Source: Photorhabdus khanii NC19 (GTDB taxonomy: Bacteria; Pseudomonadota; Gammaproteobacteria; Enterobacterales; Enterobacteriaceae). From it: DNA of 47,700 nucleotides. A model generated the notes under the pieces. That model worked only from the letters and a program-made list of their open reading frames with translations. It did not search any database and was not told the origin of the DNA. Within the stretch, counting starts at the first letter, position 1, and every line of letters starts with the position of its first letter. Both the position numbers and the translations under genes were made by a program. The stretch covers positions 212,389 to 260,088 of the forward strand of contig NZ_AYSJ01000004.1 of NCBI RefSeq assembly GCF_000517265.1, written 5' to 3'. Of the stretch, positions 1 through 47,700 are shown in pieces.

Positions 1-394
1 ACGGCAGCCATTCAGGGACTGGCAGGGGGTAATATTGGTCAGGCACTGGCGGGCGGGGCTTCACCGTATCTGGCCGGGGTGATTAAAGACTTGACCACCG
101 ACCCACAAACCGGAAGAGTGGATATTGCCACCAATACGCTAGCCCATGCGATTCTGGGAGCCGTAGTTGCGGAAGCCAGTGGCAACAATGCACTGGCCGG
201 GGCAGCAGGTGCCGCTTCCGGTGAACTGGCGGCTCAGGCACTGGTTAAGCACTTTCATGGAGAAAATGTTAAAGTCAGTGAATTAAGTGAAGAGGAGAAG
301 CAGACTATCAGCACCCTCTCCACTCTGGCTGCCGGGCTGGCAGGCGGGATTGCGGGTGACTCCACCGGCAGTGCCGTTACTGGTGCCCAAGCTG
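1..394 (+). repeat. Pre-toxin repeat copy A
   Basis: First of three near-identical direct repeats encoding the CDI pre-toxin region (the others are at 2098-2560 and 4927-5320). The copies differ by scattered single bases, for example gatattgcc versus gatgttgct/gatgttgcc just after the GRVD codons. Homology this strong permits recombination that swaps toxin tips. Confidence 0.85.
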
Positions 395-408
395 GAAGAA
401 TGCGGTAG
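1..408 (+). pseudogene. CdiA/FhaB pre-toxin segment, cassette 1 (5' end outside window, frameshifted)
   Basis: The frame is open from the first base and encodes the Ala/Gly-rich region that precedes the VENN motif in contact-dependent inhibition proteins (core 'NALAGAAGAASGELAAQAL', then 'LSEEEKQTISTLSTLAAGLAGG'). The same segment recurs at about 2098-2560 and 4927-5320. The frame stops at 408 because one G is missing near 391-396: this copy reads gctggaagaat where cassette 2 reads gctgggaagaat. Adding the base back joins this frame to the one at 423-1493 and restores AGKNAVENNS. Whether this is the end of the main cdiA gene or an orphan cassette cannot be seen, because the 5' part lies outside the window. 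Confidence 0.75.
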
Positions 409-422
409 AAAATAACTCGCTG

Positions 423-1493
423 GTGGGAGATAAAGCCAGAGAGTCGGTGAAAGAAAGTACGGAATACTGGAAGTCGCAAGTCAGGGACAAAATGGGGGAA
501 AACCTTGCATCTCAGCTCACCAACGGCGTCTTAAACGCAGTCAGTGAAGCGGGTGATTTTGTTATGGCCGGAGGGGATACGGTACTTGATGCAGCCATGG
601 CCTTAACGAGCTGCGCAACAGGAGACAGCTACTGTAATCAGGCTATAAGTGATCTAAACAAGAAAGATCAGGCGGCAGGAAAAGCTCTGAGCTCACTGGT
701 AAATGGTGAAACATGGAACGCTATCAAGGATACGGCCACTAAAGCTTCGCAGGGGGATCAGGTAGCGCTGGAGAATCTGGCAGGGGTGCTAACGAGTGTG
801 GTTGTCCCTGCAAAAGGCTTGCCTACCGGAGGGAAAACAGGGGCAATATTTGAACAGAATATAGCAAAAGGAACAACAGGCCAGGCAGAGAAATCACCTG
901 CTGTTAACAAAGGTGACAACTGGAGTGCAGGCGAAGGACAATATAGTCCGAAAAATCAGGGAACGGTCACAGATGTTAAACATCTAAGTAGTAAATTTGA
1001 TGGGAATTCGTTGCCTTATGCTGAGAAAGAACTAAAAACTTCATCATCAAATGCAACTAGTGCATTAGCAACTAAAGCGCAGCAAGATTTAATAAATGAA
1101 ATTCACAATTTTCCTTCTAAAACTAAAGCAACAGACATCTCTACAATGATTGGAGCTTATGACCCATTAACAGGAAAAACAGCAGTAGGCTCAAGCAATA
1201 AAAAGATAACCAGAGATACTTTACATCCGACGACAGTAGAATATGTAGAGAAGCAGTTAGGGGTAAAAATAGGTGAATTTACTAATTTCTGTAAAAATAA
1301 AGCCGGAGCTTGTGCTGAGGTTTCAGCAGCTGATCAGTTAGTGCGGCAAGGAGTAGAACCATCAAGAATTAAGTTTACTCAGGCTCTTAGACCTAGAGAT
1401 GTATGGCGAAAAAAAGATATACCATCTAAGGCAAAAGTTCCTACTTGTGAAAATTGTGGAGTAGTTTGGAAAGACGGGGTAATTGACAAATGA
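423..1493 (+). CDS. CdiA-CT toxin tip, YwqJ-like deaminase domain (cut off from its pre-toxin region by a frameshift)
   Basis: This is the C-terminal toxin part of cassette 1. The reading frame already encodes VENN at 405-416, and the GTG at 423 is only the first formal start, so the protein probably lacks a delivery domain as it stands. The last ~90 residues contain LHP, then C297-A-E, then C342-E-N-C345. This is the zinc-binding C-x-E plus C-x-x-C pattern of cytidine-deaminase-fold toxins, in the YwqJ arrangement. If active, it would deaminate nucleic-acid bases in a target cell. Base composition becomes clearly AT-rich from about 960, where the variable tip begins. The stop overlaps the next gene's ATG by 4 bp, as in a toxin-immunity pair. 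The deaminase call is fairly secure; activity is not shown. Confidence 0.75.
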   Translation: MGDKARESVKESTEYWKSQVRDKMGENLASQLTNGVLNAVSEAGDFVMAGGDTVLDAAMALTSCATGDSYCNQAISDLNKKDQAAGKALSSLVNGETWNAIKDTATKASQGDQVALENLAGVLTSVVVPAKGLPTGGKTGAIFEQNIAKGTTGQAEKSPAVNKGDNWSAGEGQYSPKNQGTVTDVKHLSSKFDGNSLPYAEKELKTSSSNATSALATKAQQDLINEIHNFPSKTKATDISTMIGAYDPLTGKTAVGSSNKKITRDTLHPTTVEYVEKQLGVKIGEFTNFCKNKAGACAEVSAADQLVRQGVEPSRIKFTQALRPRDVWRKKDIPSKAKVPTCENCGVVWKDGVIDK

Positions 1494-2095
1494 ATACATT
1501 AAATACTGATTGGGAACCTGGGTTTGGTTCTGTTTTTACATGGTTTGCTATGGATAAGAAAGGTAAGATAGCGGTAATGATAAACAATGGGTTTGGTGAT
1601 TTACCTAAGGTATTATTATCTATACATGATGCAGACGAGTTATTAGAGCACCTTAATGAGTATATGTGGGAAGAATCTAGTGTGTTCGTAAATTACCCTG
1701 TAGATAAACAAGGTAATACTATTTTAGATATGTATTCTGCATATCAATACAACTGTTTTTCTTCCAGAAATGAAGTAGAAAAATATATACAAGACGATTT
1801 CATTGAGTCAGGTAATTATAGTGATACTAATTTATCTATCAATAAAGGATTTCATATATACCAAGCTATAGAAGGTAGTAATCCAGGCCAAGATTATCCT
1901 GTAGGTTATGATGGAGAAACCAAAATGGGGGACTATTTTAGGTATCTGATGCCAACAGTTTACGCTTCAATAGACGACTTCCCTAGTGAGCTACGAAGAG
2001 GGATTGCTGTATCTGATACTATCGATTTTACGGTTGATCGTGTATTAGATAATGATCTTATCAACATCTATTTCCCGAAAATGTACTCAGAATAA
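1490..2095 (+). CDS. Probable immunity protein of cassette 1
   Basis: A 201-aa acidic protein with no signal peptide or membrane segment, so cytosolic. I do not recognise the family. It is called an immunity protein from context: its ATG overlaps the stop of the deaminase toxin by 4 bp, it is much more AT-rich than the pre-toxin DNA, and a new copy of the pre-toxin repeat begins within a few bases of its stop. It is Trp/Tyr/Asp-rich, as many immunity proteins are. It appears intact although its toxin is frameshifted, as expected if it still protects against sibling cells carrying the intact toxin. Confidence 0.6.
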   Translation: MNTLNTDWEPGFGSVFTWFAMDKKGKIAVMINNGFGDLPKVLLSIHDADELLEHLNEYMWEESSVFVNYPVDKQGNTILDMYSAYQYNCFSSRNEVEKYIQDDFIESGNYSDTNLSINKGFHIYQAIEGSNPGQDYPVGYDGETKMGDYFRYLMPTVYASIDDFPSELRRGIAVSDTIDFTVDRVLDNDLINIYFPKMYSE

Positions 2096-2097
2096 AT

Positions 2098-2560
2098 AAT
2101 GACTCAGGCTTTGGTACCGGCGGTAAATACCAGACTGCCTTACAGGCCGCGACGGCAGCCATTCAGGGACTGGCAGGGGGTAATATTGGTCAGGCACTGG
2201 CGGGCGGGGCTTCACCGTATCTGGCCGGGGTGATTAAAGACTTGACCACCGACCCACAAACCGGAAGAGTGGATGTTGCTACCAATACGCTAGCCCATGC
2301 AATTCTGGGAGCCGTAGTTGCGGAAGCCAGTGGCAACAATGCACTGGCCGGGGCAGCAGGTGCGGCTTCCGGTGAACTGGCGGCTCAGGCACTGGTTAAG
2401 CACTTTCATGGAGAAAATGTTAAAGTCAGTGAATTAAGTGAAGAGGAGAAGCAGACTATCAGCACCCTCTCCACTCTGGCTGCCGGGCTGGCAGGCGGGA
2501 TTGCGGGTGACTCCACCGGCAGTGCCGTTACTGGTGCCCAAGCTGGGAAGAATGCGATTG
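2098..2560 (+). repeat. Pre-toxin repeat copy B
   Basis: Homology to copy C begins at the codons for NDSGFGTGGKYQTAL, immediately after the stop of the cassette 1 immunity gene, and runs through the IENN motif (AGKNAIENNFLS). The sharp junction at the immunity stop is the mark of an orphan cdiA-CT/cdiI cassette appended downstream of another. Confidence 0.85.
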
Positions 2561-3507
2561 AGAATAACTTTTTGAGCGCTGACCAAATCGATGATTTTGC
2601 GGCCAGAGCCAAAGGGTGCGAGGCGCGTGGCGACTGCAATCAGATCGTGAAAGAAATGGAAGATTTGAGTCTGACGCAACGCAATGAGTTGATTGTGACC
2701 TGTGCTTCCGATCCTGCGGCTTGTAAAGAAAAATACGGTGAACTCCCCGCCAACAGTATGTTAGTACGTCAGGCGATTGATAAGGCACTGGGTGAAGATA
2801 TTCCATGGAGCATGAAGAATGATCTGTCTGTTTTGCTGATGCAGCAAATGGATGAATTAGGGATTGTGACCAGTACGGAGTTTGCGCAGAAACTTGAAAA
2901 GCAGTACAGTCTGGATAAGCAGCGTGCGGAAATTTTGGCGGGTGCCGCATTAGGGGCTGTAACCGGTGGAATGAGCAACAGAGGGGGTAAGTCTGGTGCC
3001 GTCACCGAAGGAAAGAATGTTGTTATCGTAGACTCAGGTAAGAAGAGGGCTTGGAATAAGACGCTGAATAAACCTGAGCCGAATACGGTCTATCATGTTG
3101 ATGGAAATAAAACATTCCAGACCGATTCACTTGGTCGCACTAGCCTTGCTGAAGGATCTCTGTCTTTGTCCAAGAATGATCGTAATACTTATCAACAGTG
3201 TAAAGCCGGTAAATGTGGTAATCCAGGAGATGAAGGTGGTCACTTAATCGCCAGTGTATTTAATGGGCCTGGTGAAAAATTAAACCTTGTGCCAATGGAT
3301 GGAAACCTGAATAAAGGTGCTTGGAAACAAATGGAAAATACTTGGGCTAGTGCTTTGAAGGAAGGTAAGCAAGTTAATGTTAAAGTTGAACCTGTTTATA
3401 AAGGTAATAACGTACGTCCCGAAAGTTTTAGCGTAACGTATTCCATTGATGGAGGTAGGCCAATAGTGAAAGATATTAGCAATATACCTGGAGGCGGGAA
3501 GAAATGA
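2230..3507 (+). CDS. Orphan CdiA-CT toxin, DNA/RNA non-specific endonuclease domain
   Basis: The 425-aa frame starts at GTG 2230, but in-frame homology to the pre-toxin region reaches back to about 2098, so this start is formal. Order: pre-toxin region (1 to ~107), an IENN version of VENN, a Cys-containing linker (~115-235), then the toxin tip. The tip carries GGH338LIA, 'NLVPM' and N359, the pattern of the His-Me-finger DNA/RNA non-specific endonucleases (Endonuclea_NS_2 type), which would degrade nucleic acids of a target cell. Unlike cassettes 1 and 3, the frame is unbroken from repeat to stop. It lacks the TPS and haemagglutinin regions needed for export, so it is a silent donor cassette unless recombined onto a full cdiA. 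Its stop overlaps the immunity ATG by 4 bp. Confidence 0.8.
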   Translation: MIKDLTTDPQTGRVDVATNTLAHAILGAVVAEASGNNALAGAAGAASGELAAQALVKHFHGENVKVSELSEEEKQTISTLSTLAAGLAGGIAGDSTGSAVTGAQAGKNAIENNFLSADQIDDFAARAKGCEARGDCNQIVKEMEDLSLTQRNELIVTCASDPAACKEKYGELPANSMLVRQAIDKALGEDIPWSMKNDLSVLLMQQMDELGIVTSTEFAQKLEKQYSLDKQRAEILAGAALGAVTGGMSNRGGKSGAVTEGKNVVIVDSGKKRAWNKTLNKPEPNTVYHVDGNKTFQTDSLGRTSLAEGSLSLSKNDRNTYQQCKAGKCGNPGDEGGHLIASVFNGPGEKLNLVPMDGNLNKGAWKQMENTWASALKEGKQVNVKVEPVYKGNNVRPESFSVTYSIDGGRPIVKDISNIPGGGKK

Positions 3508-3836
3508 AGGAATTAGATACTCTTCATAATAAAATTGGTCAATTGCTTGTTGATGCTGGCCCAGAGGATGCACGGGAAATAATTGTGTGTGCTAGGTTAT
3601 CTCCAGAAGGTGATACTTGCGAATATGAATATGATTATACAGATAACAAAGGGCATCAAGACTGGTTTGTCCCTGATAAAAACGCTAGCTATGATCTTAG
3701 ATTATTATTAGTAGAATTGAGGAAATACTACATAGAAAACCATCTCACTAATGGGCTTCCGGCATGGAATGGTTGTTTAGTTAAAGTGGATCTTGAAAAG
3801 ATGAAGATCAATATAGAATTTAAATACGAAGACTAA
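3504..3836 (+). CDS. Immunity protein of cassette 2, YezG-like
   Basis: A 110-aa acidic cytosolic protein beginning four bases before the end of the endonuclease toxin gene. The N-terminal 'LHNKIGQLLVDAGPEDAREI' followed by a tract rich in Tyr and acidic residues resembles the YezG (DUF600) immunity family, which neutralises nuclease toxins of LXG and CDI type. The family call is from pattern memory and is moderate; the immunity role is well supported by overlap and position. A strong hairpin terminator follows directly, closing the cassette. Confidence 0.65.
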   Translation: MKELDTLHNKIGQLLVDAGPEDAREIIVCARLSPEGDTCEYEYDYTDNKGHQDWFVPDKNASYDLRLLLVELRKYYIENHLTNGLPAWNGCLVKVDLEKMKINIEFKYED

Positions 3837-3846
3837 CCAGAAAGAG

Positions 3847-3872
3847 ATCCCAGCCGAGGTGCTGGGATTTTT
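3847..3872 (+). terminator. Rho-independent terminator of cassette 2
   Basis: Perfect 8-bp stem (atcccagc / gctgggat) with a 6-nt loop, followed by a T-run. It lies 10 bp after the immunity stop. Confidence 0.85.
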
Positions 3873-3882
3873 CCTTTAGTCG

Positions 3883-4086
3883 TCAACTGTTCTCAACAAG
3901 CCGGATAATCAACAGCCCGTGCTCAATGCTGACCTGCACCGGCTGCCCGGTCATAAAGCCCGCCTCTTCCAGCCAGTTGCCCTTAAGATGCAAACTGGGG
4001 TGCTGGCTGTAATAGCGGGTCATGCCAGTGTGGCGGTTGGTGTGACATCGGCTGATATAGCCGATTTTATGTAATATTCCGGTCAT
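3883..4086 (-). CDS. symE: SymE-family toxin
   Basis: A 67-aa protein with the SymE core: 'RYYSQHPSLHLKGNWLEEAG', then F-x-T-G-Q-P-V-x-V and a final 'GLLIIRL', the swapped-hairpin AbrB-like fold of the SOS-induced type I toxin SymE. It is shorter than E. coli SymE (113 aa), lacking its C-terminal tail. AAGGTGAG is a good ribosome site just before the ATG. SymE proteins are linked to RNA degradation and nucleoid binding. No LexA box or SymR antisense promoter could be established. The gene faces away from the IS66 remnant. A second, decayed symE lies at 6777-6935. Confidence 0.75.
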   Translation of the reverse strand: MTGILHKIGYISRCHTNRHTGMTRYYSQHPSLHLKGNWLEEAGFMTGQPVQVSIEHGLLIIRLVENS

Positions 4087-4154
4087 CTCACCTTGTCCTT
4101 CCCCTCCGATCCATGCACGCTACCGTTTCCTTTCTTTATTTGGAGACTGACACC

Positions 4155-4457
4155 ATGAGCCGTAGCCGATATACCCCGGAGCAAAAACAACACCATGTGA
4201 CCCAATGGCGGCACAGTGGCCTGACCCGAAAACAGTATTGTGAACAGCATCAGCTGAGTTTTTCCTCTTTCCGCGACTGGATTGCCGACAGTCACAAAAT
4301 GCGCCAACCTCTCAGCCAGACACGGCCCGCCATCTTGCCGGTTTTACTCCAGCCTGACGACACGCACACCGTCACCCTGCCTACCCCAGACGGTTATGCC
4401 GTCGCCTGTCCATTGACGCTGTTGCCTGACGTGATGCGGGTACTGGCCCGATGCTGA
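4155..4457 (+). mobile_element. IS66-family TnpA-like protein
   Basis: The 100-aa frame from ATG 4155 has TTGGAG as ribosome site; an in-frame GTG/TTG extension to 4113 is less likely. The N-terminus 'SRYTPEQKQHHVTQWRHSGL' followed by RKQYCEQHQLSFSSFRDW is the helix-turn-helix start of IS66 TnpA accessory proteins, and the C-terminus contains the usual stretch ending in MRVLARC. It overlaps tnpB by 7 bp, the normal IS66 arrangement. No tnpC remains and the terminal inverted repeats could not be placed, so the element is dead. Confidence 0.8.
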
Positions 4458-4657
4458 AACCGCAACAGCTCTTTCTGGTGCGAGAGCCCGTCGACATGCG
4501 CCGGGGCATTGATGCCTTGACCCAACACCTTGAGGGACTGAATTTGCGCTGGCAGGAAGAAGCCGCTTTTGTTTTCTGCAACAAGGCCCGCTCCCGTCTC
4601 AAGGTTTTACCCGGCGGGATATTCGGACCGCTCTGCACTGGGGCGATACGCAACTGA
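4451..4657 (+). pseudogene. IS66 tnpB, 3'-truncated
   Basis: The first ~55 residues match IS66 Orf2/TnpB: 'LFLVREPVDMRRGIDALTQH', then FVFCNKARSRLKVL. A full TnpB is about 115 aa and continues with a WDR-G-W-L tract. Here homology ends near 4612 and the frame stops at 4657 in unrelated sequence, where the DNA joins the third CDI cassette. The other half of the element is absent from the window, which points to deletion or recombination across the IS. Confidence 0.8.
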
Positions 4658-5369
4658 AAGTGCATCTGAGAAGGCCATGCCCAAAGCACCACTCATGCGG
4701 CAGTCAGTGATGGCACGATTGCTATCCGAAATAAGCACAAACAACAGTGATATTGCCGGTACTGAAGGGTCTATTATCGCCACCAAAGCTGCTAACGCGA
4801 AAATGGCGAATATCAGTGAGCAGGACAAAGCGGACGCCAGAGCGAAACTGGCGAAAACCAGCACTTTCCCCCCAACTGAGGATGACATTAAAAACCAAAT
4901 TTACAACACGGCTTACAATCAGGCATTGAATGATTCGGGCTTCGGCACCGGGGGTAAATACCAGACCGCTTTACAGGCCGCAACGGCAGCCATTCAGGGA
5001 CTGGCAGGGGGTAATATTGGTCAGGCACTGGCGGGCGGGGCTTCACCGTATCTGGCCGGGGTGATTAAAGACTTGACCACCGACCCACAAACCGGAAGAG
5101 TGGATGTTGCCACCAATACGCTAGCCCATGCGATTCTGGGAGCCGTAGTTGCGGAAGCCAGTGGCAACAATGCACTGGCCGGGGCAGCAGGTGCCGCTTC
5201 CGGTGAACTGGCGGCTCAGGCACTGGTTAAGCACTTTCATGGAGAAAATGTTAAAGTCAGTGAATTAAGTGAAGAGGAGAAGCAGACTATCAGCACCCTC
5301 TCCACTCTGGCTGCCAGGCTAGCCGGTCACCGGAAAAGGGACAACAGGTTCAACAATACTGAATGCTAG
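4569..5369 (+). pseudogene. CdiA pre-toxin segment, cassette 3, fused to IS66 debris
   Basis: The 266-aa frame starts inside tnpB. From about residue 37 it becomes genuine CdiA: 'MRQSVMARLLSEISTNNSD', the TKA-rich tract, the SGFGTGGKYQ motif and the pre-toxin repeat. It therefore retains ~80 more upstream residues than cassette 2. Homology to the other two copies ends at about 5320 (LAARLAG instead of LAAGLAGG), so the VENN motif is lost. The frame then stops at 5367-5369, while the toxin continues in another frame. The 5' end was removed by the IS66 junction near 4612-4680. Confidence 0.75.
4927..5320 (+). repeat. Pre-toxin repeat copy C
   Basis: Third copy of the pre-toxin repeat, colinear with copies A and B from the NDSGFGTGG codons to the LSTLAA codons, where homology breaks off. 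Confidence 0.85.
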
Positions 5370-5758
5370 TGAAGTTCGTTTATCCCAGAACAGTGTTTCA
5401 TATAATAAAGTTGATCGTACAACAGGTGAAAAATATACCTACGATGATAGTAAACAGTATGAAAACGAATGGTTGGAAAGGAGAGCCTATTGATGTTGTT
5501 AAAATGCCTGATGGAAAAATAACAAGCATGGACAATACTCGTATTAGTGCGGCCAGAGAGGCTGGTATTGAGGTAAAAGCTACAGTACGTAGTTTTGATG
5601 AACCTCTAACTCCAGAAATGCAAAAGGCTAGAAATTGGGAACAATATCAAACATGGGGAGAAGCTATCCAAGGTAGGATTAATAATCAGTCTGGTAAATT
5701 TAGCGAATTAAATCCTTATGGCGCTGAACAATCACCTAAAATTAGAGGTAAGAAATAA
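5332..5758 (+). pseudogene. ParB-like CdiA-CT toxin tip, cassette 3 (two frameshifts)
   Basis: Three frames must be joined. After the pre-toxin frame ends, the next frame gives 'GKGTTGSTILNASEVRLSQN' and on to GEKYTYDD. Near 5447-5452 the sequence needs two more bases (tacgatgatagtaaac where DD-I-V-N would need gatgatatagtaaac). The last frame then gives VNSMKTNGWKGEPI and 'VVKMPDGKITSMDNTRISAA' followed by REAGI. This resembles the ParB N-terminal fold, in which a hydrophobic strand, a DG turn and a D-x-x-R helix are followed by AG; ParB-like domains occur as polymorphic toxin tips. The stop overlaps the immunity start by 1 bp. As written, no functional toxin can be made. Confidence 0.65.
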
Positions 5759-6183
5759 TGCCTGAGATATATTTATATGATAGTCCAATATTACCTGTGG
5801 GGTTTAAGTTTCCAAAGAAATACATTCTATTGGCAACACAAAACTCCATCATTAATATAGAACCGTGGACTTTCCTTTATGGTGATATGGCTACATCCTT
5901 AAGCTATTATGGAGCCATGCTGAACAAATATAAAGATAAGACATTAATCCCATTTGCAATAGCCAGTGATCCGTCAGGGTTATATAACGATGGATATGTA
6001 GTTTTAGCCTGCTTTGATGGTGATGATATTAGTGGGGATCCTAAAGTTTATTTTCATGATTACGGTTGTAGATCTCAGGATATAAACTGGGATCAACGGT
6101 ATAACTTAGAAAATTTTTCTGCATGGTTTAACTTAGCAGAAGAAGAATCAGCCCGTTACAAAGCAGAACAAGCTGATGAATAG
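5758..6183 (+). CDS. Probable immunity protein of cassette 3 (SUKH-like)
   Basis: A 141-aa acidic cytosolic protein whose ATG shares one base with the toxin stop. The middle contains 'PFAIASDPSGLYNDGYVVLA' then CFDGDD and KVYFHDYG, ending with a helix around FSAWFNLAEEE. The pattern of an acidic strand, 'G-x-V-Y-F-x-D' and a C-terminal helix resembles SMI1/KNR4 (SUKH) immunity proteins, but the match is loose. It is intact although its toxin is broken, like the immunity gene of cassette 1. Confidence 0.55.
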   Translation: MPEIYLYDSPILPVGFKFPKKYILLATQNSIINIEPWTFLYGDMATSLSYYGAMLNKYKDKTLIPFAIASDPSGLYNDGYVVLACFDGDDISGDPKVYFHDYGCRSQDINWDQRYNLENFSAWFNLAEEESARYKAEQADE

Positions 6184-6189
6184 TAGTGT

Positions 6190-6732
6190 TTAATCACAAA
6201 TAAACTGAAAAGGTACTGTTTTAGCTAGCCAAACTCCATTATCAGCCTGATAAAATTTAAAGCCCTGCTCGTACATCGACAGGGCTTTAATCTTTAATAC
6301 TATTGGATTACCGTGGCGTTGCCCAACAGCTACGGCTGTAGCCTCATTGCTTGATAAATGTACATATTGGCGTGAGCCGGCCATTAATCCCTGCTCACGA
6401 ATAGAATCAATAAAACGAGTTGCTGTCCCATGGTATAAAAGCTCAGGAGGGATCTGTTGCTTATAGTTAATATCAACCTGCTGTAATGAATGCCCTTGAA
6501 CAGCTCGAATGCGTAAACCATCTTCAGAAATCGCAAATCGCTTTTTATCACTTCTTTCAACAACAGATTTTATAAGTGACAGACCTAGTTGTTTTCCTTC
6601 TTTCTCTGCACAAACAATCAAAGTGTTAATATCTGCCCATCCTTCATTATCCAGAGTCAGACCAATAACTTCAGGTTGGTGGCGTAAAACATAGCTTAGA
6701 AATTTACTGACTTCTACGTATTGTTTACTCAT
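6190..6732 (-). CDS. kptA: RNA 2'-phosphotransferase, Tpt1/KptA family
   Basis: This 180-aa protein has the full KptA layout: N-terminal winged-helix part with 'LSYVLRHQPE', GLTLDNEGWADINTL, VQGHS, then the ADP-ribosyltransferase half with LLYHGTA and YVHLSS, ending in VWLAKTVPFQFI. The yeast homologue removes the 2'-phosphate left by tRNA splicing using NAD+. Bacterial substrates are not settled; ADP-ribosylated RNA chemistry is a proposed role. The ATG at 6732 follows a short AT-rich leader. It is transcribed towards the toxin cassettes and does not belong to their transcript. No residue loss is evident. Confidence 0.92.
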   Translation of the reverse strand: MSKQYVEVSKFLSYVLRHQPEVIGLTLDNEGWADINTLIVCAEKEGKQLGLSLIKSVVERSDKKRFAISEDGLRIRAVQGHSLQQVDINYKQQIPPELLYHGTATRFIDSIREQGLMAGSRQYVHLSSNEATAVAVGQRHGNPIVLKIKALSMYEQGFKFYQADNGVWLAKTVPFQFICD

Positions 6733-6776
6733 ATTAGTCTCAAAAAGACCCCGTCTTATATACCGAGGCGATTATT

Positions 6777-6935
6777 TTACATTGCTATCTTACTGATAAT
6801 CAACCAGCCTTTTTCCGTAGTAATGATGACGGATTGCCCGGCCCGGTGATGAATCCTAATTCTTCCAACCAGCGCCCCTTAACGGTGATCTTCGGGTACA
6901 AGTTGGGCCTGTCCCGGTTAAGGACTGCGGTAGGA
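6777..6935 (-). pseudogene. Decayed symE
   Basis: On the - strand the DNA encodes 'RPNLYPKITVKGRWLEELGF' then ITG, the SymE core, and after a frame change in a G/C-rich stretch near 6835-6846 it continues as 'GQSVIITTEKGWLIISKIAM' and a stop at 6777. An in-frame stop also lies upstream of the core, so no start can be assigned. It is more like full SymE proteins than the intact gene at 3883-4086, so the two are probably separate acquisitions rather than a recent duplication. Confidence 0.65.
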
Positions 6936-6962
6936 ATAGCCGTTACCGGCTACCTGTTTATT

Positions 6963-7307
6963 CCTTTTAGCGCCTGCCTTTTATTAAGTTTAATCATCAT
7001 CGGATATCGTTTTTTACGTTTAACTAACGTTAATCATACCCACTTTTTATCTTTACTGATGTTGTTTTTTCGGATAATTAGCCGCTTTTTCAGGGCTTAA
7101 ATCCTGCCAGATTAACCGTTTTATCCCTTTTTTATTGCGTTATTTTATGGTTTTCTTCGTAAAATAACCGGCGAGAAAGCACTTTAATACTCATCTATTC
7201 AGGTAATATTCTTTTACATGCGGATTTCTTTTCAACTCGCTATTAATGGTTTATGATCTTCGATTAAATAAAATTAATTCTCCTTTTGAAAAATTGTATT
7301 TATCTGA
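6963..7307. repeat. AT-rich direct repeat, copy 1
   Basis: Begins ccttttagcgcctgcctttt and runs through 'ccagattaaccgttttatcc', 'cttcgtaaaataac' and 'ctattaatggttt'. Copy 2 lies 428 bp downstream in the same orientation, with many substitutions and small indels. No credible ORF, tRNA or inverted termini were found in it. Confidence 0.8.
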
Positions 7308-7390
7308 TGGGCAGGCTTTAAGCTATTATTAAAAGTCATTTTTTAACTTATGGTTTTAATCGGTATAAAGCTTTAACCGTTGCTTTTACC

Positions 7391-7750
7391 CCTTTTAGCG
7401 CCTGCTTTTTGTTAAGTTTAACCATCATCGGATATCGTGTTTTACATTTAACGAACGCTAATTATACCTGTTTTTATCTTTACTGACTCTGTTTTTCGAT
7501 TTTTCTATCTTTTCGGATAATCACCCCCTTTTTCAAAGCTTAAACCCTACCAGATTAACCGTTTTATCCCTTTTTATTGCATTATTTTTATGATTTTCTT
7601 CGTAAAATAACTGGCGATAAAACGCTTAAACACCCATCTGTTAGGATAATATTTTTTTACGTGTGGATTTTATTCAACTCTCTATTAATGGTTAATGATT
7701 TCCAATTAAATACAATTAACTCTCATTATGAAAAGTTGCATTTATTGAGT
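7391..7750. repeat. AT-rich direct repeat, copy 2
   Basis: Diverged direct copy of 6963-7307, colinear over its whole length. The rest of the 6936-8041 intergenic stretch is AT-rich with no gene I can support; its last 150 bp is the cbs promoter region. Confidence 0.8.
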
Positions 7751-7889
7751 TAAATCCGTCCTTAATATAAAAGCTTTAATACCTCTGTATTCGTGCTTTT
7801 AAATGATTATGTCAGGTTAGGTAAATATTAAATAACAAAGTTAAGATAAATATTTATAAAGCCACCTCATTTAACAAACTAATAAACAT

Positions 7890-7921
7890 ACACTTCTAAA
7901 CGTCCACACATCTCGACATCC
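7890..7921. promoter_or_regulatory. Possible MetJ operator (tandem met boxes) upstream of cbs
   Basis: Four consecutive 8-mers compared with the met box AGACGTCT match at 6, 6, 6 and 5 of 8 positions with perfect 8-bp phasing (for example ACACTTCT and ACACATCT). MetJ binds two or more such tandem boxes. The site is 121 bp before the cbs start, and the downstream genes handle methionine-derived homocysteine, so control by MetJ makes sense. The promoter itself was not identified with confidence. Confidence 0.5.
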
Positions 7922-8041
7922 AAAATAAAATTAATATATGCCATTTGGCTATATATGGTTGCTATTCATTCTTTCAGAGAAACATATCTACAGAGTTATC
8001 CTTTATAACTATCTGAATATAACGGATTATCTGGAGATGAT

Positions 8042-9409
8042 ATGACCACGTCACGCTCTGTTCTCGATATGATTGGCAATACCCCATTGCTGGAGTTAAC
8101 GCATCTGAATACTGGTCAGTGTCAATTATTTATTAAGTTGGAGAATCAAAACCCCGGTGGCTCTATTAAAGATCGCGTCGCTCTTTCAATGATCGAGCAG
8201 GCAGAAAAACAGGGGCTGCTTCAACCCGGAGGGACGATTATCGAAGCCACTGCCGGCAATACCGGTATCGGGTTAGCCCTGGTCGCCTCCCTGAAAGGTT
8301 ATAAGCTGATTCTGGTCGTTCCAGATAAGATGAGCCGGGAGAAGGTGTTTCACCTGCGTGCACTAGGTACCGATGTGCGTCTGACCCGTTCCGATGTCAG
8401 CAAAGGCCATCCAGAATATTATCAGGATTATGCCCTGCGTCTGGCTCAAGAAATTCCCGGCGCTTATTATATCGATCAGTTCAATAATCCGGCTAACTCA
8501 GCAGCTCACACCGCCACTACCGGCCCGGAGATCTGGCAGCAAATGGATCACAACGTTGATGCCGTGGTGATCGGTGTCGGTTCCGGCGGTACGCTGGGCG
8601 GTCTGAGCAATTATTTTGCTCAAGTCTCACCAGAAACCGAGTTTGTACTGGCCGATCCAAACGGTTCTATCCTAGTGGACTATATCGAACACGGTAAATA
8701 TGGCGAAGCCGGGAGCTGGCAAGTGGAAGGTATCGGCGAAGATTTTGTTCCTCCTCTGGGCGATTTTAGCCGGGTGCACCACGCATATCGCGTCAATGAT
8801 GCAGAAGCGTTCTCCAGTGCACGTGATCTGCTGTTAAAGGAAGGTGTACTGGCCGGTTCTTCTAGTGGCACTCTATTAGCCGCCGCACTGCGCTATTGCC
8901 GTTCGCAAACCACACCGAAACGCGTGGTTACACTAGCCTGTGATAGCGGGAACAAGTACCTGTCAAAGATGTTTAACGATTACTGGATGCTGGAACAAGG
9001 GTTCCAGTCACGTGTGCTACAGCACGATCTGAGCGACTATATCACCTACCGCTATCAGGATGGCGCTACGGTTTTTGTGTCGCCGGAAGATACATTGAAA
9101 ACCGCTCATACCCGAATGCGCCTGTATGAGATTTCTCAGTTGCCAGTGCTGAAAGATGAACAGGTGGCAGGCATTATTGATGAGTGGGATTTGATGCACA
9201 CAGTACAGGCTAATCCACACAATTTTACTCTCCCCGTTAGCCACGCGATGACTCATCAAGTGAAGACGCTGGATAAAAACGCTTCTTTGCAACAATTGAT
9301 GGCAACTTTCGATGCCGGACATGTCGCGCTGATCGTCGATAATGGCTGTTTCCTCGGGCTGGTGACTCGTACAGATGTGCTGAACGCATGGCGTCAGCAA
9401 CTTAATTGA
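8042..9409 (+). CDS. cbs: Cystathionine beta-synthase (PLP domain plus two CBS motifs)
   Basis: 455 aa. Residues 1 to ~320 form a fold-type II PLP enzyme: 'MIGNTPLLEL', the Schiff-base lysine in NPGGSIK43D, EATAGNTGIGLA, and the phosphate-binding loop GVGSGGTLGG. Residues ~335-455 contain a pair of CBS motifs, absent from cysteine synthases CysK/CysM, which marks it as cystathionine beta-synthase: serine + homocysteine to cystathionine. The N-terminal haem-binding region of the human enzyme is absent. A GGAGATG ribosome site precedes the ATG. It is followed after 21 bp by a cystathionine gamma-lyase-like gene, the same pairing as the Klebsiella mtcBC reverse transsulfuration operon. Confidence 0.93.
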   Translation: MTTSRSVLDMIGNTPLLELTHLNTGQCQLFIKLENQNPGGSIKDRVALSMIEQAEKQGLLQPGGTIIEATAGNTGIGLALVASLKGYKLILVVPDKMSREKVFHLRALGTDVRLTRSDVSKGHPEYYQDYALRLAQEIPGAYYIDQFNNPANSAAHTATTGPEIWQQMDHNVDAVVIGVGSGGTLGGLSNYFAQVSPETEFVLADPNGSILVDYIEHGKYGEAGSWQVEGIGEDFVPPLGDFSRVHHAYRVNDAEAFSSARDLLLKEGVLAGSSSGTLLAAALRYCRSQTTPKRVVTLACDSGNKYLSKMFNDYWMLEQGFQSRVLQHDLSDYITYRYQDGATVFVSPEDTLKTAHTRMRLYEISQLPVLKDEQVAGIIDEWDLMHTVQANPHNFTLPVSHAMTHQVKTLDKNASLQQLMATFDAGHVALIVDNGCFLGLVTRTDVLNAWRQQLN

Positions 9410-9430
9410 TCTTTTTGCAGGAATAATTCT

Positions 9431-10585
9431 ATGACCAAGTTTGATACCAAAACTGTTCACGCCGGCTATACACCTGATCACACCGGCGCAGTAATGCCGG
9501 CGATTTATGCAACTTCAACTTATGCCCAGTCAGCTCCCGGCCAGCACACTGGTTATGAATATTCCCGCAGTGGCAACCCGACGCGTGATGCGCTGGAAAG
9601 CGCGATAGCCGAACTGGAAAACGGCAGCCGGGGATATGCGTTCAGTTCAGGTCTGGCTGCCAGTTCTACGGTGCTGGAGCTGCTGGATAAAGACAGCCAT
9701 TTGGTAGCAGTAGATGATCTGTACGGTGGTACCTATCGGCTGCTAGAAAAAGTACGCAGCCGTAGCGCCGGTTTGCGTGTCACTTATGTTGAAGCGCATG
9801 ATATTGCCGGTCTCGAAGCCGCAATTCGTCCCGATACAAAAATGATCTGGGTGGAAACACCCACTAATCCACTGCTAAAACTGGCCGATCTGGCTGCTAT
9901 CGCGCAAATAGCACAACGACACGGTATCATCAGCGTGGCAGATAATACTTTCGCCTCCCCGTATATTCAGCGCCCGCTTGATCTGGGATTTGATATCGTG
10001 GTGCACTCAGCGACTAAGTATCTTAATGGTCATTCCGATGTCATCGCCGGGCTGGCCGTCGTCGGCAAGGATGCAGACCTGGCAGAAAAACTCAGTTTTC
10101 TGCAAAACTCGGTGGGTGGCGTGCTCGATCCATTTAGCAGTTTCCTGGTACTACGTGGAATGCGTACGCTTGCTCTGCGAATGCAGCGTCACATCGACAG
10201 TGCGGAAAAGATCGCACACTGGTTGACGCAACAACCACAGATCGAAACTGTTTTTTATCCCGGTCTCCCTTCTCATCCGCAGCATGAGCTGGCTAAGCGC
10301 CAGATGAAGGGCTTTGGCGGTATGATTTCTGTTCATTTAAAAGGTGATGACGATTATGCCCGTCGGCTGATTCAAGAGTTGAAATTATTTACACTGGCGG
10401 AAAGTCTGGGCGGAGTGGAAAGCTTGATAGGCCAGCCATTTAGTATGACTCACGCTTCTATTCCGTTAGAGAAGCGTCTGGCTTCCGGGATTACTCCACA
10501 GTTAGTGAGGATTTCAGTGGGTATAGAAGATGCGGAGGATCTCATCGCAGATTTGGCTCAGGCGTTAGAAAAAGCAGCGCAATAA
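9431..10585 (+). CDS. Cystathionine gamma-lyase / gamma-synthase family PLP enzyme
   Basis: 384 aa, the usual length of the Cys/Met-metabolism PLP family. Visible are 'YEYSRSGNPTRDALE', SSGLAASS, WVETPTNPLLK, DNTFASPY, the PLP lysine K196 in HSATKYLNGHSD, and the C-terminal 'ESLGGVESL' with TPQLVRISVGIED. Sequence alone does not cleanly separate gamma-lyase from gamma-synthase (MetB). Being in an operon with cystathionine beta-synthase favours gamma-lyase, which splits cystathionine to cysteine, 2-oxobutyrate and ammonia. A GCAGGAA ribosome site precedes the ATG. The gene ends before a 9-bp perfect hairpin. Confidence 0.9.
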   Translation: MTKFDTKTVHAGYTPDHTGAVMPAIYATSTYAQSAPGQHTGYEYSRSGNPTRDALESAIAELENGSRGYAFSSGLAASSTVLELLDKDSHLVAVDDLYGGTYRLLEKVRSRSAGLRVTYVEAHDIAGLEAAIRPDTKMIWVETPTNPLLKLADLAAIAQIAQRHGIISVADNTFASPYIQRPLDLGFDIVVHSATKYLNGHSDVIAGLAVVGKDADLAEKLSFLQNSVGGVLDPFSSFLVLRGMRTLALRMQRHIDSAEKIAHWLTQQPQIETVFYPGLPSHPQHELAKRQMKGFGGMISVHLKGDDDYARRLIQELKLFTLAESLGGVESLIGQPFSMTHASIPLEKRLASGITPQLVRISVGIEDAEDLIADLAQALEKAAQ

Positions 10586-10596
10586 AAGAGAGAAAC

Positions 10597-10622
10597 GCCA
10601 GTCAGCCGCTTAACTGACTGGC
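10597..10622. terminator. Hairpin between convergent genes
   Basis: Perfect 9-bp stem gccagtcag / ctgactggc with an 8-nt loop, between the converging cystathionine gene and deoD. There is no clear T-run on the + side; on the - side a T-rich stretch follows. It may act on both transcripts. Confidence 0.55.
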
Positions 10623-10673
10623 ATTAGCTAAAAACCGTTCTTTATTATGCAACTGAAAATAAAGAGCAGAGGG

Positions 10674-11390
10674 TTATTTATCACCCAACAGCACAGATTC
10701 CAGCGCGATTTCAATCATTTCGTTAAATGTCGTCTGACGCTCTTCTGCAATAACATGTTCACCTGTACGAATATGATCAGAAACGGTACAGATAGTCAGT
10801 GCTTTTGCGCCATATTCAGCTGCAACACTGTAGATACCTGCCGCTTCCATTTCTACACCCAAAATACCGTACTTTTCCATTACATCGTACATTTGTGTAT
10901 CGGGTGTATAGAACAGTTCAATGGAGAAAATGTTGCCTACATGCGCTTTAATGTTTTTTGCTTTAGCGGCATCAACCGCATTACGGACCAGATCGAAATC
11001 AGCAATCGCGGCAAAGTCATGATCTTTAAAACGTATGCGGTTAACTTTGGAGTCAGTACATGCACCCATGCCAATCACCACATCACGCAATTTAATGTCG
11101 TGACGTACCGAACCACAGGAACCCACACGGATAAGGACTTTAACGCCAAAATCGGCGATCAATTCTTTCGCATAGATAGAGCAGGATGGGATACCCATAC
11201 CGTGTCCCATCACGGAAATCGGACGGCCTTTATAAGTCCCGGTGAAACCCAGCATACCGCGAACATTATTTACCTGCCGAACATCTTGCAGAAAAGTTTC
11301 AGCAATGTATTTTGCACGTAATGGATCGCCAGGCATCAGAACAACATCTGCAAAATCGCCCATCTCGGCATTAATATGGGGAGTGGCCAT
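10674..11390 (-). CDS. deoD: Purine nucleoside phosphorylase
   Basis: 238 aa, matching the E. coli hexameric DeoD in length. Recognisable are '[20 protein letters not shown]' then GDPLRA, '[12 protein letters not shown]', RVGSCG and '[17 protein letters not shown]'. It cleaves purine (deoxy)ribonucleosides with phosphate to free base and (deoxy)ribose-1-phosphate. It is the last gene of the deo operon, 75 bp after deoB, with a GC-rich hairpin in that gap. The start is the only ATG compatible with the conserved N-terminus. Confidence 0.97.
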
Positions 11391-11436
11391 AATTAAATTC
11401 CTTGTTTCTTATTTACTGGTTATTTTGGTGGTATTT

Positions 11437-11454
11437 GGCTGCCCGCAAGCAGCC
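11437..11454 (-). other. Hairpin in the deoB-deoD gap
   Basis: 6-bp GC stem (ggctgc / gcagcc) with a 6-nt loop just after the deoB stop. There is no T-run, so it is more likely an mRNA 3'-end stabiliser or partial attenuator than a full terminator. Confidence 0.4.
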
Positions 11455-11465
11455 AGTAATCGGGA

Positions 11466-12689
11466 TTAGAACATGGGTTTGCCGTATTCCATTGGCGACA
11501 GATCAAAATATTTAGCCACTGTCTGTCCAATATCAGCAAAAGTTTCGCGGTGCCCCAGTGAACCGGGTTTCACTTTTGGTCCATAAATCAGAACCGGAAT
11601 ATGCTCACGAGTATGGTCAGTACCAGGCCATGTTGGGTCACAACCGTGGTCTGCGGTCAGGATCAGAATGTCATCCTCTTTCACCCGTTTCAACATTTCA
11701 GGCAAACGTCGGTCAAACAGCTCCAATGCAGCAGCATAACCCGGAACGTCACGGCGATGACCGTAAGCAGAGTCGAAATCGACAAAGTTAGTGAAGACGA
11801 TGGTGTTGTCACCCGCTTTTTCCATCTCAACCAGAGTTGCGTCAAACAGTGCATCAATACCGGTCGCTTTCACTTTTTGCGTGATACCGACGTTTGCGTA
11901 AATATCTGCGATCTTGCCGATAGAAACGACTTCGCCGTTTTTCTCATCAACCAATTTTTTCAGTATCGTTGGAGCCGGTGGCTCTACAGCCAAATCATGA
12001 CGATTACCGGTACGCTGGAAATGACCTGCTTTTTCACCAACAAATGGGCGGGCAATAACGCGACCGATATTATAATCACCGTCAGTCAGCTCTTCACGGG
12101 CGATTTCGCACAGTTCGTACAGGCGATCCAAACCGAAAGTCTCTTCGTGGCAAGCAATCTGGAATACCGAGTCAGCAGAGGTATAGAAAATCGGTTTACC
12201 GGTTTTCATATGCTCTTCACCCAGTTTATCCAGAATGACCGTACCGGAAGAGTGGCAGTTACCCAGATAACCCGGCAGGTTTGCGCGCGCTACCAGTTTA
12301 TCCAACAATTCCTGTGGGAAGCTGTTTTCTTCATCTTTGAAGTAACCCCAGTCAAACAGAACCGGTACACCGGCAATTTCCCAGTGACCTGATGGTGTGT
12401 CTTTACCGGAAGAGAGTTCGCTGGCATAAGCGTAAGCTCCGATGATGTCTGCATTTTTATCCAGACCTACAGGGAAAGTTCCACAAGATTCCTCCGCCGC
12501 TTTACCCAAACCTAAACGGCTTAAATTCGGCAAGTTCAGAGGCCCTTTACGGCCAACATCAGCATCACCACGGGTGCAGACTTCTGCAATGTGTCCCAAA
12601 GTGTTAGATCCTTTATCACCAAATTTTTCGGCATCTTCACTGGCACCAATGCCAAAAGAATCCAATACCATGATGAATGTACGTTTCAT
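11466..12689 (-). CDS. deoB: Phosphopentomutase
   Basis: 407 aa from the ATG at 12689, chosen because GGAGAAAATT lies just upstream and the protein then begins [16 protein letters not shown] like other DeoB proteins; the frame is open 6 codons further. Alkaline-phosphatase-superfamily metal ligands are visible in '[16 protein letters not shown]', [11 protein letters not shown], and '[19 protein letters not shown]'. It interconverts (deoxy)ribose-1-phosphate and -5-phosphate, linking DeoA/DeoD to DeoC. Third gene of deoCABD. Confidence 0.97.
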
Positions 12690-12759
12690 AATTTTCTCCT
12701 GCGTCAAGTCACGCTAACAATGCGGAAATGCCACCGTTATCTAATAATAAGTATGGTTA

Positions 12760-14082
12760 TTACTCGCTGATTTGGCGATAAACCATTGGTGTGGCTGGTT
12801 TGGCTTCTATGCCCAAAATGATAGCTTTACGTACTGCCTCCGCCGCTTCCTGCCATTCGTTTTCATTGTTGGCATGAATAATAGCTAAGGGAGTATCTGC
12901 ATTCACTTCTGAACCCAGAGCAACGATATTACTCAGCCCCACACTGTAATCTATAAGATCTGCTGCCTTACGGCGCCCCCCACCAAGGGAAACCACAGAC
13001 ATGCCCAAAGCGCGGGTGTCCATGTCTGTGATAAATCCATGCTGTTCAGCCAATACAGGTTGGCTGAAAACAGCGGTTGGCAAATAACGGTCATAACGCT
13101 CAACAAAATCAACCGGGCCTTTTTGTGCAGCGACCATGCGACCAAAGATTTCTGCTGCTTTGCCGTTATCTAATACAGACTGGAGTTTATTGCGGGCGTC
13201 TTCACGGTTTGTTGCCAGATTACCGGATACCAGCATTTCAACACCCAGTGCCATTGTAACTTCGAGTAAACGTGGATTACGATATTCACCCGTTAAAAAA
13301 CGAACGGCCTCACGAACTTCAAGTGCGTTACCCGCACTGGACGCCAGAACTTGATTCATATCCGTCAACAGCGCAGTCGTTTTACAACCCGCGCCGTTAG
13401 CTACGCTAACAATAGATTCCGCCAGTTGTTCCGATTCTTTATAAGTTGGCATAAATGCACCAGAGCCAACTTTGACATCCATCACCAATGCATCCAAACC
13501 TTCAGCCAGTTTTTTGCCGAGGATAGACGCGGTGATCAAGGGGATAGAATCCACCGTCGCGGTAATATCCCGAGTTGCATAGAAGCGTTTGTCTGCCGGT
13601 GCCAGCAAATTGGTCTGGCCGATAATCGCTACGCCAACGTCCTGAATAATGTCACGCAAGCGCCTGTCATCAGGAAAAATATCAAATCCTGGGATCGCTT
13701 CCAGTTTGTCCAGCGTACCACCAGTATGACCCAGACCACGGCCAGAGATCATCGGAACATAACCACCACAAGCCGCCACCATTGGGCCAAGCATCAAGGA
13801 TGTGACATCACCGACACCGCCGGTTGAATGTTTATCCACCATCGGGCCATTCAGATTCAGGCTTTGCCAGTTCAACACCGTACCGGAATCACGCATAGCC
13901 AGAGTCAGAGCCACCCGCTCTCCCATCATCATATCGTGGAAGTAAATGGTCATCGCCAGCGCAGCAATCTGCCCTTCAGAAACGGTATTGTCACGCACGC
14001 CATTGATGAAGAAGCGGATCTCTTCTTCACTCAGTGGATGCCCATCACGCTTTTTACGGATAATTTCCTGTGCCAGAAACAA
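12760..14082 (-). CDS. deoA: Thymidine phosphorylase
   Basis: 440 aa, the E. coli length. It contains the family signature around '[19 protein letters not shown]', the N-terminal '[20 protein letters not shown]' and the [16 protein letters not shown] region. It phosphorolyses thymidine and deoxyuridine to base and 2-deoxyribose-1-phosphate. It lies 72 bp downstream of deoC and 70 bp upstream of deoB. Confidence 0.97.
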
Positions 14083-14154
14083 AGCATTCTCCTCATCATG
14101 ATTAAAATCGGGAAAGATTCAGCCATTACGCACTCACTGGTAGGTGCATGATTA

Positions 14155-14934
14155 TCAGTAATTGCTGCTTTGTTTTTGCCCCTGATGGCCCAAAGTGTTC
14201 AGCAAACTTCCCAACAAACTGGAAGCACCAAAACGGAAATGACGGGCATCAGCCCATTTATCACCCATAATGCGATCAGCTAATGCCAGATATTGTGCTG
14301 CTTCTTCAGCGGTACGCACGCCACCCGCCGGTTTGAAGCCAACGGTTTCACCCACCCCCATCTCATGAATAACCTTAATCATGATTTCAGCACTTGCCAG
14401 TGTGGCGTTAACGGGTACTTTGCCGGTGGAAGTTTTGATAAAATCGGTGCCTGCTTTAATTGAAATTTCAGCCGCCTTCCGGATCAGAGATTCTTCTTTC
14501 AGTTCACCTGTTTCGATAATGACTTTTAGCAAAACACCCGCTTGCGCGCAGGCTTCTTTACATGCTTTCACCATATCAAAACCAATTTGTTCATTACCGG
14601 CCATCAATGCGCGGTATGGGAAAACCACGTCAACATCATCAGCACCATAAGCAATCGCCGCGCGGGTTTCAGCTACAGCGATCTCAATATCGTCATTACC
14701 GTGTGGGAAGTTTGTCACTGTTGCAATACGGATTTCAGGGGTGCCCTGTTCACACAAGACTTTACGTGCCAGAGGAATAAAACGCGGGTAGATACAGATA
14801 GCCGCCGTGTTACCCGCCGGGCTTTTCGCCTGATGACAAAGTGCCGTCACTTTTTCATCTGTATCATCATCATTCAGTGTCGTTAAATCCATCAAACTCA
14901 GCGCACGCTGCGCTGCTGCGGTTAAATCGGTCAT
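14155..14934 (-). CDS. deoC: Deoxyribose-phosphate aldolase
   Basis: 259 aa from ATG 14934, which gives the standard start [20 protein letters not shown]; a 17-codon upstream extension in the same frame is not conserved. The Schiff-base lysine lies in 'DFIKTSTGK', and the proton-relay lysine in '[15 protein letters not shown]'. It splits 2-deoxyribose-5-phosphate into acetaldehyde and glyceraldehyde-3-phosphate. It is the first gene of the operon, with a leader of about 200 nt from the proposed promoter. Confidence 0.97.
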
Positions 14935-15146
14935 AAAACTCTCCAACGTTATTATCGCGGCCGGCTTTACGCCTAAACCACACATTTTTTAAGCGATTGT
15001 TTGTTGGCGAGCGGACTTGGTTCCTTGAAGATGTAACCATGGTATACCCACAGCGACAGTTGAACTCCTTTTCACCACACTATGCTCTCTTCAGTTTATG
15101 GTCCTTAATGCGAGCTTCGCCTTTATTCATACAATATTGGCATACT

Positions 15147-15176
15147 ATTATTTGAACATTTAAACGTTCAAATAAT
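15147..15176 (-). promoter_or_regulatory. Inverted repeat over the likely deo promoter (DeoR-type operator candidate)
   Basis: Perfect 11-bp arms attatttgaac / gttcaaataat separated by 8 bp. On the - strand it ends in AATAAT, placed like a -10 element with a start near 15140. This is about 41 bp from the centre of the proximal CRP-like site. The sequence differs from the E. coli DeoR operator, so the bound repressor is unknown. Confidence 0.55.
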
Positions 15177-15192
15177 CGAGCTAAACATCACA
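15177..15192 (-). promoter_or_regulatory. Proximal CRP-like site of deo
   Basis: On the - strand TGTGATGTTTAGCTCG: one perfect half-site and one poor one. Its centre lies 52 bp from the perfect distal site, close to the CRP1-CRP2 spacing of E. coli deoP2, where CytR sits between the two. Confidence 0.45.
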
Positions 15193-15228
15193 CTAATACA
15201 ATGTAATTTGCAAGATAATAATTTCATA

Positions 15229-15244
15229 TGTGACACGAATCACA
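15229..15244 (-). promoter_or_regulatory. Distal CRP site of deo
   Basis: TGTGACACGAATCACA is a perfect TGTGA-N6-TCACA palindrome. In E. coli deoP2 the distal CRP site lies near -93; with the start proposed here it would be at about -95. TTGCAA and TTGCAT-like words between the sites could serve CytR. The rest of 15245-15517 is AT-rich upstream DNA of vgrG with no gene visible. Confidence 0.8.
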
Positions 15245-15517
15245 TTAAAACAGATTTGCCCTCTGATTTATCTGCAAATTGAACCTTCTTACCAACAGAT
15301 GATACACGATAAAAAATATAACTCACTCCCAGACAAAAATTTTGGATATGGAAACATGTTTTTTCATTATTAATTCAGCCGAACTGTACTTTCTTCATTC
15401 TATATCCAGATTTTTTATTGAGTTTTTTGATTAAAAAATAACACAATTGATCCTTTTTCAATCATTTCATTTGGGTTATATTGCAGTCTGATCACTCAAT
15501 ATAGGTAATAATTGCTT

Positions 15518-17530
15518 ATGGTTAATGATTTTGATTCAGAACGAAGCGGACTGCTCTTTACGTTCACTGCGGGCGATCTCCCAGAAAAAACGTTTGCTGT
15601 AGCTGAGTTCTCTTTGCAGGAAGAGTTGTCCGAACTGTTTACCCTATCCTTAACTCTGGTCAGTAAACGGGCCGATATTGATTTGGGATCACTGTTATTA
15701 CAGTCGGTAAAGTTCCGGGTGGTTTTCAACGATGTTGAACAACGTCAGGTCAGCGGCATTATCGCCCAGGCTGTACGGGGTGATTCTCATACTCACCGCA
15801 CGATTTATTACCTCACTGTCCGGCCCACTCTTTGGCGAATGAACCTGAATCAGGACAGCCGAATTTACCACCGGCAAAGCGTCCCGGAAATTCTTAAAAG
15901 CTTGTTGAAAAAACACTATATTCTGGCCGATTCCCAACTGAATGAGTTTCATTACACGCGCGAATATGTGACGCAAAAACGCGAGTCCGATTATGACTTT
16001 TTTGCCCGGTTAGTCGCCGAAGAAGGGCTGAATTTCTGGTTTGAAGACGACAAACTGTTTTTCAGTGACTGCCATTTAGGCATGACGGCCAATTTACCCT
16101 TGGTCTACAACCCTGAGATAGCCCAAGCCACCGAAATGAATGTGGTTAATCAAGTGCGTCTGGGGGTCTCCATGACCCCGCAACGGGTGATCTATAAGGA
16201 CCGAAATCCGCAAAATCCCGCTTACCGCCTGACACACCGGGCCAATGTCGATCCGCGTGTTGTGGGGGAAGAAACCCTGTTTTCGATCTTTGAAAGCTAT
16301 GGCCGTTTTCAGAAAGATGCTGAGGCGAAACCGTTTGTTCAGCGCCGTCAGCAGGCAGTCCAGAATCAACAACAGGCGGGCAGCGGGCAAAGCAACTGTT
16401 TTAAACTGATGCCCGGTAAAATCTTTGACCTCAGCGAACATCCGGTTGATGAAATGAACACCCGCTGGCAAATCGTGACCATTCATCATTACGGCAAGTG
16501 TCCGCAGGCACTGCAAGAAACCTGCGGCGGCTCAGGAAGTTATCTGCATAACGAATTCAGTTTTATTTCCGGTTATAAGGACTGGCGAGCGCTCTATCGT
16601 TACAAACCGCTGGCGGATGGTGATGAAGTGGCGACCGTGGTTGGCCCGGCAGGGGAAGAGATTTATGTCAACAAAGAGGGTTGCATTCGCGTCCATTTTC
16701 ACTGGGATCGTTATGATAAAGCCGATGAAAACGCGTCTTGCTGGATACGGTTCGCACAGGGCTGGAATGGCAGCGGTTACGGTTTTATGGCGGTTCCCCG
16801 TATCGGCCAGGAAGTGATCGTCTCCTATCTGAACGGCGATATTGATCGTCCGATTGTCACCGGCTGCACCTACAATGGTTTAAATCGGCCACCGCTGGAT
16901 TTACCTGCCGAAAAAACCCGAACTACCTTTAAAACCCAGACTCACAAAGGGGAAGGTTTTAATGAATTGCGCTTTGAGGATGCAAAAGACCAGGAAGAGG
17001 TATTTATCCATGCACAAAGAGATATGAAAACTCAAATTTTAAATGATGAAACGGTCGATATTGCAAATAATCGTCTTCATCATGTGAAACACGATGCCCA
17101 TTTACGTGTTGATAATGAATATCGTGTTTTGGCTAATAATGATATCTCCGTTTCGACCGGGAAAAAATTGCATGTCAAAGCCGACGATGCGTTATTGATG
17201 CAGGGAGGAAATGAAATTCATCTGCGTTCAGGAACCACCTTGATCATTGATGCAGGCGGTGAATTAACTCTCCAGGCGGCAGGGCATTTTCTCAAAATCG
17301 ATGCGGGCGGTATCACCAGTAGTGCAGGAATTAATTTCGGTAGTGGAGTGCCGGGTATAGGTTCTGGTTGGGGAGGGAAATTGCCTGATATGTTACAAAA
17401 AGAGATGAAACAGGTGAGTGTCGATATTCCTACACAAATACCAAAAATACCGGGCAAGGGGCTGTGCATCAGTTGTTTATTGAAAGCAGAACTGGAAGGG
17501 GCAACAACGATTATCAGGAAGCAATCATAA
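15518..17530 (+). CDS. vgrG: Type VI secretion spike protein VgrG
   Basis: About 670 aa from ATG 15518 (a TTG lies two codons earlier). Order: gp27/gp44-like barrel (~15-370, with 'SVPEILKSLLKKHYILADSQ' and the 'YDFFARLVAEEGLNFWFED' helix), gp5-like OB fold (~395-470, 'SGYGFMAVPRIGQEVIVSYL' then NGDIDRPIVTG), and a beta-helix spike (~480-590) ending in repeats such as HLRSGTTLIIDAGG. The last ~60 residues are a Gly/Pro-rich tail, too short for an effector domain. VgrG tips the Hcp tube and carries effectors. It has no T6SS baseplate genes around it: an orphan vgrG island between deoC and a nucleoside transporter gene. Confidence 0.93.
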   Translation: MVNDFDSERSGLLFTFTAGDLPEKTFAVAEFSLQEELSELFTLSLTLVSKRADIDLGSLLLQSVKFRVVFNDVEQRQVSGIIAQAVRGDSHTHRTIYYLTVRPTLWRMNLNQDSRIYHRQSVPEILKSLLKKHYILADSQLNEFHYTREYVTQKRESDYDFFARLVAEEGLNFWFEDDKLFFSDCHLGMTANLPLVYNPEIAQATEMNVVNQVRLGVSMTPQRVIYKDRNPQNPAYRLTHRANVDPRVVGEETLFSIFESYGRFQKDAEAKPFVQRRQQAVQNQQQAGSGQSNCFKLMPGKIFDLSEHPVDEMNTRWQIVTIHHYGKCPQALQETCGGSGSYLHNEFSFISGYKDWRALYRYKPLADGDEVATVVGPAGEEIYVNKEGCIRVHFHWDRYDKADENASCWIRFAQGWNGSGYGFMAVPRIGQEVIVSYLNGDIDRPIVTGCTYNGLNRPPLDLPAEKTRTTFKTQTHKGEGFNELRFEDAKDQEEVFIHAQRDMKTQILNDETVDIANNRLHHVKHDAHLRVDNEYRVLANNDISVSTGKKLHVKADDALLMQGGNEIHLRSGTTLIIDAGGELTLQAAGHFLKIDAGGITSSAGINFGSGVPGIGSGWGGKLPDMLQKEMKQVSVDIPTQIPKIPGKGLCISCLLKAELEGATTIIRKQS

Positions 17531-18024
17531 TGTTGGAATTAAATGAAAAGCTAATGAGCTATCAAGAAGAACACCCTGAAACCCGGCTTTATGCGCTGGT
17601 AAATGGCCTGCAATATGAACGCTATTTTCAGGCGAAAATTAAATATATTGCCGGGGTAAATAATCCGTTATTCCGGCACTACCCTGATTCAAAAATTGCG
17701 TTTGCGGGTCCCTGGTTATTTGATATGGAATACGGACATCATTGGCGTGATAAATTATCCATGCTAGAAGATACCTTTCCTTCTGTATCATGGATATCGA
17801 CACCTTTATCATTAGATCAGTTGACCCGGCATCTGGTGCCTTATTTAAATATTCAGTTGCCGACAAAACAGACCGCGCTTTTCCGTTTTTATGATCCTCG
17901 TGTTTTACATCGAATTCGTGACACGTTCGATGATGAACAACTGGCGGCGTTTACTCATGGAATTAATAAATGGATTTATCAATATGATACCGCTTATTAT
18001 TCAGTAACAGGAGTAATGTTATGA
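17530..18024 (+). CDS. DUF4123 T6SS effector adaptor/chaperone
   Basis: 164 aa. The ATG shares one base with the vgrG stop (taatg), so translation is coupled; an upstream in-frame start inside vgrG is not needed. It has DUF4123 features: 'ALVNGLQYERYFQAKI', GPWLF, 'HWRDKLSMLED', a central WISTP segment and the 'RFYDPRVLHRI' motif. Family members load a specific effector onto the VgrG tip. The effector here should be the Tox-REase-5 protein two genes downstream. Its stop overlaps the next ATG by 4 bp. Confidence 0.85.
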   Translation: MLELNEKLMSYQEEHPETRLYALVNGLQYERYFQAKIKYIAGVNNPLFRHYPDSKIAFAGPWLFDMEYGHHWRDKLSMLEDTFPSVSWISTPLSLDQLTRHLVPYLNIQLPTKQTALFRFYDPRVLHRIRDTFDDEQLAAFTHGINKWIYQYDTAYYSVTGVML

Positions 18025-18362
18025 TTGAATTTACTCAGGTTCAAATCGATAAATTCAATAAATTAGAAAAAGATGAATTTATTGAAAAAATGAAAAATCA
18101 AATTTTATCTGAACATGCAGATTTGGTTCCCGAACATGAGTCTCTCAGTCACCGGCTGAAAGCGGCTTATGATTATTTATTGGAATTAAACTTTCAGGAG
18201 CAAAATATGCTCCAGTCTTATTTATATCTGGTAGCTTTTAATCCCAACTTTCAGTATGCCTCATCAATTAAATCTGCACTCGAATCCCCCGGTCAAAAGC
18301 CAGAGCAGCAATTTAAGGATTGTCTTAGTATTGCAAAAAATAAGATGAATAGGAGACGTTAA
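18021..18362 (+). CDS. Small T6SS-island protein of unknown function
   Basis: 113 aa, overlapping the DUF4123 gene by 4 bp and ending 1 bp before the effector ATG, so it is translated with them. The protein is charged and helical, with 'DKFNKLEKDEFIEKMKNQIL' at the start and a Tyr/Leu-rich centre (AAYDYLLELNFQEQNMLQSYLYL). No signal peptide or membrane segment. I do not recognise the family. Its position between adaptor and effector suggests a second adaptor, a chaperone or an effector-stabilising subunit, but this is inference. Confidence 0.7.
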   Translation: MIEFTQVQIDKFNKLEKDEFIEKMKNQILSEHADLVPEHESLSHRLKAAYDYLLELNFQEQNMLQSYLYLVAFNPNFQYASSIKSALESPGQKPEQQFKDCLSIAKNKMNRRR

Positions 18363-18363
18363 T

Positions 18364-19140
18364 ATGCCAATACCATTACTAGCCCCTGTCGCAGTGGGTG
18401 CTGCTGAATACGTCGCAAGCGCCTGCGCCGGGGTATTAATTGCCGTTGGGGTGATGGAAGCAGGTAAAAAGAGTTCAGTGGAAGAGGATGATAGCATTAT
18501 TCGGCATAAGAAAACGGATTTTGTGATAAGCCCTGAAATCACCGATGAAGATCGAAATATCGTCTGGAGCGAAGAAGCCCATGCAAACTTTTGGGAAGAT
18601 GATGACCTGGATGAGGGTCCGGTTGATACCTCTGCGGTTCAAGCCAAAACTGCCGCCAAAACAGAAGCCTGTGAAAGCACAGAAAAGCAGAAAGCGTGTG
18701 AAGAATGTCTGGCTATTCCGGTGACAAGTGAAAAGTATCGTAAGGTCAGTCGTTGGAGCGCCATCACGATTAACTATCAGCGATTTATTGCCAAAACCCG
18801 CTATGACCCTGCGGCGCAGATGATTCAGGAGTTTCAATGCCTGAAAGTAACGTTTGATGGCTGGCAACTCACACGTTGTTTGTTTCTGGAGGCTAAGGCG
18901 CGGTATGACCAGTTTTTTGATATTGGCGGGAATAGAAAAAAATGGTGGAAAGGGTATCGTTCTGCAATTAAACAAGCAGGTAGGCAGCAAGGGATATGTG
19001 ATCTGTTAGATAGTACGCCCTATGTGGAATGGCATTTTTTGCAGCCGATTAGCTATAGCTATTTTAAGCCGTTACTTGAAACGATGGATAATATTAGTGT
19101 TTTCTATACTCCATGTTCTGAGTTGAGCAGCGTTATTTAA
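18364..19140 (+). CDS. T6SS effector with Tox-REase-5 nuclease domain
   Basis: 258 aa. Residues 1-33 are small and hydrophobic (PVAVGAAEYVASACAGVLIA), possibly for adaptor binding or membrane passage, followed by an acidic linker. From ~125 comes the Tox-REase-5 domain: ITINYQRFIAKTRYDP, 'CLFLEAKARYDQFFD' with E176-x-K178 as the nuclease E-x-K, WWKGY, and 'VEWHFLQPISYSYF'. This restriction-endonuclease fold is expected to cut DNA in competitor cells. A four-Cys stretch (663-712 nt into the island gene region, residues ~102-118) lies before the domain. The gene sits behind vgrG and the adaptor and before its Imm52-type partner. Confidence 0.88.
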   Translation: MPIPLLAPVAVGAAEYVASACAGVLIAVGVMEAGKKSSVEEDDSIIRHKKTDFVISPEITDEDRNIVWSEEAHANFWEDDDLDEGPVDTSAVQAKTAAKTEACESTEKQKACEECLAIPVTSEKYRKVSRWSAITINYQRFIAKTRYDPAAQMIQEFQCLKVTFDGWQLTRCLFLEAKARYDQFFDIGGNRKKWWKGYRSAIKQAGRQQGICDLLDSTPYVEWHFLQPISYSYFKPLLETMDNISVFYTPCSELSSVI

Positions 19141-19154
19141 AGAGAGATACAACA

Positions 19155-19877
19155 ATGACAGTAATTAATATAGATATTAATGTACGTTATGAACAATGGG
19201 AAACCGTCACCACCAAGACAGCGTTAATAGATTTATTCCATATCACTCAACGGCTCAATGTTTTTTTTGATCAAAAGAAAACGTGGTTTTTAACAGGATA
19301 TTCTAGAAAAGATGCTTTAAAATCAAAAATATTTGATGAACAGGGACCAACAGAAACAGCAAGTACTCATTTTGAAAAATCCTATAAAAAAGATTTTCCC
19401 CTTCTTGTAGAAAGCATATGGGACGGTGAAAAGGATGATATAGCTAGTGGAATAGGCTATTACAAAATGAAAATGGCTCGACCTAACTGGGTTTGGTTAG
19501 CTCTTGAACTAACAATTGACATCAGTCAGTTTCATCTTTTCCGATTAATTGACTTGATCAAATATTTGGCTACTACCCGTGATTCTCCTTCTATTCAGGT
19601 GGAAACCAACGGCTATACCCGGCGAGAAAATAAAGTCTTCCCTGATCGTTTAAGTGTCGGCTGGATGCTTTACCAGCCCAGAGTGATTGATAAATCCTCT
19701 CTTCCTATGGCAGAAGAAGTCCTTCCCGTTTATCAAAATGACGAGCAAATCGGCACATTGATTATCACCAAAAAAGGAATTTTCGATGGCCGAAATCAGG
19801 ACGATATTGATAAATCCAATGACATTGAAATTCAGTTAGTGGATCTGGGATTACTGCCATTAATAACTGAGATTTAA
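19155..19877 (+). CDS. Immunity protein, Imm52 family
   Basis: 240 aa, starting 14 bp after the effector stop with an AGAGAGA ribosome site. The C-terminal half has the Imm52 pattern: 'FPDRLSVGWMLYQPRVIDKS', LPV, 'IGTLIITKKGIFDG', and 'DIEIQLVDLGLLPLI'. Imm52 proteins are the usual partners of Tox-REase-5 toxins, so pairing and order agree. Cytosolic, no signal peptide. Confidence 0.85.
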   Translation: MTVINIDINVRYEQWETVTTKTALIDLFHITQRLNVFFDQKKTWFLTGYSRKDALKSKIFDEQGPTETASTHFEKSYKKDFPLLVESIWDGEKDDIASGIGYYKMKMARPNWVWLALELTIDISQFHLFRLIDLIKYLATTRDSPSIQVETNGYTRRENKVFPDRLSVGWMLYQPRVIDKSSLPMAEEVLPVYQNDEQIGTLIITKKGIFDGRNQDDIDKSNDIEIQLVDLGLLPLITEI

Positions 19878-19922
19878 TGGCAACGATATTATTTGCCAAT
19901 GGTAAAACGATGGAGGAAATTG

Positions 19923-20129
19923 ATGTTAAAAGCCGTTATCTTGCTGGGTGATATGACTGATCATGGCGGTAAAGTGATTACCGCCATTGAACAATAGACT
20001 TACAACGGTATTTCTATTGCAGGTAAAGAAGATTGGGTTGAATGCCCCCAATGTAAAGGGGTTTTTCCTATCATAGAGGGAAGCAAGGCTGTCGCAAAAG
20101 GACGAAGTTTCCCAAAGGAGATCGGATGA
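19923..20129 (+). pseudogene. PAAR-domain protein with in-frame stop
   Basis: From ATG 19923 the frame reads MLKAVILLGDMTDHGGKVI and EQ, then TAG at 19995-19997, then TYNGISIAGKEDWVECPQC and KGVFPIIEG to a TGA at 20127. The DxTxHGG start and the CPxCKG-PIIEG motif are typical of small T6SS PAAR tips that sharpen VgrG. The usual C-terminal part after the second half is also missing. The tip should normally be about 85-100 aa. Unless the TAG is suppressed, the island has lost its own PAAR. Confidence 0.75.
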
Positions 20130-20192
20130 AGATAAAACTGGAAGGAAAATGGATTGCAGGCGGGATTATCCCACCTGCATATTGCAACAAAG

Positions 20193-21470
20193 TTACAGTG
20201 CCAGGAAGAAACCGGCAATAGTTGCACTCATCAGGTTGGATAATGTACCTGCTATTACTGCTTTAATCCCCAAGCGAGCGACATCCCCACGACGACTTGG
20301 TGCCATACCGCCCAAACCACCCAGCAGGATAGCGACAGAAGAAAGGTTAGCAAAGCCACACAGTGCAAAGGAGATGATTGCTTTGGTGTGACCTGACAGA
20401 ACCTGTAAACCCGCAGCCGCAACCACATCATCCGATTGCAAATATGGGCCGAAGTTCATAAAGGCAACGAATTCGTTCACAACCAGTTTTTGGCCGATAA
20501 AGGAACCGGCAACTGTTGCTTCATGCCATGGAACACCAATCAGGTAAGCAATAGGCGCACAAACCCAGCCCAGCACCAATTCAAGAGAAAGTTGCGGGTA
20601 ATGAAACCAGCCACCGATACCACCAAGAATACCGTTCACTAACGCAATCAAGGCAACAAACGCCAGTAACATTGCACCGACGTTCAGCGCTAATTGCATA
20701 CCAGAAGCCGCACCAGAAGCGGCTGCATCAATGATGTTAGCAGGGCGATCTTCTTCCGCAACGAGTGACATCGCATCAACAGTGTCTTGCGACTTTTCAG
20801 TTTCAGGTACTATCAGTTTAGCGAATAACAGACCACCTGGAGCTGCCATAAAGGAAGCCGCAATCAGATATTCCAACGGTACGCCCATTGATGCATAACC
20901 GGCCAGTACAGAACCGGCGACAGATGCCAGACCACCACACATAACCGCAAACAGTTCAGACTGGGTCATAGTGGCAATATAAGGGCGAACAACCAATGGT
21001 GCCTCAGTTTGACCCACGAAAATATTCGCTGTTGCGGACAAAGATTCGGTACGTGAAGTTCCGAGAACTTTTTGCAGGCCACCACCCAATATTTTGATAA
21101 CGAGCTGCATAACACCGATGTAGTACAAAACAGCTATCAGTGAAGAGAAGAAAACGATAATAGGCAATACACGCAAGGCGAAAACAAAACCACCACCACC
21201 AAACAGTTCATACATTTTGGGGGAAACTAATCCACCAAAAATAAAATCCATTCCTTGCTGACCATACTGGATAACACTGGAAACTCCCTCAGACATACCC
21301 ATTAATATTATCTTGCCTGCGGGAACATAAAGTACAAAAGCGCCGATAGCGACCTGAATCAAAAAAGCACCAAGGACAGTACGAAGTTTAATAGCGCGAT
21401 AGTTACTGGAGAAAAGTACTGCGATCAAGATCAGCACTACCATCCCGACCAGGCTCATAAAGAGTTGCAT
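20193..21470 (-). CDS. Concentrative nucleoside transporter (CNT family, NupC/NupX-like)
   Basis: 425 aa, strongly hydrophobic, with the CNT core motifs '[13 protein letters not shown]', [20 protein letters not shown], 'NEFVAFMNF' and '[15 protein letters not shown]'. It imports nucleosides with H+ or Na+. The sequence is closer to the NupX/YeiJ branch than to E. coli NupC, so no symbol is assigned. The start ATG at 21470 opens the first membrane helix. A perfect CRP palindrome at 21630-21645 matches the CRP control of the nearby deo operon. Uptake here would feed DeoA/DeoD. Confidence 0.9.
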
Positions 21471-21629
21471 TGGAAGAATCCCTGTTCACTTAATAATAAA
21501 TTAAATATGTCAGTAAGAATGTAAATGTTCACTGACACTGTTTCGGCGCTGATTATACTCAGTCATCGGAATGAACAAGCTATCTACATCACAAATACCC
21601 ACCGAAAAAAGCAATAGAAAAACGATAAA

Positions 21630-21645
21630 TGTGATACATATCACA
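21630..21645 (-). promoter_or_regulatory. CRP site upstream of the nucleoside transporter
   Basis: TGTGATACATATCACA, a perfect TGTGA-N6-TCACA palindrome, centred about 167 bp before the start codon. It is the only strong regulatory signal seen between the transporter and yjjV. Confidence 0.8.
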
Positions 21646-21759
21646 TAAAATAGCAGAAATAATCTACAATAAGATAATCTAACCATCGGGATGGCAAAAT
21701 AACAAACAATTAAGAGATGATTATCAGGTAAGCGCAGTTAAAGTTTTATGATATTCCAC

Positions 21760-22533
21760 TTAACTATTCAACCCAAATAACTCAACACCGTTACTATAAA
21801 GCTGAACAGCGATTTCATCAGGAGATTCACGGCGAAGCTCACATAACGAAGCAAAAACCCCGGCAATTCTTTCCGGTCGGTTAGGCTCTCCCTGAAACCC
21901 GAAAAGTGGCATATCTGGTGCGTCTGTTTCCAGCACAAGAGAAGTTAAAGGAAGTTCAGCAACTGCGCGACGGGTTTTCTGTGCTCTTTCATAAGTAATG
22001 GTTCCCCCTACCCCAATGTAGTATCCCAAACGGATAAAAGCCTCTGCCTGAGATAAACTCCCGGCGAATCCATGTACCACGCCGGTACGGGGAAGGTCGA
22101 TTCTTCTCAGGATCGCGGCCAGTTGATCATGGCTTTTTCTGGAATGAAGTATGACAGGTAATTCACACTGTTTTGCCAGCCGCAATTGAGCGCACAGTAA
22201 TTCTTTCTGTTTTTCAAACTGAGGCTCAGCCATATAAAGATCAAGGCCAATCTCTCCGACAGCCACCCGCTTTTCATTTTTCTGTTTCAGTGATCGCGCC
22301 AGATCAGCAAGATGCGATTCCTGATGTTCATTGATATAAAGAGGATGCAAGCCCAACGCCGCATAAATCTCCGGATAAACGCGAGCCAGTTCAGATACCC
22401 GTTGCAAATTTTTCCCACTCACAGCGGGAACAATAATTTTATCCACACCATCCTGTGCCGCCCGTTGCAGGCTCCGCCGTTCGTCACCACGAAACGGGGG
22501 AAAATCAAAATGGCAGTGGGTATCAATAAACAT
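21760..22533 (-). CDS. yjjV: TatD-family metal-dependent hydrolase YjjV
   Basis: 257 aa, TIM-barrel amidohydrolase. Metal ligands are visible in 'FIDTHCHFDFPPF', GEIGLD, LHSRKSHDQL and 'GVVHGFAG', and ETDAPDMPL. TatD-family proteins are 3'-5' nucleases or D-aminoacyl hydrolases; the precise substrate of YjjV is not settled. The gene follows yjjU by 4 bp, so the two are probably co-transcribed, as in E. coli. Confidence 0.92.
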   Translation of the reverse strand: MFIDTHCHFDFPPFRGDERRSLQRAAQDGVDKIIVPAVSGKNLQRVSELARVYPEIYAALGLHPLYINEHQESHLADLARSLKQKNEKRVAVGEIGLDLYMAEPQFEKQKELLCAQLRLAKQCELPVILHSRKSHDQLAAILRRIDLPRTGVVHGFAGSLSQAEAFIRLGYYIGVGGTITYERAQKTRRAVAELPLTSLVLETDAPDMPLFGFQGEPNRPERIAGVFASLCELRRESPDEIAVQLYSNGVELFGLNS

Positions 22534-22537
22534 GGAA

Positions 22538-23602
22538 CTATCCGTTATTCATCTGTTCTGGCGATTCTGCCAATGTAGTTGATGGTTTAACCAAAACGCT
22601 ATTTTCTTCACTCCGGCGCGAGACATTACGGCTCAAACGATAATTTTTACGCTCCGCCATACCAAACTTATCACCAACAAATGCATGACCAACCGTCGCC
22701 AGGAAATAGCGACCGCAACGACGCCCAAGATGATAATCCTTATTCAGGGCCGGCAAACGACTGCCTAATGCACTGGCAGTTAATGGCGCAGGCGGATAGA
22801 TTTCAAAAATCTGTACATCATCAGGTGGATTTTCAATAAATTTCTGTGTGCAGTAATAACTTTTCGCATGTTGCTGTAACATCCGTACCATCTTTTGCAG
22901 GCTGCTATCCCCCAACCAACGTTCCATCCGTTTCATCCAATCAGGCGTGTAATAGAGCTGCGAAGGAACAGTGCGGATCACCACTATCGTATCAGCACCA
23001 CGGCGATACGCCTCTTCCACGGGAATGGCGTCACTGATACCACCATCATAATAAACAACATCATCAATCGTCACACCATTGCGATAAAGCCCAGGAATAG
23101 CACTCGATGCCTTAATCACTTCCAGCCAATTCTTTCCATCAGGATGAAAATAGGTTGGTTCAAAATTATCTGAACGACACGCACACATATAAAATTCACA
23201 TCCAGCCTCAAATTTGCGTAAAGCGGCGGGGATGTCCAATGGAAGTTCCTGAGAAACGGTCTGCAAAAACCAGTCTAAATCAACTAAATGACCACCACGA
23301 ACAAAACGCAGAGGGTTAAAGAAATCAGGTCTGGTTGTATAACGGGTGATAGCCCGCCGGGCATATCCACGCTGCCCACAAATATAGGCCGAAAGGTTCT
23401 GAGCACCCGCCGAAGTACCAAGCAATAGATCAAACGGGTTAAATTCAACGCGCATAAATTCATCCAGCACACCCGCAGTAAAAATACCGCGCTGCCCCCC
23501 ACCCTCACAAACAAGTGCAACCTTTCCAGATTTAATATGCGATTTATATTTATGGGATAATAGATCAATATTTCCCAAAGTTATCGGTATACGTTTCCCC
23601 AC
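22538..23602 (-). CDS. yjjU: Patatin-like phospholipase YjjU
   Basis: 354 aa from a GTG at 23602, chosen because VGKRIPITLGNI then aligns with the start MGQRIPVTLGN of E. coli YjjU and GGGGGA lies just upstream; the frame is open to an ATG at 23665. Patatin signatures: oxyanion loop 'CEGGGQRGIFTAG', nucleophile elbow GTSAG, and catalytic Asp in 'DGGISDAIP'. Expected to be a cytosolic serine lipase or acyl hydrolase. First gene of the yjjU-yjjV pair. Confidence 0.9.
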   Translation of the reverse strand: MGKRIPITLGNIDLLSHKYKSHIKSGKVALVCEGGGQRGIFTAGVLDEFMRVEFNPFDLLLGTSAGAQNLSAYICGQRGYARRAITRYTTRPDFFNPLRFVRGGHLVDLDWFLQTVSQELPLDIPAALRKFEAGCEFYMCACRSDNFEPTYFHPDGKNWLEVIKASSAIPGLYRNGVTIDDVVYYDGGISDAIPVEEAYRRGADTIVVIRTVPSQLYYTPDWMKRMERWLGDSSLQKMVRMLQQHAKSYYCTQKFIENPPDDVQIFEIYPPAPLTASALGSRLPALNKDYHLGRRCGRYFLATVGHAFVGDKFGMAERKNYRLSRNVSRRSEENSVLVKPSTTLAESPEQMNNG

Positions 23603-23783
23603 ACAGTCCCCCAAAAAAATAAATGACGGATAGAGAGCATAACTTGGGAAGTTATTATCCGTCATTATATTATGGTGCTACGTAGTCAATATTTTGATAA
23701 AAACCCCTGGTGAGGGCGCATATCCGATTAGTACAAAACAAAATTATTTGAATAGAAAACAACCATTCAATTAGAAAAACATA

Positions 23784-24161
23784 TTATTTTTTTATGGTCA
23801 GACCGTTTTGAATAGATTTGACCCCTTTCACTTGAGAGATAACATCCAGCACTTTTCTGGATTGCTGCTCACTTTTCACAAAACCAGAAATATAAACAAC
23901 TCCTTTTTCTGTTTTTACAGCAATGCCGGTACTGTTGATACCTTTTTCCGCCAACAACTCACTTTTAATCTTCGCGGTGATAGCACTATCATCCATGTAA
24001 CCATCGACACTTTTCATGGAGTCATCAATTTTCTGACCAGCACTGTCAAGTGCTTGTGTCGCTTTATTTTTAAAAGACTCTTCCGCCAACACACTACCGC
24101 TGACCAGGGCTGTACCTAAGACAACAGCCATCAATGAGTGAGTCAATTTAACATTCTTCAT
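23784..24161 (-). CDS. OsmY-like periplasmic BON-domain protein
   Basis: 125 aa. Residues 1 to ~26 are a signal peptide (hydrophobic core then SVLAEE). A short helical linker follows (NKATQALDSAGQKIDDSMK), then one BON domain from ~55: 'DDSAITAKIKSELLAEKGIN', VYISGFVKS and IQNGLTIKK. E. coli OsmY has two BON domains and about 200 aa; this one has only one, although it occupies the osmY position between prfC and yjjU. BON proteins support envelope stability under osmotic stress and can act as chaperones. Confidence 0.85.
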   Translation of the reverse strand: MKNVKLTHSLMAVVLGTALVSGSVLAEESFKNKATQALDSAGQKIDDSMKSVDGYMDDSAITAKIKSELLAEKGINSTGIAVKTEKGVVYISGFVKSEQQSRKVLDVISQVKGVKSIQNGLTIKK

Positions 24162-24437
24162 CTTATACCTTCCTTTTGTCGGTTAGATTTCTGAATCTAT
24201 AAAGCCATGCAAACTGTTTTTGTATAAAGTAATCTCAACAGAATCACAATCCGCATTAGAATTAAAAATAGGTTATTACCTCCAATAGCTAAGTTAAATT
24301 GGAAAATAAAAACATCAATACGGCGAGAGACAAAGAAATAATAACAGGAAAATTAAGCAAAGAGCTATAAAATAAGACGAATCTTACCGACTAAAATTAT
24401 AAATTACTCTTGTGTTACATATATTTTTGTAAAGAAA
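24162..24437. other. Intergenic region between prfC terminator and the BON gene
   Basis: 276 bp, very AT-rich. It must hold the promoter of the BON gene (- strand). No operator or hairpin of note was seen apart from the prfC terminator at its edge. Confidence 0.5.
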
Positions 24438-24467
24438 AAGGCTAACCCATTGTTAGCCTTATAAAAT
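24438..24467 (-). terminator. Rho-independent terminator of prfC
   Basis: Perfect 9-bp stem aaggctaac / gttagcctt (24438-24446 and 24452-24460) with a 5-nt loop. On the - strand it is followed by TTTCTTT. Confidence 0.8.
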
Positions 24468-24468
24468 A

Positions 24469-26058
24469 TTAATGTTCCCGTGTCTTACGGAAATTGACGT
24501 CAGGATAACGTTCACGGGTAAGATTCAGGTTAACCATCGTGGGTGCAATATAAGTCAGATTATCACCCCCATCGAGCGCCAGGTTTTGCTCATTCTTACG
24601 CTTAAACTCTTCCAGTTTTTTCGCGTCATGACATTCAACCCAGCGAGCCGTTGAAACGTTTACCGGTTCATATAAGGCTTCAACGTTGTATTCACTTTTC
24701 AAACGGGCAACAACGACATCAAACTGTAGAATACCTACCGCTCCCACAATCAAATCGTTATTTGCCAGTGGACGAAATACCTGTACCGCGCCTTCCTCAG
24801 AGAGTTGAACCAATCCTTTCAGTAGCTGTTTCTGTTTCAGAGGATCGCGCAAACGGATACGACGGAATAATTCCGGAGCAAAGTTAGGAATACCGGTAAA
24901 TTTCAGATCTTCCCCTTGAGTAAAGGTATCACCAATCTGGATTGTGCCGTGGTTATGCAGACCGATAATATCTCCCGGGTAGGCATGATCTACGTGAGAA
25001 CGATCACCCGCCATAAATGTCAGCGCATCAGAAATCACTACATCTTTCTTCGTTCTTACCTGACGCAGCTTCATGCCTTTTTCATATTGACCTGACACCA
25101 CACGCATGAAAGCTACGCGGTCACGGTGTTTAGGGTCCATATTGGCCTGGATCTTAAAGATAAATCCGGTGAATTTATCTTCCTGAGCGGAGACTTCACG
25201 CGCATCGGTCTGACGAGGCATCGGCGCGGGAGCCCATTTAACCAAACCATCCAGCATATGGTTAACACCGAAGTTACCCAACGCAGTACCGAAAAATACC
25301 GGTGTCAGTTCACCTTGCAAAAATGCCTGATGATCAAATTCATGGGAAGCCCCCTGAACCAGTTCCAGTTCCTGACGCAATTGTTCAGCCAGATCTTCAC
25401 CAATCGCCGCATCCAGCTCAGGGTTATTCAGCCCCTTGATAGCGCGAACTTCCTGAATAGTATGACCCTTTCCGGTCTGATACAGATAAGTTTCATCAAG
25501 ATAGAGGTGGTAAACCCCTTTGAAATATTTACCACAGCCAATCGGCCAGGTGATTGGGGAACAAGCGATATTCAACTCATTTTCCACTTCATCCATCAGT
25601 TCCATTGGATCACGGATATCGCGATCAAGCTTGTTCATGAACGTCAGAATTGGAGTATCGCGCAGACGGGTCACTTCCATCAGTTTACGTGTACGATCTT
25701 CAACCCCTTTAGCGGCATCAATGACCATCAAACAACAGTCAACAGCCGTCAATGTACGGTAAGTATCTTCAGAGAAGTCTTCATGCCCCGGCGTATCAAG
25801 CAGGTTAACCAGGCAATCGCTGTAAGGAAACTGCATCACAGACGTGGTAATGGAGATACCACGTTGCTTTTCCATTTCCATCCAGTCAGATTTGGCGTGC
25901 TGATTTGAACCACGGCCTTTTACCGTACCGGCTTTCTGAATCGCCTGTCCGAACAGCAACACTTTTTCAGTAATAGTCGTTTTCCCTGCGTCAGGGTGAG
26001 AAATGATAGCAAAAGTTCGCCGTTTAGCGACTTCATGCTGAAAAGGGGAATTTGACAT
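24469..26058 (-). CDS. prfC: Peptide chain release factor 3
   Basis: 529 aa from ATG 26058, which gives the same length as E. coli RF3; the frame is open 3 codons upstream. GTPase motifs: G1 '[12 protein letters not shown]', switch I '[10 protein letters not shown]', G3 [16 protein letters not shown] and G4 NKLDRD. Domains II and III follow. RF3 uses GTP to remove RF1/RF2 from the ribosome after peptide release. E. coli has yjjG between prfC and rimI; no such gene is seen here. Confidence 0.97.
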
Positions 26059-26214
26059 CAATAACAATCTTCTGCTTTGTAAACGGGCTTGTACTCAACA
26101 TTAGACGCTTCCCCGCAAGGAAAACAGCTGCCAAACCCGTGGGTGAATGAAAAATTGGCGCTCATTTTCGCTGAAATTGGTGCTATAAACAATCAATCAA
26201 TTTTATCGCACTTA

Positions 26215-26661
26215 TTACGCAAATAACGGCAACGCCATGATGATGGCATCTTCTTTACCTGTCGCAGCAGGATAGTAATGCTTACGGACAGTCACTTGAT
26301 TAAATCCTGACTGTTCATACAACCTAATAGCAGAGCAATTCGATTGTCTTACTTCAAGCCATAAAGTATTAATCCCCTTCCCAGGCAAAATTGCTATTAA
26401 ATACTCCAGTAGCGCTTTACCGTAGCCTTGACCTTGATAGTCGGGATGAATGGCAATATTAAACAGGGTTGCTTCATCTAATATCAATTGGGTTACAGCA
26501 AAACCAATAAGCTGTTCATTAATCACTATTTTATAATTCAGATACCGCTCACCCTGATTACTGAAAAATGTTTTCTCACTCCACGGAAACGCATGACTGG
26601 CTTTCTCAACCAGAAAAGCGGACGGGAGATCAGCGGGAGTTAATAGAGAAATGTTGTTCAT
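26215..26661 (-). CDS. rimI: Ribosomal protein S18 alanine N-acetyltransferase
   Basis: 148 aa from ATG 26661 (MNNISLLTPADLP), matching E. coli RimI. The GNAT fold shows FPWSEKTFFSNQGERYL, 'DEATLFNIAIHPDYQGQGYG' for acetyl-CoA binding, and 'YYPAATGKEDAIIMALPL' at the end. It acetylates the N-terminal alanine of S18. The start lies inside holD, overlapping by 32 bp, the conserved enterobacterial arrangement. Confidence 0.95.
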   Translation of the reverse strand: MNNISLLTPADLPSAFLVEKASHAFPWSEKTFFSNQGERYLNYKIVINEQLIGFAVTQLILDEATLFNIAIHPDYQGQGYGKALLEYLIAILPGKGINTLWLEVRQSNCSAIRLYEQSGFNQVTVRKHYYPAATGKEDAIIMALPLFA

Positions 26662-27043
26662 GTTGTGAAATCTGCTGCCAAAGGGAACGTTTTGCCTTCC
26701 CGTCACAATATAAATCATTTAATGCAGGGCTTCTCAAAGAAATTCCCTGCCATGATAGTGTAATATCCACCCCCAACAGCCAACATGGACACTTGACCTG
26801 TTCCGGTAACATCGCAACATTATCCGATGTAATGCAGTAAACAGAGGATTTATCCAGCCCCATAGCTGTGAAAATATCTATTAATAATGAATTAGTTAAA
26901 TCAATTTGGTCATTAGTAATAATCAGCAGACGGGTGGTATCGGGTAAGTGAACAGCTAACTCACCTTGCAAAACCGCCGGGTTACGCAAGCCCCATTGGG
27001 TAATCCCCAATAGAGCTAATAACCTGTCGCGCCGGGTTACCAT
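26630..27043 (-). CDS. holD: DNA polymerase III psi subunit
   Basis: 137 aa, like E. coli HolD. Recognisable from 'RRDRLLALLGITQWGLRNPA' and VLQGELAV, the central LLIITND and the C-terminal 'ALNDLYCDGKAKRSLWQQI'. Psi links chi (and hence SSB) to the clamp loader. Its 3' end overlaps rimI. Confidence 0.93.
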   Translation of the reverse strand: MVTRRDRLLALLGITQWGLRNPAVLQGELAVHLPDTTRLLIITNDQIDLTNSLLIDIFTAMGLDKSSVYCITSDNVAMLPEQVKCPCWLLGVDITLSWQGISLRSPALNDLYCDGKAKRSLWQQISQHEQHFSINSR

Positions 27044-27178
27044 ATTTATTCACCTGCTGTAAAAAATAATCAGTAACATGTTATCAGAGGCCACTATCCG
27101 CGCCAATATTGGGCTTTAGATTTACCCGTCCCTGATACTTGGCACAGAACATGAAGAACATAAAGGAGCTATAGACAA

Positions 27179-28195
27179 ATGTCTGCGTTAACCCCCGCCA
27201 GTGAAGTTATTTTGCGTCACCGTGAGCAATTTAGCTCTCATCACCTGCTCTTCGCCGGTGATATCCAGGACACACTGGCAACCCAAATTGATGCTGCCAG
27301 TGTGCAAGTACATACTAGCCAGTATCATCACTGGCAATCACTGATCCGCACCCTGGGCGATAATGCCTTATTCGGCCTGGCAGCAGAAAAAGGATTTACC
27401 CAGAGTTGTGACACTCTAATCTACTATTGGCCTAAAAGTAAGCAGGAAGCTCGCTTTCAGTTACGCAGCCTGTTTTCTGTTCTGCCAAAAGGTATTGATA
27501 TTTTCGTTGTCGGCGAAAACCGTAGTGGAGTACGCAGTGTAGACAAACTGATGGAAAGCATGGCTACTTTCCATAAAATCGACAGTGCCCGCCGTTGCAG
27601 CCTGTTCTACGGCCAGCTGGAACATGAAGTGCTGTTTGATCAGGAAAACTGGTGGAACAGTTATCAGGTAGAAAACGTGACCGTGAATACTTTACCGGGT
27701 GTATTCAGCCAGGATGAATTGGATGTTGGTAGCCGGTTACTCCTTTCCACTTTTGACAAACCTCTCTCCGGCAGCTTACTGGATATCGCATGTGGTGCTG
27801 GTGTTCTGGCCGCCGTGCTGGGTAAGAAAAACCCTGAGTTAGCGCTTACTCTCAGTGATGTCAATGCAGCGGCTATCGCTTCCAGTAAAGCGACGTTAAA
27901 AGCTAATAAACTGGAAGGTCATGTTGTCGTCAGTAACGTCTATTCCAACATTGAAGATAAATTCAACTGGATTATCTCTAATCCCCCCTTCCATGACGGG
28001 CTAAAAACCAATTTACAAGCAGCGGATGACCTGATCCGCCAAGCGCCTAACTACCTTAAACCCGGCGGCAAACTGCGGATTGTTGCCAACGCTTTCCTGC
28101 CTTATCCCGATTTACTGGATAAAACTTTTGGCAATCATGAAGTTATTGCTCAAACGGGTAAATTTAAAGTTTATCAGGCAACGAAAAGGTTCTGA
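27179..28195 (+). CDS. rsmC: 16S rRNA (guanine-1207-N2)-methyltransferase
   Basis: 338 aa, close to E. coli RsmC (343). An N-terminal degenerate methyltransferase-like domain is followed by the catalytic one, with SAM motif '[20 protein letters not shown]', LSDVNAAAI and the N2-guanine motif NPPFHDG. It methylates G1207 of helix 34 in the 30S subunit. It is divergent from holD across a 135-bp gap, as in E. coli, and ends at a strong terminator. Confidence 0.96.
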
Positions 28196-28201
28196 TTTAT
28201 T

Positions 28202-28234
28202 CAGCCTGTCCCTAGCCCACGGACAGGCTGTTTT
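28202..28234 (+). terminator. Rho-independent terminator of rsmC
   Basis: 10-bp perfect stem cagcctgtcc / ggacaggctg with a 9-nt loop, followed directly by TTTT. Confidence 0.85.
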
Positions 28235-28368
28235 AACAAAATCGTAAAAAATGATGATTTTTACGGCAATCATACAACGCCGTAATAAATAATGATTGAC
28301 GCAGGCTGCAAAACCTCTAGAATTCGCCCCCATGCTATCAAGCTGACTCGCTGATAGTGTCTGAATTT

Positions 28369-28455
28369 GCGAGGGTGGCGGAATTGGTAGACGCGCTAGC
28401 TTCAGGTGTTAGTGTCCTTTCGGACGTGGGGGTTCAAGTCCCCCCCTTCGCACCA
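28369..28455 (+). tRNA. tRNA-Leu (anticodon CAG)
   Basis: 87 nt with genomic CCA. Class II leucine tRNA: acceptor GCGAGGG, D-arm around GGAATTGGTAGACGC, anticodon arm ctagcttCAGgtgttag, long variable arm tgtcctttcggacg, T-arm GTTCAAGTC. The sequence is almost that of E. coli leuP/Q/V/T, and the site (next to rsmC) matches the E. coli leuVPQ location. Confidence 0.97.
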
Positions 28456-28503
28456 AATCAGACAATCGCTGATTAAATTCGGCAACAAAAAATGGCAGTA
28501 CTT

Positions 28504-28590
28504 GCGAGGGTGGCGGAATTGGTAGACGCGCTAGCTTCAGGTGTTAGTGTCCTTACGGACGTGAGGGTTCAAGTCCCTCCTTTCGCACCA
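28504..28590 (+). tRNA. tRNA-Leu (anticodon CAG), second copy
   Basis: 87 nt with CCA, 48 bp after the first copy. It differs in the variable-arm loop and in compensating T-arm bases (gaggg / ccctc in place of ggggg / ccccc). The acceptor stem has two G-U pairs (GCGAGGG with CTTTCGC), one more than copy 1. Both should read CUG codons. Confidence 0.97.
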
Positions 28591-28647
28591 ATCTGTTCAT
28601 TTTCCGCATCAATCTTCCTTCGCACCTGTTTTTTCTTCAACAAAACA

Positions 28648-28914
28648 TCAAAAACAGCTAAACCGGTGTGCTCCCGCTAATAAGACACACAACACAGCAA
28701 ACCCCGATGGTATTAGCAGAAAATGGCGTGACTTCTGGTTCAGCAACATGAATAAAGTCAACAGCATCGCAACGACAACCCCAATTTTAAGCTGCTCAGC
28801 CCCAGGATTGACGATGACGAATAGCATTCCGGCCAAACTGGATAACCCCATTCCCCACAAACTGGTGATACCCTGCCAGAAAAACGATCTTTCTCTATCT
28901 TTAACCCTGATCAT
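28648..28914 (-). CDS. YjjZ-like (DUF1435) small membrane protein
   Basis: 88 aa from ATG 28914; TTG/GTG starts a few codons earlier are less likely. Three hydrophobic segments predict an inner-membrane protein. 'SLWGMGLSSLAG' and the later 'SRHFLLIPSGFAVL' resemble DUF1435/YjjZ, which in E. coli lies at this same position beside the leu tRNA genes. Function unknown. A Fur-like box at 28934-28952 sits 20 bp upstream, suggesting iron control. Confidence 0.7.
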   Translation of the reverse strand: MIRVKDRERSFFWQGITSLWGMGLSSLAGMLFVIVNPGAEQLKIGVVVAMLLTLFMLLNQKSRHFLLIPSGFAVLCVLLAGAHRFSCF

Positions 28915-28933
28915 AACTTGCACCAACTTAAAT

Positions 28934-28952
28934 GATAATGATTACCAATATC
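28934..28952. promoter_or_regulatory. Fur box candidate upstream of the yjjZ-like gene
   Basis: GATAATGATTACCAATATC matches the 19-bp Fur consensus at 16 positions. It lies directly before the yjjZ-like start, where a repressor would block its promoter. Confidence 0.65.
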
Positions 28953-28987
28953 ATATACGAAAAAGTGTGAAGTACAAGCCAGTTGCA

Positions 28988-29119
28988 ATAATCGGATTTA
29001 GCCGTTAATTTCAGCCAGTCTAATAGTCTTTTCACTTTGGGATGAGCTTGGATTTTATTATTATCTTGGTATTTTTTATTGATATATTCTTCTACCGGAT
29101 TTTCTTTTGGAGATCTCAA
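28988..29119 (-). pseudogene. Acyl-CoA dehydrogenase gene, 5' fragment (duplicate)
   Basis: The 44 codons MRSPKENPVEEYINKKYQ to LKLTAKSDY repeat, with a few changes, the start of the larger fragment at 34823-35575. Homology stops at 28988 and the frame then runs into unrelated sequence. It marks the left arm of the duplicated flank. Confidence 0.8.
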
Positions 29120-29247
29120 TTAAATAATCAAAGGAATCTCCAGCACAATAGGCTGAGAAGGAGTCTATTCTCCTTTATCCAAACCAGTATTATCCTGATT
29201 GTTTTATATCGTATTTTTTAATTATTTGGATGAATGATAAACCCCAG
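28988..29247. repeat. Left copy of duplicated flank
   Basis: About 260 bp repeated at 35444-35827 in the same orientation. It contains the 5' end of the acyl-CoA dehydrogenase gene, the gap, and on the - strand the last nine codons of the Qnr-like gene (GFIIHPNN and stop, ending at 29218). This copy lacks the ERIC element found in the right copy. Confidence 0.85.
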
Positions 29248-29345
29248 GGTGAGAGCGCAAGTGTTCATTTTTTACCCAGCTAACTTAATCCTGCTATTAA
29301 CACCTTGTCCATATAAGCACTACTCATACTGGTCATCTTCCGTTT

Positions 29346-30761
29346 GCGCCGAATACTAAATTCTATTTAGCGAATGCTTCAAAACAATTCACGGCTTTTT
29401 GCATAGCCTTGCTGGAGAAAGAAGGAAAGCTCAACGTCAAGGATAAAGTCAGACAATATTTGGATTATTTACCCGCGCATTTCTCTGATATTACCATTGA
29501 GCATCTTATTCATCATACCAGCGGGTTACGGGATATATTTTTACTTTATAGTCTGGCAGGTAAAAACTCAAGTTTTGACCACTGCAATGCTGATTGAGTG
29601 AGAAAATTGATCCAACGACAACAGACATTTAACTCCCCCACTGGGGAATATTATATTTATAGCAACACGGGCTATTATTTGCTGGGGGAAATCGTCAGCG
29701 TAGTTTCAGGTAAGTCGTTGAAGAAATATGCAGAAGAAAATGTTTTCGCTTCATTAGAGATGAAAGATACCATTATCTGTGATGATATAACCGAGATTAT
29801 CTCTAATCGGACGATGGGTTACACTTATAACGAGAAACCGCACCGGTGGGCAAGGTATGATCTCAATGGTTCCGTGGTAGGTAGCACAAGGGTTTATTCT
29901 ACGGTGAATAATTTGCGTCGCTGGATCAGAACATTTTATTCGCCATCCATTGTTCAGGAGCTGTTGCCTCAATTAGCTAGTACACCAGATTTAACCAATG
30001 GCAATCGGAATAACTATGCTTACGGTTTGATTGTCAGCCAACGAGAAGGGCAAAGAATAATACAACATGATGGTTGCTATGCTGGTTTCAAATCTGAAGT
30101 TTGTATTTTGCCTGATGCTAAATTAGGTATCGCTATTACCTCTGCAACAAATATTAATGTCATTCAATGGATTGAACAGTGTCTTGATATGTTGTTTAAC
30201 ACGAATATAATTGAACCGGAAAAACCACATTGTCTAACCTGTGATATCGATATCACAGGTATTTTCAGAGGGGCAGAGCCTTATCCTTATATTATTACTA
30301 AGGAAGATGTTTATTTGTTAGGTAATTTATTCGGAAAAGGCAACCCGATTACTTTTAACTCTGACTGTTCATTCCAACAGCAAGGAAGTAAGACCCTATT
30401 CAGACCTATCATTGAAAATGACAGTGTTATTGCATTAGAACAGATTGATGAAAATGGCAATGTTTTTCATTTTAAAAAGATGACTGATGATGGTGGTATC
30501 GATATGAAGCTATTGTCAGGGAATTATTATAGTCATGAAATAGAAGCAACAATTACTATTTTTACTTCTGGAGATGGAATTTATATTGATGGGATTACTT
30601 ACTCTGGGAATAAAGAAGCCTTGTGGCGGGTTTATAGGAATAGCTATTTCTCTCCGAGCACTGAATTTGTTATCGATTTTGAATTGGACTTTGATACGAA
30701 TAAACCTCATCTCTATATCAATGATTGGGGTTGCTGGAGGGCAGAATTTGTCGCAGTTTAA
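29346..30761 (+). pseudogene. Serine hydrolase (class C beta-lactamase-like), dead copy 1
   Basis: Homologous to the genes at 31049 and 32842, but it lacks the first ~70 codons, starting at the APNTKFYLA codons. The SxxK nucleophile codon AGT has become AAT (29373-29375, giving N-A-S-K), and an in-frame TGA occurs at 29595-29597. The second half (29598-30761) is open for 387 codons and keeps YSNTGY and QHDG. Three independent lesions make it clearly non-functional. Between 29248 and 29345 I see nothing beyond AT-rich debris. Confidence 0.88.
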
Positions 30762-30864
30762 TTTATAAAGTGATAAATCAGAATGAAGAACGGCATTGTT
30801 ATAGTAGAATGGAATTAATGCTATTGAGGGCCTAAAGACATTCCCTATTAGATGCACTTTTTCC

Positions 30865-30902
30865 AGGCAGAACTATTCTATTTATGTTCTGTCTTTTTTT
30901 TG
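30865..30902 (+). terminator. Terminator after serine hydrolase copy 1
   Basis: Stem aggcagaac / gttctgtct (one G-U) followed by eight T. Related hairpins follow the other two copies at 32744 and 34532, so the duplicated unit included its terminator. Confidence 0.75.
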
Positions 30903-30945
30903 TAAACATCAGCTCCCGTAGTTACTTTATATTGCCCTTTATATA

Positions 30946-30964
30946 TTAAATGATAACCATTATC
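30946..30964. promoter_or_regulatory. Fur box candidate upstream of serine hydrolase copy 2
   Basis: TTAAATGATAACCATTATC matches the Fur consensus at 15 of 19 positions, with a near-perfect core. It lies 85 bp before the start codon. The equivalent region of copy 3 has no comparable match. Confidence 0.5.
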
Positions 30965-31048
30965 ACTTGGATGTTTCCTGTTTACGTCTTACAGTACTGC
31001 CCATATATATATGTTCTGTTTTATAACCTTAAAATAAGGAAATTAATG

Positions 31049-32641
31049 ATGAAATCAAAGATATCTACTGATAAAATTGAATTATTTCTCAAGAAAATAG
31101 ACGAACTGGTTAATATTGAAAATAAAAAAAAGGGTGGCGGATTCGCTGTTGCTGTGACCCACGGTAATAAAACGATTTATCAGCGCCATATCGGAAAGGC
31201 TAATATTGAACATACTGTTGCTGTAAAACCTAATACTAAATTCTATTTGGCGAGTGTTTCAAAACAATTCACTGCTTTTTGCATTGCCTTATTGGAAAAA
31301 GAAGGAAAGCTCAGCGTCAAGGATAAAGTTGGGCAATATTTGGATTATTTTCCCGCAGAATTCTCTGATATTACGATTGAGCATCTTATTCACCATACCA
31401 GTGGATTACGTGATCAATTTTTACTTTATAGCCTGGCAGGTAAAAATTCAGCCTTTGACCACCGTCATATTGATTTGGTGAGAAAACTGACGCAACGGCA
31501 ACAAGCGCTTAACTTTACGCCGGGGGAATATTACCTCTATAGCAACACGGGTTATAATTTAATGGCGGAAATAGTCAGCGTGGTTTCAGGTCAGTCGCTG
31601 AGAGAATATGCAGAAGAAAATGTTTTCGCCCCATTAAAGATGAAAGATACCTTTTTCTATGATGATGTTACCGAGATTATTTTTGACCGGGCAGTGGGGT
31701 ACTCCTATAACGAGGACTCGAACCGATGGATAAGAGAAGATCTCAACGATGCGGCGGTAGGATGTTCGGGGCTGTATTCTACAGTGAATGATTTGTGTCG
31801 CTGGATGAAAGCGTTTTATTCGCCATCTATTGTTCAGGATCTATTGCCTCAATTATCTCGTACACCAGATTTAACTAATGGCAATCGTAATGATTATGCT
31901 TACGGTTTTGCGATCAGCCAACGTGCAGGGCAAAAGATAATACGACATGATGGTGGTTATGGTGGCTTCAGATCAGAAGTTTGTATTTTGCCTGATGTTG
32001 AATTAGGTATTACCGTTACTTCTGCAATGAATACTAATGTCTCTAAGTTTGTTCGACAGTGTTTTGATGTATTGTTTAATCCCAATGGTACTAAACTAGA
32101 AAAACAGCCTTGTCGGACTAATGATATCGATATTACGGGTATTTTCAAAGGAATACAACCTTATCCTTATATTATTACCAAAGAAGATTGCTATTTATTA
32201 GGTAATTTATTCGAGAAAGGTAACCCGATTATCTTTAACTCTGATGGAACATTCCAAGAGGAGGATGGGAAAATTCGGTTCAGACCTGTTATTGAAAATG
32301 ATAGTGTTATTGCATTGGAGCAGATTAATGAAAATGGCAATGTTTTTTATTTAGATAAGATGATTGATGATGGTGGTACCGATATTCAGCTACTGTTAGG
32401 ATATTATTATAACCACGAAACAGAAGCTGTGCTCACTGTTGCAGCCTCTGGTGATGAACTTTATATCGATGCAATTATTTCTCCTGAAAGAAAAGAAGTC
32501 TTACATCGGGTTTATGGGAATAGTTATTTTTCTCCTAGCACAGAGCTTATTATTGATTTTGAATTGGACCCTGACACGAATGAACCTTACCTTTATCTCA
32601 GTAATGGTCGTTGCTGGAATGTAGAATTTGTCGCATTTTGA
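31049..32641 (+). CDS. Cytosolic serine hydrolase, beta-lactamase/PBP4* family, copy 2
   Basis: 530 aa from the second of two adjacent ATGs (31046, 31049), chosen by alignment with copy 3 and the AAGGAAA site. Residues ~25-350 are the beta-lactamase fold: nucleophile in ASVSKQFTAF (S-x-x-K), 'YSNTGYNLMAEIVSVVSGQS' (Y-S-N) and HDGGYGG (H-x-G). The remaining ~180 residues are beta-rich, as in hydrolases with C-terminal lipocalin-like domains. There is no signal peptide, unlike true beta-lactamases or ClbP/XcnG peptidases, so it should act in the cytosol as an esterase, amidase or D-aminopeptidase. Substrate unknown. Confidence 0.85.
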   Translation: MKSKISTDKIELFLKKIDELVNIENKKKGGGFAVAVTHGNKTIYQRHIGKANIEHTVAVKPNTKFYLASVSKQFTAFCIALLEKEGKLSVKDKVGQYLDYFPAEFSDITIEHLIHHTSGLRDQFLLYSLAGKNSAFDHRHIDLVRKLTQRQQALNFTPGEYYLYSNTGYNLMAEIVSVVSGQSLREYAEENVFAPLKMKDTFFYDDVTEIIFDRAVGYSYNEDSNRWIREDLNDAAVGCSGLYSTVNDLCRWMKAFYSPSIVQDLLPQLSRTPDLTNGNRNDYAYGFAISQRAGQKIIRHDGGYGGFRSEVCILPDVELGITVTSAMNTNVSKFVRQCFDVLFNPNGTKLEKQPCRTNDIDITGIFKGIQPYPYIITKEDCYLLGNLFEKGNPIIFNSDGTFQEEDGKIRFRPVIENDSVIALEQINENGNVFYLDKMIDDGGTDIQLLLGYYYNHETEAVLTVAASGDELYIDAIISPERKEVLHRVYGNSYFSPSTELIIDFELDPDTNEPYLYLSNGRCWNVEFVAF

Positions 32642-32743
32642 TTGAGATGACAGTAAACACACATTGATAACAGTGTTGTTCTGGCAGGATGGTGAATTCT
32701 ATTGAGATCCTCAAGATATTTTCTACCAGACGGACTTTTTCTT

Positions 32744-32774
32744 AGGCAGAACTTCCATATTCATGTTCTGCCTT
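32744..32774 (+). terminator. Terminator after serine hydrolase copy 2
   Basis: Stem aggcagaac / gttctgcct around a 12-nt loop, followed by a short T/A stretch. Confidence 0.65.
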
Positions 32775-32841
32775 ATTACATCGTATTATCAGATTGTATA
32801 TATGTGCTTTGTTTGTATAACCTTAAATAAGGAAAATAATA

Positions 32842-34428
32842 ATGGAATCTACTATATTTATAAATAAAATGAAGTTGCTTCTCAAGAAAATAGATGAATT
32901 GGTTGATATTGAAAAGAAGAAAAAGGGTGGAGCTCTCGCGATTGCTGTTACCCACGGAAATGAAACCATTTATAAGCGCTATATCGGGCAAGCCAGCATT
33001 GAACATTCTGCTGCTGTAACCCCAAATACGAAATTCTATATGGCGAGTGTCTCAAAACAGTTCACCGCTTTTTGTATTGCTTTACTGGAAAAAGAAGGAA
33101 AGCTCAATGTCAAGGATAAAGTTGGGAAGTATGTGGATTATTTCCCGGCACATTTCTCTGATATTACCATCGAGCATCTTATTCATCATACCAGTGGGTT
33201 ACGGGATAAATATGTTCCTTATGGCTTGGCAGGTAAAAACTCAGATTTTGACCACCGCAGTATGGGTTTATTGAGAAAACTGATTCAACGGCAACAAAAG
33301 CTTAATTTTACTCCTGGGGAATATTTTCGCTATAGCAATACGGGCTATAATTTGTTGGCGGAAATTATCAAAGTTGTTTCAGGTAAATCATTAAGAGAAT
33401 ATGCGAAAGAAAATATTTTTATTCCATTAAAGATGAATAATACCTCTTTCTATGATGATGTGACTGAGGTTATTTCTGACCGGGCGATAGGTTATGTCTA
33501 TAACGAAGATGTAAATCAATGGATAAGATCGGATCACAACGATTCAACTATAGGGAGTGCGGGGCTACGTTCTACAGTGAGTGATTTATGTCGCTGGATA
33601 AAAGCGTTTTATTCACCATCGATTGTTCGGGATATGTTGCCTCAATTATCTCGTACACCAAATTTAACCAATGGCAATCGTAACAATTATGCTTACGGTT
33701 TGATGATCAGCCAACGTGAAGGGCAAAAAATAATACGGCACGATGGTTCCTATGGTGGTTTTAAAGCTGATGTTTGTGTTTTACCTGATGTTAAATTAGG
33801 TATCGTGATTACTGCTGCAACAGGTATTAATACCGTTGAATTTACTAATCAATGTCTTAATGTATTATTTAACACTGATATGACTGAGCCAGAGCATTGC
33901 CGAACCAGTAATATTGATATCACCGGTATGTTCAAAGGGGCAGATCCCTATCCTTATATTATTACCAAGGAAGATTGCTATTTATTAGGTAATTTATTCG
34001 AGAAAGGTAATCCGATTATCTTTAACGCTGATGGAACATTCCAAGAGAAGGGGGGAGAAATTCGATTCAGACCTGTCATTGAAGATAATAGTGTTATCGC
34101 ACTGGAACAGATTGATGAAAATGGTAATATTTTTTATTTGAGAAAAATGACTGATAAAGGCGATATTGATATTCAACGATTATCAGGTCGCTATTATAAT
34201 CACGAAACGGAATCAATGACAAATATTGAAGTATCTAGTGATGATCTTTATATTGATGCGGTTATCTTTCCTGGGAAAAAAGAGGTCTTACGGTGGGTTT
34301 ACGAGAATAGTTATTTCCATCCCAGTACTCAACTTATTGTTGATTTCGAATGGGATTCTGATACGGATAAACCTCGCCTCTATCTCAATGATTCACGTTG
34401 TTGGAAGATAGAATTTATTCCGGTTTAA
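32842..34428 (+). CDS. Cytosolic serine hydrolase, beta-lactamase/PBP4* family, copy 3
   Basis: 528 aa, colinear with copy 2 along its whole length and clearly a tandem duplicate that has diverged. The catalytic set is complete: ASVSKQFTAF, RYSNTGYNLLAEI and RHDGSYGGF. The beta-rich C-terminal part is kept. The start ATG follows AAGGAAAATAATA. No signal peptide. Differences concentrate around 'LIHHTSGLRDKYVPYGLAGK', next to the active-site face in this fold, which may mean altered substrate range. Confidence 0.85.
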   Translation: MESTIFINKMKLLLKKIDELVDIEKKKKGGALAIAVTHGNETIYKRYIGQASIEHSAAVTPNTKFYMASVSKQFTAFCIALLEKEGKLNVKDKVGKYVDYFPAHFSDITIEHLIHHTSGLRDKYVPYGLAGKNSDFDHRSMGLLRKLIQRQQKLNFTPGEYFRYSNTGYNLLAEIIKVVSGKSLREYAKENIFIPLKMNNTSFYDDVTEVISDRAIGYVYNEDVNQWIRSDHNDSTIGSAGLRSTVSDLCRWIKAFYSPSIVRDMLPQLSRTPNLTNGNRNNYAYGLMISQREGQKIIRHDGSYGGFKADVCVLPDVKLGIVITAATGINTVEFTNQCLNVLFNTDMTEPEHCRTSNIDITGMFKGADPYPYIITKEDCYLLGNLFEKGNPIIFNADGTFQEKGGEIRFRPVIEDNSVIALEQIDENGNIFYLRKMTDKGDIDIQRLSGRYYNHETESMTNIEVSSDDLYIDAVIFPGKKEVLRWVYENSYFHPSTQLIVDFEWDSDTDKPRLYLNDSRCWKIEFIPV

Positions 34429-34822
34429 TTGATAGGGTTGTAAATATGAATTAAGAACCGTGTTTTTCTGGTAGGATGAAGAGATTCGATTGAGATCATA
34501 AGGATATTTTCTATCTAATCTATTTATTTTCAGGCAGAACTATTATGACTATGTTCTGTCTGTCCGACATGATTGTGATATTTTAATTGCTTCATGGATT
34601 GTTTTTGGTTTATATTCTCATCGTTCTTAAATCATTAAGAACATATTTTTCCTATAATTAGAGATGCAATTTAATATTTATTGTAGTAGAAGGGAGATAA
34701 ATTTACGATAAAGGGTAATTTATGTGATATTGGCTCATATTTTCTAATCTGGTGTTAGGAAAATAGCTTAAATCATAATATACAGGGTCAAGTAAATAAA
34801 ACATTTATATTCATCGACGAAA
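34429..34822. other. AT-rich intergenic region
   Basis: 394 bp. It contains the hairpin aggcagaac / gttctgtct at 34532-34561, the third and weakest of the terminators after the hydrolase genes (no T-run). No gene is seen in the rest; it holds the breakpoint that removed the 3' half of the acyl-CoA dehydrogenase gene. Confidence 0.6.
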
Positions 34823-35575
34823 TTATATTATTCTGAATGTGATATTGCATTTTTTATAGATGTAATACGTATTTTTAACAACAACGTTGTTAAAAGTGAC
34901 AGTACGTAAATTAAGACCTTGAACACCCAAATTATTCTGTTCATCACCAACATCCATACCGGAGGCAGATGCAGGAATGACAAAACAGCTAATTCCTGAT
35001 TGATCATCAGATTGATGTTTTGCAAATACAATAAACACACCAGCAATAGAGGCCCCACCTAACCAACATTTACTACCATTGAGTATCCATGAATCATTAT
35101 CACGCTTTGTCAGAGTTGATTCCATCCCTCTCGGATTCGAACCCGCAGCAGGTTCACTCAATGCAAAACAGCCAATCATCTCACCAGTCGACATTTTCGG
35201 CAGATATTCCTGCTTTATCTCTGAGCTGGCATGTTTGAATATTGAGTGGCTACATGAGTACTGGAGTATAGTGAAAGAGTCAAGGGTAATATCTATAGCC
35301 GCTAGCTGCTCAATGATTTGGGCAGTCTCTGAAACAGAAATATCGATACCGTTAAACTCTCTAGGGATTTGCATCCCGAAAAGTCCAAGTTTTCCTGACT
35401 GATAAATAAACTGTTTCGATATTTCTTTATTTTTAATTAACTCATAATCTGATTTAGCCGTTAATTTTAGCCAGTCTAATAATGTTTTCACTTTAGGATT
35501 AATTTGGATTTCATTATTAACTTGGTATTTTTTATTGATATATTCTTCTACCGGATTTTCTTTTGGAGATCTCAA
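34823..35575 (-). pseudogene. Acyl-CoA dehydrogenase, 3'-truncated
   Basis: 250 codons. The N-terminal helical domain and FAD/acyl-binding middle strands are present: 'FGMQIPREFNGIDISVSETA', 'MIGCFALSEPAAGSNPRGME', SWILNGSKCWLGGAS and 'NLGVQGLNLRTVTFNNVVV'. The whole C-terminal four-helix domain with the catalytic Glu is missing (family length about 380 aa); after residue ~235 the frame runs out in unrelated sequence. The formal start is TTG. The dehydrogenase is not functional. It may come from a biosynthetic cluster of the kind that uses carrier-protein-bound acyl substrates, but no carrier genes remain here. Confidence 0.8.
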
Positions 35576-35827
35576 TTAAATAATCAAAGGAATCTCCAGC
35601 ACAATAGGCTGGGAAGGAGTATATTCTCCTTTATCCAGACCAGTATTATCCTGATTGTTTTATACCCGTTATCTTTCAAGTTGCCTCTTTGTTGGCTGCA
35701 CTCGCTCACCCCGGTCACATAGTTCGCTATGCTCTCGGGGATTCGCTCCCTTGCCGTCTCTATGCATCTTGAAATCTATAGGGTATATATCGTATTTTTT
35801 AATTATTTGGATGAATGATAAACCCCA
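35444..35827. repeat. Right copy of duplicated flank (with ERIC inserted)
   Basis: Same segment as 28988-29247, interrupted by 125 bp (ERIC plus one TA). The two flanks enclose the three serine hydrolase copies, about 6.2 kb apart. Confidence 0.85.
35663..35785. repeat. ERIC element
   Basis: 123-bp element with imperfect inverted ends (TACCCGTTATC... and the complement of ...TATAGGGTA) and the ERIC core words gtgaccggggtgagcg in complement context and ctctcggggattcgct. It is flanked by TA on both sides. Comparison with the uninterrupted copy at 29205-29216 shows the element plus one TA is exactly the extra DNA. Confidence 0.9.
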
Positions 35828-36554
35828 TCTCTTCCATCAAAGAAATCATTTGCCATTCAAATATTTCTACTCCAGAGAAATCTAATGCTCTCACATCTAT
35901 ATTTGCAATCTCCGCATTTCGCAGATCAGCTTTAAATATTGATAGCCCATCATACTGTGAAGGAGAAAAAATAGTATTGGTTAAGTTCGCGCCTTCAAGA
36001 TTTGCTCTTGTCAATACGACTGAAACTAACTTGCTTTCTGACAAATCGCATTTTTCAAGATAGACTCCCTCAAAGTCTGAATACTGAAAATTTGATTTTA
36101 TTAATGTTGCTGCACTAAATATCACTTTTCGACTGACTGCTTTCGTAAAGTCAGCCAGTTCGAAATGACATCCTTGTGCTTGACACCTATCAATTGTTAT
36201 ATCGAATAACTCGGCGCGATAAAAGTTACTTGTTGAAATATCACAGAAAATAAATGTTGAACCACGTAAGTCTGCACTATGGAAATTACAACCTTGTTGG
36301 TTCTCTTTATTATAAAATAATGTATTTTCAAACTTACCATTTGAAATATTTGCTTCACTAAAGTCACAGTTAAACACTTGACAGTTTTTCAAACGCAAGC
36401 CATTTAAATTTGCACCTAAGAATTTCGAATCAATGATAACACAATCTTTAAATACCAGATCTGGTTGATCCTCATGACTCCAATCCAAATTATTAAATTT
36501 TCTACCTTCAATAACACAGATTTCTTCTGAAATATCCAACTTATATTCGAACAT
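35799..36554 (-). CDS. Qnr-like pentapeptide-repeat protein
   Basis: 251 aa from ATG 36554; the frame extends 5 codons to a TTG. It consists mostly of A(D/N)LXX-type repeats folding as a right-handed square helix that mimics DNA. Beyond generic repeats it follows Qnr closely: 'FYNKENQQGCNF' (QnrB FYDRESQKGCNF), RCQAQGCHF, YLEKCDL, the single Gly hinge region, and a C-terminus 'LMEEMGFIIHP' like QnrB LMERLGIAV. Qnr proteins bind gyrase and topoisomerase IV and protect them from quinolones or related toxins. It is ~30 aa longer than Qnr at the N-terminus. Confidence 0.8.
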   Translation of the reverse strand: MFEYKLDISEEICVIEGRKFNNLDWSHEDQPDLVFKDCVIIDSKFLGANLNGLRLKNCQVFNCDFSEANISNGKFENTLFYNKENQQGCNFHSADLRGSTFIFCDISTSNFYRAELFDITIDRCQAQGCHFELADFTKAVSRKVIFSAATLIKSNFQYSDFEGVYLEKCDLSESKLVSVVLTRANLEGANLTNTIFSPSQYDGLSIFKADLRNAEIANIDVRALDFSGVEIFEWQMISLMEEMGFIIHPNN

Positions 36555-36995
36555 ATTAAAATTTCTCAAACTCTATAAGGATAAATAATACAACTATTTT
36601 AATTTATTTACATGATTGATTTAACAATAGAAATAACTGATGATTTTATATAATATTTTTTTGACACTTATTATCTGGACATTATAATTCATTTTTATTG
36701 AACAATATCAGCCTTATGCCAAAAATGTAAACCTTGTTGGGCTAATTTTGTGATCGTTATTGGAACAAAATATTATAAATCATCATCACTTATCTCTTCA
36801 CTTTACATTAAAATCAAAAATTATCCTCTTCAAAAAATTAATAATTACACAAAGAATTAGTTAAATGAATTAAGTAAATTGCTGCGAGGAATAGGACTCA
36901 GACCAATATTAAGTGGACATTTAAGCCATCTAATTACCGAGTGAGTCACTGCCGAATGCACACAGTGAGCCCGCTTTCAAGCGGGCTGTATCGGG
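36555..36995. other. Intergenic region, Qnr-like gene to AHL lactonase
   Basis: 441 bp, very AT-rich. It must hold the promoter of the Qnr-like gene (- strand). A 20-nt hairpin agcccgct...agcgggct at 36968-36987 lies just past the lactonase stop and may end its transcript, but it lacks a T-run. Nothing else was identified. Confidence 0.5.
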
Positions 36996-37787
36996 TTAAT
37001 CGTAATACTCCGGTGCTTTACGAAATGTTGGCCAGGCATCCGGATCATGTCCCGTTACCACAATCGCATTCGTACGTTCAGATAAATACCGTAGCTTTTG
37101 CACCGAACGTACGGTTTCAATAGTAGAGGTGAGGAACCCAGGCAATGCACGTTCTTCCCAATGATCGAGAGTATAAGCAGCATCAACCGTTAACAACAGG
37201 CTGCCACTGTTCGACAGAGTGACCAGCAGTGATTGGTGCCCCGGCGAATGCCCCGGAGTAAATACCGTTTTTAAAATACCGTCTCCGTAGATATCAAACA
37301 AATCATTGCGTTCCCCATCCAGAAATTCCCACTTCAATCCCGGACGATCAAAATCCTTACGAATGTAGCCACCAACAGCAAACCAGTCCGGCGTGTAGGC
37401 GTATTCATATTCAAGTCGTTGTACGATGTGCGTCGCATTAGGGAAACGTCCTATTGCACCAGTGTGATCAAGATGAAGATGGGATTGCACCACATAGCGG
37501 ATATCTGCGGGATCGATACCCAACTTTTTCACTTGCGCTACACAGCCTTCATCTTCACGCATTACCGGCCGGTAGACTTTTGTGATAGCCCCCCAATAGC
37601 CTTCAGGGTCAGTTGCAATTTCAACCGCATTACCGCCGTCAATCAGCGTATGACCTTTAGGATGAATGAGCAAAAAAAACGGAACCGGAATTTCATAATC
37701 GGCACCATTCCCCTGATTCATCTTAATATTGTGAACCTTACATTTGATGGATCCGGTTTGCAGCATATACAGGCGAATGTCTGACAT
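36996..37787 (-). CDS. N-acyl-homoserine lactonase, AttM/AiiB-like
   Basis: 263 aa, metallo-beta-lactamase fold. Zinc ligands lie in 'VVQSHLHLDHTGAIGRFPNA' (H-x-H-x-D-H), 'FTPGHSPGHQS' , the bridging Asp in LLTVDAAYTLD, and VVTGHDPDAW. The start MSDIRLYMLQTGSIKCKVHN and the segment 'PDWFAVGGYIRKDFDRPGLK' are very close to Agrobacterium AttM (BlcC) and AiiB, which open the lactone ring of AHL signals. Cytosolic. No AHL synthase (LuxI) is in the window, so it more likely silences other bacteria's signals or degrades gamma-lactones as in Agrobacterium. Confidence 0.92.
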   Translation of the reverse strand: MSDIRLYMLQTGSIKCKVHNIKMNQGNGADYEIPVPFFLLIHPKGHTLIDGGNAVEIATDPEGYWGAITKVYRPVMREDEGCVAQVKKLGIDPADIRYVVQSHLHLDHTGAIGRFPNATHIVQRLEYEYAYTPDWFAVGGYIRKDFDRPGLKWEFLDGERNDLFDIYGDGILKTVFTPGHSPGHQSLLVTLSNSGSLLLTVDAAYTLDHWEERALPGFLTSTIETVRSVQKLRYLSERTNAIVVTGHDPDAWPTFRKAPEYYD

Positions 37788-37852
37788 AATGATGTTAACC
37801 TTTTTATCGGATTTGTAGGGTATTTGGGGTTATGAGACTTGTACACAGATCT

Positions 37853-37883
37853 GCCCGCTAATCAGAAAATCTGACTAACGGGC
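37853..37883 (-). terminator. Hairpin downstream of phoA
   Basis: 13-bp stem that pairs fully (with G-U wobbles) only in - strand RNA: gcccgctaatcag / ctgactaacgggc, 5-nt loop. In that strand a T7 run lies before, not after, the hairpin, so it is an unusual terminator or an mRNA end-stabiliser. Confidence 0.45.
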
Positions 37884-37942
37884 GGGATTTTAAAAAAACC
37901 TTACTTTCAACTTTTACCACTCAACACATCATTTGGCAAAAA

Positions 37943-39385
37943 TTACTTCAACTCCATTGCATCACGTATGGTGAAATGCAGGTCTGTCTGGTCAGTCAAA
38001 CCAACAACATTGGCTGCTTGAGGTCCATAAGCAGCAACACGAAGCTGAGTCCCCGTATGTTCCTGATCTTTACCCTCAGAGTTACTGTAGCTAACCGCCA
38101 TTATTGAACCATCTTTGGTAATTAATGCCTGAGTTAATCCCGGAGATTTCACATCAGCTTCTATAATTTGGCTAGAGTGGGCATGATCGGCTGTAACAAT
38201 AACCAATGTATCACCATGTTCACGGGCATATTTCAGACCAACTTGAACCGCTTGATCCAATACGACGGTTTCACCAATCTGCCCACAAGGGTTAGCTTTG
38301 TGATCCTGCTTATCGATAGAAGCGCTCTCCACTTGCAGGAAGAAACCATTCTCATTTTCTTGCAATAGATCGATGGCTTTCTCCGTCATCTGTGCCAACG
38401 TTGGCGCATCAGGATTCCGTTTGGAGTTAACTTTACAACTCACTGGCGGGTTATCAATATTACCGTGATAAACCGCCTTAGGCCCTTCCCAGGCAATATC
38501 CATATTTTTTTCATGGAACAGGCCCAACAGCGGTTTTTTCTGGTTTGCTTCAGTAATTGAATTCAAGGACTTAACATCTCTTACCAACTGATAGCCCTGT
38601 TCTTGCGCCTGCTCTTCCAGCGTTTTACCCTTTCCAGCGCCGGCAACCGATTTCTGGACGAAAATCCTGGCACCGCCACCCAATGTTACATCAGCACGAG
38701 CCATTAATAATTGCTCTGTGATCGAACCACGCCCGCCATTTTCCAGTGCATTAGTCGGACATTTTTCTGTCGTCTCTTTTGGACCATAACACTTACGACC
38801 GGTCACATGTGCATAAAGTGCCGCTGGCGTCGCATCCTGAATTGCCGCCGTTGTTACATTACCTGTCGCTTTACCATTCATTTTTGCCAGCTCAAGCAAA
38901 GTTTGATGATCTTTACCAAATACATCAACACCCAGCGCGCCATTATAGGTTTTTATACCGGAAGCCCAAGCGGTGGCAGAAGCGGCTGAGTCAGTCACAT
39001 AGTTGGGTTTCCGGGTCTTTTTATCAAGAGAATAGTGAGTATATTGACCGGTGAATGGCAAGGCATCAATTCCTTTGAAAAATCCACCGGCACCTTCCGC
39101 ATAGTTACGGGCGAGAGTAATTTCAGAATCTCCCATACCATCACCAATAAACAAAATAACATTCTTGGCTTTATTGTTATTAATTGCTGCTTTTAATGCC
39201 TCAGTTTGATTGTGACTCATACGGCGAGCACCACCAAATTCCATAATATTACCTTTTACTGCCCGACCTTCCGCCATAATTTGATTCGCCCCCTGCTCAC
39301 CCTCCGCCAACACGGGCAAACTGACACCTGAAATTAAGGCTGATATCATCGCTGCAACCAAACTTTTCGTATACTTTTGAGACAT
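37943..39385 (-). CDS. phoA: Alkaline phosphatase
   Basis: 480 aa with a signal peptide (positions 1 to ~27, ending VLAEG), so periplasmic. The active site is present: '[14 protein letters not shown]' with the nucleophilic Ser, metal sites in '[13 protein letters not shown]', [10 protein letters not shown] and [11 protein letters not shown]. It hydrolyses phosphate monoesters, usually under phosphate limitation. A possible Pho box lies 71-90 bp upstream. The four cysteines (GRKCYG, EKCPT, VSCKV, NPCGQ) fit disulfide bonding in the periplasm. Confidence 0.95.
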
Positions 39386-39455
39386 AAGATTTCCTTATTA
39401 GAAAGCAATCGAAGTAAAAATCATCTTTATCTGATAAAGGGATACTAAATAAACT

Positions 39456-39475
39456 ATGTGACAATTATGTGAAGA
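39456..39475 (-). promoter_or_regulatory. Pho box candidate of phoA
   Basis: On the - strand TCTTCACATAATTGTCACAT matches the 20-bp PhoB consensus at about 15 positions, the second half (TTGTCACAT) almost perfectly. Confidence 0.55.
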
Positions 39476-39488
39476 AAATAGATCCAAT

Positions 39489-41057
39489 TTACCATTTTGT
39501 TACCAACGACTGTGTTCCGTGATAAAGCGTCTCACACCATGAGACATAATTGTGACCACTGGAGACTTCACTGGATTCAACCGGATAACCCTTCTGCAAT
39601 AACGTTTTTTTCATGCGACGGTTATTATGCAGAATACCTTCCAATTCACCCCGGTTGACTTCAAACAAGCCCGCCTGTAAATAGAAACGAAGCGGTTTTT
39701 TCTCTGCTTTGGCAAACTCACGGATCAGCCATTCAGGCTCTTCTCCCTGAGGTGCCCACCAATATGAACCCGACATACTAAGGACATTACCGAACAACTC
39801 AGGGTGGTTAAATGCAACCCATGAAGATGCCAGTCCGCCATAGCTGGAGCCTGAAATAATGGTACGTTCCGCCGGAGCTTCAATCCCCTGAGCAGCCAAC
39901 CACGGCATCAGCTCGCTAGCCATAAATTCAGCAAAATCAGGGTTGGGTGGCAACTCCTGACCCCGGCGTGCGTTATCCAGGCTATCGATAAACACCACAT
40001 ACATTGGTGGAATTTTTCCTTCTTCAATCAGGGAATCAAAAAATCTATCAATATGATACTGCTTACGGTAAATCTTCCCGTCAAACAGCACCAACATGGC
40101 AGGCTGTTTCATCGGGATAACCGGTTGATATATCGCAATTTCCCGACTATTGCCCAGAATTCTACTTTGAAGCAGATGAACCTTAACATCACCATGAAAA
40201 GGTAATTGCTTGAATTGCTCTACATCACACAGCGTTGGCCTTAGTGCCAGCAATGAATCATGATTGAACGCATCTTCTGACACCGCCGGCACCACATTTC
40301 TATTCAACGGATCAGCCTGAGCAGTCACCAGAATCGCGCTACGTTGCTCGTCAGCAGTGCCTTCCAGCTGCGGCAAATCCGGTGCCAATTTATATTGCAT
40401 CAAGGTATCTGACGGAACGATATAGCTGCGAAACCAGACATCACTTCCTGCCAGATGTGACATAGGATCATGATCGTTACTTGGTGCGCCAAGAATAAAA
40501 ACATTCGCTTTTGCCCCACGCCACAAGAAAGTTACCCGTTTGTCTTTACCATCATAATCTTCAATCAGTGGTGTACCATGACGGGCCATTTCTCGCCAGA
40601 AAGCATGGGTTCCTTTCCCTTTTACTATTTCAGCCTGGAGTTGTTTCAGGCGCGGGCTTTCTGGTTGCTGTCCGTAATCATTATCCCAGGGAATATAATG
40701 TGGAAATGACAATGTGAGTTGCCACGGGGCACCAGCCTTCCCCCTGGCTGCCAACCGGTATTTTCCTGCCTGAGGAACGGTAAATCCAATTGACTGCCGG
40801 GCATCCGCCGGATTATCGGAAAAAAGCGTACGAATATGTTGTTGATTCCCCTTCTGAACCACCAATTTCTCTATACCCAGTCCCGATCCGCGCACATAAT
40901 GTTCAGCCTGAATTTTAAATTCAATACAAGCCATTCCCTGAGAATCGAAACTCCCTGTTATTTCTTGTTGATCTTGCTGGAATTTTATTTGGTGACACGG
41001 AGATGCAAATACATTGAAAGAAGCCATAAGAGCACATATCATTATCTTTATTTTCAT
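39489..41057 (-). CDS. Periplasmic Fes-like esterase (siderophore esterase family)
   Basis: 522 aa with a signal peptide (MKIKIMICALMASFNVFAS). An N-terminal beta domain (~20-230, with 'KGTHAFWREMARHGTPLIED' and VTFLWRGAK, like the Fes N domain) precedes an alpha/beta-hydrolase domain: nucleophile elbow 'IISGSSYGGLASSWVAFNHP', SGSYWWAPQ, and the catalytic His in 'SSGHNYVSWCETL'. Fes-type enzymes cut tri-catecholate siderophores to release iron; a periplasmic form would act like IroE/PfeE. A Fur-like box upstream agrees. The true ester could be different. Confidence 0.8.
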   Translation of the reverse strand: MKIKIMICALMASFNVFASPCHQIKFQQDQQEITGSFDSQGMACIEFKIQAEHYVRGSGLGIEKLVVQKGNQQHIRTLFSDNPADARQSIGFTVPQAGKYRLAARGKAGAPWQLTLSFPHYIPWDNDYGQQPESPRLKQLQAEIVKGKGTHAFWREMARHGTPLIEDYDGKDKRVTFLWRGAKANVFILGAPSNDHDPMSHLAGSDVWFRSYIVPSDTLMQYKLAPDLPQLEGTADEQRSAILVTAQADPLNRNVVPAVSEDAFNHDSLLALRPTLCDVEQFKQLPFHGDVKVHLLQSRILGNSREIAIYQPVIPMKQPAMLVLFDGKIYRKQYHIDRFFDSLIEEGKIPPMYVVFIDSLDNARRGQELPPNPDFAEFMASELMPWLAAQGIEAPAERTIISGSSYGGLASSWVAFNHPELFGNVLSMSGSYWWAPQGEEPEWLIREFAKAEKKPLRFYLQAGLFEVNRGELEGILHNNRRMKKTLLQKGYPVESSEVSSGHNYVSWCETLYHGTQSLVTKW

Positions 41058-41141
41058 TCTTTTCTCTTTTATTGATTTTCAGTTAAAAATATTCAACCAT
41101 TTTTCCGCGACAAATCATGCATCAAATTGTTATTTAACAAT

Positions 41142-41160
41142 AATAACAATTACTATTATC
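41142..41160 (-). promoter_or_regulatory. Fur box candidate of the Fes-like gene
   Basis: On the - strand GATAATAGTAATTGTTATT matches the Fur consensus at 14 of 19 positions, 85 bp before the start codon. The rest of 41161-41335 is AT-rich without a visible gene. Confidence 0.5.
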
Positions 41161-41335
41161 AATAGAATAAATTGTGTGCTAATTTTTCCATACAGAGATA
41201 AATGTGCAAAAACATTCCAGAGAAATCATTCCCTAACAGGATAAAATAATTTATGGTCGAAAATAGAAATGACTCAATGCGTTGATATAATCTTGCGGAT
41301 CCCTGTACATTAAAATATTAAGTGATTCATTTACG

Positions 41336-41367
41336 AAAAAGAGACGGAATATACTCTATTCCGCCTC
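41336..41367 (-). terminator. Rho-independent terminator of the HpaB-like gene
   Basis: In - strand RNA an 11-bp stem pairs fully (one G-U): gaggcggaata / tattccgtctc, 5-nt loop, followed by TTTTT. Confidence 0.85.
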
Positions 41368-41448
41368 TGAAAATGTCACAAAGATAAAGTTGTTTAACTA
41401 CTCACTAAATTAAACTTAATCAAACAGTATGATTATCAACTGCAAAAT

Positions 41449-42894
41449 TTAATTAACCGAAATGGAATCCAAAATCTCTTTGCTCATACTCTTCGCTAAA
41501 TTCCAGTCATATCGTCCATAAAGACGAGACAGAGCAACAAAATGGGCTCCCGAATAGAACATTTCGTATTGAATATGACGTGAGGCAAATTCAGAACCAA
41601 CAGCATCCCAGACTAATTTCAGCAATTTTACTCGTTCAATGGGTTCCAGTAAGGTTGAATATTGTGTTTTTTCTATTAAACAACGGATCTCTGGGTTTGC
41701 GAAGTCAACATAACTTGACGGTAACATAATCACGCCACCTCCCGAGAGTTTTCTGATGATTTCTATCACCTTGGGATAAATTGACTGAGCAACGACCTGA
41801 CAAGCATATAATTGTAATTGATTGGGAATATAGTACCCATTATGTCGGTCTGGGTTGTGAAACAAACCACGGAAAAGCCCTTCAATGTTAGTAGCGTAGC
41901 AAGCAAGCTCTGCTAACGACTCGCGAACGGCAGGAACCTCATTAACTCCTGTGGCTTCAGTCAGCGCATGAGCTAAACCAGCCAAAAAATGCAACTTAAC
42001 AGCGTATCGAGCCAGACTTTGACCATCCCCTAAAACTTCGGCGGCAGTTGATTCGAATTGACGACGACACATATCAATATTTTTATAAACAAAAACTCTT
42101 TCCCACGGAACGAGAACATCGTCGAAATAAATAACTGCATCGTTTTCATCAAATTGATGCGCTAAAGGGGAATCAAATTTATTGCTCCCTATTTCATAGG
42201 ATTTTCTGGAAAGAATTTTTATTCCTTTCGTATTCAAAGGCAATGCAAAAGACAAAGCATATTTATCATCAGCTGATTCTTTGAGTGGATTGAACACACT
42301 AACAAAAACTTCTTCTGCAAGCACCGCAGCTGTCCCTAACATCTTCGTCCCCCGAACAATGATTCCCTGGGGTTTTTCTTCCAGCACACCGAGAGAGTGA
42401 AATAAATTTTTTGTATGCTCACTGGGTGTTTTGGATCGATCACCTTGAGGATTAACTAATGTGAAAGCCAAATAAAGATCTTTGTCACGGGCATATAAGT
42501 AGTAGTTTTTTAACGCCTCTGCCCTGTCTCTGGAATATTCCTCAAATACTTCCAGGTGAGTTATCATTCCGGTAATAACAGAAGCGACATGATCCGGGCT
42601 CCTGCCTAACCAGCCACCACTCCGGGTTGCCAAGGCATACGCAGCATTGCCTCTGGCAATCAATTTCTCCCGGGTATCCGGAAGTTCCCAATATAAACCC
42701 ACATTCTTACCGCCAGGTGTTTCGAATCTCATCTGATCGGCATGTTCTGCCTGGTAATCATAAAGTGAAGCTGCGGTCCTGATTACATTCCGAAAAGCAG
42801 GATGATCGACATGATTAGTCACTTTTTCTCCATTAAGAAAAACAGTTCTTCCATCACGCAGACTTTCAATATATTGCTCACCTGTTCTGGACAT
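41449..42894 (-). CDS. HpaB-family flavin-dependent monooxygenase
   Basis: 481 aa from ATG 42894, which has a perfect GGAGG site; a TTG 16 codons earlier is rejected. It follows the oxygenase component of 4-hydroxyphenylacetate 3-monooxygenase: 'SRTGEQYIESLRDGRTVFLN', RSPDHVASVITG, GIIVRGTKMLGTAAVLA, the substrate-pocket segment 'DDVLVPWERVFVY', and the C-terminal 'LPSSYVDFANPEI'. Such enzymes hydroxylate phenols beside the first hydroxyl using FADH2 from a separate reductase. No reductase (HpaC) is next to it. Relatives include PvcC and HpaB, so a role in a tyrosine-derived product is equally possible. Confidence 0.88.
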   Translation of the reverse strand: MSRTGEQYIESLRDGRTVFLNGEKVTNHVDHPAFRNVIRTAASLYDYQAEHADQMRFETPGGKNVGLYWELPDTREKLIARGNAAYALATRSGGWLGRSPDHVASVITGMITHLEVFEEYSRDRAEALKNYYLYARDKDLYLAFTLVNPQGDRSKTPSEHTKNLFHSLGVLEEKPQGIIVRGTKMLGTAAVLAEEVFVSVFNPLKESADDKYALSFALPLNTKGIKILSRKSYEIGSNKFDSPLAHQFDENDAVIYFDDVLVPWERVFVYKNIDMCRRQFESTAAEVLGDGQSLARYAVKLHFLAGLAHALTEATGVNEVPAVRESLAELACYATNIEGLFRGLFHNPDRHNGYYIPNQLQLYACQVVAQSIYPKVIEIIRKLSGGGVIMLPSSYVDFANPEIRCLIEKTQYSTLLEPIERVKLLKLVWDAVGSEFASRHIQYEMFYSGAHFVALSRLYGRYDWNLAKSMSKEILDSISVN

Positions 42895-42942
42895 TCTTAT
42901 TTCCTCCGAAACTTGATCAACTTTAAATAAATCAGTGGCCAA

Positions 42943-43062
42943 TTACTTTCTGGGTATTTCTTTGAATCGGGCAGTGAAATGTCTGAGGATTTTTGGCTCA
43001 TATTTAAAATCAATAGGTTCAATAACTTTTATACGATAAGGCTCCGGAATTATCACTGCCAT
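42943..43062 (-). CDS. 39-aa ORF with tryptophanase-like N-terminus
   Basis: ATG 43062 follows AGGAAAA. The first 17 codons read MAVIIPEPYRIKVIEPI, which aligns with the E. coli TnaA start (LPEPFRIRVIEPV) at 9 of 13 positions; then homology stops and the frame ends as ...RFKEIPRK. The stop lies 48 bp before the HpaB-like start, on the same strand. Either the remnant of a tnaA/tyrosine phenol-lyase gene after internal deletion or a translated leader. The TnaA match is short, so chance is not excluded. Confidence 0.5.
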   Translation of the reverse strand: MAVIIPEPYRIKVIEPIDFKYEPKILRHFTARFKEIPRK

Positions 43063-43356
43063 TTAAATTTTCCTATTTGTATTATTTTTTGTTTTTTACT
43101 TGATATATAAGTTTAGATGGAATCACAGTGATTCGATAAAAGATTTCAATAAATTTTCTAGGGTATTTGTGATATCTATCTTAGTTTATAAATAAGAATA
43201 CGATTTATTGTGAATATACCTTTTTCGCCATGAGGATTAATATAAACTCACTGGATTATTCATATACCCGTATGGGTTAAATCCTAATTCGTGGTTTAAA
43301 ATAAAACTCAAGTCGATGTTTTTCCTAATCTTCACAACGCAGAAAAATTGCCTAAA

Positions 43357-43953
43357 TTAAAGCTTTCCCATTAGCTGACTAAACATCAGCAATGTACTGA
43401 GCAACAGATGACGTTGTTCCGTCGTCAGGCGTAAATAACGGCGACTGGCTGGCAATCGGCTGACAATCTCAGAAGCAGCAAAATGCTCCACCTCAAACTG
43501 CCATTGCCCCTGATGAATATTCAATGTGAGATGCCGAAAATCCAATTCCGCCAACGTTTCACCAATTAACGGATACTGATTAAATAAATCAATAACCTGC
43601 TGTCCAGATTCTGCCCCCTGACAACAATAATAAGTCACCAACTTCCGCCGAAATATCCCTTTAACGTTGGCTTTAATAACTATTTTTTCCTTAAGTGAAG
43701 TTATTCCGTGCAAACGAAAACAACAACTTACAATGTAGGCCAGAAACAACGCCTTCGGCTTTTCATAAACTTCAACCGGCAATCCATCAGGCAAAATGAT
43801 TTGCATACTTTTTGCTGATAAACGCTCACAACAATAAGGTGACAGGTTCTGTTTCAGCCGGCTCAGGGTCACACCGGCCTGATAGCCGGCAGGATAGCGG
43901 GGCTTATTCAGCCGCCGCCACACACGATCAAACAAGGGAACGAAGCGGTTCAA
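43357..43953 (-). CDS. Protein of unknown function (DUF3156-like) coupled to an APC permease
   Basis: Up to 198 aa; the formal start is TTG 43953, overlapping the permease gene by 26 bp. TTG at residue 7 and GTG at residue 11 (43923, just after the permease stop) are alternatives, with no clear ribosome site for any, so coupling is likely. Rich in Cys (CC pairs near 41, 77, 110), no signal peptide. I think of DUF3156 proteins, which occur beside amino-acid permeases, but this is a weak match from memory. Function unknown. Confidence 0.65.
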   Translation of the reverse strand: MNRFVPLFDRVWRRLNKPRYPAGYQAGVTLSRLKQNLSPYCCERLSAKSMQIILPDGLPVEVYEKPKALFLAYIVSCCFRLHGITSLKEKIVIKANVKGIFRRKLVTYYCCQGAESGQQVIDLFNQYPLIGETLAELDFRHLTLNIHQGQWQFEVEHFAASEIVSRLPASRRYLRLTTEQRHLLLSTLLMFSQLMGKL

Positions 43954-45421
43954 GTTTCACCCCCGGCAATTCACCTTTAGCAAAAGTATGCGAAAGCACC
44001 TGCTCAACGGGTACAGGTTTAAACGGATTCACCCGTTGTACACATAACGTCCAGAACAGAGCATAGCTGGCCGTCAGACCCAATATGATGGCGAATGGAA
44101 TATATACTTCACTTGGATTCATTCCCGACGGAGTGATATGAATAATCGCCAGGATAATCCCCACACTGGAGATAATCTGAGGTAACGGGAAAAACGGTGA
44201 TTTATAGGCACGATGCAAATCAGGCCTGCGGATACGCAATAATATCACCGAACATGTCACCAGCAGATAAGCCACACACCAAGCACATACAGCAGCCAGT
44301 ACCAACGGCATAATCCGGTTCAAATCACCCTGAATAATAAAGGCATGTAAGCAAGGGATCATCACTGCAACCAGAATCCCAAATATTGGCGTCTTAAAAC
44401 GTGGATGCAGGTAAGCGAAAATACGCGGCAATGCGCCATCCAATGCCATACCGTAGAGAATACGAGGTACCGCCGCCATCAGGGTATTAATCGTTGCCGC
44501 TCCCGCCAGTAATAATCCGATACCAATCCAATACTTACCAAAATCACCCATCACCTGACCGGCAAAAGCAGGGATCGCCATTGGCGTTTCAAGTAAACGA
44601 ACATTATTTTCTGCATCCACCAGCACATTTTCCACCTGATGACTGATTGACACCCCATATATACACATACAAAAAGCCACGCCACACAAGCCAGTCATCA
44701 TTGCCCGCGGAATCACTCTTGCAGAGTTTTTAATTTCAGGCGCCATCGGCGTCACCAGCTCACAGCCGACAAACATAAACATCGCCATACCCACCAGACT
44801 CAGTACCGCCAATGGATCGCCCAGATTCAGCCCTTCACCAAACCAACTCTCCAGCGGCACAGCAAACGGTATCAATAACCCACAAATACTGAAAATAACC
44901 AACGTGCTCCACATGCAGAATGTCAGCACAATTTCGACTTTACTGAACGCTTCAATACCCAGCGCATTCAGTAATCCAAATGTAATAACCAGCCCAACAC
45001 CCACCATCCACGAAGCGTTATGGCTTTCTATCACCGTATTCAGGTTCTCAAAATTAACTAACGCCATAACGCCGGACAGAATCGTTTCTGCCGTACCCGC
45101 AAAAATATGGACAATTAAGTAAGCTGAAAGCGCGCCGGTAATCGCCCAGAACCGTCCCATCCCACAAGAGATATAATCATAGACAGAGCCGGATGTAGGC
45201 AAAATAGCTGCCGCCTCAGCAAACGTCGTCACCTGAGCCTGCATCATGATAAAACTGATCAACATTGCCAAGGCGAAAGTATCACCACCAATGCCAAAAC
45301 CACTTGTCACGGTCAGAATAACTGGGCTTGCCATGATAACGCCGACAGAACTTGCCAGTGTGGTAGGAAACCCCACCACTCCCTTTTCAATGTGCGAAGT
45401 AAGCCGCGTTGACATATTCAT
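43928..45421 (-). CDS. APC-superfamily amino acid permease
   Basis: About 497 aa from ATG 45421 (AAGGGAAC upstream; ATGs at 45424 and 45415 are possible, and the frame extends to 45460). About 12 membrane helices. The start of the fold 'ASPVILTVTSGFGIGGDTFA', 'TFAEAAAILPTSGSVYDYIS' and 'VGCELVTPMAPEIKNSARVI' match amino-acid/polyamine antiporters (APC family). Substrate is not readable from sequence. It is divergent from the LuxR-type regulator gene across ~445 bp, which makes that regulator a candidate controller. Confidence 0.88.
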   Translation of the reverse strand: MNMSTRLTSHIEKGVVGFPTTLASSVGVIMASPVILTVTSGFGIGGDTFALAMLISFIMMQAQVTTFAEAAAILPTSGSVYDYISCGMGRFWAITGALSAYLIVHIFAGTAETILSGVMALVNFENLNTVIESHNASWMVGVGLVITFGLLNALGIEAFSKVEIVLTFCMWSTLVIFSICGLLIPFAVPLESWFGEGLNLGDPLAVLSLVGMAMFMFVGCELVTPMAPEIKNSARVIPRAMMTGLCGVAFCMCIYGVSISHQVENVLVDAENNVRLLETPMAIPAFAGQVMGDFGKYWIGIGLLLAGAATINTLMAAVPRILYGMALDGALPRIFAYLHPRFKTPIFGILVAVMIPCLHAFIIQGDLNRIMPLVLAAVCAWCVAYLLVTCSVILLRIRRPDLHRAYKSPFFPLPQIISSVGIILAIIHITPSGMNPSEVYIPFAIILGLTASYALFWTLCVQRVNPFKPVPVEQVLSHTFAKGELPGVKLEPLRSLV

Positions 45422-45867
45422 CATGTTCCCTTTTATTCCGGTCGTAAAAATAACGCTCACAACGATTCATATGTGAATTTTTTGTAAACTTTATCGAGGA
45501 TAAATACACTATAGAAAGTGAACAGGAATACCGACCATCGTCCTAAAGAACGATATCCAAAGGGGGATGAATCACTGAATGAGCATGACGAAAAATACAA
45601 ACAAATAGCGGAAAATAAAAATAACCAGTTAAATATCAATCAATAAGGAACAAACCCGTTTATTAATACATAAAGAAATTATTTCAGATATGTACCAACA
45701 GAGTGTGATGAGTGAGTTATCATCACCTTAGGAAATTTCGTTTATTGCAACCTACATCACGTTATTAATATGTTTGTTTTGTGTTAATTCTGCATTTTAA
45801 TTAGCATTTGATTAATCGTCGATGATTGATTTATTCAGTTAGGTACTACTCTAAAGAGAGAACTTTC
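45422..45867. promoter_or_regulatory. Divergent promoter region with inverted repeat
   Basis: AT-rich region between the permease and the LuxR-type gene. It contains gtgatga-N8-tcatcac at 45705-45726, a perfect 7-bp inverted repeat that could be an operator. No ORF here is convincing. Confidence 0.45.
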
Positions 45868-46539
45868 TTGTCTACCGTACTCCCTGCCAGCCGTGAAAAT
45901 GCCTTAATCAATAGCTGCCTGAATACCATTGCCCATCTGGTTCCTATCTCAGCAGCAGCATTCTATCTGGTGAACAATGAGTTACACCCGGAGAATTACA
46001 TTCTGTACGGTATTTCAGACGAAATACATAAAAATTATCTGGCGAATTTCCAGCAATTAGATCCACTGAGACCTGCCAATTATCAGCAAAATGAGATAAA
46101 TATGGTTGGCATGGATCAACAGACACTTACGAAGAATAATAAGTATTACCATGAATTTATGCTGCCGAATAACATACAGGACATTGCGGAAATATTTATC
46201 CGTCAGCATAACCGGATTATTGCCGGCATTTCTCTATTACGGGATACACCATTTACCCCACAAGACTTTAACCGCCTCAGTACTATCTTGCCATTAATTG
46301 AATTAGCCGCCAGAGATTTACTGCCTGAAACACCGGCTATTCTGACGGCTAAAGAGCAGGAAATTATTAATCTGGTAAGAGAAGGTTCAAGTAACAAACG
46401 TATTGCACAAGTACTTGATATTTCCCTGTCTACGGTAAAAACCCACCTACGTAATATCTTTGCCAAAACTAAAGTCACCAACCGCACTGAACTGGTTTCC
46501 AGTGGGTTTATTACCCGGCTGAACCTGAATATCGATTAA
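45868..46539 (+). CDS. LuxR-type transcriptional regulator (solo)
   Basis: 223 aa from a TTG at 45868 preceded by AAGAGAGA; the frame is open to a TTG at 45826. The first ~140 residues are a GAF-like sensor fold ('LVPISAAAFYLVNNELHPEN', DPLRPANY). The last ~65 residues are a LuxR helix-turn-helix: 'LTAKEQEIINLVREGSSNKR' then IAQVLDISLSTVKTHLRNIF. The sensor part lacks the W-Y-D-P-x-W set of AHL-binding LuxR proteins, so it probably does not sense AHL. Not paired with a luxI. Confidence 0.88.
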   Translation: MSTVLPASRENALINSCLNTIAHLVPISAAAFYLVNNELHPENYILYGISDEIHKNYLANFQQLDPLRPANYQQNEINMVGMDQQTLTKNNKYYHEFMLPNNIQDIAEIFIRQHNRIIAGISLLRDTPFTPQDFNRLSTILPLIELAARDLLPETPAILTAKEQEIINLVREGSSNKRIAQVLDISLSTVKTHLRNIFAKTKVTNRTELVSSGFITRLNLNID

Positions 46540-46586
46540 ACTAAGAGGATATCCTAACCTTTTATCCCAAAGAATGTCCATTAAAT

Positions 46587-47067
46587 ATGACCTTATACTG
46601 GTTTAGTCGTAGTATAAAAATCAGTAGCTTACCGGAATGGAAATGGGTGAAGGCAACCCCCCTACACGGATACACCTGAACAGCGCCGGCAACTGCAACA
46701 GGCTTATATGGCCGTTTGGCAGGCCTATAATGCAAAAGATGTGAATACGCTCCGAGAACAACAAAAAGTTGCGCTCAAAGCCTGGGCCTGGGCTACCGGC
46801 GAAAATGAAGAGAGTATTTTCATTGAACAGTCTATTAGTGAGATCAATGCAAAAAACTTCAAAATGATACCAATTAATTGGAATGATTACACCGTTAAAA
46901 TAATGAATCGGGGCAGAATGGTCAGATTAGTGAATAAATCAGATTTAAGGCACTCTCCAATATCCTATTACGTTGATGATGAAGATGGTGAAGATGGTGA
47001 TAAAGATCTTGCTACTATTGCACCAATCTTTTCATTAATTAACGGGCGTTTTGTCCAGGTGATTTAA
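46587..47067 (+). pseudogene. Unknown protein gene interrupted at a C6 tract
   Basis: From ATG 46587 the frame gives MTLYWFSRSIKISSLPEWKW then VKATP and ends at a TGA (46677-46679). Counting five instead of six C at 46657-46662 joins it to YTDTPEQRRQLQQAYMAVWQ and on to ...SLINGRFVQVI at 47067, about 159 aa. The 119-codon frame from 46708 is thus the 3' part. No family recognised; an acidic run DDEDGEDGDKD lies near the end. Could be a decayed gene, a phase-variable one, or a sequencing error. Confidence 0.6.
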
Positions 47068-47164
47068 TTAATAGTATCGGGTTCTTTAACCCGATATTCT
47101 TTCTTGATGAGAAATACAGTAAAAATCAGTAATATCGGTAAAAAATCAGGAAAATGCTATTAAC

Positions 47165-47430
47165 ATGGTTCAACAGACACTAACGAAGAAGAATAAATAT
47201 CACCATGAATTTATGCTAAAAAATAACATACAGGACATTGTAGAAATATTTATCCGCCAACATAGCCAGATTATTTCTAGCATTTCTCTATTACGGAATA
47301 CACCATTTACCCCAAAAAAACTTTAACCATCTCTGTACTATCTTGCCATTAATTGAATTGATTTACTGACTGAAACACTGGCCATTCTGATCGAGAAAGA
47401 ACAGGAAATTATTAATCTGATAAGGATACG
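47165..47430 (+). pseudogene. Decayed partial copy of the LuxR-type gene
   Basis: The DNA matches 46116-46380 of the regulator gene ('QQTLTKKNKYHHEFMLKNNI', then QDIVEIFIRQH, SISLLR). An extra A in an A-run near 47316-47322 shifts the frame to a stop at 47326, about 12 bp are deleted after the LIEL codons, and homology ends near 47430, before the DNA-binding domain. It lies just after the unknown gene at 46587, so that gene is bracketed by the regulator and its remnant. Confidence 0.75.
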
Positions 47431-47499
47431 TGCCTGTGCGGTGAATGACGTGAAAGCCTAGAAAATTAAGGATGCATCGGTAAATTTATAAGCCCAAGT

Positions 47500-47700
47500 T
47501 TAGGTATCTATTTCTTGCCAAACTATACCACCTTTATTACTCCACTTAACGATATCAGGAGAATTTAGTGGTTTTCCGGTTAATCCCCATGGATCGATCC
47601 ATATATTGAGTAGAATAAAAGGCTTATTTTCCTCACAAGAGAAACCAATGTGGATATAGGAACAACCGAACTGACGTGACTGCTCCCCGCCGTAAACGGC
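47500..47700 (-). CDS. 3' end of an unknown protein (runs off window)
   Basis: 67 codons on the - strand, open from the window edge to a TAA at 47500-47502: SRQFGCSYIHIGFSCEENKP, then 'FILLNIWIDPWGLTGKPLNS' and WQEIDT. W-I-D-P-W-G-L is reminiscent of the x-D-P-x-G-L motif at the junction of Rhs/polymorphic toxins, but here it is near the C-terminus and may be accidental. No family assigned. Confidence 0.5.
   Translation of the reverse strand, partial: AVYGGEQSRQFGCSYIHIGFSCEENKPFILLNIWIDPWGLTGKPLNSPDIVKWSNKGGIVWQEIDT

What the first reader, a model, noticed from the sequence alone, without database searches (positions are those of the whole stretch)
1..6183. Three tandem CDI toxin cassettes sharing one pre-toxin repeat
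The same ~400-bp pre-toxin segment occurs three times, each followed by a different toxin class and a different immunity gene. Homology restarts within a few bases of each immunity stop. This is the layout expected of orphan cdiA-CT/cdiI modules that recombine onto a full cdiA. All three immunity frames look intact while two of three toxins are broken, which fits selection for protection rather than attack.
Basis: partly seen in the sequence, partly recalled or inferred. Interest (0 to 1): 0.75.

Follow-up and report, generated by a model that had tools for sequence, protein, structure and literature searches.

The report
Toxin cassette array with RNA-repair gene
A Photorhabdus genome keeps a string of spare contact-killing toxin and antidote cassettes, which is ordinary, but the last cassette belongs to a family that often carries an extra RNA-repair enzyme, hinting at a second kind of antidote and at a use for an enzyme whose bacterial role is unexplained.

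Summary
The three-cassette array is real. A CdiA pre-toxin segment, 98.8-99.4% identical between copies, precedes three unrelated toxin/immunity pairs. Corrections: homology restarts at once only after immunity 1; about 830 nt with symE and IS66 remnants precede copy 3. Toxin 1 is frameshifted from its pre-toxin but its own frame is open; toxin 3 lost its start. Two more pairs and a cdiBA with broken cdiA lie upstream; an intact cdiBA is elsewhere. This is an orphan cdiA-CT/cdiI array as published in 2011.

Immunity 3 abuts, tail to tail, a complete kptA (RNA 2'-phosphotransferase). kptA, whole or partial, follows 13 of 15 named immunity-3 relatives and 6 of 7 opened loci of a second toxin family with unrelated immunity; in one genome toxin, immunity and kptA are co-directional and overlap. 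An intact toxin 3 relative is modelled with the ParB/sulfiredoxin fold. Best reading: KptA is a second, erasing immunity that removes 2'-phosphates the toxin puts on RNA. Linkage strong; chemistry inferred.

The parts
1..404 (+). CdiA pre-toxin segment, copy 1 (PT-VENN; homology continues upstream of the window)
423..1493 (+). Toxin 1 frame, parted from the pre-toxin by a one-base frameshift near the VENN codons; C-terminal CAE and CxxC motifs suggest a deaminase (motif read by eye; no family hit above cut-off)
1490..2095 (+). Immunity 1 (201 aa, no Pfam or NCBIfam family); relatives in G007, G081 and Pragia (G071)
2098..2556 (+). CdiA pre-toxin segment, copy 2, starts 2 nt after the immunity 1 stop
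2557..3507 (+). Toxin 2, DNA/RNA non-specific endonuclease (Endonuclea_NS_2, 8e-41), frame continuous with copy 2
3504..3836 (+). Immunity 2, YezG-like (5e-4; 20.6 bits against a cut-off of 21.7)
3883..4086 (-). SymE-like gene, a recurrent spacer between modules
4113..4657 (+). IS66-type remnants (HTH_Tnp_1 and TnpB_IS66)
4666..5320 (+). CdiA pre-toxin segment, copy 3, cut before VENN
5363..5758 (+). Toxin 3 remnant: C-terminal piece of a toxin whose intact relatives are modelled with the ParB fold; N-terminal part missing, out of frame with copy 3
5758..6183 (+). Immunity 3 (141 aa), weakly SUKH-like
6190..6732 (-). kptA, complete RNA 2'-phosphotransferase (PTS_2-RNA 1e-47; NCBIfam equivalog 6e-74), tail to tail with immunity 3

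Best explanation
The region is the 3' part of an orphan cdiA-CT/cdiI array behind a cdiBA locus whose cdiA is broken: a store of immunity genes and toxin tips that recombine at the pre-toxin and VENN codons. Its last module is a worn member of a three-gene module: a ParB/sulfiredoxin-fold toxin, a specific immunity protein, and KptA. Proposed mechanism: the toxin transfers a phosphate onto RNA, most likely an internal 2'-OH of tRNA or another structured RNA, and stops growth; the immunity protein blocks the toxin by binding; KptA with NAD+ removes the 2'-phosphate from RNA already marked. KptA would thus be a second immunity that acts on the damage and could help against related toxins that the specific immunity does not fit. 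In this genome the toxin is truncated and the two protective genes remain. Shown by computation: array, linkage, modelled fold of a relative, conservation of KptA residues. Inferred: phosphate transfer to RNA, erasure, protection.
Against: No activity is measured. Foldseek gave no match at E 0.001 or better and all Z are under 8, which the tool says can be a common arrangement; a fold shows no function, and ParB-fold toxins were proposed as nucleases. More distant toxin relatives lack kptA nearby: gonococcal MafB-type, Streptococcus Rhs, Burkholderia contaminans (toxin 3 family) and Mesorhizobium (P2); two Photorhabdus relatives of immunity 3, at 41-42% identity, also lack it. In the KptA-first sample 15 of 23 opened genes are not beside such toxins, so KptA has other roles too. 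Two KptA loci (G014, G054) sit beside CDI genes without a detected ParB-fold toxin. Toxin 3 and P2 are united only weakly (hhalign E 0.0076, probability 5%). kptA itself looks damaged in some linked loci: no usual start in G045 and the Neisseriaceae MAG, N-terminal part not matching in B. multivorans, a fragment in P. segetis, partial in L049 near a contig end.
Confidence: 0.42

Rival explanations
1. Plain orphan cdiA-CT/cdiI array; kptA is a bystander or a recombination anchor at the end of the array.
For: The layout matches the published class. kptA also sits beside CDI genes without a detected ParB-fold toxin in G014 and G054, and away from toxins in E. coli and others.
Against: The same neighbour recurs with two toxin families and unrelated immunities, beside CdiA-type and Rhs-type carriers, and once as a co-directional overlapping operon. 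In the KptA tree the linkage labels are clustered (10 changes; shuffled mean 16.6, none of 200 as low) but far from a single origin: well-supported branches force at least 3 changes for toxin 3 and 4 for P2, so pairings formed or were lost several times.
Confidence: 0.22
2. The ParB-fold toxin is an RNase; KptA takes part in RNA repair after cleavage and ligation.
For: A nuclease role for ParB-fold toxins has been proposed; KptA clears 2'-phosphates in RNA repair (passages).
Against: Ligation that leaves an internal 2'-phosphate needs a yeast-like RNA ligase; E. coli has none (passage). None stood out beside the modules, but ligases were not searched for.
Confidence: 0.2
3. KptA is an independent defence gene, for instance against phage or toxin damage to tRNA, that collects in the same islands as immunity genes.
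For: KptA occurs in many contexts, e.g. beside an ADP-ribosylglycohydrolase and a NUDIX gene in Acidovorax and near TerD genes in Pseudomonas FeN3W.
Against: Independent collection would hardly place its end overlapping or within 11 nt of the immunity gene in 23 loci, or make it the third gene of an operon.
Confidence: 0.1

Closest known systems
Orphan cdiA-CT/cdiI modules (Poole 2011, PMC3150448; section 6 and passages seen)
   Same: Displaced CdiA tips with VENN, each followed by an immunity gene, unrelated toxins after VENN, IS remnants, exchange at VENN
   Different: Three near-identical pre-toxin copies, SymE-like spacers, and a terminal module with kptA
Tox-ParBL1 toxins, with SUKH among their listed immunities (Zhang 2012, PMC3482391; section 25 and passages seen)
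   Same: ParB fold, N-terminal Ser and NTR-type motif, polymorphic carriers
   Different: kptA as third gene; the word kpta has no occurrence in the part of that paper held, 300,000 of 357,715 characters
ArkI/KptA reversible tRNA 2'-phosphorylation in archaea (PMC9095486; passages seen)
   Same: KptA as eraser of an internal RNA 2'-phosphate made by a kinase
   Different: Here the proposed writer is a delivered toxin of another fold
PARG as protective enzyme against the RNA ADP-ribosylating toxin RhsP2 (PMC11833690; passages seen)
   Same: Protection by removing the RNA mark rather than by binding the toxin
   Different: The PARGs tested came from other bacteria than the toxin; another mark and another enzyme

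Membership tests
Orphan cdiA-CT/cdiI module | CdiA fragment with PT-VENN upstream of a variable tip | tested here: met
   PT-VENN in all three copies, first half only in copy 3
Orphan cdiA-CT/cdiI module | Lies behind a cdiBA locus | tested here: met
   cdiB (ShlB) and cdiA (ESPR, TPS) upstream, cdiA broken
Orphan cdiA-CT/cdiI module | Tip and immunity found on other carriers or in other order elsewhere | tested here: met
   Module 2 at 99.2% in G007 in another context; toxin 3 relatives at the end of long frames in L051, L055 and L058
Orphan cdiA-CT/cdiI module | Toxin and immunity work as a pair | not testable with these tools
   Needs expression
Tox-ParBL1 | ParB fold | tested here: met
Tox-ParBL1 | N-terminal Ser and NTR-type motif | tested here: met
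   RFSQ in 8 of 9 and DNTR in 9 of 9 aligned relatives (L060 lacks the start); definition
Tox-ParBL1 | Sequence kinship with the type member NGK_2271 | tested here: inconclusive
   A gonococcal MafB-type relative at 50%; not identified as NGK_2271
SUKH immunity (imm3) | SMI1/KNR4 profile or fold | tested here: inconclusive
   SMI1_KNR4 0.0072 for one relative, below cut-off; SUKH_5 0.0058 in G293, below cut-off; no usable PDB fold match
KptA/Tpt1 RNA 2'-phosphotransferase | Family profile and Arg-His-Arg-Arg tetrad with HGT motif | tested here: met
   Pfam 1e-47, NCBIfam equivalog above cut-off; motifs present in the window copy (tetrad)
KptA/Tpt1 RNA 2'-phosphotransferase | Removes RNA 2'-phosphate with NAD+ | not testable with these tools
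   Needs an assay
RNA 2'-OH kinase (proposed for toxin 3) | Transfers phosphate from NTP to RNA | not testable with these tools
   Inference from fold and from KptA linkage
Deaminase (toxin 1) | Known deaminase profile | tested here: inconclusive
   No Pfam or NCBIfam deaminase hit; motif read by eye only

The most novel reading that the evidence does not exclude
ParB-fold polymorphic toxins are RNA 2'-OH kinases, and KptA is their dedicated erasing immunity: a natural source of the RNA 2'-phosphate that bacterial KptA acts on, and a three-gene toxin, binder and eraser module in proteobacteria.
Probability: 0.32. Interest if true: 0.9.

Novelty: new variant of a known kind. Interest (0 to 1): 0.7.

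Why it matters
The widespread presence of Tpt1/KptA in bacteria has been called a longstanding conundrum, since many bacteria that have it have no known pathway making its substrate (passages of PMC6333775). A recurring neighbour that is a toxin of a phosphotransferase fold gives a direct candidate for the source. If true it adds RNA phosphorylation to the chemistry of contact-dependent toxins and a damage-reversing enzyme to the layout of immunity loci. The array itself is ordinary.

Tried and rejected
Pfam and NCBIfam did not name toxin 1, immunity 1, toxin 3 or the P2 toxin; PDB sequence searches were run for the toxin 3 relatives (none), P2 (no credible match) and KptA. The immunity 3 fold search in PDB gave nothing usable. 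A viral-contig scan with immunity 3 found no relative. The test of protection versus attack from dN/dS inside the window was inconclusive. The promoter scan found 12 sites against 6.6 (sd 2.7) expected, each 9 of 12 matches. I considered KptA as a general CDI companion and kept it only as a rival, because of the genus control (57 listed pre-toxin matches, one full kptA). Literature: ten searches. One search (KptA with polymorphic toxin) listed 4 papers and one search listed 3; in the titles, abstract starts and passages I saw (PMC9503650 and PMC11833690 opened, passages only) none links kptA to a ParB-fold or CDI module. One search listed 15 of 3,172 papers, none with the word KptA, and so says little. 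Subscription papers and preprints are not held, so the link may be in print unseen.

Rows dropped: the KptA tree used 37 of 39 rows (L049 and L060 under 120 aa). Of 70 plasmid records with kptA 9 were opened, chosen by me near the top. Of 5 P2 plasmid records 4 were looked at, of 5 toxin 3 records 4, one of which (Rahnella) has kptA. Three kptA fragments were not followed; the G005 fragment was (no toxin or pre-toxin hit). The KptA-first count of 8 of 23 includes this genome, the starting point; without it 7 of 22.

Full report
Setting. The window is contig C4:212389-260088 of a 5.23-Mb genome. Congener G002 has a contig C2 of 1,149,849 bases, the length of a Photorhabdus asymbiotica contig returned by name at the same place, so the genus is taken to be Photorhabdus.

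Observation. Three copies of a CdiA pre-toxin segment are present, 98.8-99.4% identical over 338-340 bp and PT-VENN by Pfam. Copy 1 continues upstream of the window start; copies 1 and 3 share 573 bp at 98.4%, copies 1 and 2 472 bp at 96.4%. G+C is 58% in the pre-toxin and 34-45% in the toxin and immunity frames. The two other near-full pre-toxins of the genome are 81-82% identical, so the three copies are recent duplicates or are kept alike.

Wider anatomy. Upstream on C4: cdiB (ShlB and POTRA domains), then a cdiA with ESPR and TPS domains whose body lies in two frames and whose VENN tip lies in a third without the pre-toxin region, with a small gene in the immunity position, then an orphan pair with a short VENN leader, then copy 1. 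Elsewhere: a complete cdiBA on C2 with PT-VENN and an Ntox33 tip, followed by a DUF4279 gene in the immunity position, and a cdiBA on C1 that runs off the contig inside the pre-toxin. The pre-toxin DNA was found in 11 of 12 genomes of the genus set, this genome included.

Exchange. Module 2 (2560-3889) matches G007 at 99.2% over 1330 bp without gaps (11 differences), while pre-toxins match at about 83% and a 312-bp stretch at the start of the cystathionine beta-synthase gene at 90%. In G007 the module stands before a toxin 1/immunity 1 relative and behind another leader. The left edge falls at the ENN codons. This is the VENN-bounded exchange already described.

Module 3 and kptA. Immunity 3 ends at 6183; the stop codon of a complete kptA on the other strand begins 6 nt further on. 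kptA is full length only here among 12 genus genomes; one other has a fragment. A named-genome scan with immunity 3 returned 15 loci; kptA follows immunity 3 directly in 13, in two of them as a partial match. The intact toxin in several of these is a domain of about 130 residues with RFSQ, PVDVV, DNTR and WGEA-type motifs. A second toxin family (P2), seen first beside kptA in G051, was then searched by itself: 3 of 392 family genomes, all three with kptA, two of them from one genus; among plasmid records Burkholderia ambifaria, Duffyella and B. multivorans with kptA, Mesorhizobium without. Its immunity did not match immunity 3 in the BLAST comparisons. In a KptA-first sample of 23 full-length genes opened (9, 5, 9 plasmid hits) 8 are beside one of these modules or its immunity, this genome included. 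In G293, found from KptA alone at 41% identity, an Rhs-type toxin, an immunity 3 relative and kptA run in one direction, the kptA start overlapping the immunity stop. That arrangement argues against a bystander.

KptA. The residues named as catalytic in Tpt1 (Arg-His-Arg-Arg, with an HGT motif; passages of PMC6333775) were read in 39 KptA rows: LRH in 36, IRA in 37, HGT in 35, the last Arg with VH in 37. Among the 24 linked rows the exceptions are L049, L060 and, for LRH only, B. multivorans. A usual start codon before LRH is lacking in G045 and the Neisseriaceae MAG; 19 of the 24 look complete. In the tree of 37 rows the toxin 3-linked, P2-linked and unlinked KptAs are clustered more than chance but do not form single groups; well-supported branches force at least 3 changes for toxin 3 and 4 for P2, so the pairing formed or was lost several times.

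Selection. Pairwise dN/dS for immunity 3 and kptA between lineages with broken or absent toxin (Pragia, G045, Orbaceae, Neisseriaceae MAG) is 0.10-0.23 and 0.06-0.14, with dS 0.7-2.4. How much of this path lies after toxin loss is unknown, and the lost starts in two of the four suggest that kptA is not kept for ever. In toxin-intact pairs toxin, immunity and kptA give 0.13-0.28 in the three pairs where dS is not saturated.

Mechanism. Steps shown: array, exchange, linkage, modelled fold of a relative, conserved KptA residues. Steps inferred: phosphate transfer to RNA, erasure by KptA, protection. Support from the literature is by analogy: ArkI writes and KptA erases a tRNA 2'-phosphate, and E. 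coli KptA can do so too (passages); PARG enzymes protect against an RNA-modifying toxin by removing its mark (passages); the 2019 Tpt1 paper names phosphorylation of an internal 2'-OH by a kinase as one possible source of the bacterial substrate (passage).

Verdict. The kptA linkage is, as far as my searches reach, not described, and it makes the question of the bacterial KptA substrate testable.

Noticed in passing
window 3838-4110; L011 6796-6962; L036 780-940, 12229-12368, 17652-17785; L038 8546-8691; L040 three places: A SymE-like element (Pfam 6e-20 in the window copy) on the opposite strand recurs between CDI modules in four of the Photorhabdus genomes looked at. It may be a recombination site, or a promoter on it could drive downstream modules; untested.
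   Followed up: partly
window 6957-7307 and 7385-7748: A roughly 350-bp duplication, 82% identical, upstream of the cystathionine beta-synthase gene.
   Followed up: no
L036 (G007 C3): The congener array holds further modules: long CdiA fragments with tips, a Deam_C deaminase tip and a possible second deaminase.
   Followed up: partly
L011 7273-7389, at and just before the window start: Seven ambiguous bases inside copy 1 of the repeat, perhaps an assembly effect of the near-identical copies.
   Followed up: no
window about -412 and 4666-4680: Copies 1 and 3 both carry an ATG in a shifted cdiA frame that is in frame with the pre-toxin; the copies differ by an in-frame 96-nt length difference just after it.
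   Followed up: partly
L082 (Acidovorax plasmid): kptA beside an ADP-ribosylglycohydrolase and a NUDIX gene, a possible separate RNA or ADP-ribose repair cluster.
   Followed up: no
L078 and L101 (Duffyella plasmid): Two kptA genes on one replicon, each tail to tail with a P2-type immunity, one of them without its toxin.
   Followed up: yes
L097 (G005 C4 near 33785): A roughly 33-residue kptA remnant, no pre-toxin or ParB-type hit nearby.
   Followed up: partly
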